Below are positions 1-57,655 of a DNA stretch of 57,655 bases, piece by piece (position 1 is the first letter of the stretch; each line of letters begins with the position of its first letter). This stretch comes from Ekhidna sp. (GTDB lineage Bacteria; Bacteroidota; Bacteroidia; Cytophagales; Cyclobacteriaceae), in NCBI GenBank assembly GCA_014323825.1, contig JACONI010000099.1:101258-158912 (forward strand), written 5' to 3'. Under the pieces are notes generated by a model that was given only the letters and a program-made list of their open reading frames with translations, did no database searches and was not told where the DNA came from. A program made the translations under genes and the position numbers.

Positions 1-1558
1 CAATAAAACACTTCGAGTGAGTGCTAACGCAAATATGACCGCCGACTCACGCAAGGGCAGCGTCACGGTTTCATTAGGGGAGGTGAAAAAGTCCCTTAAC
101 GTTACGCAAGCCGGTGCGCCTGAAGACAATACGGAACAAAACACGGTAAACACCGCACCGAACATTGCCGATCAAACCTTCTCCGTGCCCGAAAATGCGA
201 TGAACGGAACCGAAGTCGGAACCGTGCTGGCTAGTGATGCCGAAACGAATAACCTCATGTTTGCCATCACTTCGGGAAATACCGGTGATGTGTTTGATAT
301 AAATCAAACTACCGGAGCTATTACAACAGCAGGGGCGCTGGACTTTGAGATTACGCAAAGCTATACACTCAAGGTAAGCGTCTCCGATGGAAGCCTCTCG
401 GCTACGGCTGACATAATTATCAATGTCACGGATGTGGAGGAGATCACTGAACCGGTAAACACTGCACCCACCATTACCGATCAGACCTTCTCCGTACCCG
501 AAGATGCGGTGAACGGTACTGAAGTCGGAACCGTGCAGGCGAGTGATGCCGAAACGAATAACCTCATGTTTGCCATCACTGCGGGAAATACAGGCAATGC
601 TTTTGCCATAGGTGAAGGCACAGGGGCTATTACCACGGCAGGAACTCTTGACTTTGAGAATACGCAAAGCTATACACTCAAGGTAAGCGTCTCCGATGGG
701 GAACTCTCGGCTACAGCAGATATAACTGTCAATGTTACCGATGTGGATGAAACGGCAGCGACGCGCCAGGCAATTGCTAACGACATTGAGACGCTAAAAG
801 GTAAGCAAGATGGCCACCTACGGACTACGAACATTGCAGATGCGCAAATGAAAATTGCGGCCCTAAAAATGGAAAGTCTGGCCACGGCAGCCACCTATAA
901 AGCGGCAATAGATGCGATTGCGGCAGTTACGGCATTGGATGGAGCGGCAGTTACGGCACTACAGGGTGAGATTGACGCTATCTCTGCAAAAATTACCGCT
1001 TTGGAAAATGCCGGCAACGCCCCGGCGGGCACGATTCCCCCTCTCAAAACGTCTTTGGAGGCCCGGAAAACGGCACAGAAAGTGCTTTCCAACGGTGCCT
1101 CGGGCTTAACGACCGAACTGCGCAAAATTACTGTCTCCGAAGAAACTAAAACTATGGCACTCCTAACGGAGCTTAACAAATCACTTCCGGATTGGGATAT
1201 CGTCCTCATGCTGATAAACGAGGGCGCTGACGTAAATGCCAGAAATAGGGATAGAAATACGGCTTTATCGTATATGGCGACTATAGGCGGGGATAATGCG
1301 ACTAGCGTCGTCAACAGTTTAATAGACGCAGGAGCTAATGTGAACATTCGAGTTAATGGTCAAAATACGGCTTTAATAATTGCGGCCGTTTTTAGCCGTA
1401 CAGCTATCGTAAAAGTTTTATTAGCTGTTGATGGTATTAAGGTGAATGCTATAGGTAATAGCAACCTTACAGCACTAGATGTGGCAGCTAACGAAGCTAT
1501 AAAAGCTGCCCTCCGCAAGGCAGGTGCCAAAACGAAGGCGCAGCTCGACAGCGAATAA
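1..1558 (+). CDS. Secreted BACON-cadherin-ankyrin repeat protein, 5' end outside window
   Basis: The frame is open to the left edge (codons start at base 2), so the N terminus is missing; the GTG at 17 is probably internal. The first residues look like the end of a BACON-type domain (RKGSVTV ... NVTQAG). Two closely similar cadherin-like repeats of about 95 residues follow, at about 150-440 and 460-745, each with the DxETNNLMFAIT and LDFE.TQSYTLKVSVSDG signatures. Next is an alanine-rich, probably helical stretch (about 750-1150), then three or four ankyrin-like repeats (NEGADVNARN, DAGANVNIR, TALDVAANEA) up to the stop. There is no T9SS tail or membrane anchor at the C terminus. Extracellular or surface binding is inferred from the domains; the ligand is unknown. 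A hairpin terminator follows directly. Confidence 0.75.
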   Translation, partial: NKTLRVSANANMTADSRKGSVTVSLGEVKKSLNVTQAGAPEDNTEQNTVNTAPNIADQTFSVPENAMNGTEVGTVLASDAETNNLMFAITSGNTGDVFDINQTTGAITTAGALDFEITQSYTLKVSVSDGSLSATADIIINVTDVEEITEPVNTAPTITDQTFSVPEDAVNGTEVGTVQASDAETNNLMFAITAGNTGNAFAIGEGTGAITTAGTLDFENTQSYTLKVSVSDGELSATADITVNVTDVDETAATRQAIANDIETLKGKQDGHLRTTNIADAQMKIAALKMESLATAATYKAAIDAIAAVTALDGAAVTALQGEIDAISAKITALENAGNAPAGTIPPLKTSLEARKTAQKVLSNGASGLTTELRKITVSEETKTMALLTELNKSLPDWDIVLMLINEGADVNARNRDRNTALSYMATIGGDNATSVVNSLIDAGANVNIRVNGQNTALIIAAVFSRTAIVKVLLAVDGIKVNAIGNSNLTALDVAANEAIKAALRKAGAKTKAQLDSE

Positions 1559-1559
1559 G

Positions 1560-1607
1560 CCCCAAACCTCTGTCATAAAGCCCTTGCAGGAGTGTGGGGT
1601 CTTTTTT
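1560..1607 (+). terminator. Intrinsic terminator after the BACON-cadherin-ankyrin gene
   Basis: A C-rich arm (CCCCAAACCTC) two bases after the stop codon pairs imperfectly with GGAGTGTGGGG and is followed by TCTTTTTT. Position and T-run suit rho-independent termination of the upstream gene. Confidence 0.6.
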
Positions 1608-1708
1608 GGAATAAAATATAGATTAAAATCTTCAAGGTGTTGAACACCTTGGAGGTTTAAATGACCACGGTGTTACAGAAAATTGTCAGGTAACAATGCC
1701 TAAAAAAG

Positions 1709-2503
1709 TCACACTGCAACCGCAGCTTTTATATGAGGGTGCGGATCGTAATTGATTAATTCAAAATCTTCGAATCTGAACTCAAAAATATCTTTTACCC
1801 CGGGATTGATCTTCATCGCAGGTAAATTACGAGGAGTTCTTGTAAGCTGAAGTTGAGCCTGCTCTATATGGTTTGAGTACAAATGAGCATCTCCAAATGT
1901 ATGTACAAAATCGCCCGGCTCAAGGTTACAGACCTGTGCCGACATCATCGTAAATAAAGCGTATGACGCAATATTGAATGGGACTCCCAGAAAAACATCT
2001 GCACTTCGCTGATACAGTTGACAACTCAAACGTCCATCAGCAACATAAAATTGAAAAAGGGCATGACAAGGAGGTAAAGCCATATCATCCACATCAGCAA
2101 CGTTCCACGCACTTACGATATGCCTTCTGCTATCCGGATCATTTTTGATACTATCCATTAATTTTTTAATCTGATCAATCCGATGCCCGTCTGCCGTTTT
2201 CCAACTGCGCCATTGAACGCCGTAGACCGGTCCTAAATTCCCATCTTCATCCGCCCATTCGTCCCAGATAGATACCTCATTTTCTTTCAGGTATTGAATA
2301 TTTTGGTCTCCTTTCAAAAACCAAAGTAACTCGTGAATGATGGATTTTAAATGAAGTTTTTTTGTTGTGACACACGGAAATCCTTTACTTAAATCAAACC
2401 TCATCTGATACCCGAATACACTCTTTGTTCCGGTGCCCGTCCTATCCGTCTTTTCCGTACCTTTTTCAAGGATATGCCGCACGAGACTGAGGTATTGTTG
2501 CAT
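1709..2503 (-). CDS. thyA: Thymidylate synthase
   Basis: Converts dUMP to dTMP using methylene-tetrahydrofolate. The 264-residue product has the length of E. coli ThyA, and the nucleophilic cysteine in [12 protein letters not shown] falls at residue 146, as in E. coli. RTGTGT near the N terminus, the RRHIVSAWN phosphate-binding segment and the [12 protein letters not shown] region are all present. The start at 2503 ([15 protein letters not shown]) gives the standard N terminus; the frame runs further upstream but that extension does not look like the family. The RND-like gene begins divergently about 14 bases away. No dihydrofolate reductase gene is adjacent. Confidence 0.97.
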
Positions 2504-2516
2504 AGTATTCTTACGT

Positions 2517-4781
2517 TTGACGGTAAAATTAACAGAAAGCCTGAATTCACTTATTGATAAATATGTTGAATGGTCATTGACCAAAGCCGGCAGGGTCATA
2601 CTCACCTTTGTCTTACTCATCATGACTTTATTTTTTGGGTTGGGTTTGGCAAAACTTGAATTTGATTTTGAACTCGAAAAATTCTTTCCCAAGAATCATC
2701 CGGAGAGTTTACTTTATAAAGAACATGTAAAAGAATTTGGTTATGACAATGATTTCCTTCACATTATTTTGGAAAATGAGAGGGGTGTATTTGAGACTCG
2801 TTTTCTATCTAACGCCGTTGCTTTTGAAGCAAGTTTGGATAGCATTGAAGATGTGATTCGCGTGAACTCTCCTCTTTCCTTGCAGCATGTCATAAAATCA
2901 CCAACCGGTCTTATTACTTTTCCATTAATACATTCAAAAGATCCCGATAAACTAAAACAGGACAGCGTTCGGGTCTTCAGTAATCCCCTTTACAAATCAG
3001 CTTTTAGTAATGATGCAAAATCTTTAAGTATTTATCTTCATCACAGCCACTTCGATGATCCGGATAGAGGAAACAGACTTATTCGATCAATTAAAGAAAA
3101 CGCAGCTAAAAACGGGATTGATAAAATACGCCTGGTAGGTAAGTTAAGTGCAGCTAAAACATTCATAGAACTCATTAAGAAAGATTTCAGCAAATATTTA
3201 ACAGGCTGTTTAATGCTGAGTTATGTTTTTTTATTCATCATTTTCCGGGATTACAGAGCGGCCATACTCCCCTTTTTGATAAGCCTTCTGGCTATTTTCT
3301 GGACTTTTGGATTCATGGCATTGTTGGGAGTAAAGATCAATCTTCTAAGTTGTCTGCTTCCTCCCATTCTATTCTTTGTTTCAATGTCAGATGCCATTCA
3401 TCTGATGAGTGTATTTTCTAAAGTATCCGGTACTAATCAGCATGAGAGATTGAGAAAAGTCATCCGTATAGTTTGGACTCCCACACTGCTTACCTCATTG
3501 ACCACTTCGGCTGGCTTCCTTAGCCTGTTTTGGATAAATACAGAACCTGTTCAGGTATTAGGACTCTTCGCCGCTGTTGGAATTCTGATTGCATTTATCA
3601 TAACGTTCACTTTAGGATTACTTCTTACTCCGTCACTTAATCATGTGAAGAGAGTCAGGTTTTCAATTCCGGGCAGATTCTCCGTATTTGTTACAGGTAA
3701 TAAAAGGCAGATTCTGATTGCAATAAGTCTAATATTAGTGGTTAGTCTTCCGGGAGTATTTAAGCTAAAGGTTGATTCTTATCTACTGGGAGATTTACCG
3801 GAAAATAATGAGGTAAGGAAAAATTTTGATTTTGCCGACCGTTTCCTGGGAGGTTCCAAACCTTATGAGGTTAGAGTAGAAGTAGCAGATACGTCCTATT
3901 CAATTTGGGACAAGGAGGTAATGGATGAAATTGTTAAAATTGATAACTATCTGACCTATGAATATCCGGTTTCGAAGGTACAGTCACCGGCATCTATTAT
4001 CAGGTATTTTCACATGGTGAACAATGGGGGCATCAATAAGAACTATAAATTTCCGGAAACCAAAAGAGCTTACCGGAAAGTAATTGAACTAAAAAACAGG
4101 ATAGATTCCAAAAGAATAGATAAACTTATCACGGATCGTTCTAAAACAGCTCGCTTGATCGGTTTCTTCCCGGAGCTGGGTTCTCATGAAACCGGCAGGA
4201 GAAATGAGAAGCTAAGGGCCTACCTTGACAAGCACTTGAATACAAGCCTGATAAGGTATCGGATAACAGGAACAACTTATTTGATAGATAAGAGTCATGA
4301 GTGCTTATCAAAGAACTTAATATTTGGAATCCTTACAGCCATTTTGGTAATAGGGTCAATACTTGGACTTTACTTCGGGTCTTTTAAACTATTCGCTCTC
4401 AGTTTAATACCCAATCTTATTCCTCTGATTGTTATTGCCGGAATCATTGGGTGGTTTAACGTTTCATTGAATATGACAACAGCGATCATCTTCACGGTTG
4501 TCTTCGGAATTGCCGTTGATGATACCATTCACATGCTTAGTCACTATCTGAGAAACGAAGGATCTCATAAAGAAAGGCTAGATCAAACTTTCCACCATGC
4601 CGGAGGAGCATTATTAATCACTTCAATGGTAGTCAGCCTGGGATTCTTACTTTTCTTATTCTCCAGCTTTGGGGCTGCCTTTTACCTGGGACTTTTCATA
4701 ACCCTGTCACTCATCATAGCCCTTTTGGCCGACTTACTGGTACTGCCCGTTTTGATGGGATATGTAAGAAACGTGAGTTAG
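2517..4781 (+). CDS. RND/MMPL-family transporter (patched-like)
   Basis: A large inner-membrane protein of about 754 residues with the duplicated RND layout: one N-terminal membrane helix, a periplasmic loop, a helix cluster (about 3200-3640), a second helix (about 3705-3770), a second loop, and a final helix cluster (about 4315-4770). The signatures are [14 protein letters not shown] in the first half and [16 protein letters not shown] in the second; the acidic residues match the proton-relay positions of the superfamily. Substrate is unknown; relatives export lipids or hydrophobic compounds. The frame is open into thyA on the other strand. I chose the TTG at 2517, just before [11 protein letters not shown], because no ATG lies between it and the first membrane helix. 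No periplasmic adaptor or outer-membrane partner gene is adjacent. Confidence 0.85.
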
Positions 4782-4828
4782 GTGTAAGCAAGTGTAATTT
4801 TTTTATGAAGAATATAATTATATCAGAC

Positions 4829-5404
4829 TCACGTTAAGATAAGGCGAATGTATTTTCCGATAATATCGAATTCTATGTTTACGATGTCTCCCGTTCTCAG
4901 CCTGTTAAAATTGGTGTGTTTAAATGTATAAGGAATTATCGCAACAGAAAAATGTGCTTCATCCACCTCAAAGCAGGTCAGGCTCGTACCATTAATACAA
5001 ATACTCCCCTTTTCCACTAACAGACCTTTTTTCCGGAGATGAAACCTAAAAATCCAACTTCCGTTTTCATCTTTAACAGATGCTACTGTCGCTGTGGTAT
5101 CCACATGCCCCTGTACTATATGACCATCAAAACGTCCATCCGCCTTCATACAACGCTCTAAGTTGACCGCCTCTCCTTGAACCAATTTGCCAATATTAGA
5201 CTTTTTTAATGTTTCATCAATCGCTGTAACCCAATGAGTGCCGTTTTCCAACCCGGTGACAGTCAGGCAAACCCCATTATGAGAAACACTTTGATCAATT
5301 TTTAACTCCTCTGAAATAGGAGATGATACCTGAAAGTGGACATTACTGCCTTTCTTTTCTATTGTCTCTACTTTTCCTAAGGATTCTATTATTCCTGTAA
5401 ACAC
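4829..5404 (-). CDS. ribE: Riboflavin synthase, alpha subunit
   Basis: Catalyses dismutation of two 6,7-dimethyl-8-ribityllumazine molecules to riboflavin, the last step of riboflavin synthesis. The 191-residue protein begins with the canonical MFTGIIESLGKV and has two lumazine-binding repeats, the second starting near GRFDGHIVQGHVD. SICINGTSLTC and the FKHTN..RLRTGD.VNIE segment are typical. Length is slightly under the usual 200-220. It is transcribed away from pcm, with only 32 bases between the two starts, so their promoters must overlap. Confidence 0.95.
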   Translation of the reverse strand: MFTGIIESLGKVETIEKKGSNVHFQVSSPISEELKIDQSVSHNGVCLTVTGLENGTHWVTAIDETLKKSNIGKLVQGEAVNLERCMKADGRFDGHIVQGHVDTTATVASVKDENGSWIFRFHLRKKGLLVEKGSICINGTSLTCFEVDEAHFSVAIIPYTFKHTNFNRLRTGDIVNIEFDIIGKYIRLILT

Positions 5405-5436
5405 GTTATTTAACTTTATATTTCAAAATAAATCAA

Positions 5437-6096
5437 TTGAAAGATACCTACAAGCATAAAGGATTACGCAGACAACTGGTAAAAGAAATCATTAGCAAAG
5501 GCATCACCGATGAGAAAGTACTCACTGCAATAGGTAAAATACCCCGTCATTTTTTCTTCGAACACATATTTGATATTCATGCCTATGAAGACAAAGCCTT
5601 CCCGATTGAAGCCGGACAAACCATTAGTCAGCCTTTTACAGTGGCATTCCAATCCGAGAAACTAAATGTAAAACCGGGTCAGAAAGTTCTGGAGATTGGG
5701 ACGGGATCCGGCTACCAGGCTTGTGTACTTATTGAGCTTGGTTCCGAAGTTTATACCGTTGAGTATCAAAAGAAGTTATACCAAAAAGCTATTCGTTTTC
5801 TACCGGCAATAGGCTATCAGCCACACATGTATCATGGCGATGGATCCAAAGGGTTACCTCAATTTGCACCTTACGACCGGATAATAGTTACTGCAGGATC
5901 ACCGGGCATACCTGAAGAACTCATTCAACAACTGAAGGTCGGGGGAGTCCTGGTCATTCCTGTAGGAGATGAAGAATTACAATCCATGTTAGTTATAGAG
6001 AAGGTATCGGAGAATAAAGTAAAAAGGAAAGCATATGACCACTTCAGCTTTGTACCTTTGCTTGGTGAAAAAGGGCGATCAGCAAACACAGATTGA
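5437..6096 (+). CDS. pcm: Protein-L-isoaspartate O-methyltransferase
   Basis: Repairs isoaspartyl residues in aged proteins using S-adenosylmethionine. The 219-residue product has the family core: QTISQPFTVAFQ (residues 61-72), where the conserved Thr/Ser and substrate-binding region lie, and the SAM-binding LEIGTGSGYQA (85-95), followed by DRIIVTAGSP and GGVLVIPVGD. No ATG precedes the conserved DTYKHKGLR segment, so translation most likely starts at the TTG at 5437. The gene is divergent from ribE, and the thioesterase gene follows on the same strand. Confidence 0.93.
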   Translation: MKDTYKHKGLRRQLVKEIISKGITDEKVLTAIGKIPRHFFFEHIFDIHAYEDKAFPIEAGQTISQPFTVAFQSEKLNVKPGQKVLEIGTGSGYQACVLIELGSEVYTVEYQKKLYQKAIRFLPAIGYQPHMYHGDGSKGLPQFAPYDRIIVTAGSPGIPEELIQQLKVGGVLVIPVGDEELQSMLVIEKVSENKVKRKAYDHFSFVPLLGEKGRSANTD

Positions 6097-6124
6097 TCTA
6101 AATAAATGGCTAAATACAAACGTT

Positions 6125-6643
6125 ATGAAAGTAAAAAAATGCAATGAGTCGTATGTTACAATGACTGAGTTGGTACTTCCAAATGATACCAATGGCTTGA
6201 ATAATTTAATGGGCGGGCGATTAATGCATTTTATGGATATTGCGGGAGCTATTGCGGCTCAGAAGCATTCGAATAGAATCGTAGTGACAGCTTCTGTTGA
6301 TAATATCTCATTTTCCGAACCTATCCGAATAGGAAATACTGTAACGATCACTGCATTTGTAACCCGGGCATTCAGCTCCTCGATGGAAGTTTATCTTGAA
6401 GTAACCGCAGAAGATATCCCTGTAAATAAGAAAGTAAAATCCAACAGAGCATTTTTCACCTTTGTTGCAGTAGACCAATCCGGAAGCCCAATTGAAGTCC
6501 CCAGCGCAGCGCCGGAGACGGAGTTGGAAAAAGAACTTTACGAAGGTGCACTAAGAAGAAGGCAGCTCCGCCTCGTTTTAGGCAATCGAATGAAACCCAG
6601 TGAAGCAAAAGAATTACGATCCATTTTTGAATCGGAGGACTAA
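6125..6643 (+). CDS. Acyl-CoA thioesterase, hotdog fold
   Basis: A 172-residue single-hotdog protein of the YciA/BFIT type, hydrolysing acyl-CoA to free acid and CoA in the cytoplasm. Family features are GGRLMHFMDIAGAIAA, in which the Asp is the usual catalytic residue, and VVTASVDNISFSEPIRIGN. I placed the start at the ATG at 6125 because it directly precedes the conserved MTELVLPND segment; an earlier ATG at 6035 overlaps pcm and adds an unrelated extension. The acyl substrate cannot be read from the sequence. Confidence 0.85.
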   Translation: MKVKKCNESYVTMTELVLPNDTNGLNNLMGGRLMHFMDIAGAIAAQKHSNRIVVTASVDNISFSEPIRIGNTVTITAFVTRAFSSSMEVYLEVTAEDIPVNKKVKSNRAFFTFVAVDQSGSPIEVPSAAPETELEKELYEGALRRRQLRLVLGNRMKPSEAKELRSIFESED

Positions 6644-6646
6644 GTC

Positions 6647-7138
6647 ATGATGAATAAAACGCATCTTCATCTTCTTATCAACGAAGAGATTTATCGGATC
6701 AACCGAGAGCAAAACGGTGGCATTCCCCCAAAAGATGCGATAGTCGAACATAAAACCGAAGACGCACAGATTTCCTCTAAAGAACAGCAGAATGGTCACT
6801 TAGAGGAAGTTGCGGAGATAAGAAATAAGAAACCTGAAGAGCATGTTATCCCGCTAGCCATCTTTCATGATTCCTCATCGGAGCCGGATCTTCAACTGCT
6901 TCAAAAAATTATTGACGCGTGCAAACTGGAAAAAGAGACTTACACTATTTTCGGAAGTGGCTTCAATAAAGAGTTAAAATTTGACAAAGCACTTGTCTTC
7001 GTTGCAAAATCCAAAACTTTTTATGAGCCGATACCCTACCGGGAAGGTCAAATCTTATGTTCCAAGCCATTGGGTCAAATCTCAAATGATCAACAGGAAA
7101 AGGCAAAGTTGTGGGGAGCGTTGCAAAAGTTTATTTAA
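6647..7138 (+). CDS. Uncharacterised 163-residue protein, possibly HolD (DNA pol III psi)-like
   Basis: This gene starts 3 bases after the thioesterase stop, so the two are probably co-transcribed. It has no signal peptide or membrane helix. The order of elements is a short N-terminal segment (THLHLLINEEIYRI), a polar charged linker (residues about 20-65), and a compact alpha/beta C-terminal part (about 66-163) with IPLAIFHD and a final EKAKLWGALQKFI. The C-terminal pattern, a proline-containing stretch and then an Ala-rich helix with LW, resembles the end of bacterial HolD proteins, the psi subunit of the DNA polymerase III clamp loader. This is weak family-level resemblance by eye, not a firm assignment. 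Confidence 0.6.
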   Translation: MMNKTHLHLLINEEIYRINREQNGGIPPKDAIVEHKTEDAQISSKEQQNGHLEEVAEIRNKKPEEHVIPLAIFHDSSSEPDLQLLQKIIDACKLEKETYTIFGSGFNKELKFDKALVFVAKSKTFYEPIPYREGQILCSKPLGQISNDQQEKAKLWGALQKFI

Positions 7139-7192
7139 TCCGTTGTGCAATATCAACCTGTGTCGTCGCAGGAAAATGTGATTTAAGAGGAG

Positions 7193-7218
7193 AAAAACCC
7201 CGACAGAAATGCCGGGGC
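7193..7218 (-). terminator. Intrinsic terminator of the VCBS-cadherin gene
   Basis: On the minus strand a CCCCGGCATTTCTGTCGGGG hairpin is followed by TTTTTC, a clean rho-independent terminator 25 bases past the stop of the surface-protein gene. It could also stop transcripts arriving from the plus strand. Confidence 0.75.
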
Positions 7219-7242
7219 TGTTTATACTTTGGTGGCTCTTTG

Positions 7243-10200
7243 TTACTTCCTTATCACGATCCTGCCCACAGCCTTACGCTCCTTAACTCCTTCAATGACC
7301 ACAAAGAAGAGACCCTCATTCAAACCTGAAAGATCGTACAATCCATCCTTTGAAACAGGATAACTTCTGACCAGATGACCTGCCGTGCCGATAAGACTCA
7401 CCCCGATCAACTCATCGGAAATGCCTGTCAGTCTGAATTGGCCGGAGGCAGGGTTCGGATAGAGGACTACACCTTCGGCAGAGGGAACACCTAGCACATC
7501 ACTGGTAACCGTAACGGTAATGGTCTGTGTAACATCATTCACTCCGTCGCTTGCCTTTACTTCCACTTCATAGACATTGTCATTATCCGCACTGCCGGGG
7601 GCTTCAAAGTCGGGAGCATTTCTGAACGTCAAATCCCCGCTGCCTGCATCAACGCTGAAACTGTCTTCGTCTGCTCCACCACTGACGGAGTAGGTAAGCG
7701 TGGTGTTCGCATCCGCATCGGTGGCGGTGACAGTCAATACGGTAGTGGTTCCTTCAACCACGCTTTTCGTATTATCCGAGGTAATCACCGGTGCTTCGTT
7801 CTCATCGGTAACCGTAACGGTGATATCCTGCGGGTTGCTGGTGTTCACCCCGTCGCCGGCGGTTACTTGTACAACGTAGGTATTAGTATTATTTGCACTG
7901 CCTTTTGCTTCAAAGTCAGGAGCCGAAGTGAATGTCAAAGCACCGCTATTTTCATTAATGCTAAACTTGATCCTATCCGATCCTCCACTGAGGGAGTAGG
8001 AGAAGGTTGTGTTGGCATCCGCATCGGTCGCTAAGACGGTTAGCACTGCGGTGGTATTCTCTGCCACACTTTTTGTGTTACCGGAGGTAATCATCGGATT
8101 GTTGTCATTCGCATCGGTAACCGTAACGGTGATCGTCTGCGGACTGCTGTCTCTTGTCCCATCATTTGCCGTTACTTGTACAACGTAAGTATTGTCACCA
8201 TCCACACTGCCGGGGGCTTCAAAATCAGGAGCAGAGTTGAACGTCAAAGCACCACCGACTGCATCAATGCTGAAACTACTCCTGTCCGACCCTCCACTGA
8301 GGGAATAGCTGATCATTGCAGTCGCATCCGCATCGGTAGCGGTGACAGTTAGCACTGCGGTGGCATTCTCTGCTACGCTTTTTGCATTATTCGAGGTAAT
8401 CATCGGACTGAACTCATTTACATCGGTGACCGTAACGGTGATCATCTGCGAAACGCTGTTTTCTCCGTCGCTTGCTGTTACGGCCACAACGTAGGTATTG
8501 TCATTATTTGCACTGCCTTTTGCTTCAAAGTCGGGAGCCGAAGTGAAAGTCAAAACTCCGCTATTTTCATTAATGCTAAACTTGCCCATATCCGATCCTC
8601 CACTGAGCGAATAAGTGATTGTTTCGCTGTCTGCATCGGTGGCCGTCACGGTCAGCAGCGTAGTGCTTGTAGTGGTGCCCTCCCGGTACCGATACACTGC
8701 TTTTAGAAGTAAATATCGGCAACTGATGATTTATGTAGAGCTTGGAGACTCTTTCTGCTATGCCCATATCTCCCGTGATGAGCACATCCTCATCTCCGTC
8801 CTTATCCACATCTGAAAAAGCGATGGAACTACTAATAACCCCTGTAAAGGACGTTCCCTCTTTCTCCGTAAAATTGCCATCCCCGTTATTGACGTAGAGT
8901 TTGGCAAAACTTGATGCAGCCCTGGAATCTCCCCGATTTCCCGTAATAAGCACATCCTCATCTCCGTCTTTATCCACATCTGAAAAAGCGATGGAACTCT
9001 CATAAACATACGTGAAGGGTCCTCCTTTCCTAATAAAGTTTCCGGAACTGTTACCTTCATTTAAGTAGAGCTGGGAAAATCCTGAGGCTCCAGCCCGCGT
9101 ACCCGTGATGAGCACATCCTCATCTCCGTCTTTGTCCACATCCGAAAAGGCAACAGAACCCCTAGTAACCCCCGAAATGAACACGCGTTCTGTCTTTTTC
9201 GTAAAACCACCGGCCCCGTCATTAATATAGAGTTCGGAAATTATTTCTCTGTCGCTGTTCTGTCCCGTGATAAGCACATCCTCATTTCCGTCTTTGTCCA
9301 CATCCGCAAAGGCAATGGAACCACTAACAACCCCTGTAAAGGACGTTCCCTCTTTCTCCGTGAAGACACCCTTTTCGTCTTCTTGGTTATTGACGTTATT
9401 GATGTAGAGCTTGGAAGTATACTCCCTGCCGGAAGCAATGCCCGTAATGAGCACATCCTCATCTCCGTCTTTGTCCACATCCGCAGAGGCAATGGAACTA
9501 GCATTAACAGCCGCAAAGGGCACACCTGTCATCTTCTTCGTAAAATCACCATCCCCGTCATTAATGTAGAGTTCGGTAATTCTTGTATCAATAGTATTCC
9601 GTCCCGTGATAAGCACATCCTCATCTCCGTCATTGTCCACATCCGAAAAGGCAACGGAACCGTCCCAAACTCCCGTAAAAGATGCTCCCATTTTTTTTTC
9701 GGCAAAGTTTCCCGAACCATCATTGATGTAGAGCTTGGAAGTATACTCCCTGCCGGAAGCAATGCCCGTAATGAGCACATCCTCATATCCGTCCTTGTCC
9801 ACATCCGAAAAAGCTACGGAACCGTCCCAAACTCCCGTAAAAGATGCTCCCATTTTTTTTTCGGCAAAGTTTCCCGAACCGTCATTGATGTAGAGCTTGG
9901 AAGTATACCCACTGCCGGAATCCACGCCCGTAATGAGCACATCCTCATCTCCGTCCTTGTCCACATCCGAAAAAGCTACGGAACTGCTGTTAATCCCCGT
10001 AAAGGACGTTCCCGTTGTCTTTTCGGCAAAGTTACCCGACCCGTCATTGAGGTAGAGCTTGGCATTACCTTTGCCACCATCATATCCCGTGATAAGCACG
10101 TCCTGATGCCCGTCTTTATTTACATCCGCAAAGGCGATGGAACCGGCATTAACCCCCGGAAAGGGCATTTCCATCTTCTCGGTAAAGCTGCTTTCCCCGT

Positions 10201-10609
10201 CATTGAGGTAGAGTTTGGCAATTCTTTTGCTGCCTGTCCATCCCGTGATGAGCACATCCTGATGCCCGTCCTTATTCACATCCGCAAAGGCGATGGAACT
10301 ATTATAAACCTCCGCAAAGGGCGTTGCCCTTTCGACAAAGTTTCCCGACCCGTCATTGAGGTAGAGCTTGGCAATGCTTTCGCTGCCGCCAAGCCATCCC
10401 GTGATGAGCACGTCGGGATGCCCGTCTTTATTCACATCCGCAAAAGCAATGGAACTATCATCAACCCCCGCAAAGGGCGTTCCCGATTTCTCCGTGAAGG
10501 TGAACTGGGCGAAGGCCGTGCTGCAGGCCAGGCATAACACCGGGCCGGCTAAAACCTGCCTGGGGCTGCTGGAGAACTGTTTTGTTTTAGTAAATTCGGT
10601 ACTAAGCAT
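7243..10609 (-). pseudogene. VCBS/FG-GAP-cadherin surface protein with T9SS tail, split by a frameshift
   Basis: One gene in two overlapping frames. From 10609 it encodes a signal peptide (cleavage likely after STAFAQ) and eleven VCBS/FG-GAP-like repeats with the calcium-binding pattern DVDKDGDEDVLITG. Reading continues to KSSVSVP near 8690. The frame then shifts: one extra base in CCC at 8682-8684 (plus strand) separates SVSVP from EGTTTSTTLLTVTATDAD in the next frame. That frame supplies four cadherin-like repeats of about 103 residues and a type A T9SS sorting domain (VVLYPNPASGQF ... GRIVIRK). Removing one base gives a continuous protein of about 1121 residues. As read, the product stops early and lacks its secretion tail. 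Sequencing error, mutation or a switch are all possible. An IS1-family end lies about 50 bases upstream of the start. Confidence 0.85.
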
Positions 10610-10684
10610 GGCTATGTAATTTTAAAGGTTATCAAATTAGTTTCGTAAACAGTATTTGGTACTGTTCCAAAAAGTATGATTTAT

Positions 10685-10707
10685 AACTTGTTCAAAAAGA
10701 ACAAGTT
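10685..10707. repeat. Perfect 9-bp palindrome in the IS leader
   Basis: AACTTGTTC, five A, GAACAAGTT lies between the left terminal repeat and the transposase start. The same hairpin, with one mismatch, is kept in the inverted remnant (plus strand about 12160-12182), so it belongs to the element. It may block read-through transcription or sequester translation signals; this is inference. Confidence 0.7.
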
Positions 10708-10743
10708 AGTGTAAGCTTGCATAAAAATTAATTTTCAAAATTG

Positions 10744-11445
10744 ATGAAAATACAAATCACACTAACCTGCCCTCAATGTAAGAGTATGAATATAATCAAA
10801 AACGGAAAGAAAAAAGCTAAAAAGCAAAATTATTTATGTAATGACTGCTCTCGCCAGTTTATCGGCGATCATGCGCTGAGCTATAAAGGGGCTCATTCTA
10901 ACACGATTACACTGATTATGAGGATGTTGGTGAGAGGTTGCGGCATCAGAGCTATAAGCGTTATTTTGAACATTTCGCTTAGCAAAGTGTTAAAAACCTT
11001 AGAAAAACAGCAGGTAGTCCTCCAACCCAAGCATAGCTTTTACGATAAATTGGAAGTCGATGAGTTTTGGACTTATGTAGGCAAGAAGCGTCATAAACTC
11101 TGGTTGATTTATGCTTATCATCGGGAGAGTGGAGAGATCGTTGCATGGGTCTTTGGCAAACGTAATACAAATACTGTCAGAGAGTTATGGTGTAAAATAA
11201 AAGCACTAGGTATAAAATGGGGCGGGCTATTGACGGATAATTGGAAGCGTTTTAAGCGGGCATTTAGTGACACCCATCACGTGATAGGCAAAGAGGGTAC
11301 TAAGAGTATTGAAGGCAACAACTGTCGGTTAAGGCACCGGATCAGGAGAGCCTTTAGGCGAACGTGTTGTTTCTCAAAAAAGATGGAAAATCATATCAAA
11401 GCCTTTGAATTAGCCTTTTATTACATCAATTACGGGCATATTTGA
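10744..11445 (+). CDS. IS1-family transposase, single frame
   Basis: About 233 residues. The N-terminal zinc-finger-like segment has paired cysteines (TCPQCKS and LCNDCSRQF), as in InsA. A helix-turn-helix region (CGIRAISVILNISLSKVL) and the IS1 catalytic DDE-type domain follow (KLEVDEFWTYVGKK, LTDNWKRF, and a C-terminal basic stretch ending in a tyrosine-rich tail). Classical IS1 makes its transposase by frameshifting between insA and insB. Here both parts are in one uninterrupted frame, as in many IS1 relatives outside enterobacteria. The ATG at 10744 is preferred; a TTG lies just before it. Confidence 0.88.
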   Translation: MKIQITLTCPQCKSMNIIKNGKKKAKKQNYLCNDCSRQFIGDHALSYKGAHSNTITLIMRMLVRGCGIRAISVILNISLSKVLKTLEKQQVVLQPKHSFYDKLEVDEFWTYVGKKRHKLWLIYAYHRESGEIVAWVFGKRNTNTVRELWCKIKALGIKWGGLLTDNWKRFKRAFSDTHHVIGKEGTKSIEGNNCRLRHRIRRAFRRTCCFSKKMENHIKAFELAFYYINYGHI

Positions 11446-11471
11446 GCTATCATACTTTGTATAACACCTCC

Positions 11472-11812
11472 TCATTTTGAAAACCATTCAAGAGGAATAG
11501 CCAACTCTCTACCATCTTCAAAAAAAATGATCATTTTATCTTCCGTAAATGATAGGTCTATTGCTAAAAATGATTTATTTATCATTAAAGTATTCATCCC
11601 ATTTTTGTATAAAGTGTGCTGTATTTTTTTTTCGACTAATTTACGGATTTCCTTTATTTCAGAAGCGTTAAACTTCTTTGACTTGATCAATTGCAAAGGC
11701 TCAAGATTAAATTTTGCCGTTTCATTGTCTTTTTGATGTGAATATGTTTGAGCCAATGGTCATTGACATAAAAGAAAAACCTATATCCCCTGTATTTTAA
11801 AATGGTTGGCAT
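11472..11812 (-). pseudogene. DUF4160-DUF2442 pair, frameshifted and truncated
   Basis: From the ATG at 11812 the strand encodes a DUF4160 start (MPTILKYRGYRFFFYVNDH, then HIHI). The frame is lost where one base seems missing, and the protein continues in another frame as NETAKFNLEPLQLIKSKK, typical of the rest of DUF4160. This runs into a DUF2442-like segment (from MNTLMINKSF) with the characteristic FEDGRELAIPLEWFSK, then a stop. DUF2442 normally continues for about 30 residues; here it ends a few bases from the right end of the IS1-family element. DUF4160 and DUF2442 genes commonly sit together and have been suggested to form a toxin-antitoxin pair. Both are non-functional here. IS insertion as the cause is inferred from the abutting boundary. 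Confidence 0.75.
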
Positions 11813-11879
11813 TTCATTTTTGCAACTTATTAGTCTTTTTTTCAGTAACCAAGAATACTAACCTCCGTGATTTAGTCAA

Positions 11880-12203
11880 GCATCTATGCAAGTGATAAAT
11901 GCACAAAATAACGCTTATATCTCTAATCACTTCTCACAACCATACTTATAATCAGAGGAATAGTGGTAGAATGATCTCCTTTATGCCTCAAAGCATGGTC
12001 GGCCATAAACTGGCGAAAGCAGGCATTACATAAATCATTTTGCTTTTTAGCTTTTTTCTTCCCGTTTTTACTACATTTATACTCTTACACTGAGGGCAGG
12101 TTAGTGTGATTTATATTTTCATTAATTTTAGAAAATAATTTTTATGAACATTTACATTAACTTGTTCTTTTTGAAGAAGTTAGAAATCATACCTTTTATA
12201 ACA
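11880..12203 (-). mobile_element. Decayed, inverted remnant of a related IS1-family element
   Basis: Read on the minus strand, this segment matches the left part of the element at 10658: terminal repeat (reverse complement at 12186-12203), the leader hairpin, and the first roughly 80 codons of the transposase (AATCACACTAACCTGCCCTC, TCGCCAGTTTAT, ATAAGCGTTATTTTG). There are many substitutions and small indels, and similarity stops near 11880. It is a 5' fragment of a diverged copy, inverted relative to the intact one, so the DUF4160/DUF2442 remnant lies between inverted IS sequences. Confidence 0.8.
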
Positions 12204-12231
12204 ATACCAGTCATAAATTAAGAAGCAATCA

Positions 12232-13221
12232 TTGAAAGCAATAATATTACAAGAGACAGGTGGAAAAGAAAAATTAATATATAAAGATATTTCAAAACCT
12301 GAACTAAAAAACGGAGAGGTGTTAGTTGAAATAAAAGCTGCACCGGTAAACTTCATTGATACTGTCATTAGGGAAGGGAATATGCCTCCGGGTATGATGC
12401 CTGACTTACCTTATATTCCAGGTGTTGAAGGTAGTGGAATTGTCATTGAGTCTAATGGAACAGATTTAGTTGTAGGACAAAAGGTTGCTTTCTTGGGTCC
12501 AATTGGCACCTCTACTTATGCGGAGTTCACTGCTGTAGATGCTAAAAAACTGATTCCCATTTCAGAATCAACAGACATACTATCTGCTGGAGCAATGCCG
12601 GTAACATATTTTACTGCTTATCATATGCTTCATAATGTGGCTCGGGTGCAAGATGGTGGTTATGCTCTTATTTATGCAGCCTCTGGTGGGGTAGGCACTG
12701 CTTTAATTCAATTAGCAACGATTGCAGGATTAAGGATAATTGCTCTGGATAGAAAAGATGAAAAAGTTGAAAATGCATTAAATATTGGTGCTAGCTATGC
12801 GTTTAATCTAAGTTCTAATTGGAAAGAGCAAGTCAAAGAGATAACTAATGGTAAGGGCATAAATTATATTTTTAATCCCGTTGCCGGAGATACAATCAAA
12901 GACGACCTTGAAGTTCTTGCGACTCTAGGCCATATAGTGATTTTTGGATTTTTAGCAGGCATTGGTGAAACTAATATGCAGGCAGAGGTTGTAAAACATT
13001 TTAGTAAGGCTCCTACTATTTCTTATTCTGAGATCTATGCAACTTACTTTAGTAATTATGATTTAGTTGAGTCATCTATGAAGCATCTATATAAGCTACT
13101 AGATGAAGGAGAAATTAAGCCTGTTTATAAAACTCTTCCACTGAGTGAGGCAGCAAAGGCCCATGAGATGATTGAGAGTGGTAAGGTGATTGGAAAGTTA
13201 TTACTTACGCTAGGTGAGTAA
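12232..13221 (+). CDS. Quinone oxidoreductase-like MDR family protein
   Basis: A 329-residue zinc-independent medium-chain dehydrogenase/reductase. The N-terminal GroES-like domain has PGVEGSGIV, and the Rossmann domain has the nucleotide-binding YAASGGVGTALIQLA, typical of NADPH:quinone reductases. The expected GHE-type zinc site is absent. MKAIILQETGG is the standard beginning but is encoded with a TTG start at 12232; no ATG lies nearby in frame. The IS remnant ends 28 bases upstream, so the native promoter may have been displaced. The physiological substrate is unknown. It is the only clearly intact non-IS gene of the accessory island apart from the 84-residue antitoxin. Confidence 0.88.
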   Translation: MKAIILQETGGKEKLIYKDISKPELKNGEVLVEIKAAPVNFIDTVIREGNMPPGMMPDLPYIPGVEGSGIVIESNGTDLVVGQKVAFLGPIGTSTYAEFTAVDAKKLIPISESTDILSAGAMPVTYFTAYHMLHNVARVQDGGYALIYAASGGVGTALIQLATIAGLRIIALDRKDEKVENALNIGASYAFNLSSNWKEQVKEITNGKGINYIFNPVAGDTIKDDLEVLATLGHIVIFGFLAGIGETNMQAEVVKHFSKAPTISYSEIYATYFSNYDLVESSMKHLYKLLDEGEIKPVYKTLPLSEAAKAHEMIESGKVIGKLLLTLGE

Positions 13222-13417
13222 ACTCAGAATGCGACTACTCATAATAGTATTTGTAGCCGAGAGAAGTATATCTTAGGTACACTAGTGTCATTACCAAGAG
13301 AGTATCCATTTTTTATAACCATGTTACATCAAAGATGCAGACGGATTAAAAGAAGCGGTTACCATGCTAATCTTAAAAAACAATCCATTAAATATAATTA
13401 GGTAACCATGCCCGATT

Positions 13418-13592
13418 TTATAACTCATTAATTAGTTTTTCAACGGAGCGAGATTTTAATTTTCCTGCTCTTATCAATTTTTTTTATTTCTTCAAAACTC
13501 ATCGTAGCGATTTCTTTACTGATTTTATCCCTTGTTTCACGCATAAAATCAATTGCTTTAAATCCTTCAATGGCTGTTTGATTATTTTTCAT
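13418..13592 (-). pseudogene. Small antitoxin-like protein with a homopolymer frameshift
   Basis: From the ATG at 13592 the frame reads MKNNQTAIEGFKAIDFM, then RDKISKEIATMSFEEIKK, and stops after 50 residues. Dropping one base of the T8 run (plus strand 13478-13485) continues the protein as LIRAGKLKSRSVEKLINEL to a stop at 13418, for 57 residues in all. The FMRETRDKISKEI..MSFEE pattern resembles small Bacteroidota proteins that accompany toxin genes. It lies 29 bases after the MazF-like toxin remnant, on the same strand. Function is inferred from context. Confidence 0.55.
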
Positions 13593-13621
13593 AACTAACT
13601 ATTTCTTTGGGTGGATAAATA

Positions 13622-13964
13622 TTATTTCACTTTCATTTTGAATAAACCATTGATTTTGTCTATTACTTCGTTAAATTTTTGGTCGCTTATCTTTCCTATT
13701 TTGTAGAGAATAATCTTTTTGTCCGCAGTAAATATCCTGTTTGGACGGATATTGCTTTCTTTTTTCAAATTACCTGTTTCAAAATCTTCATTGCGTAATT
13801 CAATAGCATAAGGGTCTCTGTTAAATTGGCTTGTAATTTGACAAAGGATAATATCATTTCCAATCAAAATCTGCCAATACCAAAGCAGGTCTGCGTTTGT
13901 TGTTGGATAAATCAGAAAACGGAAAAGGAACGACTACAATATCTCCCGCTACAAATCTTGCCAT
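13622..13964 (-). pseudogene. MazF/PemK-like toxin gene with a one-base frameshift
   Basis: The start at 13964 reads MARFVAGDIVVVPFPFSDLS, then KRRPALVLAD, the canonical beginning of MazF/PemK endoribonuclease toxins (GDIVxxPFPFSD..KRRPALV). One extra base in the run at 13866-13869 destroys the frame. The remaining part, IGNDIILCQITSQFNRDPYA and then the C-terminal half, lies in the adjacent frame to 13622. Corrected, the protein is 113 residues, the usual MazF size. The start overlaps the end of the upstream antitoxin gene by 16 bases, as in translationally coupled toxin-antitoxin operons. As sequenced, the toxin would be truncated before its second half. Confidence 0.8.
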
Positions 13965-14203
13965 GCTTCCTCTTCTTCTTTTTTATTCCAGTCTTTGGCC
14001 AAGACTTGCTCGCTGGCAAAATGCGTTTCTATATCGGTTTTTTTTTCCTCTTTCCAAGCCTTTGAGAAGGATATATCCGATTGACTGTCCTTTGTCCCTC
14101 TTTCTAACTGAGAAACAAAATCTGATAATGTCTTAAGTTCCTTTGCAGGTATCTCAAGAATTTTTTTGACTAATCTATTTCTTATTTGTGCTTCTGTTTG
14201 CAT
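13949..14203 (-). CDS. Antitoxin of a MazF-like module
   Basis: An 84-residue acidic protein (MQTEAQIRNRLVKKILEIP at the start). The helical N-terminal half probably dimerises, and the C-terminal half ends in FASEQVLAKDWNKKEEEEAW, the type of tail that threads over MazF-like toxins in Bacteroidota modules. The frame is intact, unlike the toxin gene it overlaps. An intact antitoxin with a broken toxin is the expected survivor of a decaying module. No classic DNA-binding motif is recognisable by eye. Confidence 0.7.
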   Translation of the reverse strand: MQTEAQIRNRLVKKILEIPAKELKTLSDFVSQLERGTKDSQSDISFSKAWKEEKKTDIETHFASEQVLAKDWNKKEEEEAWQDL

Positions 14204-14379
14204 AGTATTTAACTTAATCTTAACATTAATATATTAGCTTGTTTTTATCTGAATTTATACGGAATTAAAAAACCTTCTAATGATACTTAAACTTTCTTCG
14301 TTGCTTCATAATAAAATCTATTTCTATAAAAAAGGAATTACCCAACGTAATCTCATTCCCTTGTACTTCCTAAAATATG

Positions 14380-14690
14380 CTATATTTTTCTTACTCCTGA
14401 GTATTCATCTCTTAACCAAAAAGGGACAAGATATTTTACGTTCCTTTCAAAAAGTTTAGGTACACCTTTTTTTTTGTATTTATCCAAACTATGTCTTTAT
14501 GTAAGACAGGCTCAATAAATTCTTCCTTTTCAGGAACTACAATCACATTGATATCATTATTCATTGCTCACTTATATTAAATATCATAGGGTTTTCTCGT
14601 TCAAAGTCAACTTCTGAACCATCATCTAAAACTTGTTTTAGTAAATAAATATTCTAATCCAGTTTTAATCAAATTAAACTCAATTTTATT
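14380..14690 (-). pseudogene. Remnant of one or two unidentified small genes
   Basis: Protein-like reading is visible in shifted frames. NKIEFNLIKTGLEYL continues as LLKQVLDDGSEVDFEREN only if one copy of a duplicated TTTA (near 14645) is removed; it ends in NPMIFNISEQ with a stop that overlaps the start of a second frame (MNNDINVIVVPEKEEFIEP). That second frame breaks at a nine-base T run (14466-14474 plus strand) and resumes as GVPKLFERNVKYLVPFWL. I do not recognise either family. The layout resembles the other broken two-gene modules of this island. The rest of 14204-14694 holds nothing I can identify. Confidence 0.4.
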
Positions 14691-14694
14691 GCCA

Positions 14695-16638
14695 TTAGTT
14701 TGTTAAGGATACTCCATTTTTGTGATTTTGCAAACCGGCTTCCAGAAAATCAACAAATCCGGAGATGCTCAAATCGTATGCTCTAGGCTCCATTAGCAGC
14801 TTTCCATCTTCATTAACCAGCACATAGAAGGGTTGAGCATTATTGTTAAATTGAGTAATTTGAAAATTGGCATTTTGTTGTCCGATTGTTTTTTTGACCT
14901 TGCTATCATATTCGGATGTGTACCATTGATCTTTTGGCAGTTCAGTCCTGTCATCTACATACAAGGCAACCAACACAAAATTTTCACTAAACCCGGATAG
15001 TACCTCGGGGTTGGACCATACACGCTGTTCCATTTCTCTGCAATTAACGCAGCCATGGCCGGTAAAATCTATGAAGATCGGTTTCCCCTGTTCTTTGGCG
15101 CATTCTACTGCCTGGCTGTAATCGAAGTATCCGACGAGTCCATGCGGCCATTCCAGAATGTCATTGTGGAGGGGCTCTTCACAAGCAACTCCGCCGGCTT
15201 CTTTTTGGAGGAGATTAAAGTTGTGAGTGCTCATCGGTGGAAGGAAACCAGAGAGCGATTTTAATGGTGCCCCCCAGAGCCCCGGTATCAAATTGATAAC
15301 GAATGCGAAAGCTGCTACAGCAAGGACAAGTCTGCCTACGGATATTTTTTGGTTATCATCGTCACTTTTAAGTTTGATCTTTCCCATAAGATAAAAAGCC
15401 AGGAGCCCAAAAATTGCGATCCAAAGAGCGATGAACACTTCGCGATCCAGGATCCCCCAATGATATGCCAGGTCAGCAACGCTTAGAAACTTCAAAGCGA
15501 AAGCCAGTTCCAGGAAGCCTAGAACAACTTTAACGGAATTCATCCAACCTCCCGACTTCGGAAGATTATTTAACCATGCAGGGAAAATGGCAAAACCGGT
15601 AAAAGGAATTGCAAATGCCAGTGAGAACCCAAACATTGAGACCGTTCCCTCCAGAATGCTCCCTCCGCTCAGCGTATTTATCAGCGCAGTTCCAACAATC
15701 GGGAACGTGCAGGAAAAGCTGACCAGAACGAGTGTAACAGCCATAAAAAAAATTCCGGCCAGTCCTCTCCTGTCTGCCTGTCGATCTATCTTGTTTACAA
15801 GACCGGAGGGAAGGGTCATTTCAAAAAGTCCAAAGAAGGAAAGAGCGAAAAGAATAAATACGAAAAAAATTATCAGGTTGAAAAGCCAATGTGTGCTTAA
15901 TTCATTCAAGGCTGTGAAACCCCATATCAATGAGATAAGAAATCCGAGGAGGCTGAAGAAGATGATGATAGATAGACCGTAGATAAGTGCTTTAACAATT
16001 CCCTGCTTTTTGTTTTTACTTTGTTTCAGGAAGATGGATACGGTAATCGGAATCATTGGATAAACACAGGGAGTAAGCAAGGCCACCAATCCTGCCAGAA
16101 ATGCAGTTATCAGAATTGCCCAAATACCACCGCTGCCTTGATTAGAGTCCTCCTCCTCTCTTTCAATGTACTTTTGATCCGAGCTAAATGAAAACTCATC
16201 TTCAAAGGGAATACATTTTCCATCAATATCCGAACATACCTGATAATAGTAGCTTCCTGCGATGGCAAAATCATCTTTAATGATTTTAACTTTTTGCTCA
16301 AATAAACCTTTCTTCTTAAAATAAGTGTATTCCCCTTCCCATAGAGAATCGTACTTCTTCTTTGGGTTTACCGGATCTATCTTTCCAATAAGCTCAAAAG
16401 AGTCATTCAAATCAAAATTGAACTCCGTCACAAGAGGCCCAAGCTCCGGGTCAAAATCCGAGGAATAGAGATACCAGTCATTTTCTATTTCTGCTTCAAA
16501 ACTTAATATTATCTCATCACCTGCTTTGGGAGACTCATTTGAAATATTTACTTCCCAGCTTATTGGTTTCAGAACTTGAGAAAAAGCAGATATGACGATG
16601 AATTTAAATAATATCCAGAAAAAAATTATCTTTTTCAT
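14695..16638 (-). CDS. dsbD: Thiol:disulfide interchange protein, DsbD type
   Basis: Passes electrons from cytoplasmic thioredoxin across the inner membrane to periplasmic reductases and thiol-folding partners. The 647-residue protein has a signal peptide (cleavage likely near AFSQ), an N-terminal DsbD-alpha-like domain (about residues 25-160) with the cysteine pair in YYYQVCSDIDGKCIP, and a membrane domain of about eight helices (about 170-470). That domain contains TPCVYPMIPITVSIF and SFSCTFPIVGTAL, holding the two membrane cysteines. A C-terminal thioredoxin-like domain has GHGCVNCREME (Cys530, Cys533). The dipeptidase gene ends 14 bases upstream on the same strand, so they are probably co-transcribed. 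Confidence 0.93.
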   Translation of the reverse strand: MKKIIFFWILFKFIVISAFSQVLKPISWEVNISNESPKAGDEIILSFEAEIENDWYLYSSDFDPELGPLVTEFNFDLNDSFELIGKIDPVNPKKKYDSLWEGEYTYFKKKGLFEQKVKIIKDDFAIAGSYYYQVCSDIDGKCIPFEDEFSFSSDQKYIEREEEDSNQGSGGIWAILITAFLAGLVALLTPCVYPMIPITVSIFLKQSKNKKQGIVKALIYGLSIIIFFSLLGFLISLIWGFTALNELSTHWLFNLIIFFVFILFALSFFGLFEMTLPSGLVNKIDRQADRRGLAGIFFMAVTLVLVSFSCTFPIVGTALINTLSGGSILEGTVSMFGFSLAFAIPFTGFAIFPAWLNNLPKSGGWMNSVKVVLGFLELAFALKFLSVADLAYHWGILDREVFIALWIAIFGLLAFYLMGKIKLKSDDDNQKISVGRLVLAVAAFAFVINLIPGLWGAPLKSLSGFLPPMSTHNFNLLQKEAGGVACEEPLHNDILEWPHGLVGYFDYSQAVECAKEQGKPIFIDFTGHGCVNCREMEQRVWSNPEVLSGFSENFVLVALYVDDRTELPKDQWYTSEYDSKVKKTIGQQNANFQITQFNNNAQPFYVLVNEDGKLLMEPRAYDLSISGFVDFLEAGLQNHKNGVSLTN

Positions 16639-16652
16639 TAATTATGATTTAT

Positions 16653-18014
16653 TTATTTTATCTCTGTGAAAAACTGATAAAAATGAGTTATCGTTTCAAT
16701 GCCTCTATAATAATTAAAGAGTCCATAGCTTTCATTTGGAGAATGAATGGCATCTTCCTGAAGACCGAATCCCATCAAAATTGAATCCAGGCTTAGCTCT
16801 TTTTGGAAGAGCGCAACGATTGGGATGCTTCCGCCCTCCCGGGTTGGAATCGGTTCTTTACCCCATGTTTTCTTCATGGCCTTAGCCGCAGCTTTGTATC
16901 CGGCAGCATCCGTAGGAATTACGGATGCTTCTCCCCCGTGGTGAGGCCTTACCCTGACTTTTACATGGTTAGGTGCAATTTCTTTAAAGTGTTTAGTGAA
17001 TAGCTCGGTAATCTCCTCGCTGCTTTGATTGGGGACTAGACGCATTGAGATTTTTGCATGTGCTTTTGAAGGGAGTACGGTTTTGGCACCTTCACCGGTG
17101 TATCCTCCCCAAATTCCATTTACATCCAGTGTTGGGCGAATGCCTGTACGCTCAATAGTCGTATATCCCTCCTCTCCTTTTTCCGAGTCAATTCCCAGGT
17201 CATTTTTAAAGGACTCCAGGTCGAAAGGTGCAAGGTTCATTTGATCTCTGTACTCCCGGGGAAGCACTTCCACTTTATCATAAAACCCCGGAATTGTAAT
17301 TTCACCTTTTTCGTTTTGCAGGGAGGCGATCATCCGGCATAGCGTATTGATTGGATTTCCAACGACTCCTCCAAAGGTGCCCGAATGAAGGTCTCTATTC
17401 GGACCAGTCACCTCAACTTCTACATAACTGAGACCTCTCAATCCGACAGTAATAGAAGGCGTATCATTGCTTATGATATGTGTGTCTGATATAAGGATAA
17501 CATCCGCTGAGAGTTTTTCTTTATTTTGTTTAATGAATACTGATAAGTTATGAGACCCCACCTCCTCTTCACCTTCAATCATAAACTTAACGTTGCAAGG
17601 AAGGCTATCGGTTTTTATAAGTGCTTCATACGCTTTTATGTGCATATATACCTGCCCCTTATCATCTGCTGCTCCCCGTGCAAAGATCTTCTCATCTTTT
17701 ACCACAGGTTCAAATGGCGGGGAATCCCATAATTCATAAGGATCGGCGGGTTGAACATCATAGTGTCCATAAACCAGTACAGTAGGGAGCATAGGGTCAA
17801 TAATGTGTTCGGCATATACAATGGGGTGACCTTCTGTTTCAAAAATCTCCACTTCAGTACCTAAATCTTCAAATTGAGCTTTTATAAATTCAGCGGCTGA
17901 TCTAACATCATCTTTAAATTTAGAATCGGCACTTACGGAGGGGATTCTTAGTAAAGCAAGGAGTTCATCAAGAAATTTTCCTTTGTTTTCTTCAATATAG
18001 GTTAATGTAGTCAT
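16653..18014 (-). CDS. M20-family dipeptidase
   Basis: A 453-residue metallopeptidase of the M20 (ArgE/DapE/CNDP-like) family, a cytoplasmic di-zinc enzyme cleaving dipeptides. Metal and catalytic motifs are in order: GHYDVQP (His84, Asp86), RGAADDKGQ (Asp117-118), EGEEEVGS (Glu149-151), LISDTH (Asp177), and the C-terminal AIHSPNE. The inserted dimerisation domain contains RDLHSGTFGG. No signal peptide is seen. Length and motifs fit carnosine-type dipeptidases better than DapE. It probably forms a unit with dsbD downstream. Confidence 0.92.
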   Translation of the reverse strand: MTTLTYIEENKGKFLDELLALLRIPSVSADSKFKDDVRSAAEFIKAQFEDLGTEVEIFETEGHPIVYAEHIIDPMLPTVLVYGHYDVQPADPYELWDSPPFEPVVKDEKIFARGAADDKGQVYMHIKAYEALIKTDSLPCNVKFMIEGEEEVGSHNLSVFIKQNKEKLSADVILISDTHIISNDTPSITVGLRGLSYVEVEVTGPNRDLHSGTFGGVVGNPINTLCRMIASLQNEKGEITIPGFYDKVEVLPREYRDQMNLAPFDLESFKNDLGIDSEKGEEGYTTIERTGIRPTLDVNGIWGGYTGEGAKTVLPSKAHAKISMRLVPNQSSEEITELFTKHFKEIAPNHVKVRVRPHHGGEASVIPTDAAGYKAAAKAMKKTWGKEPIPTREGGSIPIVALFQKELSLDSILMGFGLQEDAIHSPNESYGLFNYYRGIETITHFYQFFTEIK

Positions 18015-18079
18015 GAAGTTATTTTTTCACAAACTTAACATAAGCAAGATACAGTACAGGTCTGTCGGAAAATTAATGA

Positions 18080-21000
18080 TTAAAATCCGAAGCCGTCATC
18101 GTCCTTTTCAATGGTTTCAAAACTTTCGTCTTCTAAGTTGATGTCGTCCGGAGAGATGAGATTATAAGGTTCTTTAATTCCTAAATAATTCAGTCTAAAA
18201 TCATTAATGAACCCCAGTGTTTCATTTTCAGTACCTAATGCAAGAGCTAACTCTCCGGGTCTGACATTTTCAACATTCGATTTTGATTGTATCTCTGCAT
18301 TGAATTTGGCATTAGAAGAGTAAAGTAAAAGCTGGTTTTCAGTGTATCCTAAATAGTACCAAACTCCCGGTGCGCCCTGAATAAACAGGTTGATTGCGTC
18401 TGCGCCTGCCTCATCCTTTTTAATCTCCAGAAACCCGTCCAATTTTGCATTGATATCACTTTGATAAATATTTGAAATTCCTAATTTGGTTTTATTATAC
18501 CATGCGCTTTGATTCTTGTCCCAATTCATTTTTACCCCTGATACAAAAAGCGGAACCTCTAAGGATTTGTCCACTGAGGCAAGAGATACATAATTCCTTA
18601 AGCTGGATTCTTCATAGGATCTGGCAGACTCTTCGTTGAGATAGTTAGCTAACTTGTACAATAAGTCAATTTTAGAGATATCATTTGCGACTGGAGGCCC
18701 CATTCTTTCAATTATTTCTATCAGGTCATCAGCCATTACGTACATTGCTGTCTCCGGAACACCCAGGTCCAACGAAAACATTGCATCAATAGAATAATCC
18801 GATGTCTCACCGTTGCCAACGCCAAGAATTGAGGATTTCATTTTCAACTGCGCATTCAACGGGTTGATAAAGTTGGCCAGTCCTTCAAATATTAAGTCTT
18901 TCGATGCATCATCATAAATCATAGTTGTGCCGGCGTAACTTTCCCCTTTTGTTTTACCCGGTGTCTCGATGCGATAAGTTTTCACAGAATCATCAAAAGT
19001 CAAAACCCCTCTTGCCTTAAAGAAGTCGTGATCTGAGGAATTTTCCCTGCTGTCTATAAAGGTGAAATAGAGATTATCTCTCGCATTTTTATGGATACCG
19101 GCCACTACAATGGATCCATCTTCAAATGTAGCCGTTTCATTAATCGGTACCTGAACATCTTTTTCTCCTGCCTCTCTTTTAAACATTACCCAGCGATTAT
19201 AATCCGGGGCTGAGAACATCGGTTTTAGGGTTCCTTCCAATGCTAAGGCAGGTTTTGACGCATACATAATTACCGACCCTTTATAAAAAAATCCGGGAGA
19301 AATAATCAGGTTTTGGCTTTCCGTTACCTCTCCTCCGGATACCGTCATTTTTCTTGTTTGCATTCTTCCTTTTTTATCAGGCTTCCCAACAGGAACATCC
19401 TGTAGTTCAAAGGTATCGAATCGAATGTCGAAGGTGTCCTTCCCAATTATCTGCTTATAAAACGCACTTCCTTCAAATTTACTTCTTGATATTACACGAA
19501 TTTGTGCCCGATCCAAATAGTGATAACCATTTAAGGTATCAATGATGATTTCGGCGTTTGTAAATGGCCGAAGGACAGAATTTGCAAGAACTGTCGTTTG
19601 ATTCCCTTCAGGAATAATTTTAGAATCGGCAACAATAATGAATGGAATGCCTTCAACGATCAGTTCTTGTGTATTGATATCGTAAGATGCCCTTTCTCCA
19701 TTAAAAGCCAGTGAATCCAAATCTTCTCTCGTGGTATAAAAGTAAGAATTTTCTAAAGGTACATGCGGAGGTTTAATCATAGTCACAACGGAATCTTCCA
19801 GATCCCAGACAGCTTCTGAAATGGAGGTTTTCATTTGTGCATAAGGAAAAGAGATCGCAGCTTCTCCTGCTTTCTCCGGACGGACTGTTGCAATATTATC
19901 TCTAAGTTCAAAATAGAGTCGGATATCCTTTCCGGCCATAGCGGGTTTGGCGGGGTCATCCGTTAAAACTTCAAAATCAGTATGCCTGGCACTGTATTCA
20001 AATTCTTTGAAGTTTAGTTCACCTGATTTTGCACGTGAGCCTCTGGTTAGCAATGTTCCTCCTCCATATACTCCATTTGTAGTGATATTCACAAAACCAT
20101 CACTTAGTTCGGCGGTAGAATTATAAAACTTAAATGGTTCATCCACCGTATGAAGATACATACTATTCTGCCCGGGGAGCCAGTACATATCATAAGCACT
20201 CAGCACTGCTTCGGGATAGCTTGCTCCGTCATAGTCTCCGGGAGAAATAACTCCTTTAGTTCCATCTGTGGTAACTGAATCCGGATAGTAAATGAAATCA
20301 TCGGAATAAATTGTAGTGGTTAGAAAATCGATCTGGCCATAACCTCTTATTCCTTCATTGCTTAACCTGATCTTTTCGTATGTTCTGGCTTCGGTTCCAT
20401 ACAGATTGTATCCCTGATTGGGTATTTGATGTGTGAAACCCAGAGAACCGTCTTCCTGAACACGCAACGTTTCCGGAAAAGTTGGAAAGATTCCCCCGGA
20501 GTTAAAAGTTCCTTCGAAGGTAATGCTTTCACTGTCTTCCCTTTCAATACTGTCTACTTCAAAAGGTGGAATTATAAATCTTACTGATTTGTCATAAGCT
20601 CCGTTCAAAATCTCAGGACCGTCAAAATATACGGTAGATTCACTATCAGAATCAAAATAAGGATAGCGACCATTTTCAACAACTCCCGATTTATTATCTC
20701 GTGAATTGACAAAAAGCGTTCCGGAGGTGGCAGTCAATTTGTTTTGCAATTGAATTTTCTTGAAGCCTTCTTCAGCATGAGTAGAATCTCTCAAGGGAAC
20801 CGTTAGCCTTATTGAATCGATCTGAGTTAAATTAAACAGGAATTCATCATAATTAAAAAGATACTTTATACCTCTGAATTGAAAATCTCCTGCACGAACC
20901 ATTCCGTTAAATTCTAAATCCCGGCCCTTCAAAATAGTTACTGTACCATCTTCCGGTTCAGCGAATATTTTGCGGTCCGTAGTTAAGAAAAACCGACTGA

Positions 21001-23017
21001 CCCCTCTTACATTAATTTTTCCACTCTCCAGTTGGATGTAGGCATTGGCTCCCGCTTTGATTTTTGAGGGGATCATTAAATTGTCATAGTCAAACTTTCG
21101 TGCAGAAGAATAGTAATAATGAAAAGCTCCCGGATACAGTTTCAAATAACCGGTATCAGAATTGTAATCTGCAAAACCGTATTGGAATAGTACTTTTCCC
21201 GCAGCTTTGGCAAAGTTTTCATTAATACCGTATTCAGTGGCCATCTCCGCCACGTAGAACTCTTCAAGGTCATATTTAAGTGCGTAAAGCACCGCTGCAT
21301 TGAGCGGATGAAAACTCAGGGCTCTACTGAGCTTTTTGTACCTGACATCACTAAAAAATTGCCTGGATTCAAATGTTGCCGGGAGGAGGTCTTTTCCGTT
21401 CATAATCTCCAAAGAAATTGAATCAAAGTTCATATCCCAAGTGATTAAATCTATGTTGATATTCATGTCGAAATAAGAGGACCTGAAAGGCATTAACGTA
21501 TTATTTCTTAGTGCTTTAAACTCCTCATTGACAAGGTCGTATTTAGCTCTTACCGATTTATGATATATTGAATCACTGCCATGCACAATAGTGATTGAGC
21601 CGCTATTCATAGAAACCAGGGAGTCACCCAAATCAAACTCCCTTGATTTCAAGAGGATATAATTACCGCGCTTATCTAAAATTGTTAAAGTCCCTGACTC
21701 TCTTGATACGGATTTTCCAAATAGCTTATTTCCTTTAAGCTGAATTCCTCCGGTATAGCTCAGGCGTTCATCATTGAGCCTGACTTTCTGATCAGCCTTA
21801 TCGGACGTGAAAATCGGATATTCACTTAGCTTTTGTTTTGATCCTGAGATGCTTCGATACTCAAAGACACCTTCTACTTGTTCACCTCCTGTTAGCTCTC
21901 CAAACTGAAGTTTTGCATTTGGAGTCCAAAAATCAGTATAATCTTTCTTCAGATAAAAATCCGAAAGTTGTACAACCGCACCTCTAAACTTTTCGTTCCT
22001 TTCGGGCCAATCCACAGAACCCTGACTAGCCAGCAAGTTTCTGTTTTTAAGCAGGAAATTTCCTTTGAGATTTTTTACTCTCAGTAAATCGTGAGGAGTC
22101 GTTATTATCAGGTTGGCTCCAACTATTTCTATGGCCGGACCGTTCAGAGGAGGCTGGAGGTATTGGCTTCTTTTCCGGATAAGATAATCCGGAATGACCG
22201 GAATGTATTCAGGCCGCTGAGCCTTTTTTGGTGTCTGATAAACAAGTTCCGGCTTGGCGGACCAGCTGTCGCCACTAGGGGCCTCTCCCCAATCATCGTT
22301 GTTTCCCCAGCTATCGGAATTGCTCCAGCTGCCTCCCGTGTTTTCCCAAGGGTCTTGGTTATTATCCCAGTCCTGGTCATTCCCCCAACCATCGCTGTTC
22401 CACCCTTGTTCGTCTGCTTTAGGCAGTTCCTCTTCTTCAGTATCGGCTATAGCCCCAAGTTCTTCAACAATGGCAGGGGTATCGGTTTTCCGAACATCTT
22501 GTCTAAAATTATGCTGATCTCCTATGATGCTAAAGTCATAGGTTCCGTCAAGTGCTTGCACAGAAAATGTTTTGTCATGGCTCAAATACCGCCTCTGAAA
22601 GAAGATATTCAATCCAAATAAAAACTCTTTGTATTCAGATTTTGATAAGGTGAGAACGGACTCGTAGTTAATCTCTAAGACGACTCTAAGTTGGTCGGCA
22701 CTTAGGTTCTCCTGAGTTACCGAATATGCCAGGTACGTAAAATAGTGATAGAAATAAGGATAAAACGGGTATCCCTTTTTTTGCATCTCCAGGGCAATTT
22801 CGAGAATCCTGTCCTGATGTTGTGAGGTAAACTTGCCATCCCACGCATTCTGAAAATCAAAAGCTATTTTAAAAGCCGATTCAGTTCCAATGGATTTGAG
22901 CTTACTAACAGCATACGATCGAAATTCTGCTCTGTCGTTTGAGAACCTCTGGGTGAAACCGTCAAAAGTGCTTAAAAAAAGGACAAAACATAAAATATGT
23001 GCTTTCACAAATCTCAT
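18080..23017 (-). CDS. Giant secreted or envelope protein of unknown function (1645 residues)
   Basis: A typical signal peptide (MRFVKAHILCFVLFLST ... GFTQ) is followed by an N-terminal helical region (about 25-190). A short low-complexity tract very rich in Trp, Asn, Asp and Gly follows (about 205-260, repeats like DSWGNNDDWG). After about residue 280 comes a long beta-rich body with repeated pieces such as FEGTFNSGG and VNITTNGVYGGG. The tail is acidic (SPDDINLEDESFETIEKDD) and shows no T9SS sorting domain. The composition suggests a large beta-structured periplasmic or outer-membrane-associated protein, perhaps dealing with surface lipoproteins or polysaccharide, but no family can be named. 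It precedes the dipeptidase gene by 65 bases and follows prmA and tpiA. No frame breaks occur over nearly 5 kb, so it is under selection. Confidence 0.8.
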   Translation of the reverse strand: MRFVKAHILCFVLFLSTFDGFTQRFSNDRAEFRSYAVSKLKSIGTESAFKIAFDFQNAWDGKFTSQHQDRILEIALEMQKKGYPFYPYFYHYFTYLAYSVTQENLSADQLRVVLEINYESVLTLSKSEYKEFLFGLNIFFQRRYLSHDKTFSVQALDGTYDFSIIGDQHNFRQDVRKTDTPAIVEELGAIADTEEEELPKADEQGWNSDGWGNDQDWDNNQDPWENTGGSWSNSDSWGNNDDWGEAPSGDSWSAKPELVYQTPKKAQRPEYIPVIPDYLIRKRSQYLQPPLNGPAIEIVGANLIITTPHDLLRVKNLKGNFLLKNRNLLASQGSVDWPERNEKFRGAVVQLSDFYLKKDYTDFWTPNAKLQFGELTGGEQVEGVFEYRSISGSKQKLSEYPIFTSDKADQKVRLNDERLSYTGGIQLKGNKLFGKSVSRESGTLTILDKRGNYILLKSREFDLGDSLVSMNSGSITIVHGSDSIYHKSVRAKYDLVNEEFKALRNNTLMPFRSSYFDMNINIDLITWDMNFDSISLEIMNGKDLLPATFESRQFFSDVRYKKLSRALSFHPLNAAVLYALKYDLEEFYVAEMATEYGINENFAKAAGKVLFQYGFADYNSDTGYLKLYPGAFHYYYSSARKFDYDNLMIPSKIKAGANAYIQLESGKINVRGVSRFFLTTDRKIFAEPEDGTVTILKGRDLEFNGMVRAGDFQFRGIKYLFNYDEFLFNLTQIDSIRLTVPLRDSTHAEEGFKKIQLQNKLTATSGTLFVNSRDNKSGVVENGRYPYFDSDSESTVYFDGPEILNGAYDKSVRFIIPPFEVDSIEREDSESITFEGTFNSGGIFPTFPETLRVQEDGSLGFTHQIPNQGYNLYGTEARTYEKIRLSNEGIRGYGQIDFLTTTIYSDDFIYYPDSVTTDGTKGVISPGDYDGASYPEAVLSAYDMYWLPGQNSMYLHTVDEPFKFYNSTAELSDGFVNITTNGVYGGGTLLTRGSRAKSGELNFKEFEYSARHTDFEVLTDDPAKPAMAGKDIRLYFELRDNIATVRPEKAGEAAISFPYAQMKTSISEAVWDLEDSVVTMIKPPHVPLENSYFYTTREDLDSLAFNGERASYDINTQELIVEGIPFIIVADSKIIPEGNQTTVLANSVLRPFTNAEIIIDTLNGYHYLDRAQIRVISRSKFEGSAFYKQIIGKDTFDIRFDTFELQDVPVGKPDKKGRMQTRKMTVSGGEVTESQNLIISPGFFYKGSVIMYASKPALALEGTLKPMFSAPDYNRWVMFKREAGEKDVQVPINETATFEDGSIVVAGIHKNARDNLYFTFIDSRENSSDHDFFKARGVLTFDDSVKTYRIETPGKTKGESYAGTTMIYDDASKDLIFEGLANFINPLNAQLKMKSSILGVGNGETSDYSIDAMFSLDLGVPETAMYVMADDLIEIIERMGPPVANDISKIDLLYKLANYLNEESARSYEESSLRNYVSLASVDKSLEVPLFVSGVKMNWDKNQSAWYNKTKLGISNIYQSDINAKLDGFLEIKKDEAGADAINLFIQGAPGVWYYLGYTENQLLLYSSNAKFNAEIQSKSNVENVRPGELALALGTENETLGFINDFRLNYLGIKEPYNLISPDDINLEDESFETIEKDDDGFGF

Positions 23018-23055
23018 CAGGGTTTAAAGATATGGATAAGTTTTCTGTTCGCAGA

Positions 23056-23895
23056 TTAACACACGTTAGTTTCGGAAAACGGTTTAGAAAGAACGATCAT
23101 TGCCCAGTTATCTTTTGTGGTCGTGCCTATCTTTCTTAATGAATAATTACCGGCAGCAGTTTCAAGGTCAAAGATATCTCTTTCATAAAAACCGCTTACA
23201 AGAAGGGAACCACCCGATGTAAGCTTTTCAGCGTACTCTTCCATCTGATCTAAAAGCACATTTTTGTTGATGTTGGCGATAATTATATCAAAATTATTTT
23301 CCGAGAGTTCCTCAATCTGGCCTTTAAATAGTTTTTCGATCTTGACACTGTTCAATTTAAAGTTTTCAAGACTGTTTTCAATACACCAGTCATCAATATC
23401 GGTAGCTATTACTGAGGATGCTCCTCTCTTTTGAGCCATGATAGAAAGGATTCCGGTTCCTGTCCCTACGTCAAGCACTTTTTTCCCCTGATAGTCCATC
23501 TGCATTTGATACGCCAGCATTTGGTAAGTAGTGGCGTGATGTCCTGTTCCAAAAGACATCTTTGGAGTAACGATGATCTCATATTCGAATTCAGGTTCGG
23601 GATCATGAAAAGATGCACGTACAATGCACTTATCCTCTATAATGACCGGGGCATAATTTTTCTCCCATTCCTCATTCCAATTAACCTTGTCCTGTTTTTT
23701 TACTTCAAACGAAAGATTAGGAAAATGAGATAGTATCCGATTCACCTTAGTCTCATCAAAAGAAGTAGTCTCACAACTTCCTTCAAATCCATCATCAAAT
23801 TCCTGAAACGAGTCAAATCCAGTTTGAAATAACGCTGAAATGAGATAATCTATCATCCCTTGCGAACATATTACTTTGATAGTAATAAAGTCCAC
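23056..23895 (-). CDS. prmA: Ribosomal protein L11 methyltransferase
   Basis: Methylates ribosomal protein L11 with S-adenosylmethionine. The 279-residue product has the PrmA order: an N-terminal L11-recognition domain, then a class I methyltransferase domain with MSFGTGHHATT, the SAM-binding LDVGTGTGILSIMA, VIATDIDDW and IIANINKNVLL (the NxN-type segment of PrmA), and a closing GGSLLVSGFYE. It starts with GTG at 23895, overlapping the tpiA stop by one base, so it is translationally coupled to tpiA. Confidence 0.95.
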   Translation of the reverse strand: MDFITIKVICSQGMIDYLISALFQTGFDSFQEFDDGFEGSCETTSFDETKVNRILSHFPNLSFEVKKQDKVNWNEEWEKNYAPVIIEDKCIVRASFHDPEPEFEYEIIVTPKMSFGTGHHATTYQMLAYQMQMDYQGKKVLDVGTGTGILSIMAQKRGASSVIATDIDDWCIENSLENFKLNSVKIEKLFKGQIEELSENNFDIIIANINKNVLLDQMEEYAEKLTSGGSLLVSGFYERDIFDLETAAGNYSLRKIGTTTKDNWAMIVLSKPFSETNVC

Positions 23896-24659
23896 TAACC
23901 AATTGCTTTGACAATATCAGTAAAATCGCGGGACTTCAAACTTGCTCCACCAATCAGCCCGCCATCTATATCGGGTTGAGAAAAGATTTCCTGAGCGTTG
24001 CCGGGCTTTACACTTCCTCCGTAAAGTATTGATACCCCATCTCCGGCCTCCTTTCCGTACTTCTCAGAAATTTTTGACCGGATAAATGCGTGCATTTCCT
24101 GCGCCTGTTCAGCGGATGCTGTTTTACCGGTTCCTATTGCCCAGACCGGCTCATACGCAATGACTACTTTTTGGATTTCATCAGCACTCAATGAGAAGAG
24201 TGCTTTTTCAATTTGCTTTGACACAATGACTTCCTGATCATTAGCTTCTCTACTCTCCGGCTTTTCCCCACAACAAAAAATAGGAAGCAGGTCTTTGTTC
24301 AAAGCATGTTTTATTTTCTTTTCCAGTAACTCATCGCTTTCACCAAAATATTCCCGCCGTTCACTGTGTCCTAATATAACATATTTGGAACCTAATGAGG
24401 TCAACATATCTGCCGAAATCTCTCCTGTAAATGCACCACTCTCCTCCTGATGGCAGTTCTGTGCACCAAGAGAAATATTCGCTGATGAACCGATTAAATC
24501 ATTTATCTCAATAAGGTAAATAAATGGTGGGCAAAGGACTATTTCAGCTTCACTTTTTACTTCGTCCCGCACCATGTTTACTATTTCTGAAGCAAGCTTC
24601 TTTGCTTCGGACAAGGAACAGTTCATTTTCCAATTACCCGCAACAATACTTTTTCTCAT
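23895..24659 (-). CDS. tpiA: Triosephosphate isomerase
   Basis: Interconverts dihydroxyacetone phosphate and glyceraldehyde 3-phosphate in glycolysis. The 254-residue protein has all key residues: N and K in VAGNWKMN, the catalytic His in ILGHSERRE, the catalytic Glu in VIAYEPVWAIGTGKTA, and the phosphate-binding SILYGGSVKPGNA and GGLIGGASL. It is first in a unit with prmA; the giant-protein gene follows prmA after 38 bases. Confidence 0.98.
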   Translation of the reverse strand: MRKSIVAGNWKMNCSLSEAKKLASEIVNMVRDEVKSEAEIVLCPPFIYLIEINDLIGSSANISLGAQNCHQEESGAFTGEISADMLTSLGSKYVILGHSERREYFGESDELLEKKIKHALNKDLLPIFCCGEKPESREANDQEVIVSKQIEKALFSLSADEIQKVVIAYEPVWAIGTGKTASAEQAQEMHAFIRSKISEKYGKEAGDGVSILYGGSVKPGNAQEIFSQPDIDGGLIGGASLKSRDFTDIVKAIG

Positions 24660-24953
24660 ATCAGCTGTAAATATTCAGGTTGCAATAATACTAACCGAAC
24701 AGCACTGCGTCCAAACTGTTCTTTAAAATAGATTCTCTTAATATCAGCTATTACTAACAAATGATATGTTTTGCATCATATATGTAGGAGCCATAGGTAA
24801 GGCTACAGTTTCTGAAAGGGCCTACTGATTTTTGCCCCCCCCTTCAAATCAATACGCCTAATAAAGAACCTTCAATCTCCCCGATATTTATAATGTTAAA
24901 TTAAGCCAATAAATATAATTAGAATAATTACTTTTACATACAAATCTAAAAAC
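24660..24953. other. Intergenic region between tpiA and the M3 peptidase, with a C8 tract
   Basis: The divergent starts of tpiA and the peptidase lie 294 bases apart, so both promoters must be here. A run of eight C lies at 24835-24842 and a short AT-rich stretch precedes the peptidase start (about 24895-24945). I see no RNA gene or clear operator. Confidence 0.5.
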
Positions 24954-27077
24954 ATGAAAAAATTAATTTATATGTTGGCTATTACAGTCTTTGCCGGCTG
25001 TCAGACACCATCAGAAACATCTACTATGGAATCAACAGACAATCCATTCTATCAGGAGTGGAATACGCCTTATGGCGTACCGCCTTTTAAGCAAATTACC
25101 GATGAGCACTATGTGCAAGCCTTCGAAGATGGCATGGATCAGCAGTTGGAAGAAGTAGAAGAAATTGCCAATAATGCGGAGAAAGCCACCTTTGAAAATA
25201 CCATTGCCGCAGTTGAAAAATCCGGGGAACTACTAAAGAAAGTAGGAGGTGTCTTCTTTAATTTAACTTCCGCACACACCAATGATTCTTTAAAAGGGAT
25301 CTCACGTATGATCAGCCCAAAGCTATCTGCACACAATGACAATATTTTCTTAAACAGCAGTTTCTATCAGCGAGTTAAATCACTTTACGACCAACGAGAA
25401 TCGCTGGGATTAAACGAAGAGCAAAATAAACTGCTTGAGAACTACCATACCGGATTTGTGAGGGCAGGTGCTGCACTGAGTGAAGAGGAAAAGGAAAAAA
25501 TGAGAGGCCTGAATGAGCAACTTTCCTCTTTGACGGTCAAGTTTGGTGAAAATGTCCTCAATGAAACCAATACTTTTGAAATGGTCCTTTCGGAAGATCA
25601 ACTGGACGGACTCCCCGAAAGCGTGAAAGCTGCCGGAGCAGACGCTGCCAAAGAACGGGGACAGGAAGGCAGATATATCTTCACCACTCACCGTCCCAGT
25701 CTGTATCCATTCATCACCTACTCTACCCAAAGAGCATTAAGAGAGAAGTTGAAGAAAGGCTACATCTATCGGGGAGACAATGATGATGAGAATGACAACA
25801 AAGAACTGGTTCGTCAAATTGTGAATATAAGACTAGAGAAAGCCAACCTGCTTGGTTATGAAACCTGGGCAGATTACGTCTTACAAGAACGCATGCTCAA
25901 TACTCCCGAGAAGGTGTACAACCTGCTGGATAAAGTATGGCCTGCGGCTATCAAAGCGGCCATAAAAGAGCGAGACTTAATGAATGCAATGGCAGAGAAA
26001 GAGGGAAATGACTTTGAAATTATGCCATGGGACTGGTGGTACTATTCGGAGAAAATCAAGATGAAGCAGTACAACCTGGATGAAAATGAAATCCGCCCTT
26101 ACCTGAAAGTAGATAATGTGATCAACGGAACCTTCACCTTAGCAAACAAACTTTTCGGGATGACCTTTGAAGAGCAAACGGATATTCCAAAGTACCATCC
26201 GGATGTAAGAACCTACACCGTAAAAAATGAAAAAGGCGAACTAATTGGAGTATATCTATCCGATTGGTTCTACCGAAGCAGCAAGCGTGGCGGTGCATGG
26301 ATGAATACTTTCCGAGATCAAAGCAATATGGATGGTAACAATATCATCCCTATCGTAACGAATGTGGGGAACTTTACCAAACCAACCGGAGATACCCCTT
26401 CCCTGCTATCTCAGGATGAAGCAAGCACACTTTTCCACGAGTTTGGACATGCACTACACGGATTGCTTTCGGAATGTACCTACCCCTCTATTTCGGGAAC
26501 CTCCACTCCAAGAGATTTTGTAGAGTTCCCTTCACAAGTGATGGAAAACTGGGTATTCGAGCCGGAAATGCTAGCTCTTTATGCGTTTCACTACAAGACT
26601 GGTGAAGTGATGCCTGCTGAATTAGTAGAAAAAATCAAAAAGGCCGGTACCTTCAACCAAGGATTCGGGACGGTTGAATACATGGCTGCTTCGTACCTGG
26701 ATATGGCTTATCATACGATCACCGAACCTTTAGCCGAGGGTGCCGATATTGATGCATTTGAAAAAGCTGCAATGGATAAGATCGGAATGATTGATGCAAT
26801 CGTGCCAAGGTACAGAACAGGATACTTCCAACACGCATTCTCCGGTCCGGAAGGCTACTCTTCCGGTTATTACAGCTATTTGAACTCCGAGGTGATGGAT
26901 GCAGATGCTTTTGGTGCGTTCAAAGAAAACGGACTTTTCGATGCTGCCACCGCAGCGGCTTACCGAAATGAAATTCTTTCGAGAGGAGGCACACGAGATG
27001 CAATGGAGATGTATGTGGCATTCCGGGGCAGAGAACCGGAATTCGAAGCAATCTTGGTGAGAAGGGGATTTAAGTAA
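24954..27077 (+). CDS. M3-family peptidyl-dipeptidase / oligopeptidase, lipoprotein
   Basis: A 707-residue zinc metallopeptidase of the Dcp type. The N terminus is a lipoprotein signal ending in the lipobox VFAGC (Cys near residue 16), so it is anchored in the cell envelope and probably releases dipeptides from imported or shed peptides. The zinc site is FHEFGHALHG (HEFGH at residues 495-499), with the third ligand expected in the downstream EFPSQVMENW. The typical N-terminal NPFYQEWNTPYGVPPF and the C-terminal GYYSYLNSEVMDADAF are present. Length fits the family. It stands alone as a transcription unit. Confidence 0.95.
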   Translation: MKKLIYMLAITVFAGCQTPSETSTMESTDNPFYQEWNTPYGVPPFKQITDEHYVQAFEDGMDQQLEEVEEIANNAEKATFENTIAAVEKSGELLKKVGGVFFNLTSAHTNDSLKGISRMISPKLSAHNDNIFLNSSFYQRVKSLYDQRESLGLNEEQNKLLENYHTGFVRAGAALSEEEKEKMRGLNEQLSSLTVKFGENVLNETNTFEMVLSEDQLDGLPESVKAAGADAAKERGQEGRYIFTTHRPSLYPFITYSTQRALREKLKKGYIYRGDNDDENDNKELVRQIVNIRLEKANLLGYETWADYVLQERMLNTPEKVYNLLDKVWPAAIKAAIKERDLMNAMAEKEGNDFEIMPWDWWYYSEKIKMKQYNLDENEIRPYLKVDNVINGTFTLANKLFGMTFEEQTDIPKYHPDVRTYTVKNEKGELIGVYLSDWFYRSSKRGGAWMNTFRDQSNMDGNNIIPIVTNVGNFTKPTGDTPSLLSQDEASTLFHEFGHALHGLLSECTYPSISGTSTPRDFVEFPSQVMENWVFEPEMLALYAFHYKTGEVMPAELVEKIKKAGTFNQGFGTVEYMAASYLDMAYHTITEPLAEGADIDAFEKAAMDKIGMIDAIVPRYRTGYFQHAFSGPEGYSSGYYSYLNSEVMDADAFGAFKENGLFDAATAAAYRNEILSRGGTRDAMEMYVAFRGREPEFEAILVRRGFK

Positions 27078-27430
27078 GCGGATATTTCTCACCCGGAAAA
27101 ATGCAGGATTAGTGTGTGGCAACCGGATACATTTTCCTAAGAGTCGGATTGATAGTAAGGATTACATGGTAATTTCTTCAAAAGATAAGTATGTGCTGTT
27201 TTTTGTTAATGCAAAAGGAAGAAACTTGCCATAGCCGTGAACTACTTTCCCACAGGCAGACCCTAAGCAAATCAACCCGAATGTCTTCTTTAGAAACAGT
27301 GTTCGGAAACCCCTTGCACGTGTGGGGCACAACACATAGCGAGGTGGCACACCCTCAGTAGGTTAAACAGATGTAACAGTATTTCTCAGAATGTTCAAAA
27401 AAGAATGGACAACATTCTTAATTCTGAAAG
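27078..27430. other. Convergent intergenic region, nothing recognised
   Basis: This lies between the ends of the M3 peptidase and the THUMP methyltransferase genes. Base composition is less AT-rich than most spacers here, and short frames exist, but none looks like a protein. I see no tRNA, clear terminator or repeat. Confidence 0.4.
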
Positions 27431-28543
27431 TTAATACAATTCATATTTAGCAAAATCACATTTTAGTTTACCATTGTAAAGGGTGATCCGCTTAGAATCT
27501 TTGAGCCCTATTTGACGTAGAGCTTTTTTGTTTGAACTGATCAACCACGCATCATATCCGGTGAAATTCTGTTTAAACGCATCACCTATTGATTGATAAA
27601 AACTCGGCATATCATCTCCTATTCTCTCTCCATACGGTGGATTGGTCACGATTATTCCTTTTTTATTGAGCGGTTTAAATTCTCTAAAATCCATTGTGCT
27701 GACCCGAACCTCTCTCCTCAAACCAATCTTACCAAGTGCTTTTTTTGCTAATTGGACGGCTTTATCATTGTTATCAATACCCATGATATTCATGTGTGGT
27801 CTTCGAATTTTAGATTTTTCTTCGTTCAGGATGTTATAAAATAAAATCGGACTGTACTGCGGCCATGTACGAAAGCCAAATTCTTTTCTTTTCAAATTCG
27901 GCCCCATATTCATGGTCATCATTGCCGCCTCTGTCAGAATTGTCCCACTCCCGCACATCGGATCAACAATCGATTCTTTTTTATCCCATCCGGATAATAT
28001 TAACATGCCGGCTGCAAGTACTTCATTCATTGGTGCTTTATGACCATCTTCCCGATACCCTCTCTGATTCAATGCCGCTCCGGAGCTGTCCATTGACACT
28101 GTAAAAAAATCATTAGCACAATGGACATTTAATTGGACATCCGGACTATCGGTATTGATAGAGGGTCTCCTTCGGTACTTATTTCTAAACCAGTCCACGA
28201 TGGCATCCTTAGACTTGTAACCAACAAATTTTGAATGTGTAAATAATTCGGAAAATACAACGGTATCAATAGCAAAAGTTTGATCCACATCTAAAAAATG
28301 TGACCAGTCAAATTCCATCATGTTATCATAAAGCTGCTTTTCATTCTTGGCATGAAACGTATGAATTGGAACCATGATCTTCATTGCGGTTCTTAATGAA
28401 AGATTCGCTCTATAAAGAAAAGCCGGGTTTCCTTCACACTTTACCCCTCTGGTGATCTTCTCTACGCTTTCTCCCCCTAAGCACTTTACCTCTTCGGCAA
28501 GTATCTCCTCGAAACCAAATAATGTCTTGATAATGATTTTCAT
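27431..28543 (-). CDS. THUMP-domain RNA N2-guanine methyltransferase (RlmL N-part-like)
   Basis: A 370-residue SAM-dependent RNA methyltransferase of the class containing the N-terminal part of RlmL, which makes m2G in 23S rRNA. The ferredoxin-like and THUMP region is at the N terminus (KTLFGFEEILAEEV ... LYRANLSLRTAMK). The methyltransferase domain has DPMCGSGTILTEAA (about residue 194) and the catalytic NPPYGERIG motif of N2-guanine enzymes. It lacks the second RlmK-like half of E. coli RlmL, as is usual in Bacteroidota. The exact target (rRNA or tRNA) is not decidable from sequence. Confidence 0.9.
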   Translation of the reverse strand: MKIIIKTLFGFEEILAEEVKCLGGESVEKITRGVKCEGNPAFLYRANLSLRTAMKIMVPIHTFHAKNEKQLYDNMMEFDWSHFLDVDQTFAIDTVVFSELFTHSKFVGYKSKDAIVDWFRNKYRRRPSINTDSPDVQLNVHCANDFFTVSMDSSGAALNQRGYREDGHKAPMNEVLAAGMLILSGWDKKESIVDPMCGSGTILTEAAMMTMNMGPNLKRKEFGFRTWPQYSPILFYNILNEEKSKIRRPHMNIMGIDNNDKAVQLAKKALGKIGLRREVRVSTMDFREFKPLNKKGIIVTNPPYGERIGDDMPSFYQSIGDAFKQNFTGYDAWLISSNKKALRQIGLKDSKRITLYNGKLKCDFAKYELY

Positions 28544-28759
28544 TGGGCTGCAAAGCTATCTGTCCCGTCCTAAAATAAGTGGACCATTTTTTACTTCATG
28601 CTGTTATTCGTTTACAATGATACTATACCATCTTAAACAAAAATCATGGCTCTCTTAAAATCAAAGTAAATCCTGTTCAAGACAGGTGGTAGCTACAAAC
28701 CACACCTCGTTGGGAAGATGCTATCACCCTATCCATCCTTTAATCCTAGTGCTGACTTT

Positions 28760-31236
28760 TTATCGCTTCACAAACTTCAGCAGATGCCCGTCCGGCAGTT
28801 GGATCAGGTATAGGCCGCTATGCAGAGAGGCTGCATCTATCTTTGTGTTCGTGGTGCTCTTCAGCACTAACTCCCCGCCTACGCTCAGGATGCGGATCGG
28901 ACTTTCCACGGGAGACTGCACCTCCATGTAACGCCCCGAAGGATTAGGGAAAACCACTGCTTCCACTGCATCATCCGTTGCACTCAGCGGCTTGCTCTCT
29001 TCCGGCGGACATGCGGTAATCGTCACGGTCTGTGTTTGTGTAGCTGTATTGCCTGCCTTATCGGTGAAGGTCCAGGTGATGGAGGTGTTGGAGGTAATAG
29101 GGAAAGTGGTGACATCAGATGTGGCTGTTATATTTCCATCACAATTGTCTGTAGCGGTGGGTTCGGTCAGGTCCGCTTCCGCAAGCGAACATGCGGCGGT
29201 TAGTGCCGTCAGACGATTTGCAACCGGCATCGGAGCCTCATCGGTGATGATCACTTCCTGCGTTTGCGTAGCCGTGTTTCCTTTACTATCCCTGTACATC
29301 CACGTGACGGTGTGGCTGCCTGTTGTAGTAAAAGCGGAGGAAAGTGTGGTAGCTCTAATGGTCTGCCCCGAGCAACTCATAACGGTGGGGACAGTCAGGT
29401 CATCCCGAACATTGATGCGACATGGTGAGGGCACTTCCGGCAAGGGGGCTGCCTCAGCCCCCAGCACACCTGCCAATTCATCTCCCCAGATGTCCCATCG
29501 CTTATCACGGGTGAGTTTTTCCCTTGCAGCCTCGCCTGCGCAGGTGTAATGTTTTGGTGCGCCAAAAGAGATGTCGGAGGGTATTTGGGTCTCGCCCGCC
29601 TCTGTGTCTAAGGTGCTCCACCCAATCAGCAGCGCATCGTAGTTTTCGGAAGAGATGGAGGTATTGCCGGAAAACATGTTGTTCATATCTGTCACGCTGC
29701 TCACGTCCCATCCGCTGAGGTCTTGGTTGAAGGCAGCAGCCCCATTAAACATGCCTTCCATATCTGTCACGCTGCTCACGTCCCATTCGCTGAGGTCTTG
29801 ATTGAAGGCAGCAACCCCACTAAACATGCTTCTCATATCTGTCACGCTGCTCACGTCCCATTCGCTGAGGTCTTGGTTGAAGGCACGAGCCCCACTAAAC
29901 ATGTTTACCATAGTTGTCACGCTGCTCACGTTCCATTCGCTGAGGTCTTGATTGAAGGCAGCAACCCCACTAAACATGCTTCTCATATCTGTCACGCTGC
30001 TCACGTTCCATTCGCTGAGGTCTTGGTTGAAGGCAGCAGCCCCACCAAACATGCTGGACATAGTTGTCACGCTGCTCACGTCCCATTCGCTGAGGTCTTG
30101 GTTGAAGGCAGCAGCCCCACTAAACATCCATGACATAGTTGTCACTTTGCTCACGTCCCATTCGCTGAGGTCACCGTTGAAGGCAGCAGCCCCACTAAAC
30201 ATGCGGGACATATCTGTCACTTTGCTCACGTTCCATTCGCTGAGGTCACCGTTGAAGGCAGCAGCCTCATTAAACATGTAGGACATAGTTGTCACGCTGC
30301 TCACGTCCCATTCGCTGAGGTCTTGGTTGAAGGCAGCAACCTCACTAAACATGTAGGACATAGTTGTCACTTTGCTCACGTCCCATTCGCTGAGGTCTTG
30401 ATTGAAGGCAGCAACCCTAGAAAACATGCTTCCCATAGATGTCACTTTGCTCACGTTCCATTCGCTGAGGTCTTGGTTGAAGGCAGCAGCCTCAAAAAAC
30501 ATGTAGGACATAGTTGTCACTTTGCTCACGTCCCATTCGCTGAGGTCACCGTTGAAGGCAGCAGCCCTAAAAAACATGCTGGACATATTTGTCACGCTGC
30601 TCACGTCCCATTCGCTGAGGTCACCGTTGAAGGCAGCAGCCCCACTAAACATGTGGGACATATCCGTCACGTTTGAAAGGTTGGGGCTTCCTGCCTCCTC
30701 GGCAATGGTGAGGCTGCGGCATCCCGCAAACGCTAACTCCATGGAAGTCCATTGGTTATCCCCCCATTTTTCGACGGATCGTATCTGCCCCGCCTCCGCA
30801 GTCGCTACGAATCCTCCAAAACTGTTGAGTGCCCCGAATCGGATACGCGGAAACGTGCCGCTGATGGTTACGGTGTGGGTGCCTGGTGTAACGTATTGGT
30901 GGGAAGCATCTCCGTTGTAAGTGTTGTTATCGGCAGGTTCATCTTCCCCCCAATCTACGGTGTAGCTGTAGCCGTCTCCTGTGGTGGGAATGGTAATGGT
31001 TTCATTATCAGCAGTTGTCTGCCACGTGGTAATGAAGGGTTTCGGGTCGTCTTGTGCCTGCCCAAAGAGAGCGATCAGAATAGTGAAGATTAAGAAAAAG
31101 GTATTTTTTGGAGATAGGATTATATTATAGGGGGGGGGGGCATTAAATTAAGCCCGTACAGCCCTTTCGGCAGCGTGTGTGACGTGTTTTTCTTATTCAT
31201 GATGTCTTTTGATATTTTTTTATTTAACGTGCTCAT
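28760..31236 (-). CDS. BspA-like T9SS surface protein 1, putatively phase-variable (out of frame as assembled)
   Basis: Reading from the ATG at 31236, the leader MSTLNKKISKDI ... LPKGLYGLNLMPPP enters an 11-base C run (plus-strand G, 31130-31140) and then hits a stop after 38 residues. In another frame, directly after the run, a signal peptide core (NTFFLIFTILIALFGQAQ) opens a continuous protein. It has a PKD-like domain (YTVDWGEDEP ... GTHTVTISGTFP), thirteen 25-residue BspA/DUF285 repeats (AFNQDLSEWDVSSVTDMRSMF type), HYR-like domains with GNTATQTQ, and a type A T9SS tail ([10 protein letters not shown] ... GHLLKFVKR). The total length is two bases over a multiple of three. A tract of 12 or 9 C would give 825 or 824 residues. 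Role inferred: exported surface adhesin or ligand-binding protein. Its tail is nearly identical to those at 47571 and 56967. Confidence 0.85.
29675..30660 (-). repeat. Thirteen 75-bp tandem coding repeats (BspA/DUF285)
   Basis: Each unit encodes AFN(G/Q)DLSEW(D/N)VS(S/K)VT.M..MF. Units are highly similar at DNA level (CATTCGCTGAGGTC and GTTGAAGGCAGCAGCC recur on the plus strand), so unit gain and loss by recombination is likely. Confidence 0.9.
31130..31140. repeat. Poly-G/C contingency tract, 11 bases, in BspA-like gene 1
   Basis: Eleven G on the plus strand, so eleven C in the gene, between the coding leader ending LNLM and the signal peptide core. Eleven puts the leader two bases over frame (or one short); 9 or 12 would be in frame. 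The equivalent tract occurs at 49665-49675 in the paralogue. Confidence 0.85.
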
Positions 31237-31834
31237 AGCTTTTTATTTTAGTTGGTATGAAATACAATGTTACATTATTTTTTTGAATTATCATGCAAGT
31301 TTTTTTATTTTTTTGAGCAACTAAGATGCTCTCGTCGTTAGTTAAACCTTGAAGGCTGCTTTGACGGAACTATTTTTGAGTTAACATTTAATTTTTCAAT
31401 ATTTTTTTAATTCGTACCGTAACCTTTGAATTTGTTTGTATATTTGTCCAACATAATTGTAATAGTTTTAGATTAAACATAAAGGGAAGATCCAATTACG
31501 GGTCTTTCCTTTTTTATGTCCTTACCCCCTCGTCAAATGTAGTTTGTAACTATACCTTTATGTTCTTCTCCCGCTGATTGCGCAGATGGGCGCAGAGTCT
31601 CCGGGTGTCGTTTGCAAATTCACTTCTTGTAAAGCGTTCAGGAGTCATTTTTGTCTGTCTAGCGGTTATTTTTGGGTCTCATCCTGAAACAGATTGACAA
31701 AAAAATACTACATTTACACTTGGGTTGCTCGGAAATCACTAAATAACTTCGTACAAATAAGTTTTTTTGGAGTTTGAGCAGAGCCTCTTTAATTTTAATC
31801 AAATTTCAGTTTTAAATTTTTTAAATTAACAGTT
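31237..31834. other. Long AT-rich intergenic region upstream of the prolyl oligopeptidase
   Basis: About 600 bases without a convincing gene. It holds the promoter region of BspA-like gene 1 at its left end, a TATATTTG box (31439-31446), a strong hairpin with T run (31482-31515), and a segment resembling dispersed genomic repeats (CCGCTGATTGCGCAGATGGG, near 31572). The part before 31835 is AT-rich and should contain the oligopeptidase promoter. Confidence 0.45.
31482..31515 (+). terminator. Hairpin with T run, intrinsic terminator or small transcript end
   Basis: AAGGGAAGATCC, a six-base loop, GGGTCTTTCCTT and then a T run. No gene on this strand ends here. With the TATATTTG box 36 bases upstream, this could delimit a transcript of about 60 bases. 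Confidence 0.55.
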
Positions 31835-33970
31835 ATGAAAAAATTAACTTATGTTTTCTTAGGCTTAATTCTTTGGTCTTGTCGGACTCCTGAAAGTCCG
31901 CCTCAATCCGAACTTGCTTACCCGCAAACGAAAAAAGTAGATACGGTAGATGTGTATTTTGAAACGGAGGTCCTTGATCCATACCGATGGCTGGAAGATG
32001 ATCTTTCAGAAGAGACTTCCGATTGGGTTAAAAAGCAAAATGAAGTAACATTCGCTTACTTGGATCAGATAGATTTTAAAGATAAGTTAAGAAACAGGCT
32101 GGAAGAGCTATTTGATTACAAAAGAGTATCCGCTCCCTTTCAAGAGGGGGATTATGAGTACTATTATCAGAATGACGGGCTTCAAAATCAAAGTGTTCTT
32201 TATCGAAAAGATGCTAATGGTACGGAAGAAGTATTCATAGACCCCAATAAATTTTCCGAAGATGGTACGACCTCTTTAGCCGGATCAAGTTTTACGGACG
32301 ATGGTTCGCTTTTTGCGTACCTGATTTCAATTGGAGGTTCCGACTGGAGAAAAGCTATCGTTATGAATACGGAAACAAAAGAAATTGTTGAAGACACACT
32401 ACATAACATTAAATTCAGCGGACTTAACTGGAGAGGAAACGAAGGTTTTTATTATAGCAGTTACGATAAACCAAAAGAGGGAAGTGAGTTATCTGCGAAA
32501 ACGCAAATTCATAAGCTATTCTATCACAAACTTGGAACAGATCAATCCGAGGACAAACTAATCTTTGGAGGAGAAGAAAATCCTTACAGATATGTGGGAG
32601 GTTATGTAACCGAGGATAACCGATATTTAGTAATAACTGCGGCAGTAAGTACAAGCGGCAATAAATTATTTATAAAAGATCTTGCTAATAATGGAGAAAT
32701 TATTCCTGTTGATGAGGATATTGAAACAGATGAGTACGTTTTGCACAGTGAGGGAGATAGAATTCTTATTCAGACTAACTATGAAGCACCCAATCAAAGG
32801 GTAGTCGAGACCAATATCTCTAATCCAATCATATCAACCTGGAAGGATGTGATCCCGGAAACTGATAATGTGCTGAATGCTTCGACCGGAGGAGGATACC
32901 TTTTTACCAACTATCTGGTAGATGCTAAAACTGAAATTAAGCAGTATACAACTCAGGGTGAGTTCGTAAGAGAAGTGAAGCTGCCATCTATCGGGACTGT
33001 TTATGACTTTGGAGGTGATCAGGATGAGGATTTTATTTACTATACATTCACCTCTTTCACCTATCCTCAGTCGATTTATAAATATGATATTCCTTCCGGT
33101 AAGTCGGACCTGTATAAGCAGCCTGAAATAGAATTTAATCCCGATAATTATGAGACAAAGCAGATTTTTTATGAAAGTAAGGATGGTACCAGGGTTCCTA
33201 TGTTCATTGTCCATAAAAAGAGCATGGAACTAAATGGGAAAAATCCAACAGAGCTATATGCTTATGGAGGATTTAATATCAGTCTAAGACCATCCTTCAG
33301 CACCTCCAGAATTCTTTGGTTAGAAAACGGCGGAATTTATGCTCAGCCAAACCTTAGAGGCGGGGGAGAGTACGGTGAAGAATGGCACAAAGCAGGTACG
33401 AAAATGCAGAAGCAAAATGTATTTGATGATTTCATTGCTGCCGGAGAGTGGTTGATTGAAAATAATTATACCTCAAGTGACTACCTGGCGATACGCGGAG
33501 GATCAAATGGAGGGCTTTTGGTTGGAGCTGCGATGACTCAAAAGCCTGATTTAGCCAAAGTTGCTTTCCCGGCTGTAGGAGTAATGGACATGTTACGTTA
33601 TCATAAGTTTACAGCAGGTGCCGGTTGGGCTTCCGACTATGGTACTTCGGAAGATTCAAAGGAGATGTTTGAGTATTTAAAAAAATACTCACCGGTTCAT
33701 GCCTTAAAGCCTAATGTAGAGTATCCGGCAACCATGGTTACCACAGCGGATCATGATGATCGAGTGGTACCGGCTCATTCGTTCAAATTTGCGGCGACCC
33801 TTCAGGAGTATCATGTTGGAAATAATCCGGTTCTTATTCGAATAGAAACTGATGCCGGGCATGGCGCGGGCACTCCTATCTCAAAGACCATAGAGCAGGC
33901 TGCCGATAGATATTCTTTCGCCTGGTACAATATGGGTGTTATCCCTAAAATTGCCAGAGAAAAATTGTAG
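31835..33970 (+). CDS. Prolyl oligopeptidase, family S9A, probable lipoprotein
   Basis: Cleaves peptides after proline. The 711-residue protein has the family order: an N-terminal segment with PYRWLEDDLSEETSDWV, a beta-propeller, and a C-terminal alpha/beta hydrolase domain. The catalytic triad is visible as Ser557 in RGGSNGGLLVGA, Asp in TADHDDRVVPAHS (about 641-642) and His676 in DAGHGAGTP. QPNLRGGGEYGEEWH is also typical. The N terminus MKKLTYVFLGLILWSC looks like a lipoprotein signal, though Trp before the Ser-Cys of the lipobox is unusual. With the M3 peptidase lipoprotein, it suggests envelope peptide scavenging. The acetyltransferase gene follows after 61 bases. Confidence 0.95.
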   Translation: MKKLTYVFLGLILWSCRTPESPPQSELAYPQTKKVDTVDVYFETEVLDPYRWLEDDLSEETSDWVKKQNEVTFAYLDQIDFKDKLRNRLEELFDYKRVSAPFQEGDYEYYYQNDGLQNQSVLYRKDANGTEEVFIDPNKFSEDGTTSLAGSSFTDDGSLFAYLISIGGSDWRKAIVMNTETKEIVEDTLHNIKFSGLNWRGNEGFYYSSYDKPKEGSELSAKTQIHKLFYHKLGTDQSEDKLIFGGEENPYRYVGGYVTEDNRYLVITAAVSTSGNKLFIKDLANNGEIIPVDEDIETDEYVLHSEGDRILIQTNYEAPNQRVVETNISNPIISTWKDVIPETDNVLNASTGGGYLFTNYLVDAKTEIKQYTTQGEFVREVKLPSIGTVYDFGGDQDEDFIYYTFTSFTYPQSIYKYDIPSGKSDLYKQPEIEFNPDNYETKQIFYESKDGTRVPMFIVHKKSMELNGKNPTELYAYGGFNISLRPSFSTSRILWLENGGIYAQPNLRGGGEYGEEWHKAGTKMQKQNVFDDFIAAGEWLIENNYTSSDYLAIRGGSNGGLLVGAAMTQKPDLAKVAFPAVGVMDMLRYHKFTAGAGWASDYGTSEDSKEMFEYLKKYSPVHALKPNVEYPATMVTTADHDDRVVPAHSFKFAATLQEYHVGNNPVLIRIETDAGHGAGTPISKTIEQAADRYSFAWYNMGVIPKIAREKL

Positions 33971-34031
33971 CATAATATCCTCGAATAAGTCAGAAATTTC
34001 TCTATTTGGAGAAGTTTTTTATTTTCAGAAA

Positions 34032-34478
34032 ATGATATCGGTAAGAGAAGGTAAGAAAAAAGACCTCACCAGTGTCTTCTCTCTGGTGAGAGAGTTAGCT
34101 ATATATGAAAATGGGTTAGACCAAGTGAGTAACACGGTTGAAAGGATGGAATTAGATGGATTTGGTGATAACCCAATTTTTGGACTTCTGGTAGCAGAGG
34201 AAGAAGGTCAGATCATTGGGTCTTCAATTTATTATTATCGTTACTCTACATGGAAAGGGAAGAGAATGTACTTAGAAGATTTAATTGTTACCGAATCTAA
34301 GAGAGGGCTAGGGGTAGGTAAGTTGTTATTTGAAGCCACCTTAGCATTGGGGAGAAAAACAGATTGTTCAGGCATGATGTGGCAGGTGTTAGATTGGAAT
34401 GAACCTGCTATAAATTTCTATAAGAAGTACAATACAAACTTTGACGAAGAGTGGGTCAATTGCAATATTGACTTTTAA
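34032..34478 (+). CDS. GNAT-family N-acetyltransferase, spermidine/diamine type
   Basis: A 148-residue single-domain acetyltransferase. The acetyl-CoA binding segment is LEDLIVTESKRGLGVGKLLF, with the R/Q-x-x-G-x-G/A pattern (RGLGVG), followed by MMWQVLDWNEPAINFYKKY, a motif shared with diamine and thialysine acetyltransferases. The ATG at 34032 (MISVREGKKKD) starts at the normal first strand; a longer frame beginning in the previous gene adds nothing family-like. It ends convergently with the DUF4286 gene, sharing four bases. Confidence 0.85.
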   Translation: MISVREGKKKDLTSVFSLVRELAIYENGLDQVSNTVERMELDGFGDNPIFGLLVAEEEGQIIGSSIYYYRYSTWKGKRMYLEDLIVTESKRGLGVGKLLFEATLALGRKTDCSGMMWQVLDWNEPAINFYKKYNTNFDEEWVNCNIDF

Positions 34479-34780
34479 ACTTCCTCAAGGACTGTTCTGA
34501 AGGCAGCTAATTTTGTTCCATATCTAATAATTGATTGCTTTTGCAACTTAGGAGCTACCGTATCCAGATACGTCTCTACTTTAAATAAATCTTCTGCTAT
34601 GTATTGAATAGCGTATGTCTTTCCGGCTTCATCAGGAGACTCAGATAACATCTTCATCATTCGATACTCTTCGAAAAAACCGGTTTCCATCACTTCGGGA
34701 ATATGTATATTTTTCATCCATTGAATCCAATCCTGCTCCACATCCTCATCAATATTTACAGTTACATTATATAATACCAT
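34475..34780 (-). CDS. DUF4286 family protein
   Basis: A 101-residue protein of a small Bacteroidota family with a probable ferredoxin-like (dimeric alpha-beta barrel) fold. Signatures are MVLYNVTVNIDEDVEQDW, HIPEVMETGFF and YAIQYIAEDL. The role is unknown. The start at 34780 is the conserved one; nine extra upstream codons are also open. Its 3' end overlaps that of the acetyltransferase by four bases, through a shared TTTAAA. Confidence 0.85.
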   Translation of the reverse strand: MVLYNVTVNIDEDVEQDWIQWMKNIHIPEVMETGFFEEYRMMKMLSESPDEAGKTYAIQYIAEDLFKVETYLDTVAPKLQKQSIIRYGTKLAAFRTVLEEV

Positions 34781-34857
34781 TATTTGTTTATGATTTTTGT
34801 TAAACAAAGCTTAAGCTACTATAGTTACATTCATATATACAAATAATTTTATTTACT

Positions 34858-35757
34858 ATGAGTGTGTATTCTATCAAAGATCTAGAACATTTATCCGGTA
34901 TCAAAGCTCATACGATAAGAATTTGGGAACAGAGATATAATCTTTTCTCCCCTAATCGCACAGAAGCAAATATCAGATTCTATAATGAAAAGGATCTAAA
35001 ACTTATTTTAAATATTGCTACCCTTCGTGACCATGGATATAAAATCAGCAGGATTGTTGATATGACCGATCAGGAAATTCATGAAATAGTACATGATATT
35101 TACAGAGACAGTGAGTTATTGTCAGATAAAATACACTCACTGACAAATGCTATGATTGACATTGATGAGTTCGCTTTTTTTAATGTCTTAAATTGGAATA
35201 TCGAAAGGTATGGATTCAAGAAAACAATAACAGAGATTGTTTATCCTTTCATGAATAAGATTGGAATTCTCTGGCTTACTAACTCTATTAACCCGGCTCA
35301 GGAGCATTTTATATCTAATCTTGTAAGACAAGTACTTATTGTTAAGACAGATGAAATAGCAATACATCCCGAACAGCCATTATTTCTTTTATTCTTACCG
35401 GAAAGAGAACTTCACGAATTGGGTATCTTATATGCCAATTATTTATTGAGAGAAAATGGTATCCGAACAGTCTTTTTTGGGCAGTCTGTTCCATTAGACT
35501 CCCTTGAAGAAGTATATCATAAACTTGAGCCTTCACATATCTTAACTGCCATGACGACGGCACCTGATCCTTCAGATGTGCAACGGTACGTTAATCTGTT
35601 AGGTAATAAATTCAGAGATTCGAAAATATTAATTACAGGATCAAGAGTAGTGGGCCAGGATATTGAAATTTCAGCTAATATGACTATTTTAAATTCATTC
35701 AATGCTCTTGATCCAATCATACAAGAGACTAAAGCGGGCTTCGTTTATGATAAGTAA
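34858..35757 (+). CDS. MerR-family regulator with B12-binding domain (CarH/LitR-like)
   Basis: A 299-residue transcription factor. The N-terminal MerR helix-turn-helix spans residues 1-70 (YSIKDLEHLSGIKAHTIRIW, then RYNLFSPNRT). A four-helix cobalamin-cap domain follows (about 90-165) with the W-x9-EH signature (Trp139, Glu149-His150 in LWLTNSINPAQEH). The B12-binding Rossmann domain (about 172-299) has Glu184-x-His186-x-x-Gly189, a conservative variant of the DxHxxG motif; His186 is the expected cobalt ligand. In light-sensing CarH this protein represses carotenoid genes in the dark with adenosylcobalamin. The residue after Trp139 is Leu where the Thermus protein has its photo-adduct His132. 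Control of the downstream sigma and crt genes is inferred from position. Confidence 0.9.
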   Translation: MSVYSIKDLEHLSGIKAHTIRIWEQRYNLFSPNRTEANIRFYNEKDLKLILNIATLRDHGYKISRIVDMTDQEIHEIVHDIYRDSELLSDKIHSLTNAMIDIDEFAFFNVLNWNIERYGFKKTITEIVYPFMNKIGILWLTNSINPAQEHFISNLVRQVLIVKTDEIAIHPEQPLFLLFLPERELHELGILYANYLLRENGIRTVFFGQSVPLDSLEEVYHKLEPSHILTAMTTAPDPSDVQRYVNLLGNKFRDSKILITGSRVVGQDIEISANMTILNSFNALDPIIQETKAGFVYDK

Positions 35758-35835
35758 AAATTATTGATATGTGATAATTGATAATAAATTGCTATTTTGT
35801 TTAGCGTATAAATATTTTATTTAAACAAAAATGTA

Positions 35836-35843
35836 TATGTTTG
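35836..35843 (+). promoter_or_regulatory. Possible -7 element (TATGTTTG) before the sigma factor gene
   Basis: This matches the Bacteroidota TAnnTTTG -7 box, 28 bases before the sigma start, in the 114-base gap after the regulator gene. No TTTG lies at the normal -33 distance, so it may need an activator or another sigma. Confidence 0.35.
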
Positions 35844-35871
35844 TTGAAGGTTGAATCAAATACATTAAACA

Positions 35872-36378
35872 ATGACTAATTTAGAATTTGGTTATAAAAT
35901 CGAAGGTCTTACTTCAAATCTTAAGCCTTATGCGTTAAAGCTTACTAAAGACAAAGATGAAGCGGATGACTTACTTCAGGAAACAGTATTTAAGGCATAC
36001 TCAAATAGAGAAAAGTTTCAGGAAGGAACGAATCTGAAAGCTTGGATGTACACTATCATGAAAAATACTTTTATTACCAACTATCAGCGCATGGTGAGAA
36101 GAAAGACATTCATTGATACTACAGACAACAATCATTTTATCAATACAAATATAAATCAGCTTGAAAACCGAGCATCCGGAAATTTTGTGTTGCGAGATGT
36201 AAATAAAGCAATTAATAACTTGAAAGATATGTATAGAGCCCCGCTCATGATGTATTTCAGAGGTTTTAGATACCATGAAATTGCAAAAAAATTAGAGATT
36301 CCAATTGGTACTGTCAAAAATAGAATCCATATTGCGAGAAAAGAACTTAAAGAAGTTTTAAGTATCTATGCCAATTGA
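35872..36378 (+). CDS. Small sigma-70 family (ECF-like) RNA polymerase sigma factor
   Basis: 168 residues. Region 2 is at the N terminus (DEADDLLQETVFKAY, then LKAWMYTIMKNTFITNYQR) and region 4 is at the C terminus (MYRAPLMMYFRGFRYHEIAK, then IPIGTVKNRIHIARKEL). No region 1 or 3 and no anti-sigma gene is adjacent. Its place between a CarH-like regulator and crtI, with its last codons overlapping crtI by 11 bases, strongly suggests it drives the carotenoid operon, like light-induced sigma factors in other bacteria. Confidence 0.92.
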   Translation: MTNLEFGYKIEGLTSNLKPYALKLTKDKDEADDLLQETVFKAYSNREKFQEGTNLKAWMYTIMKNTFITNYQRMVRRKTFIDTTDNNHFINTNINQLENRASGNFVLRDVNKAINNLKDMYRAPLMMYFRGFRYHEIAKKLEIPIGTVKNRIHIARKELKEVLSIYAN

Positions 36379-37879
36379 TAAAAGTTACTATGGTAGAGTC
36401 GTACATAGTAGAGTTGTAGTAATAGGGGCCGGATTTTCCGGCCTCTCTTGTGCTTGCCATCTTGCAAAAAAAGGGTATGCTGTTACTTTACTGGAAAAGA
36501 ATGACCAAGCCGGAGGGCGGGCAAGAGTTTATCAGGATAAGGGGTTTACATGGGATATGGGGCCATCATGGTACTGGATGCCAGATGTATTCGAACGTTT
36601 TTTCAATTCGATCGGTAAACAGGTATCCGACTATTATCAACTAGACCGGCTAGATCCATCTTACAGAGTTCAATTTAAAGATGGTTCTATAGACATTCCG
36701 GCTAAAATGGAAGAACTGGAAGCTCTCTTTGAGTCTATTGAATCCGGGAGTGCAAAGAAACTTCGAGCTTTTTTGAAGCAAGCCAAATACAAGTATGATG
36801 TTGGGGTAAAAAAATTAGTTCACAAGCCAAGTAGATCTCTCACTGAGTTCATTGACATGAAGTTATTGTTAGGACTGTTGAAAATGGATGTTTTTACATC
36901 TGTCTCGAAGCATGTGAGAAAATACTTTAAAGATGAGCGATTGATCCAATTAATGGAGTTCCCGGTGCTTTTTCTGGGAGCTACGGCGGAAAATACACCC
37001 GCACTTTACAGTTTGATGAACTATGCAGATCTGTCCTTAGGCACTTGGTATCCGAAAGGCGGTATGAATGCTGTTGTTAAGAGTATGGTAGAATTGGCTA
37101 ATGAATTGGGTGTTGAATTAAAACTAAATGAAGAAGTTAAGTCATTTGAATTTGATCAGAAAAGAGTCGTTTCTGTTAAAACGAAAAAGAACGAATACAG
37201 GTGTGGAGTGGTGGTAGCGGGAGCCGATTATCATCACATAGACCAATACTTACTTCCCGAAGAATTTAGAAATTATTCAAAAAAATATTGGAACTCCCGA
37301 ACGCTTGCCCCCTCATCGCTTCTGTTTTATTTGGGAGTAGATAAGAAACTTCCAAATTTAGAGCACCATACACTCTTTTTTGATGAAGATTTTGGACTTC
37401 ATGCTAAAGAAATTTATGAAACTCCTAAATGGCCTTCCAAACCATTAATTTATCTATCAGCTACTTCTCGGACTGATGACACAGTTGCCCCTAAAGGAAT
37501 GGAAAATTTGGTGGTTTTGATACCGGTAGCTCCGGATATCGAAGATTCGGAAGAGATTCGGGAGAGATACTTCAATATTATAATGGATAAGTTAGAGAGA
37601 TACATCGGTGAGAATATCAGAGATCACATCATCTCAAAAAGGAGCTATGCACATACGGATTTTATTCACGATTATCATTCCTTTAAAGGAAATGCTTACG
37701 GGTTAGCAAATACGTTGAAACAAACGGCGATCCTTAAACCATCTCTGAAGAACAAACATCTTGATAATTTCTATTATACAGGCCAGTTGACAGTCCCTGG
37801 ACCCGGAGTTCCGCCTTCCTTGATTTCAGGTGAAGTTGTTGCCGGACAGGTAACAAAAGATTTTCCTATTTTTACCTGA
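36368..37879 (+). CDS. crtI: Phytoene desaturase
   Basis: Desaturates phytoene stepwise to lycopene using FAD. The 503-residue protein has the N-terminal dinucleotide-binding VVVIGAGFSGLSCACHLA, then EKNDQAGGRARVYQDKGF and WDMGPSWYWMPDVF, and the C-terminal carotenoid-oxidoreductase signature (FYYTGQLTVPGPGVPPSLIS). It overlaps the sigma gene by 11 bases and starts at MPIDKSYYGR. It is part of the crtI-crtB-crtZ run with spacings of about 99 and 39 bases. Confidence 0.96.
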   Translation: MPIDKSYYGRVVHSRVVVIGAGFSGLSCACHLAKKGYAVTLLEKNDQAGGRARVYQDKGFTWDMGPSWYWMPDVFERFFNSIGKQVSDYYQLDRLDPSYRVQFKDGSIDIPAKMEELEALFESIESGSAKKLRAFLKQAKYKYDVGVKKLVHKPSRSLTEFIDMKLLLGLLKMDVFTSVSKHVRKYFKDERLIQLMEFPVLFLGATAENTPALYSLMNYADLSLGTWYPKGGMNAVVKSMVELANELGVELKLNEEVKSFEFDQKRVVSVKTKKNEYRCGVVVAGADYHHIDQYLLPEEFRNYSKKYWNSRTLAPSSLLFYLGVDKKLPNLEHHTLFFDEDFGLHAKEIYETPKWPSKPLIYLSATSRTDDTVAPKGMENLVVLIPVAPDIEDSEEIRERYFNIIMDKLERYIGENIRDHIISKRSYAHTDFIHDYHSFKGNAYGLANTLKQTAILKPSLKNKHLDNFYYTGQLTVPGPGVPPSLISGEVVAGQVTKDFPIFT

Positions 37880-37978
37880 ATAGGAAATAAGTACCAAAAT
37901 TTATACCTGAGTTTTGCATCAACTAACTATCAACTCCGGTAAAAATTTCATACGGCTTAATAAAGACAAATAATACAG

Positions 37979-38818
37979 ATGAAAAGCCTTTATTCGCAAA
38001 CAGCATTTGACTGTAGTAAATTGATCACAAATTCCTACAGTACATCTTTTTCATTAGGGATTAAAACATTGAACAAAAAATATCACGAACCCATTTATGC
38101 GATTTATGGGTTTGTGCGTTATGCTGATGAGATTGTGGATACTTTTCATGATCACGATAAAAAGGCTTTATTAAATCAATTTAAGAATGACACTTATAAG
38201 TCTATTGAGGAAGGAATTAGTTTAAATCCCGTATTACACAGTTTTCAGGAGGTAGTCAATGAATATAAAATTGACCATCATTTGATTGAGGCTTTCCTGA
38301 TTTCCATGGAAATGGATTTATTTAAAAAAGATTACTCAGACCCGGAGTACAAAAAATATATCTATGGTAGTGCCGAAGTAGTAGGGCTAATGTGTCTTAA
38401 GGTCTTCTGTGAAGGTGATGAGGAATATTATCAATCGCTGTTAGCGCCTGCCAGGAGCCTCGGGTCAGCTTTTCAAAAAGTTAATTTTCTGAGGGATATT
38501 AAGAGTGATTATGATGAAAGAGGTCGTGTTTATTTCCCGGGAGTAGACTTTTCTAACTTCACCGAACAGGATAAGCAGAAAATAGAGGAGGATATTAGCA
38601 TTGATTTTCAAAACTCATTAACAGGTATAAGAAAGCTTCCAAAAGGAGTCAGATCAGGAGTATACCTTGCATATATATATTACACTGTGCTTTTCAAGAA
38701 GATCACTCGACTTTCTCCTGAGAGGATCAAGACAAAAAGAATTAGAATTCCCAATTTTAGAAAACTTCTGCTTTTGGTTAGGAGCTATCTTTTTCACAAA
38801 CTTGACCTTGTGAACTAA
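37979..38818 (+). CDS. crtB: Phytoene synthase
   Basis: Condenses two geranylgeranyl diphosphates to phytoene. The 279-residue protein has both aspartate-rich, magnesium-binding motifs of the squalene/phytoene synthase family: YADEIVDTFHDHD near residue 50 and RDIKSDYDERGRVYFP near 175. The N-terminal CSKLITNSYSTSFSLGI segment is also present. It is slightly shorter than enterobacterial CrtB but normal for Bacteroidota. Confidence 0.96.
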   Translation: MKSLYSQTAFDCSKLITNSYSTSFSLGIKTLNKKYHEPIYAIYGFVRYADEIVDTFHDHDKKALLNQFKNDTYKSIEEGISLNPVLHSFQEVVNEYKIDHHLIEAFLISMEMDLFKKDYSDPEYKKYIYGSAEVVGLMCLKVFCEGDEEYYQSLLAPARSLGSAFQKVNFLRDIKSDYDERGRVYFPGVDFSNFTEQDKQKIEEDISIDFQNSLTGIRKLPKGVRSGVYLAYIYYTVLFKKITRLSPERIKTKRIRIPNFRKLLLLVRSYLFHKLDLVN

Positions 38819-38857
38819 TAACATAAGTCAATACACGTTAATTTTATGACAAAATAG

Positions 38858-39307
38858 ATGAATCAAATGATATTAAACTTGTTATTAGTTGTTGGAACAT
38901 TCTTTTTTATGGAAGGTGTCGCTTGGTTTACGCATAAATACATAATGCATGGCATTTTATGGTCTTGGCATAGATCACATCATAAAGTTCATCCTCACGC
39001 CTTAGAAATGAACGATCTTTTTGCACTCGTTTTTAGCATTCCATCCATCCTTACTATTTATATAGGTGCCAGTAATCCTGAAATGGCTTGGTTGATGTAC
39101 GCCGGATTTGGAATTTTAGGATATGGAATATTTTACTTTCTCTTCCATGATGTAATTGTTCACAGAAGGATAAAAATATCGTTTAAGGCAAAAAGTAAGT
39201 ATATGAAACGGATCATGCGCGCTCACTATGTCCATCATGAAAAACATACGAAAGAAGGATGCGAAGCATTCGGTTTTTTGTACGCCCCAAAGAAATACGA
39301 AGAGTAA
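38858..39307 (+). CDS. crtZ: Beta-carotene hydroxylase
   Basis: A 149-residue di-iron membrane hydroxylase converting beta-carotene to zeaxanthin. All four histidine clusters are present: HKYIMHG, HRSHHKVH, HDVIVHRR and HYVHHEKH, set among four hydrophobic helices. It closes the carotenoid cluster. No lycopene cyclase is found here, so ring formation must be encoded elsewhere if zeaxanthin is the product. Confidence 0.95.
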   Translation: MNQMILNLLLVVGTFFFMEGVAWFTHKYIMHGILWSWHRSHHKVHPHALEMNDLFALVFSIPSILTIYIGASNPEMAWLMYAGFGILGYGIFYFLFHDVIVHRRIKISFKAKSKYMKRIMRAHYVHHEKHTKEGCEAFGFLYAPKKYEE

Positions 39308-39371
39308 CTGCCCGATTAAAAAAGCATTATAGTTTATCATTAAGCCGGCCTAATATTTAATCACAATATTA

Positions 39372-39736
39372 ATGCTAACAAGAAAAAAGAGACGGCTTGG
39401 GCACCTACTGTCGGCTTCTCAAACTACGAGATTTCCAACAAAGGTAAGATCAGAAGTAAAGCACGAAGTGTTTGGCACAAAGGAAGTAAGACACACATGA
39501 AACTTCAAGGTAAACTCATGAAACAGAGATGGAATAAAATATGTAAATGCTATTTTCTAGATCTTGTTAATGACGAAGGAGAGCGAAGGACTATTTATTC
39601 TCACAAGGAAACCGCTAAAGCATTTGTTCCTAAAAACAGGAAGGAGTTCACAATGATCATTCATAAAGATAACAACCCTAGAAACAACTACTTTGAAAAT
39701 CTTGAGTGGAAAACCAAGTCAGGGCACATGAAATAG
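39372..39736 (+). pseudogene. NUMOD4/HNH endonuclease-like gene, probable frameshift at the start
   Basis: The protein frame has a NUMOD4-type segment (WAPTVGFSNYEISNKGKIRS) followed by an HNH-like region (MIIHKDNNPRNNYFENLEW), as in free-standing homing-type or phage HNH nucleases. No ATG is in frame before the NUMOD4 part. An ATG at 39372 (MLTRKK) comes into frame only if one base is added to the A run at 39383-39388; corrected, the length is 121 residues. An in-frame ATG at 39497 would cut off NUMOD4. It lies alone between crtZ and rpmA and probably arrived by transfer. From 39737 to 39987 I see nothing. Confidence 0.65.
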
Positions 39737-39987
39737 CAGTTTGACGTTGGGAGTAAAGACAACTACAAAGTATGAAAGAAGAGAAAGAAAAAATATAAAA
39801 ATGGCTTCAAGCCAAGTACTGTCCTCCCGGGAAGATCTGGAAAGAAAACAACTTAAAAGAAAAAAGGGTCAAACGATCTTCTTCTTTATCAAAGATAACT
39901 AATTTTTATGAATTTACACAACTGCCATCATTCCAACTTTCAACAATGAATGCCGGAACTAATTTGGGGTGCAAAGACCTTGATTCT

Positions 39988-40248
39988 TCATTCAATTGCA
40001 GGCTCAATATTCACGTAAGAGCGATCTTTTCGTCCTTTGCTGAATTTGACTATTCCATCTACTAAAGCGAAGAGCGTGTGGTCTCTGCCCATCCCTACAT
40101 TGACACCGGGATGATGTTTCGTACCCCTTTGTCTTACAATGATATTTCCGGCGATGGCCTTTTGGCCTCCGAAAATTTTAACACCGAGGCGTTTACTTTC
40201 TGATTCTCTTCCGTTTTTAGAACTACCTACACCTTTCTTATGTGCCAT
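39988..40248 (-). CDS. rpmA: 50S ribosomal protein L27
   Basis: An 86-residue ribosomal protein near the peptidyl transferase centre. The N terminus [18 protein letters not shown] and [20 protein letters not shown] are diagnostic. No cleavable N-terminal extension of the Firmicutes type is present. It follows rplU after four bases in the usual rplU-rpmA pair. Confidence 0.98.
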
Positions 40249-40252
40249 GAGA

Positions 40253-40564
40253 CTATCCTTTTATATCTTCAACTAAAACTTTAGAAAATTGCTGTCTGTG
40301 ACCATTTTTAACACGGTAACCTTTTCTTCTTTTTTTCTTGAAAACAATCACTTTATCTCCTTTTACGTGTTCCAATACCTTAGCTGAGACTTTTGCACCT
40401 TTTACGGTTGGAGCACCTACTTTAACTTTACCATCGTTATCAACAAGCAAAACATCATCAAAAGCTACTTTTGCACCCTCTTTTTCATCTATTAAAGGGG
40501 TATAAAGAAATTTGTCTTTTTCAACTTTGTATTGTTTCCCTGCAATATTTACTATAGCATACAT
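40253..40564 (-). CDS. rplU: 50S ribosomal protein L21
   Basis: A 103-residue ribosomal protein beginning [17 protein letters not shown], with the C-terminal [18 protein letters not shown]. The frame continues 20 codons upstream, but a strong promoter match (40588-40620) lies inside that extension, so translation must start at the ATG at 40564. It is cotranscribed with rpmA. Confidence 0.98.
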
Positions 40565-40587
40565 TTTATTGTCTTTAAAAAGAGCCG

Positions 40588-40620
40588 CAAAGGTAATATT
40601 TATCTCTTCTTTTTTGCAAA
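40588..40620 (-). promoter_or_regulatory. Promoter of rplU-rpmA, Bacteroidota type
   Basis: On the minus strand TTTG, 21 bases, then TACCTTTG, a full match to the TTTG/TAnnTTTG consensus of the primary Bacteroidota sigma factor. Transcription would begin about 15-20 bases before the rplU ATG. Confidence 0.75.
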
Positions 40621-40955
40621 TCATACTTCCCCTTTAAAAGTCGTCAAACGAAAAACTATTTTTTTATTTTTTTAACCGCTTTTTTCGCTGATTTTCATAC
40701 AAGTTTTCATTGCAAAAATGATATATAACCAGCTATGAAACAACTAATTATAATCAGTTTACTTTAAGATCAATGTTTTTAACTGCGCCATAATAAACAC
40801 TTGGATTTTAGATCACTTCTAAACAAATTTGTAAGCAAATGTCTGGAAGCGATAGATCATGCCAGACTGCCCAAAACTAAAAAGTTGTTTTACAGAACAT
40901 AAGAATTATGCGCTGTAAAATTATTTTCTGTTTTAATTTATAGAATCAATTGATA
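40621..40955. other. Intergenic region between rplU and nrdB
   Basis: About 335 AT-rich bases between divergent units. The nrdB promoter must be here. I looked for paired NrdR boxes of the ACACWATATATWGTGT type and found none convincing. No RNA gene seen. Confidence 0.4.
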
Positions 40956-41945
40956 ATGAATGAAACAACAGCACTGGAAGAACCGATTTTAAAAGAAAAT
41001 AAAGACAGGTTTGTGATATTCCCCATTCAGCATAGTGATATATGGGAATTTTATAAAAAAGCCGAAGCCAGTTTTTGGACAGCGGAGGAGATCGATCTAA
41101 GTCAGGATCTTAAAGACTGGAGTAATGTGATGAGTGATGATGAGAAGCACTTTATTAAACATGTGCTTGCATTTTTTGCTGCCAGTGACGGGATTGTTAA
41201 TGAAAACCTTGCAGAAAACTTTGTGGCTGAAGTTCAATATACGGAAGCGAAGTTTTTTTATGGATTTCAGATCGCTGTTGAAAACATTCATTCTGAAACC
41301 TACTCCTTATTAATTGATACTTATGTAAAAGACCCTGAAGAGAAGGATTACCTGTTTCATGCCATTGAGACGATGGATTGCGTAAAGAAGAAAGCAGAAT
41401 GGGCTTTAAAATGGATTGATAAGGGTTCTTTTGCAGAAAGATTGATTGCGTTCGCAGCCGTAGAGGGTATCTTTTTCTCCGGCAGTTTCTGTAGTATTTT
41501 CTGGCTCAAGAAAAGAGGGCTAATGCCGGGGCTATCTTTTTCAAATGAACTGATATCCAGAGACGAAGGGCTTCATTGTGATTTTGCCTGTTTATTATAT
41601 AACAATCATTTAATAAATAAACTTTCTGAAGAAACGGTACAAGCTATAATTAAAGATGCCGTTGAAATTGAGAAAGAGTTTGTAACAGATGCCTTGCCTG
41701 TAAAACTCATTGGGATGAACTCAGACTTAATGTGTCAGTACATTGAGTTTGTTGCTGATAGATTATTATCAGAGTTAGGATGCGCTAAAGTTTATAATTC
41801 AACGAATCCGTTTGACTTCATGGAAATGATTTCTCTACAGGGAAAAACTAATTTCTTTGAAAAGAGAGTAGGAGAATACCAAAAAGCCGGAGTAATGGAT
41901 TCTGAGAAAGACAAAGCGAAATTTTCATTAGATGAAGAATTTTAA
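40956..41945 (+). CDS. nrdB: Ribonucleoside-diphosphate reductase, beta subunit (class Ia)
   Basis: Provides the di-iron tyrosyl radical for ribonucleotide reduction. The 329-residue protein has both EXXH metal motifs (ENIHSETY and DEGLHCDF) and the ligand-bearing [18 protein letters not shown]. The wording of these segments is close to eukaryotic R2. I chose the ATG at 40956; a TTG six bases earlier is also in frame. nrdA follows after 29 bases, in the reversed nrdB-nrdA order common in this phylum. Confidence 0.97.
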
Positions 41946-41974
41946 TTTTTAATATCACCTAAGCATATACCTCT

Positions 41975-44377
41975 ATGTTAGTAATAAAAAGAGACGGAAG
42001 AAGAGAATCAGTAAAATTTGACAAGATTACGGCTAGAATAGAGACCCTCTGTGTCGGCCTGAATAATGACTATGTAAAACCGGTTGAAATCGCTAAAAAA
42101 GTAATTGATGGTTTATATGATGGCGTGTCCACTATTGAGTTGGATAATCTCGCCGCTGAAACCGCAGCTACGATGACAACCAAACACCCTGATTTTGCAA
42201 GGTTAGCTGCCAGAATATCAATTTCTAACCTGCATAAGATTACTGAAACATCATTCTCTAACACAATGAAGAGAATGTACGAATATGTTAATCCTGAGAC
42301 AGGGGAAAATGCTGCATTGCTATCAAAAGAGGTTTATGGCATTATCAGATCAAACGCTAAAAAGCTGGACGATGCTACCGATTACGAAAGAGATTATAAC
42401 TACGATTACTTCGGATACAAGACATTGGAGCGATCATACCTGATGAAGCTGGACGGTAAAATTGTTGAACGTCCTCAGCATATGTTGATGAGAGTATCTG
42501 TTGGTATCCATGGAGAAGATATTGATTCGGCTATTCAGACCTACAACCTGATGTCTGAGAAGTGGTTTACACATGCCACACCTACTTTATTCAATTCAGG
42601 CACTCCTAAACCGCAGTTATCTTCCTGCTTCTTACTCTCCATGCAGGACGATAGCATTGATGGCATCTATGATACATTGAAGCAATGTGCTAAAATTTCT
42701 CAATCTGCCGGGGGTATCGGATTGAGCATCCACAACATAAGAGCAACAGGATCTTACATCAAAGGAACAAACGGTACTTCTAATGGCATCGTCCCAATGC
42801 TTAGAAACTTTGATATGACCGCCCGCTATGTTGATCAGGGTGGAGGAAAAAGAAAAGGAAGTTTTGCGATCTACTTAGAGCCGTGGCATGCGGATATTTT
42901 CGAGTTTCTGGATTTAAGAAAAAATCACGGTAAAGAAGAGCTAAGAGCAAGAGATCTTTTCTATGCACTTTGGATCCCGGACTTGTTCATGGAGCGAGTA
43001 GAGCAAAATGGAGACTGGACGTTGATGTCGCCGGATGAGTGCCCCGGGTTATTCGAAGTATATGGAGAGGACTTCAAGGTTTTATATGAAAAATATGAGC
43101 GAGAAGAAAGGGGAAGAAAAACCGTTAAAGCACAAGATCTCTGGTTTGAAATACTTGAAGCTCAGATTGAAACAGGTACTCCTTATATGCTTTACAAGGA
43201 TGCTGCAAATAAGAAATCAAATCAAAAGAATCTTGGTACGATAAGATCCAGTAACCTATGCACGGAGATCATAGAATATACCTCTAAAGATGAGATAGCG
43301 GTTTGTAATCTGGCATCCATTGCACTTTCCAGATTTGTAGTTGATGGAACATTTGACCATCGGAAGCTATATGAAATCACTAAGGTTGTTACGCGAAACC
43401 TGAACAAGATCATTGATGTGAACTACTATCCTATTGAAGAGGCAAAACGTTCTAATATGAAGCACCGCCCTATCGGCATTGGTGTTCAGGGTCTGGCCGA
43501 TGCTTTCTTATTAATGAAGATTCCATTTGAGTCAGAAGAAGCTAAAACGCTTAACAAAGAGATTTTTGAGACAATCTATTTTGCAGCGATGGAAACTTCA
43601 ATGGAAGTTGCTCAAGAAGAAGGCCCGTATGAAACATTTAAAGACTCACCCGTATCTAAAGGAGTTTTCCAATTTGATATGTGGGGGGTAACGCCTGACT
43701 CAGGCAGATGGGATTGGACTGATCTGAAGCGAAAAGTTAAAAAGCATGGGGTTAGAAATTCATTACTACTCGCTCCTATGCCCACTGCTTCTACCTCTCA
43801 GATTTTAGGGAATAACGAGTGTTTCGAGCCTTACACTTCTAACCTCTATTTAAGAAGAGTCCTTTCAGGCGAATTCATTGTGGCCAATAAGTATTTAATG
43901 AACGAATTGATTGCATTAGATCTTTGGGACGACCAAATGATGAATAGAATCAAAGCCGAAAATGGGTCCATTCGGAATATTGCTGAAATTCCGGAGGATA
44001 TCAAAGAAAGATACAAGACTGTCTGGGAAATTTCTCAGAAAGCCATCATAGATATGTCTGCTGATAGAGGGGCATTTATATGCCAAAGTCAAAGTTTAAA
44101 CATTCACTTACAGGATGCCAACTTTGGTAAGATGACTTCAATGCATTTTTATGCCTGGAAGAAAGGGCTTAAAACAGGTATGTACTATCTGAGAACGAAG
44201 GCAGCGACAGATGCTATCAAGTTTACAGTAGAGAAAGAAAAGCAGGAGCAACCAAAAGCGGAAGTTACTCCTGTTGCACAGGGACAGCAGGTTAAATTAA
44301 CGCAAGTACAATTGGATCAGCAAGCAGCAAAGTGTGCATTAGACGATCCTGATGGTTGTGAAATGTGCGGGTCTTAA
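41975..44377 (+). CDS. nrdA: Ribonucleoside-diphosphate reductase, alpha subunit (class Ia)
   Basis: Catalytic subunit reducing NDPs to dNDPs. The 800-residue protein has an N-terminal ATP cone ([20 protein letters not shown]) for allosteric activity control, the reactive cysteine in [15 protein letters not shown], the thiyl-radical region around SSNLCTEI and [10 protein letters not shown], and a C-terminal redox-shuttle pair in CEMCGS. Length and motifs are close to eukaryotic and Bacteroidota R1. A glutamine-rich linker (about 765-785) precedes the tail. Confidence 0.97.
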
Positions 44378-44450
44378 ACAATAAGTGTAATTTTGAATGA
44401 ATTTCTTACTACTTACTGCTGAGGGCTTTTTCATTTTTAATTAAAATAGC

Positions 44451-44458
44451 TATCTTTG
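44451..44458 (+). promoter_or_regulatory. -7 promoter element of rpsT (TATCTTTG)
   Basis: This matches TAnnTTTG exactly, 34 bases before the rpsT ATG. The -33 position holds a T-rich stretch (TTTTT at 44427-44431) rather than perfect TTTG. Confidence 0.6.
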
Positions 44459-44492
44459 CCATTCTTAAAAATTCAGGGATAAAAGAAGCATT

Positions 44493-44744
44493 ATGGCAAA
44501 CCATAAATCAGCACTAAAAAGAATTAGAAGTAACGAAGCGAAAAGGCTCAGAAATAAGTATCAGCACAAAACTGCACGTACTTTTATCAAGCGCCTAAAG
44601 AACACTACCGATAAGAAGCAAGGAGAGGAGCTTTTGATACAGGTTATCTCAATGATTGATAAACTGGCTAAGAAAAACATCATTCATAATAATAAAGCGG
44701 GAAACTTAAAATCAAAGCTTACAAAATACGTCGCCAGCCTGTAA
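44493..44744 (+). CDS. rpsT: 30S ribosomal protein S20
   Basis: 83 residues. MANHKSALKRIRSNEAKRLR and KTARTFIKRLKN are diagnostic, and the composition is highly basic. It has its own promoter element and is followed by a strong terminator, so it is monocistronic. Confidence 0.97.
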   Translation: MANHKSALKRIRSNEAKRLRNKYQHKTARTFIKRLKNTTDKKQGEELLIQVISMIDKLAKKNIIHNNKAGNLKSKLTKYVASL

Positions 44745-44770
44745 GCGTCATCAAAAGAAATTTAGATAAC

Positions 44771-44800
44771 CCTGAGTATTTATTTACTCAGGTTTTTTTT
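44771..44800 (+). terminator. Intrinsic terminator after rpsT
   Basis: CCTGAGTA and TACTCAGG form an eight-base perfect stem with a six-base loop, followed by eight T. The radC ATG lies 11 bases beyond the T run. Confidence 0.85.
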
Positions 44801-44811
44801 ATTTTACGCTA

Positions 44812-45504
44812 ATGGAAGAACCTAGGTTGACCATAAAAAAATGGGCTGAACAAGACAGGCCCAGAGAGAAGCTTATTCTCAAAGGAAAAGTTTCTTTATC
44901 CGATGCAGAACTCATTGCCATTTTGATAGGGTCGGGTAATAATGAACAAACAGCTGTGGAACTTTCACAACATATATTAAATGCCTGTGAGAATAATTTG
45001 GCAAATCTGGCCAGGCTTTCGGTAAAAGATTTGGAAAAATTTAAAGGGATCGGCGAGGCTAAGGCAATATCTATCGTAGCAGCACTTGAAATAGGAAGAA
45101 GAAGGAAAGAAACCGAACCAATCAAAAAGATCTCCATTCAATCTTCAGAAGATGCTTTTAATCTGTTGCAGGGTGATTTAATGGACCTGACTCACGAAGA
45201 GTTCTGGATGATCCTCATGAAGCGAAATAATGAAGTCATCAAGAAAGAAATGATCAGTAGAGGAGGTGTCTCGGGAACTGTCGTGGATGCCAAACTGGTT
45301 TTTAAGAGGGCTTTGGAGATGACCTCTTCTGCTATCATTCTGGCTCACAATCATCCAAGTGGAAATTTAAAACCAAGTAAAGAGGATATTCGCCTGACTA
45401 AAAAAATTAATGAGGCCGGTAAGGCACTTGATATTGCTGTACTGGATCACCTGATAATAACAGACAATGATTTTTACAGTTTTGCAGATAATGAGATGCT
45501 TTAG
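44812..45504 (+). CDS. radC: RadC-family JAB domain protein
   Basis: A 230-residue protein with an N-terminal helix-hairpin-helix segment (KFKGIGEAKAISIVAALEIG) and a C-terminal JAB/MPN metal site (HNHPSGNLKPSKEDI). The usual opening IKKWAEQDRPREKL and DAELIAILIGSG are present. The family was named for DNA repair, but its activity is unresolved. This is a chromosomal, full-length copy. Confidence 0.93.
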   Translation: MEEPRLTIKKWAEQDRPREKLILKGKVSLSDAELIAILIGSGNNEQTAVELSQHILNACENNLANLARLSVKDLEKFKGIGEAKAISIVAALEIGRRRKETEPIKKISIQSSEDAFNLLQGDLMDLTHEEFWMILMKRNNEVIKKEMISRGGVSGTVVDAKLVFKRALEMTSSAIILAHNHPSGNLKPSKEDIRLTKKINEAGKALDIAVLDHLIITDNDFYSFADNEML

Positions 45505-45510
45505 TAAACA

Positions 45511-46098
45511 ATGAAAAAGATAATCTGGATAGCAACTCCGCTTGCAATGCTGGTTTTTATTATTTCTCGATCCGGCGCTTCAAAAGAAAATTACGAAGTT
45601 GAGTTTGAGAAATACTGGGAGGATAGGCATGATTTTTTCAAAAATTCCGCAGGGAGTCCGTTTGTTCAAAAGAATGTAGATTATAAAAAGGTTGAGGTCT
45701 TCCCTTTTAACTCAGACTACAGGGTTAATGCTAAATTAGATCATTTCACAACGAGAGAAATAGTCACTCTGAGCAACAGCGACGGGACTGTTACCAATTA
45801 TCTGAAGTATGCAAATGCCGGGTTTAAAATTGATGGAACGAAACAATCGATCCTTGTATTAAAAGCACCGGGTTTTGGAAACCGATACCTGACGGCTTTT
45901 GGAGATAAAACCAGTGGAGAAACGACTTATAGCGGCGGAAGATATTTAGACCTTGAGATTGGAAAATCTGATCGTATTGAGATCGATTTTAACAAAGCAT
46001 ATAATCCTTATTGTGCCTATTTCGACGACTTCGCATGTCCACTTCCTCCAAGAGAAAACTTATTAACCGTAGCTATAAAGGCAGGAGAAAAGTTATAG
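45511..46098 (+). CDS. DUF1684 family exported protein
   Basis: A 195-residue protein with an N-terminal hydrophobic signal or anchor (MKKIIWIATPLAMLVFII) and a DUF1684 domain. Family signatures are TYSGGRYLDLEI, IDFNKAYNPYCAYF and ACPLPPRENLLTVAIKAGEK. The function is not established. It starts 6 bases after radC, so the two are probably co-transcribed. Confidence 0.9.
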   Translation: MKKIIWIATPLAMLVFIISRSGASKENYEVEFEKYWEDRHDFFKNSAGSPFVQKNVDYKKVEVFPFNSDYRVNAKLDHFTTREIVTLSNSDGTVTNYLKYANAGFKIDGTKQSILVLKAPGFGNRYLTAFGDKTSGETTYSGGRYLDLEIGKSDRIEIDFNKAYNPYCAYFDDFACPLPPRENLLTVAIKAGEKL

Positions 46099-46113
46099 TA
46101 CTTTTCTTGTTTC

Positions 46114-46131
46114 AGGTGATATTAATCACCT
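46114..46131. repeat. Small perfect hairpin between convergent genes
   Basis: AGGTGAT, ATTA, ATCACCT lies 15 bases past the DUF1684 stop and without a T run. It may help end transcription or protect the mRNA end. Just beyond (46143-46181), ATTACGAGGGATTTTGCGAG resembles dispersed REP-like repeats of Bacteroidota; I see no second copy in this window. Confidence 0.45.
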
Positions 46132-46187
46132 AAGTTCAATATCATTACGAGGGATTTTGCGAGCATGATGGCGCAAATGGCATTAAA

Positions 46188-46661
46188 TTAATCCGAACTC
46201 CATTCTTCATCCTCTTTCAGATCATCCAAAATCGTTTTATATCTCGCTTTAAGATCGTTATTATTTTTTAAATCTTTCCTTAGGTTATTGTAAAGAACAG
46301 CGCTTATTTCTTCCTTTATCTTCTTTTTGTAAAGAGCTGTAAACGAGGACACCATGGAATCATAGTCATTTGTGATTTGGTTGAATACCTTCATCTCTTC
46401 ACTTACAACGTCTAATTCACTCCATTTCAAAGAATCATCAGCGGCATTTTTTATTTTAAGAAAACGAGGCGTACTGATTACTTCATTTGAACGGATCCAT
46501 CCATTATAAATAGCTGTCATTTTATCTTTTTCTTCCTCAGCCCATTTCATCACTAAAGCATACTTGATTAAATCCTCATCAGCATATTTATTTTCGTTTT
46601 GCCCCACCAAAGAGAATGCGACTAAAAACAAACTAATTGATAATAATACGCTTCTAAGCAT
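46188..46661 (-). CDS. Exported helical protein of unknown function
   Basis: 157 residues with a clear signal peptide (MLRSVLLSISLFLVAFSLVG, cleavage near GQN). The mature part is helical and charged (KYADEDLIKYALVMKWAEEE, ending LDDLKEDEEWSSD). The pattern of a short periplasmic helical protein recalls DUF4168-like proteins, but I cannot assign it. It is a single gene between convergent DUF1684 and, after a 224-base gap, rnhB on the same strand. Confidence 0.7.
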   Translation of the reverse strand: MLRSVLLSISLFLVAFSLVGQNENKYADEDLIKYALVMKWAEEEKDKMTAIYNGWIRSNEVISTPRFLKIKNAADDSLKWSELDVVSEEMKVFNQITNDYDSMVSSFTALYKKKIKEEISAVLYNNLRKDLKNNNDLKARYKTILDDLKEDEEWSSD

Positions 46662-46885
46662 TACTTTTTACAAGGTGTAATAATAGTAAGATCATTTGAT
46701 TTATACGGCTTAATTTCTGAAAAGAGGCCGTTTATTTTAAGATTTATGGATACATAGAAGACGAAGGGAACCGTACAATAGTTATCAAAAATAAAAAAAT
46801 GGGCATCCTTGCATATTCGGGTATGCAGCAAAAAAATCCAATACAGGGAAATAAAGATTTCAGGAGATTAATATATTCCATTAGG

Positions 46886-47470
46886 TCATGGATCCGGGAG
46901 AAGGCGGAAGCTCATCCTATGATGCTCTGTTGCTCCTAATGCTTTAATCCCTGCTCGATGTTCTGAAGTAGGGTAACCAACATTGGTTTCCCAGCCATAG
47001 CCCGGGAATTCAACCGCAAGTTGTTTCATTACATCATCCCGGTAAGTTTTTGCCAGCACGGATGCGGCAGCTATGCTATAAAACTTTTCATCTCCTTTTA
47101 TGATGCATTCAAAGGGAATATTATGATATGGCTTAAATCTATTCCCGTCAATGAGGAGTAATCCGGGTTGTACGCTGAGTTGTTCAACAGCCCGATGCAT
47201 TGCAAGGTAACTCGCATTTAAAATATTGATTTCATCGATCTCTCCGGAGGATGCGACTCCAACACCCCATGCTATAGCATCCTGAATAATTTCTCCCTTC
47301 AGTTCAACACGTTGTTTTTCTGTCAGTTGCTTTGAGTCATTTAATACTTCGTGTTTATAATCTGCCGGAAGGATTACAGCCGCCGCAACTACAGGACCGG
47401 CAAGGCAGCCTCTTCCTGCCTCATCACATCCGGCCTCTGTTTTTTCTTTTTGGAAGTAAGGAAAAAGCAT
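46886..47470 (-). CDS. rnhB: Ribonuclease HII
   Basis: Removes RNA from RNA-DNA hybrids and single ribonucleotides from DNA. The 194-residue protein has the DEAGRG motif ([16 protein letters not shown]), a conserved Asp in LLIDGNRF, and [12 protein letters not shown] with a metal ligand in the following helix. It is full length. About 100 bases lie between its start and the end of BspA-like gene 2. Confidence 0.96.
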
Positions 47471-47570
47471 TTTTAAAATTATGTCAAAAATAACTTTACC
47501 TCACCAAAAATGCACTTTACCAACCCTCAAGCAGGCATTTTTATCTGTTCCGGATTTCCGGAAAGTTTTT

Positions 47571-49725
47571 TCACTTCTTCACAAACTTCAGCAGATGCCC
47601 GTCCGGCAGTTGTATCAGATACAAACCGCTGTGGAGGAAGGCTGCATCTATCCTTGTGTTTGTGGTACTTTCCAGCACTAACTCCCCGCCAAGGCTCAGG
47701 ATGCGAATCGGGCTTTCCACGGGAGACTGCACTTCCACGTAACGCCCCGAAGGATTGGGGAAGACTACTGCTTCCTTCGTATCGTCTGCCGCACTTAGAG
47801 GTTTATTCTCCCCCGGTGTTGCCGGCGGACAGTCTGTAATCGTCACCTGCTGCATTTGTGTAGCGGTGTTGCCCGCTGCGTCGGTATGTGTCCACGTGAT
47901 GGTTCTGTCGGCTGTAATGGGAAAAGCATCGGCAGTGACATCATGGGTAACGGTAACCTCTCCCGGGCAGGTATCCGAACCGGCAGCGGGTGCAGCGGCA
48001 TTTACTTCAGCTTCCGCAAGCGAACACCATGCGGTAATGGCATCCAAGGTGCCTGTAACTGTCGGAGCCTCGGTGTCGTCTATGGTCACCTGCTGTGTTT
48101 GTACAATGCTTTTGCTATTATGGGTATAGGTCCATGTAACGATGGTGCTTTCGGTAATGGGGAAGCTGCTGACATCATGCGTAGCCGTGACCGTCTCACC
48201 CGCTCCTACAGTGCAGCTGCTTTTAGCCGTGGGAGCGGTGAGGTCATTGGCAGTGACTTCACACTGTGCCTTCACTGCCTGTAGGGCTGCTGCGTCCGTC
48301 CGTATGGGGATTAACTCATCACCTGCGATAGTCCAGGAATGCGGGTCGGAGGTGAGCGCGTCCCTTCCCGCTTTGCCTCTACAGGAGTACTTAGCCGGTG
48401 CGAAGAATCTGATGCCGGAGGGGATTTGGGTCTCGCCCGCCTCCCTATCTAAGGTGCTCCATCCAATCAGCAGCGCATCGTAATTTTCGGAAGACATGGA
48501 AGAAGCCTCCTGAAACATGCTCCTCATAGTTGTCACGCTGCTTATATCCCATTTGATGAGGTCTTGGTTAAAGGCAGCAGCCTCAAAAAACATGAACCGC
48601 ATATCCGTCACGTTTCTCACGTCCCAGTTGCTGATGTCTCCGTTGAAGGAAGAATTGGCAAACATGAAATTCATATCCGTCACCTTGCTTACATCCCATT
48701 TGCTAAGGTCTCCGTTGAAGGTAGAAGCCCCCTGAAACATGCTGCTCATATTCGTCACGCTGCTCGTGTTCCAGTTGCTGAGGTCACCGTTGAAGGCAGA
48801 AGCCCTCAAAAACATGCTTCTCATATTCGTCACACTGCTCGTGTTCCATTTGCTGAGGTCACCGTTGAAGGCAGAAGCCCTCAAAAACATGGCTAACATA
48901 CTCGTCACGCTGCTCGTGTTCCAGTTGCCGAGGTCACCGTTGAAGGCAGAAGCCGTGAAAAACATGCTTCTCATATTCGTCACGCTGCTCGTGTTCCAAT
49001 TGCTGAGGTCACCGTTGAAGGCAGAAGCCAACGAAAACATGTTGCTCATATCCGTCACGCTGCTTGTGTTCCAGTTGCTGAGGTCACCGTTGAAGGCAGA
49101 AGCGCTAGCAAACATGTATGACATATCCGTCACGCTGCTCGTGTTCCAGTTGCTGAGGTCACCGTTGAAGGCAGAAGCCTCCTCAAACATGCCCACCATA
49201 TCCGTCACGTTTGAAAGGTCCGGGACTCCCGCATCATCGGCAATGGTGAGGCTGCTACAAAAGGCAAAAGCATCTCCCATGGAAGTCCACGCTATATCTC
49301 CCCACTTTTCAATGGATCGTATCTGCCCCGCCGCAGTAGTCTCTACGAGAAATCCGTCGCTACTAATTCTCCCGAATCGTATGCGTGGAAAGGTACCGCT
49401 GATGGTAATGATGTGTATTCCTGCCGTGGCATATTGATGGGAGGCATCTCCGGTGACGTTGTTATCCGTATTGCCGTCCCCCCAGTTTACGGAGTAGCTG
49501 TAGGTCTCCCCGTTGGCGGTAGGAATGGTAATGGTTTCGCTGGCAGTGGTTGTCTGCCAAGTGGTGATGAAGGGTTTTGGGTTGTCCTGCGCCCGTCCTA
49601 AGAAAGCGAGGAGCAGTATGGAGATGAATAAAAAGATATTTTTTGGAGATAAGATTAGACTATAGGGGGGGGGGGATTAAATTAAGCCCGCACAGCCCTT
49701 TCGGAAGTGTATATAACGTGCTCAT
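47571..49725 (-). CDS. BspA-like T9SS surface protein 2, putatively phase-variable (out of frame as assembled)
   Basis: Reading from the ATG at 49725, the leader [17 protein letters not shown] enters an 11-base C run and stops after 21 residues. The large frame, starting right after the run, has a signal peptide core ([18 protein letters not shown]), a PKD-like domain, nine roughly 25-residue BspA/DUF285 repeats ([21 protein letters not shown] type), three HYR-like domains and the type A T9SS tail ([10 protein letters not shown] ... GHLLKFVKK). Length is one base over a multiple of three; 10 or 13 C would give 717 or 718 residues. It is paralogous to the gene at 28760. The leader has ATC where gene 1 has an extra ATG just before the tract, so the upstream MSTL start is the one they share. 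Confidence 0.85.
48520..49190 (-). repeat. Nine 75-bp-type tandem coding repeats (BspA/DUF285)
   Basis: Units of the form [18 protein letters not shown], with GCTGAGGTCACCGTTGAAGG recurring on the plus strand. The three C-terminal units resemble the gene 1 type (WDVSKVT, WDISSVT), so the array looks like a mosaic. Confidence 0.85.
49665..49675. repeat. Poly-G/C contingency tract, 11 bases, in BspA-like gene 2
   Basis: Eleven G on the plus strand between the leader (GLNLI) and the signal peptide core. With 11 the leader frame meets CTA TAG immediately; 10 or 13 would connect it to the surface-protein frame. Confidence 0.85.
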
Positions 49726-50278
49726 AGCTCATTATATTTTATGTTTTAAAAATGCAAACATATACAAACATTTTAACTTGTTGTATAAATCTTAATTTTT
49801 TTGATTTTTTTTCTTTGGGAAGTGCGGTCTTTTTCCTGTGAAAGCGGACAGAGGATCAGCGAAAAAAGCCCCCTCTCACAAATTACCATGAAAACTTTTA
49901 CAGAAAAAGATCTGTGAGTACGAAGGGGCTCTATGAAAAAACAATCACATTGCAAGATTAATTTATCCTATTCACAAAACCAATACATCATGAAAAAATA
50001 ATTTGTATTTTTATTTTCAGCGGTCGTCATCTTGGCAACGAAAAGCACCTGAAAAACAATACAATATAAATAAGTCGGTGGCTGCATCCCTCACAAGATA
50101 GCTTTATCTGATTTCGGAAATAAAATCAGGATACCCGAAAAGCGGGTTGAATAATGAACGGGAATGGCTCCCCTAATCCATAAAGGCATTCATTTCATAA
50201 TATTGATTTTTGCCGGATTTGTCAATGTCATTCAAAAATTACTTCCGGGAGTGGCATCTCATTCAATTCATTACCTAA
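49726..50278. other. Decayed intergenic region upstream of BspA-like gene 2
   Basis: No intact gene. A bulged hairpin (AGCCCCCTCTCACA at 49867-49880 with TGTGAG...AGGGGCT at 49913-49930) is visible. A signal-peptide-like remnant starts at 49990: ATG AAA AAA then a stop, followed in frame by FVFLFSAVVILATKST and another stop. This looks like a dead exported-protein gene. The promoter of BspA-like gene 2 lies at the left end. Confidence 0.45.
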
Positions 50279-50821
50279 TCACTCTGAAACAATACCTTTT
50301 ATTCCAAACCAAACCGTATCTCTGAACACCATCTTCCGGTACCCTGATATTTCAAAGGAACTTATCAGCCCATTATCCAAGAGAATCAGGAGTTCTCGGT
50401 GGTGTGTATAAACGTCTTTGTCCTCGTGAAGTATAGCACTTATGGATTGATAATCATCTCCTGACAGCGTGATTACCAGCTTTTTCAGAATGCTGTTTTC
50501 ACTTTCTTTTAGCTTTAAACGAATGACTTCATTGCTCTCTTCCACATCAAAAACACCCGTATATTCAGGTTGATCAGGGTTTATTTCTGCTAAAACAGAA
50601 AGTTCGTCTTTCCATTCGGTAGAATCCATGGAAAAAGTGCGTTTCTCACTTTCGGAATCAAGTGAGGCTTTTTTGATCAAACTCCTGCCATGAAGTCTCC
50701 GGATTTGAGTCTCATAAATTTGATGAATGTCAGGGTAATGCGGAGGGGCAGCTGACTCCGGTGGAAGTTTTTGACAAGAGCCTATTAAAATGACCAGATG
50801 AAGAACAATAAGCGGCTTCAT
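50279..50821 (-). CDS. Lipoprotein of unknown function
   Basis: 180 residues. MKPLIVLHLVILIGSCQKLP is a lipoprotein signal with lipobox ILIGSC. The mature protein is mainly polar with beta-strand-like segments (RLKLKESENSILKKLVITLS, LLILLDNGLISSFEISGYRK); no family is recognised. Its start overlaps the gpmI stop by one base, so it is translationally coupled to gpmI. Confidence 0.75.
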   Translation of the reverse strand: MKPLIVLHLVILIGSCQKLPPESAAPPHYPDIHQIYETQIRRLHGRSLIKKASLDSESEKRTFSMDSTEWKDELSVLAEINPDQPEYTGVFDVEESNEVIRLKLKESENSILKKLVITLSGDDYQSISAILHEDKDVYTHHRELLILLDNGLISSFEISGYRKMVFRDTVWFGIKGIVSE

Positions 50822-52323
50822 CAGATCAATACTTCTCCGGTCATCTCTTCGGGAATTGAAACATCCATAAAAGTTAAAATTGTGGGAGCCAAGTCTCCAA
50901 GTTTTCCACTTTTCAGGTCGCCCTTAAATTCATTATCCACAACGATGAATGGAACGAGGCTGGTTGTATGAGCAGTATTTGGGGTACCATCGGGATTGAT
51001 CATCATATCAGCGTTTCCATGATCTGCAATTAAAATGGGCAGGTAATCGTTTTCAAGAGCGGTATTTACTACTGCTTCGGCGCACCTGTCCACAGTTTCA
51101 CATGCCTTAACTGCGGCCTCAAAAATACCGGTATGCCCCACCATATCGGGGTTGGCGAAATTAAGACAGATGAAGTCCGCATATCCATTTTTTAATTCAG
51201 GAATAATGCTGTCCCTTATATCGGCTGCGCTCATCTCCGGCTGCATATCGTAGGTTGCCACTTTCGGTGAAGGGCATAATATTCTTTTTTCTCCCTTAAA
51301 CTCTTTTTCTCTCCCTCCGGAGAAAAAGAAGGTGACGTGGGGATACTTTTCTGTCTCGGCGATTCTAATTTGCTTCTTACCGTTTGCTTCAAGCACTTCC
51401 CCCAGCGTTTTGGTCAGGTGATCTTTTCCAAACATGACGTTAACTCCTTCAAACGAATCATCATAATTGGTCATCGTCACATAATGAAGGTGCATTTTCT
51501 TCATTCCTTTCTCAGGAAAATCTTTTTGTGTTAATGCCTGTGTGATTTGCCTTCCTCTATCTGTTCTAAAGTTGAAGCACAGCACCACATCTCCTTCTTT
51601 AACTTTTCCATCTGCACAGATAATGGGCCTGATAAATTCATCCGTAATACCTTCAGCATAAGATGCTTTCATAGCTTTAATCGGGTCTTGAGCTGCCTTC
51701 CCTATCCCATGCACGAGTGCATCATAAGCCGGCTTCACCCGTTCCCATCTCCGATCTCTGTCCATGGCATAATATCGACCCGTTATGGTTGTCAGGATGC
51801 CTGTGTTTTCGGATATATGATCCTGTAAAGCTCTAAGATACCCTACTCCTCCCTTTGGATCCGTATCCCTTCCGTCGGTAAATGCGTGCACATATACTTT
51901 TTTGCAATTGAAGTCTTTGAATGTACTTAAAAGACCCTTTAAGTGATCAATGTGGGAGTGAACTCCACCGTCAGACACCAAACCAATTAAATGAATGGCT
52001 TTACTGTTTTTTTTTGAATAGCTGATTGCATCCTTCAATACCTCATTCTCAGCCATTGAGCCATCTTTAACCGCATTGCCAATCTTTACAAGGTCTTGGT
52101 AGACTACTCTACCGGCTCCAATATTCATGTGGCCAACTTCAGAGTTACCCATCTGGCCTTCCGGTAATCCAACGGCAAGACCGGATGCCTCTAAAGTGCT
52201 GTTTGGATATTCTTTGAAAACTTTGTCCATGAAGGGGGTATCAGCAGCATTAATTGCTGAAACCTCTTTATTTTTGGCAATCCCCCAACCGTCAAGTATT
52301 AGAAGGATAACTTTTTTATTCAT
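50821..52323 (-). CDS. gpmI: Phosphoglycerate mutase, 2,3-bisphosphoglycerate-independent
   Basis: Interconverts 3- and 2-phosphoglycerate using two manganese ions and a phosphoserine intermediate. The 500-residue protein begins MNKKVILLILDGWGIA and has the active serine in EGQMGNSEVGHMNIGAGR (Ser61). The alkaline-phosphatase-like metal residues appear in CFNFRTDRGRQ, NFANPDMVGHTG and IADHGNAD. Seven extra upstream codons are open, but the ATG at 52323 matches the family. A TATATTTG box ends only five bases before this ATG. Confidence 0.97.
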   Translation of the reverse strand: MNKKVILLILDGWGIAKNKEVSAINAADTPFMDKVFKEYPNSTLEASGLAVGLPEGQMGNSEVGHMNIGAGRVVYQDLVKIGNAVKDGSMAENEVLKDAISYSKKNSKAIHLIGLVSDGGVHSHIDHLKGLLSTFKDFNCKKVYVHAFTDGRDTDPKGGVGYLRALQDHISENTGILTTITGRYYAMDRDRRWERVKPAYDALVHGIGKAAQDPIKAMKASYAEGITDEFIRPIICADGKVKEGDVVLCFNFRTDRGRQITQALTQKDFPEKGMKKMHLHYVTMTNYDDSFEGVNVMFGKDHLTKTLGEVLEANGKKQIRIAETEKYPHVTFFFSGGREKEFKGEKRILCPSPKVATYDMQPEMSAADIRDSIIPELKNGYADFICLNFANPDMVGHTGIFEAAVKACETVDRCAEAVVNTALENDYLPILIADHGNADMMINPDGTPNTAHTTSLVPFIVVDNEFKGDLKSGKLGDLAPTILTFMDVSIPEEMTGEVLI

Positions 52324-52417
52324 ATCACAAATATAACGGCCCAATTTTTGATGATAGTTAGATAATAGATAAATTGGGAAGGGTTCTAGTGTAATTGCAT
52401 ACGAATATTATTTAACA

Positions 52418-52795
52418 ATGATCAGATTATTATTCATGTGTTCTGCCTTATTCGCAGGCAGCTTTCAGGAAGATACAATCAGGGATATAGGCATAGCAAT
52501 GAAAGCGGGAAGTGCGAAAGAATTAATAAATTTCTGTAACAAAACGGTGGAGATTCGAATCAATGGAGAAGGCGCTAATTACAGCAGAAATCAGGCAGAA
52601 GTTATTCTTAGAAACTTTTTCAATGAATATCCTGCGAAAGACTTTTCTTATACGGTAAAAGGTTCCTCTTCGGATAATTTAAAGTATACGATTGGAGTTT
52701 ATACGCACGAGAAAGGGTCATTTCGAGTGGTTATGTTTATCAAGAAGATTGATAACGCCTACCTCATTGATACGTTGAATTTCAGCAAAGAATAA
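52418..52795 (+). CDS. DUF4783 family exported protein
   Basis: 125 residues: a short signal peptide (MIRLLFMCSALFAGSF), then an NTF2-like small domain with IRINGEGANYSRNQAEVILR and a final VVMFIKKIDNAYLIDTLNFS. DUF4783 proteins are small periplasmic NTF2-like proteins of Bacteroidota, commonly next to nadC, as here (29 bases). Function unknown. Confidence 0.85.
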   Translation: MIRLLFMCSALFAGSFQEDTIRDIGIAMKAGSAKELINFCNKTVEIRINGEGANYSRNQAEVILRNFFNEYPAKDFSYTVKGSSSDNLKYTIGVYTHEKGSFRVVMFIKKIDNAYLIDTLNFSKE

Positions 52796-52824
52796 TTTAT
52801 TTCGGATATTTGCTAATTATCACC

Positions 52825-53688
52825 ATGAATATGATTGCCCCTTATCTTACGGATAAAAGCATCAATGCTTTTATAAAATCGGCTTTAGAAGAAGATATTG
52901 GTTCGGGAGATCATTCTTCTCTTGGCTCTATTCCCGAATCTTCAACCAATCAGGCTCACCTGCTTGTTAAGTCTGACGGAGTGATTGCCGGTATTAATTT
53001 AGCGAAGAGGATTTTTGAATATGTTGATGATGATTTGAAACTAGCGTTTTTCAAAAAAGATGGTGACATTATTGAAAATGGAGAGGTACCTTTTAACGTC
53101 ATAGGCAGTTCACGTTCTATTCTTTTTGTTGAACGGTTAGTACTCAATTGTATGCAGCGAATGAGTGCAATCGCTACTTACACTCATTATATGTGTTCTC
53201 TGATTCGCAGTTCTCATGCTAAACTGCTAGACACCCGGAAAACGACCCCATTGTTCAGACTCCCTGAAAAATGGGCTGTTTTAATAGGCGGCGGCGTAAA
53301 TCATCGTTTTGGACTCTATGATATGGTAATGCTTAAGGATAATCATATTGATTTTGCGGGCGGTGTAAAAAAAGCAATCATCGGGACGGTTGCTTACTTA
53401 AAGAACAAGAACCTCAAATTAGCTATTGAGATAGAAGTAAGAAGTTTGGCCGAACTTGATGAAGTGCTGAAGGTTGGTCATGTGAAGCGGGTACTGCTTG
53501 ACAACATGCTTCCATCCGATATACAACAGGCGATTCGCATGATAGAAGGGAAGTTTGAAACGGAAGCTTCAGGCAGTATTACGGAAAACAATATCGCTGA
53601 AATAGCTGAAACCGGAGTGGATTACATTTCAGTGGGGGCACTTACACATTCATACAAAAGTATGGATATGAGCCTCAAAGCTGTTTAA
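52825..53688 (+). CDS. nadC: Nicotinate-nucleotide pyrophosphorylase (carboxylating)
   Basis: Converts quinolinate and PRPP to nicotinate mononucleotide in NAD synthesis. About 287 residues. Key segments are EEDIGSGDHSS, NCMQRMSAIATYT, LLDTRKTTPLFR with the catalytic region, and HRFGLYDMVMLKDNH with the conserved Lys and Asp. DYISVGALTHSYKSMDMSL forms the C-terminal barrel end. I take the ATG at 52825 (MNMIAPYL); an in-frame TTG at 52810 is less likely. Confidence 0.96.
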   Translation: MNMIAPYLTDKSINAFIKSALEEDIGSGDHSSLGSIPESSTNQAHLLVKSDGVIAGINLAKRIFEYVDDDLKLAFFKKDGDIIENGEVPFNVIGSSRSILFVERLVLNCMQRMSAIATYTHYMCSLIRSSHAKLLDTRKTTPLFRLPEKWAVLIGGGVNHRFGLYDMVMLKDNHIDFAGGVKKAIIGTVAYLKNKNLKLAIEIEVRSLAELDEVLKVGHVKRVLLDNMLPSDIQQAIRMIEGKFETEASGSITENNIAEIAETGVDYISVGALTHSYKSMDMSLKAV

Positions 53689-53722
53689 GTACTATATTCG
53701 AGGGAGCAAAGGATTTGAAAGG

Positions 53723-54202
53723 ATGATTGTAAGAACAAAAAAATATCAACTACCTACAAAGACCTATATAGGTGTTGCATTAAAGGCTGTCATTAGACAG
53801 CAATGGTGGGTTTTTGTCATTTATTTAGCTATTTGCGCCGGATACTTCGGTGTCCCAAACCATTGGTGGATTACAGGTGCATCCATTGCACTTATACTCT
53901 ACTTTTTGTTTTGGTTCATTCAGTTTGCAGGGGTGACGCAGTTGGAACAGGGAAAATTTATGTTTCAGAGGCTTTCATACGAGATCTCTTCTCAACAAAT
54001 TTTAGTAAAGTTGAATGCAAAACAAGGGATGCCCATGAAATGGGACCAAATCAAGCGTGCCAGAAAAGGGAAGGATGCCTTCACATTTTTTATAAGTAAA
54101 GCGCAGTTGGTTCACCTGCCGTTCAGGGTGTTTAATAATGACAATGAGATTCGCTTTATTGAAACTGTGTTGAAACGCAAGGGATACCTTTCGAAAATGT
54201 AA
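53723..54202 (+). CDS. YcxB-like membrane protein
   Basis: 159 residues with two adjacent membrane helices (WWVFVIYLAICAGYFGV and ITGASIALILYFLFWFIQFA). A soluble C-terminal part follows that resembles the YcxB family fold (YEISSQQILVKLNAKQGMPM, WDQIKRARKGKDAFTFFIS, then LPFRVF). The role is unknown. It lies 34 bases after nadC and 3 before recX. Confidence 0.75.
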   Translation: MIVRTKKYQLPTKTYIGVALKAVIRQQWWVFVIYLAICAGYFGVPNHWWITGASIALILYFLFWFIQFAGVTQLEQGKFMFQRLSYEISSQQILVKLNAKQGMPMKWDQIKRARKGKDAFTFFISKAQLVHLPFRVFNNDNEIRFIETVLKRKGYLSKM

Positions 54203-54205
54203 TGA

Positions 54206-54682
54206 ATGGCTCGTCAGTTGAGCATAAAAGAAGCAAAACAGAGAGCCGGAAAGTTTTGTGCTTTGCGGGAAAGATCTCCTCAGGAGGTGTATGATAAAGT
54301 CAGGTCATGGGGCTTATCGGAAAGAGAATGTCAGGAAATCGTTGATTTATTGGTCAGGGGTGATTTCGTAAACGAGCAGCGATTTGCTAATGCCTATTGC
54401 CGTGATAAATTTGAGTTTAATTCATGGGGTCGGCAGAAGATTAAGTCCGGTATTCTTCCTTATAAAATCTCATCAGCGATTCTTGAGGAGTCCCTGTCAA
54501 AGATTGACCCGAAGAAATACAAACTCCGATTGTATAAATTAGCCAAAAAAAAGTGGGAGTACCTCCATAAAGAAGAGGATCAAAAAAAGAAGCAAAAAAC
54601 GGCAAGTTACCTTGTCAGCAAGGGCTTCGAACCTGATTTAATATGGAGCACAATTAATTCTTTATCAGAAAAAAGTCATTAG
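54206..54682 (+). CDS. recX: RecA regulator RecX
   Basis: A 158-residue three-helix-repeat protein that modulates RecA filaments. Family segments include ERSPQEVYDKVRSWGLSERE, DFVNEQRFANAYCRDKFEFN and WGRQKIKSGILPYKIS. It is fully cytoplasmic. recA is not adjacent. Confidence 0.93.
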   Translation: MARQLSIKEAKQRAGKFCALRERSPQEVYDKVRSWGLSERECQEIVDLLVRGDFVNEQRFANAYCRDKFEFNSWGRQKIKSGILPYKISSAILEESLSKIDPKKYKLRLYKLAKKKWEYLHKEEDQKKKQKTASYLVSKGFEPDLIWSTINSLSEKSH

Positions 54683-54752
54683 ATGTACATTATAGCCGGG
54701 ATTAAATAATGTATTGCTTAGACTTTGCTTATGTTTAAGGTAATTATCAACT

Positions 54753-55259
54753 ATGCTACACAACTCAGCTAAGGAACTACTAGGTCAACTTGATAGCATT
54801 ATTGCTCAGTGCAGAGAAGATGATTTCTCTAAGCCGTTGAATGAGTTAAGCAACGCTACTTTCGGTCAGCACGTGAGACACACACTTGAGTTTTTTATCT
54901 GTCTGTATGATGCCAGGAATGAGCGGATTGTCAATTACGACAACAGAAAGCACGACAGAGAAATTGAAACAGACCGGAAACTGGCAAGATTTGTTATTGA
55001 TTCCATTAGGGATTTCTTAGAAAAGAACAGGGAGGATTTTGCAATAGAGTTTGAGGCAAATTATACCGAGGACGAAGGGATGGATCAAACCATGAAAAGT
55101 AGTTTTTTCAGAGAGTTGGCATATAACATTGAGCATGCAATCCACCACATGGCACTAATGAAAGTGGCTGTAACACAAACGCTATCTTATATCGAATTGC
55201 CGGAAAACTTCGGCGTAGCCAGTTCCACCGTAAGATATCGATCAGGGCAAAAGGCCTAA
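54753..55259 (+). CDS. DinB-family metal-dependent protein
   Basis: A 168-residue four-helix-bundle protein of the DinB/YfiT type. The metal-binding histidines appear in FGQHVRHTLEF and NIEHAIHHMALM. The family contains thiol-dependent transferases and hydrolases of varied function, so the reaction is unknown. It is followed after one base by the ATP-grasp gene, so they are probably co-translated. Confidence 0.85.
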   Translation: MLHNSAKELLGQLDSIIAQCREDDFSKPLNELSNATFGQHVRHTLEFFICLYDARNERIVNYDNRKHDREIETDRKLARFVIDSIRDFLEKNREDFAIEFEANYTEDEGMDQTMKSSFFRELAYNIEHAIHHMALMKVAVTQTLSYIELPENFGVASSTVRYRSGQKA

Positions 55260-55260
55260 T

Positions 55261-56283
55261 ATGAAAAAGTTCTTTGTTAGGCTTACCCAATGGGAATATT
55301 GGCCTTTTTCACTACTCTACTTTCCTGTATTTTTTTATTATTTCCTGCTCTCTTTAAAAAAAAGGTCTTTTTTCTTCTTCACCTCTTCCAATCCAAAAAT
55401 TGAATTCGGAGGAATGTTCGGGGAAAGAAAGTCGGACATCTTCAAACTCATTCCTACGGAATTTATACCTGAAACACATCTCATTGCTAAGGGCGATTTA
55501 AAAACGGCCAAAGCAAAGTCAGAGGAAGTGGGATTCCCGCTCATTGCAAAACCAAACATTGGAGAAAGGGGAGCCTGGGTAAGAAAAATAGACAGCAATG
55601 AAGAGTTAGCGGCTTATGTTGAAACCTGTCCGGTAGCATTTTTGCTTCAGGAACTCATTAAGTATCCGGTTGAACTGGGGATTTTTTACCTTCGTTATCC
55701 TCATCAGGGAAAAGGTATTGCAACTTCAATAGTTCGTAAGAATTTCTTAAAAGTAATCGGAGACGGGAGGCACAGTATAAATGAACTGTTGAATGAAGAT
55801 ACACGTGCATTACTGACAGTAAATCCGGAAAGTGAATACTTAAAGAAGATTGGGAGTAGTATTCCAAAAAAAGGAGAAGAGGTACTGATTGAACCAATTG
55901 GTAATCACTGTCGGGGAACTCAATTTTTAAACGATAATGAGCAAATTGATAAGGAGTTGAATGAGGCTATTGATAAGCTGGCGAAGCAAATTTCCGGGTT
56001 TTATTTTGGAAGGTTCGATCTAAGATGCAAAAGCTATGAAGAACTTAAGCAGCTTAAAGCTTTTAAAATACTTGAATTGAATGGAGCAGGATCCGAGCCG
56101 GGCCACATTTATCAGCCCGGTTATTCATTATTTAAAGCGTATAAAGATATCCTTTGGCATTTGAAGGCTTTGGCAGATATTAGCGAGCAGAATAAGATGA
56201 GTGGTGTGCCATATTGGACCTTTAAAAAAGGGATAAAAAAGTGGAGAGCCCATCAGGCATACAAAAGATTACTCAACGCTTAA
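55261..56283 (+). CDS. ATP-grasp family protein, D-alanine-D-alanine ligase-like
   Basis: 340 residues. An aromatic N-terminal helix (WPFSLLYFPVFFYYFLLSL) suggests membrane association. The ATP-grasp fold has the N-lobe lysine in FPLIAKPNIGERGAWVRK and the metal-binding end FKILELNGAGSEPGH. IPTEFIPETHLI and FYFGRFDLRCKS complete the fold. The acceptor substrate is unknown; ligases of this type join a carboxylate to an amine or another nucleophile. The gene is tightly packed between DinB and LysE genes, which may form one pathway. Confidence 0.8.
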   Translation: MKKFFVRLTQWEYWPFSLLYFPVFFYYFLLSLKKRSFFFFTSSNPKIEFGGMFGERKSDIFKLIPTEFIPETHLIAKGDLKTAKAKSEEVGFPLIAKPNIGERGAWVRKIDSNEELAAYVETCPVAFLLQELIKYPVELGIFYLRYPHQGKGIATSIVRKNFLKVIGDGRHSINELLNEDTRALLTVNPESEYLKKIGSSIPKKGEEVLIEPIGNHCRGTQFLNDNEQIDKELNEAIDKLAKQISGFYFGRFDLRCKSYEELKQLKAFKILELNGAGSEPGHIYQPGYSLFKAYKDILWHLKALADISEQNKMSGVPYWTFKKGIKKWRAHQAYKRLLNA

Positions 56284-56901
56284 ATGGTATTCCAGACCCT
56301 GATAGTTGCTTTCATAATCAGTTACATCGGTTCGATCCCTCCCGGTACGATCAATGTCTCTGTCATGCAGTTGTCCATATTGAAGAAGCACAGGGCTGCA
56401 ATATTCTTTGCTTTGGCAGCTTCTTCTACCGAGTTTATTTATGCGGGTGTAACAGTCCGGTTCCATATTTTTTTGAGTACACAACCGGTTATTTCCGACT
56501 ATTTCAAGATTGTCACCTCAATAACTTTGATTGCTTTGGGGCTTTGGAATATCCTGTCAACAAGGACATCATCCTCAGTAGGAGTGAATACGAAACTGAC
56601 AGGAAGACATGGTTTTTTAAGAGGTCTTCTTTTGGGGATATTTAATCCAATGACGATTCCTTTCTGGCTTGCCATTACAACGTACCTTGAGAACGATGGA
56701 CTTATCAATGTGTCAGCGTTTGGATTCTGGGCTTACCTGACAGGACTCTCTACGGGAACTTTTTGTCTGCTGCTTACCGTAGATGCTCTGGGGAAACGAT
56801 TTATAAAGATAAGTGACAATAAATTCCTGGTACATAAAATGCCGGGAATCATGTTGATTGGATTAGGTGTTTACTTTTTGTTGAAGTTGATTCTACCCTA
56901 A
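56284..56901 (+). CDS. LysE-family transporter
   Basis: 205 residues with about six membrane helices. Family signatures are SYIGSIPPGTINVSVM at the N terminus and LLGIFNPMTIPFWLAITTYL in the middle. Members export amino acids or similar small molecules. Its ATG directly follows the stop of the ATP-grasp gene, so it may export or import the substrate of that ligase; this is inference from linkage. Confidence 0.85.
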   Translation: MVFQTLIVAFIISYIGSIPPGTINVSVMQLSILKKHRAAIFFALAASSTEFIYAGVTVRFHIFLSTQPVISDYFKIVTSITLIALGLWNILSTRTSSSVGVNTKLTGRHGFLRGLLLGIFNPMTIPFWLAITTYLENDGLINVSAFGFWAYLTGLSTGTFCLLLTVDALGKRFIKISDNKFLVHKMPGIMLIGLGVYFLLKLILP

Positions 56902-56966
56902 TTCTCTTTAGTTCCCTGCCGAACCACATGCCCCTCCGAAAAGTGTAACCTTGAACCGGAACTCTT

Positions 56967-57655
56967 CTACCTCTTCACAAACTTCAGTAGGTGCCCGTCC
57001 GGCAGTTGAATCAGATACAGGCCGCTGTGCAGAGAGGCTGCATCTATCTTTGTGTTTGTGGTGCTTTCCAGCACTAACTCTCCGCCCACGCTCAGGATGC
57101 GTACCGGGCTTTCCACGGGAGACTGCACCTCCACATAACGCCCCGAAGGATTGGGAAAGACCACTGCTTCCGATGCATCATCCGCTGCACTTAGCACACA
57201 GGGAGTAATCGTTACCGCCTGCGTTTGCGTGGTCGTGTTGCCTGTCTTATCGGTGTAGGTCCACGTGATCGTGGTTTTGGACGTAATGGGGAACGTGGCA
57301 TTTGTAGTAGCAGTGATCTGCCCGTCGCAAACGTCATTGGCTTTGGGAGCGGTCACGTCTGCTTCCGCCAGCGAACACCGTGCGGTAATGGCATCCAAGG
57401 TGCCTGTAACTGTCGGTGCCTCGGTGTCGGCGATGTTCACTTCTTGCGTTTGCTCGGACGTATTGCCGTCCTCGTCGGTATATACCCACGTGATAGTAGT
57501 GGTGCCAGCCTGGATGGGGAAGGAGGCCACATTATGTGCAGCCGTAATGGTATTCCCCTCGCAATTCGTGGCGGTGGGTGCGGTGAGGGAAGCGACCTCA
57601 CACTGTTCGTTAAGCGGGGACAATGAGGGTTCAGCAAGCATCAGCACATCAGCAC
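56967..57655 (-). CDS. T9SS surface protein 3, C-terminal part (5' end outside window)
   Basis: The frame is open to the window edge. It holds two HYR-like domains (NTSEQTQEVNIADTEAPTV, KTGNTTTQTQAVTITPC) and a type A T9SS sorting domain ([18 protein letters not shown] ... GHLLKFVKR). That tail is almost identical in protein and DNA to those of the BspA-like genes at 28760 and 47571, so it is a third member of the same family. Whether it also has BspA repeats and a poly-G/C tract would be visible only in the next window. Confidence 0.85.
   Translation of the reverse strand, partial: ADVLMLAEPSLSPLNEQCEVASLTAPTATNCEGNTITAAHNVASFPIQAGTTTITWVYTDEDGNTSEQTQEVNIADTEAPTVTGTLDAITARCSLAEADVTAPKANDVCDGQITATTNATFPITSKTTITWTYTDKTGNTTTQTQAVTITPCVLSAADDASEAVVFPNPSGRYVEVQSPVESPVRILSVGGELVLESTTNTKIDAASLHSGLYLIQLPDGHLLKFVKR

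Follow-up and report, generated by a model that had tools for sequence, protein, structure and literature searches.

Gene 1, a predicted surface-protein gene on the minus strand of the window (the whole stretch of 57,655 nucleotides of Ekhidna sp. DNA that was analysed), is interrupted near its 5' end by a run of 11 cytosines, and this raises the question of whether the run is a switch that sets expression of the protein or a sign that the gene is miscounted, dead or started elsewhere. The earlier note had proposed that the gene is phase-variable and that this assembly holds it in the OFF state. As an inference, this proposal is supported by the layout that gene 1 shares with its paralogs, the occupation of all three tract phases, the existence of in-frame copies and the differences in tract length between near-identical copies. 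We conclude that the C11 tract parts a leader from the frame of the surface protein and likely is a slipped-strand phase-variation switch predicted to be OFF in this assembly, a reading to which, based on the sequence, we assign a probability of about 80%. Moreover, gene 1 belongs to a system that extends across the genome.

All features of the locus described here lie on the minus strand. A promoter-like element, TAACATTG (31265..31272), is located ~30 bases upstream of the leader ATG at a place that is kept in an alignment of 40 paralogous leaders (consensus TATAnCTTTGCA), and we take it to resemble, with one mismatch, the Bacteroidota -7 motif TAnnTTTG. It is followed by a putatively translated leader of 32 open codons (31141..31236), which starts at the ATG at 31236 and contains further in-frame ATGs at 31200 and 31143, the latter directly before the tract. 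The leader frame runs into the C11 tract (31130..31140), the predicted slipped-strand switch, and is closed by a TAA (31120..31122) after exactly 38 residues, giving the peptide MSTLNKKISKDIMNKKNTSHTLPKGLYGLNLMPPPPII. In another frame, a protein of 789 residues (28760..31129, stop included) begins directly after the tract with YNIILSPKNTFFLIFTILIALFGQAQDD, a stretch that by eye is signal-peptide-like; the predicted signal peptide (31052..31129) occupies a position shared by the paralogs. The first ATG in the protein frame is at 30742 and opens an ORF of 660 residues (28760..30742), and it is the form truncated to this ATG, without the signal peptide, that is found in the protein database searched (entry P0013); gene calling on such assemblies can miss signal peptides, as happened for gene 1. 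Re-reading of the minus strand bore out the earlier description of the leader with its two extra ATGs, the C11 tract, the stop after 38 residues, the protein of almost 800 residues starting at the tract and the lack of an ATG in its frame before 30742, and the frame arithmetic, by which 12 or 9 C would join leader and protein, is right. Gene 1 thus has two features of an SSR contingency locus, a homopolymer of slippable length in what would be the coding 5' end and a reading frame, hence a full-length product, that as judged from the DNA is set by tract length. At C11, the signal peptide is not in frame with the start, and in this respect gene 1 as assembled falls short of a type IX cargo.

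In the domain scans, gene 1 matched PF03382 with 514 bits (cut-off 25) and, with 13 stretches, TIGR02167 with 253 bits (cut-off 30), which makes it a member of the DUF285/PARCEL family. The domain scan placed the best DUF285 stretch at 30089..30442, a HYR_4C domain at 29018..29185 and a T9SS type A sorting domain at 28787..28954, and the tail scored 28.5 bits for PF18962 (cut-off 27) and 24 bits for TIGR04183 (cut-off 23), as expected of a type A sorting signal. The designation BspA-like in the earlier note holds in one sense: 'BspA family' is the NCBI label on homologs of gene 1. It fails in the narrow sense of LRR_5 repeats, because the repeats are DUF285/PARCEL and the Pfam scan found no LRR family in gene 1 at E 0.001. 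A second PARCEL gene in the window, also on the minus strand, has the same layout, with the gene 1 leader carrying an in-frame deletion (49676..49725), a C11 tract that is likewise out of frame (49665..49675) and a frame of 697 residues (47571..49664) with a signal-peptide-like start directly after the tract; its tail remains below both cut-offs (PF18962, 25.1; TIGR04183, 20.6). In a paralog elsewhere in the genome (L222), the signal peptide is in frame with the start and the tail scores 23.4 for PF18962, below the cut-off. Neither of two full-length searches contained, among the 120 matches listed, a near-identical counterpart of gene 1 from another source, and the in-frame leader region compared with 5.8 billion proteins gave two matches only, both from this genome. 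Two Ekhidna sp. proteins (P0067 and P0104) are marked partial and start immediately past the tract position or further downstream, which is compatible with contig breaks at tracts. In the relative CP030886.1, no PARCEL gene was present beside the RlmL-like gene among ORFs of at least 200 aa, and this genome therefore provides no orthologous tract.

The window contains nine overlapping matches to G/C runs of eight compared to 0.81 expected, and the entire genome contains 108 C/G runs of at least nine compared to ~8.6 expected from the dinucleotide composition of the window. Among 59 genomes examined, congeners G001-G008 have 0-2 such runs, congener G009 has 37 (30 of the 37 tract places, all listed, were read) and the remaining genomes have 0-19. 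DUF285 matches number 119 in this genome and 9, 10, 17 and 41 in four of G001-G008 (G009 lay outside this search); because these four DUF285-bearing congeners have just 0-1 runs of at least nine per genome, being a PARCEL gene does not in itself entail a tract. For the analyses below, we collected 109 distinct tracts; 100 of the 108 were listed and fetched, a few of the other eight were also found, and the collection includes tracts following an N, which are absent from the count of 108. The genome very probably is the MAG GM202BCY1, Ekhidna sp., from a Lamellodysidea sponge from Guam, and the bacterium is probably a sponge associate. Passages of the paper on this MAG report two more MAGs assigned to the same species by AAI (SP5BCY1 and SP12BCY1), type IX secretion and many cadherin proteins (PMC7313196), and its main text has no match to 'phase variation', 'BspA' or 'leucine-rich repeat'. 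We considered loss of mismatch repair as a source of the long tracts; because MutS and MutL are both intact, being full length and without stops, repair loss does not explain the tracts. A C8 run at 24835..24842 in the window has a leader-like context and lies upstream of a gene (24954..27077) that we take to encode an M3-like peptidase. Its GAAAGGGC context had suggested a dispersed non-coding repeat (REP/MITE), and this origin was rejected because most other tracts share one site in gene families, with frames open on both sides.

Outside TonB-receptor genes, at least 85 of 102 tracts sit after one of six short leader types (the script assigned 87, of which one was a false match and one is doubtful). 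The gene 1 leader accounts for 42 tracts, the MMFYFII leader for 24 and the four others for 5, 6, 6 and 2. The tract is followed either by an ordinary signal peptide, then by PARCEL repeats in the cases looked at, or by a lipoprotein signal peptide, and in all 56 clean family loci (at least 60 open codons) a signal-peptide or lipobox ending was present within 50 codons of the tract. The one lipoprotein scanned (L114) contains cadherin domains. Leaders and bodies mostly keep to set pairs, with a few exceptions that are mixed across the tract. The gene 1 leader precedes a lipoprotein at C111:18299, a PARCEL body follows another leader at C117:10219, MMFYFII leads into a different lipoprotein at C85:7916, and at C52 and C95, which have duplicate flanks, a rare leader stands in front of a PARCEL-type start. 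Because leaders and bodies are mixed across the tract, we suggest that the tract is also a recombination joint.

Several observations touch on the range of these loci. An MMFYFII-family lipoprotein gene with an out-of-frame C12 tract (C99:100508) lies ~750 bases to the left of the window, and a C11 run lies out of frame inside a gene that by eye is methyltransferase-like (L112; C104:634). The same genome also has seven tract-free PARCEL genes (L229-L232, L235, L238 and L239) that are open from the ATG into the signal peptide and are probably always on. Seven of the 109 tracts lie in genes for SusC-like TonB receptors. These G tracts (among them L044, L051, L101, L121 and L037), presumably inside a carboxypeptidase-regulatory-like domain, are 11-13 long in this genome, and three of the four clean ones are in frame. 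In G009, a tract of 15 occupies the same spot of a SusC-like gene (L187) and is soon followed by a stop; this copy may be dead. Some G009 tracts (L189, L207 and L212) are not part of a coding leader but precede a gene with an ordinary start codon and signal peptide; from this position, they could act on transcription or initiation.

To determine tract phase, we took the longest ATG frame reaching the tract as the leader frame. From the 109 tracts, we left out 39 at gaps or contig ends and the four clean TonB-receptor tracts, and dropped from the remaining 66 four that were unrelated and six with fewer than 60 open codons or without a leader, giving 56 clean loci. The tract joins leader and body in frame at 11 of these loci and out of frame at 45, of which 27 fall in one wrong phase and 18 in the other; in the gene 1 leader family, 7 of 30 are in frame. 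The overall in-frame share is somewhat below one third (11/56, p = 0.03; without duplicate flanks 9/50, p = 0.02), a shortfall not expected from plain random phase and thus a point against the switch model in its simplest form. The in-frame copies include a natural gene of 662 aa composed of leader, prolines, signal peptide, PARCEL repeats and tail, as well as one of 482 aa for a cadherin-domain protein with a lipobox. In addition, one locus (L220) has an interrupted tract and a single continuous frame across leader and signal peptide.

The leader is likely translated, as supported by its regular length, the openness of its copies, the shared promoter-like element, the lack of start codons between tract and signal-peptide core in its family (see below) and the in-frame fusion in L220. 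Exactly 32 codons are present in 34 of 40 paralogous leaders, and we met no closed copy of the gene 1 leader among the 40 leaders aligned and the 43 tracts assigned to this type by script. Because the 40 leaders were picked by an open frame, this openness is partly by construction; of the other three script-assigned leaders, two are open, although interrupted by gaps, and the third cannot be typed with confidence. Speaking against translation, among 51 distinct leader variants, 16 are synonymous (31%) compared to 27% expected, so that purifying selection on the leader peptide was not detectable in this set; stops number 0 compared to ~1.5 expected. Also against it, a single base is missing ahead of the second ATG in one of the 40 leaders.

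Tract length differs between copies that are otherwise identical, as expected of contingency loci; this feature was found between paralogs of loci other than gene 1 only. On contigs C66, C90 and C94, the 174 bases before the tract and all 262 available bases after it are identical while the tracts have 11, 13 and 13 Cs, respectively. More generally, among the 20 pairs whose flanks are identical for 40 bases or more on either side, tract length differs in 13; these pairs overlap and thus are not independent. Several scaffold gaps repeat the tract on both sides, some with unequal lengths (12 and 13, 11 and 12, 13 and 14). We considered these as length variants within the sample; because most of the repeated stretches also carry base differences, they look like paralogs rather than alleles. 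We note that the sequence around tracts is identical between contigs C52/C95, C90/C94 and C13/C62, in some cases as far as the contig end, which points to an assembly broken at repeats together with recent duplication or gene conversion.

These data bear on four alternatives to a switch. If the out-of-frame copies were permanently dead genes, their frames should be decaying, and this is the case for two clearly decayed loci (C24:922 and C105:7239) and for the 6 of 28 out-of-frame loci (those with at least 390 codons of DNA) in which the frame spans just 81-349 codons. Because the other 22 of these 28 loci keep at least 350 open codons, most out-of-frame genes are not decaying, and with the two genes in the window keeping 697-789 codons, we consider permanent death highly improbable. 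No more probable is constitutive synthesis of the protein from a non-standard start codon that lies beyond the tract. At a locus of another family (C112:6552), an ATG immediately precedes the signal-peptide core and could bypass the tract, and across all families an ATG, GTG or TTG is present between the tract and the signal-peptide end, mostly in the core, at 28 of 56 loci. By contrast, 22 of 30 paralogs in the gene 1 family have none of these codons in this interval, and the remaining eight have them only inside the hydrophobic core. Also, an in-frame ATG precedes the signal peptide in the seven PARCEL genes of this genome that lack a tract and in the PARCEL genes looked at in congeners G001 and G008.

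The two remaining alternatives concern how the tract is counted and how it is read. The tract length in gene 1 was taken from an Illumina-based metagenome assembly, and the true tract might be in frame and the homopolymer miscounted. Sections of PMC7313196 describe Illumina HiSeq sequencing of the sponge samples, with PacBio reads for the Hormoscilla genomes; in addition, 39 of the 109 tracts coincide with a scaffold gap or a contig end. In stretches that were mostly chosen around tracts, G/C runs of at least seven are found near 21 of 37 gaps, and in 209 kb elsewhere near two of five. A miscount by one is possible for gene 1 taken alone, but an artefact throughout would require miscounts at 45 of 56 loci, and the surplus of tracts at one position in the genes is independent of their exact length. 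We therefore regard an assembly artefact as very unlikely. Somewhat less remote, albeit still unlikely, is that RNA polymerase or the ribosome slips on the C run and thus yields a steady fraction of full-length protein irrespective of tract phase. Such slippage would fit with the occupation of all three phase classes without enrichment of in-frame copies and with the long open frames kept in most out-of-frame genes. However, it predicts that about one third of the loci are in frame while fewer were found, by itself it leaves the tract-length differences between near-identical copies unexplained, and it has been described mainly on A/T runs. A slipped-strand phase-variation switch is the reading that we prefer over these four.

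In the working model for such a switch, the transcript would begin a short distance ahead of the leader ATG (31236), at the putative promoter, and ribosomes would read through the leader and the tract. Slippage during replication, presumably reversible, would in some cells make the tract a multiple of three and thereby join the leader via a few prolines to the signal peptide; the joined protein would be exported by Sec and then by type IX secretion to its predicted location at the surface. With other tract lengths, translation would end a few codons past the tract. Because the layout of leader, tract and signal peptide recurs in dozens of genes, each cell would be predicted to show its own random subset of surface proteins, and random switching between ON and OFF likely affects many of these proteins in the bacterium.

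In the poly-G/C loci of Neisseria, Campylobacter and Helicobacter, 5' ends are mostly unrelated. In Ekhidna, one leader is found at 42 tracts, with the lengths known from one assembly. Otherwise, those loci resemble the ones described here in having homopolymers in surface genes and large repertoires, and in N. meningitidis variation has been confirmed by deep sequencing for 115 genes, as stated in passages of PMC5084427. The nearest precedent that we met is a suggestion made for PARCEL lipoproteins of Mycoplasma (M. agalactiae MAG1330 and MAG3260; M. capricolum), for which a poly-G tract near the start is described in a section of PMC2996958. As in Ekhidna, these are PARCEL/DUF285 surface proteins; there, they are lipoproteins of Mollicutes and few genes are named, whereas in Ekhidna the leader types are common to dozens of genes from several protein families and a T9SS-like tail ends each of the PARCEL proteins scanned. 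Phase variation of surface structures within the Bacteroidota is described for Bacteroides, including B. fragilis, mainly in the form of DNA inversion by recombinases, and passages of a phase-variation review name no homopolymer switch in the phylum (PMC11868660). Passages of a survey of reading-frame transitions with 20 Bacteroidetes species name no such system (PMC3711429). In Listeria, inlA has a homopolymer near the start of a surface gene, and a frameshift there cuts the product to eight residues; unlike in Ekhidna, this is a 5' poly(A) in a single gene, according to excerpts of PMC2831843. No homopolymer phasome in Bacteroidota was found in the titles and abstract starts of the open-access matches listed. 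The mechanism is that of a classical contingency locus, and relative to these open-access matches, the scale, the phylum and the shared modular cassette appear to be new.

Most known cases of slipped-strand phase variation come from host-restricted pathogens. Here, a tract set of Neisseria size is present in an uncultured, apparently sponge-associated bacterium of the Bacteroidota and is concentrated on predicted secreted and surface proteins. We tentatively suggest, at somewhat less than even odds, that one portable cassette of promoter, short translated leader, poly-C tract and signal peptide, copied to sites before dozens of genes for secreted or lipid-anchored proteins of different families, generates a random surface code of many switches in which the poly-C tract serves both as the switch and as the joint at which leaders and bodies are swapped, and that a large homopolymer phasome of this kind would be without precedent in the Bacteroidota and among sponge symbionts. 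Candidate pressures would be phage, predation or recognition by sponge cells. If this is true, bacteria of an invertebrate without adaptive immunity would also pay for a random surface code.
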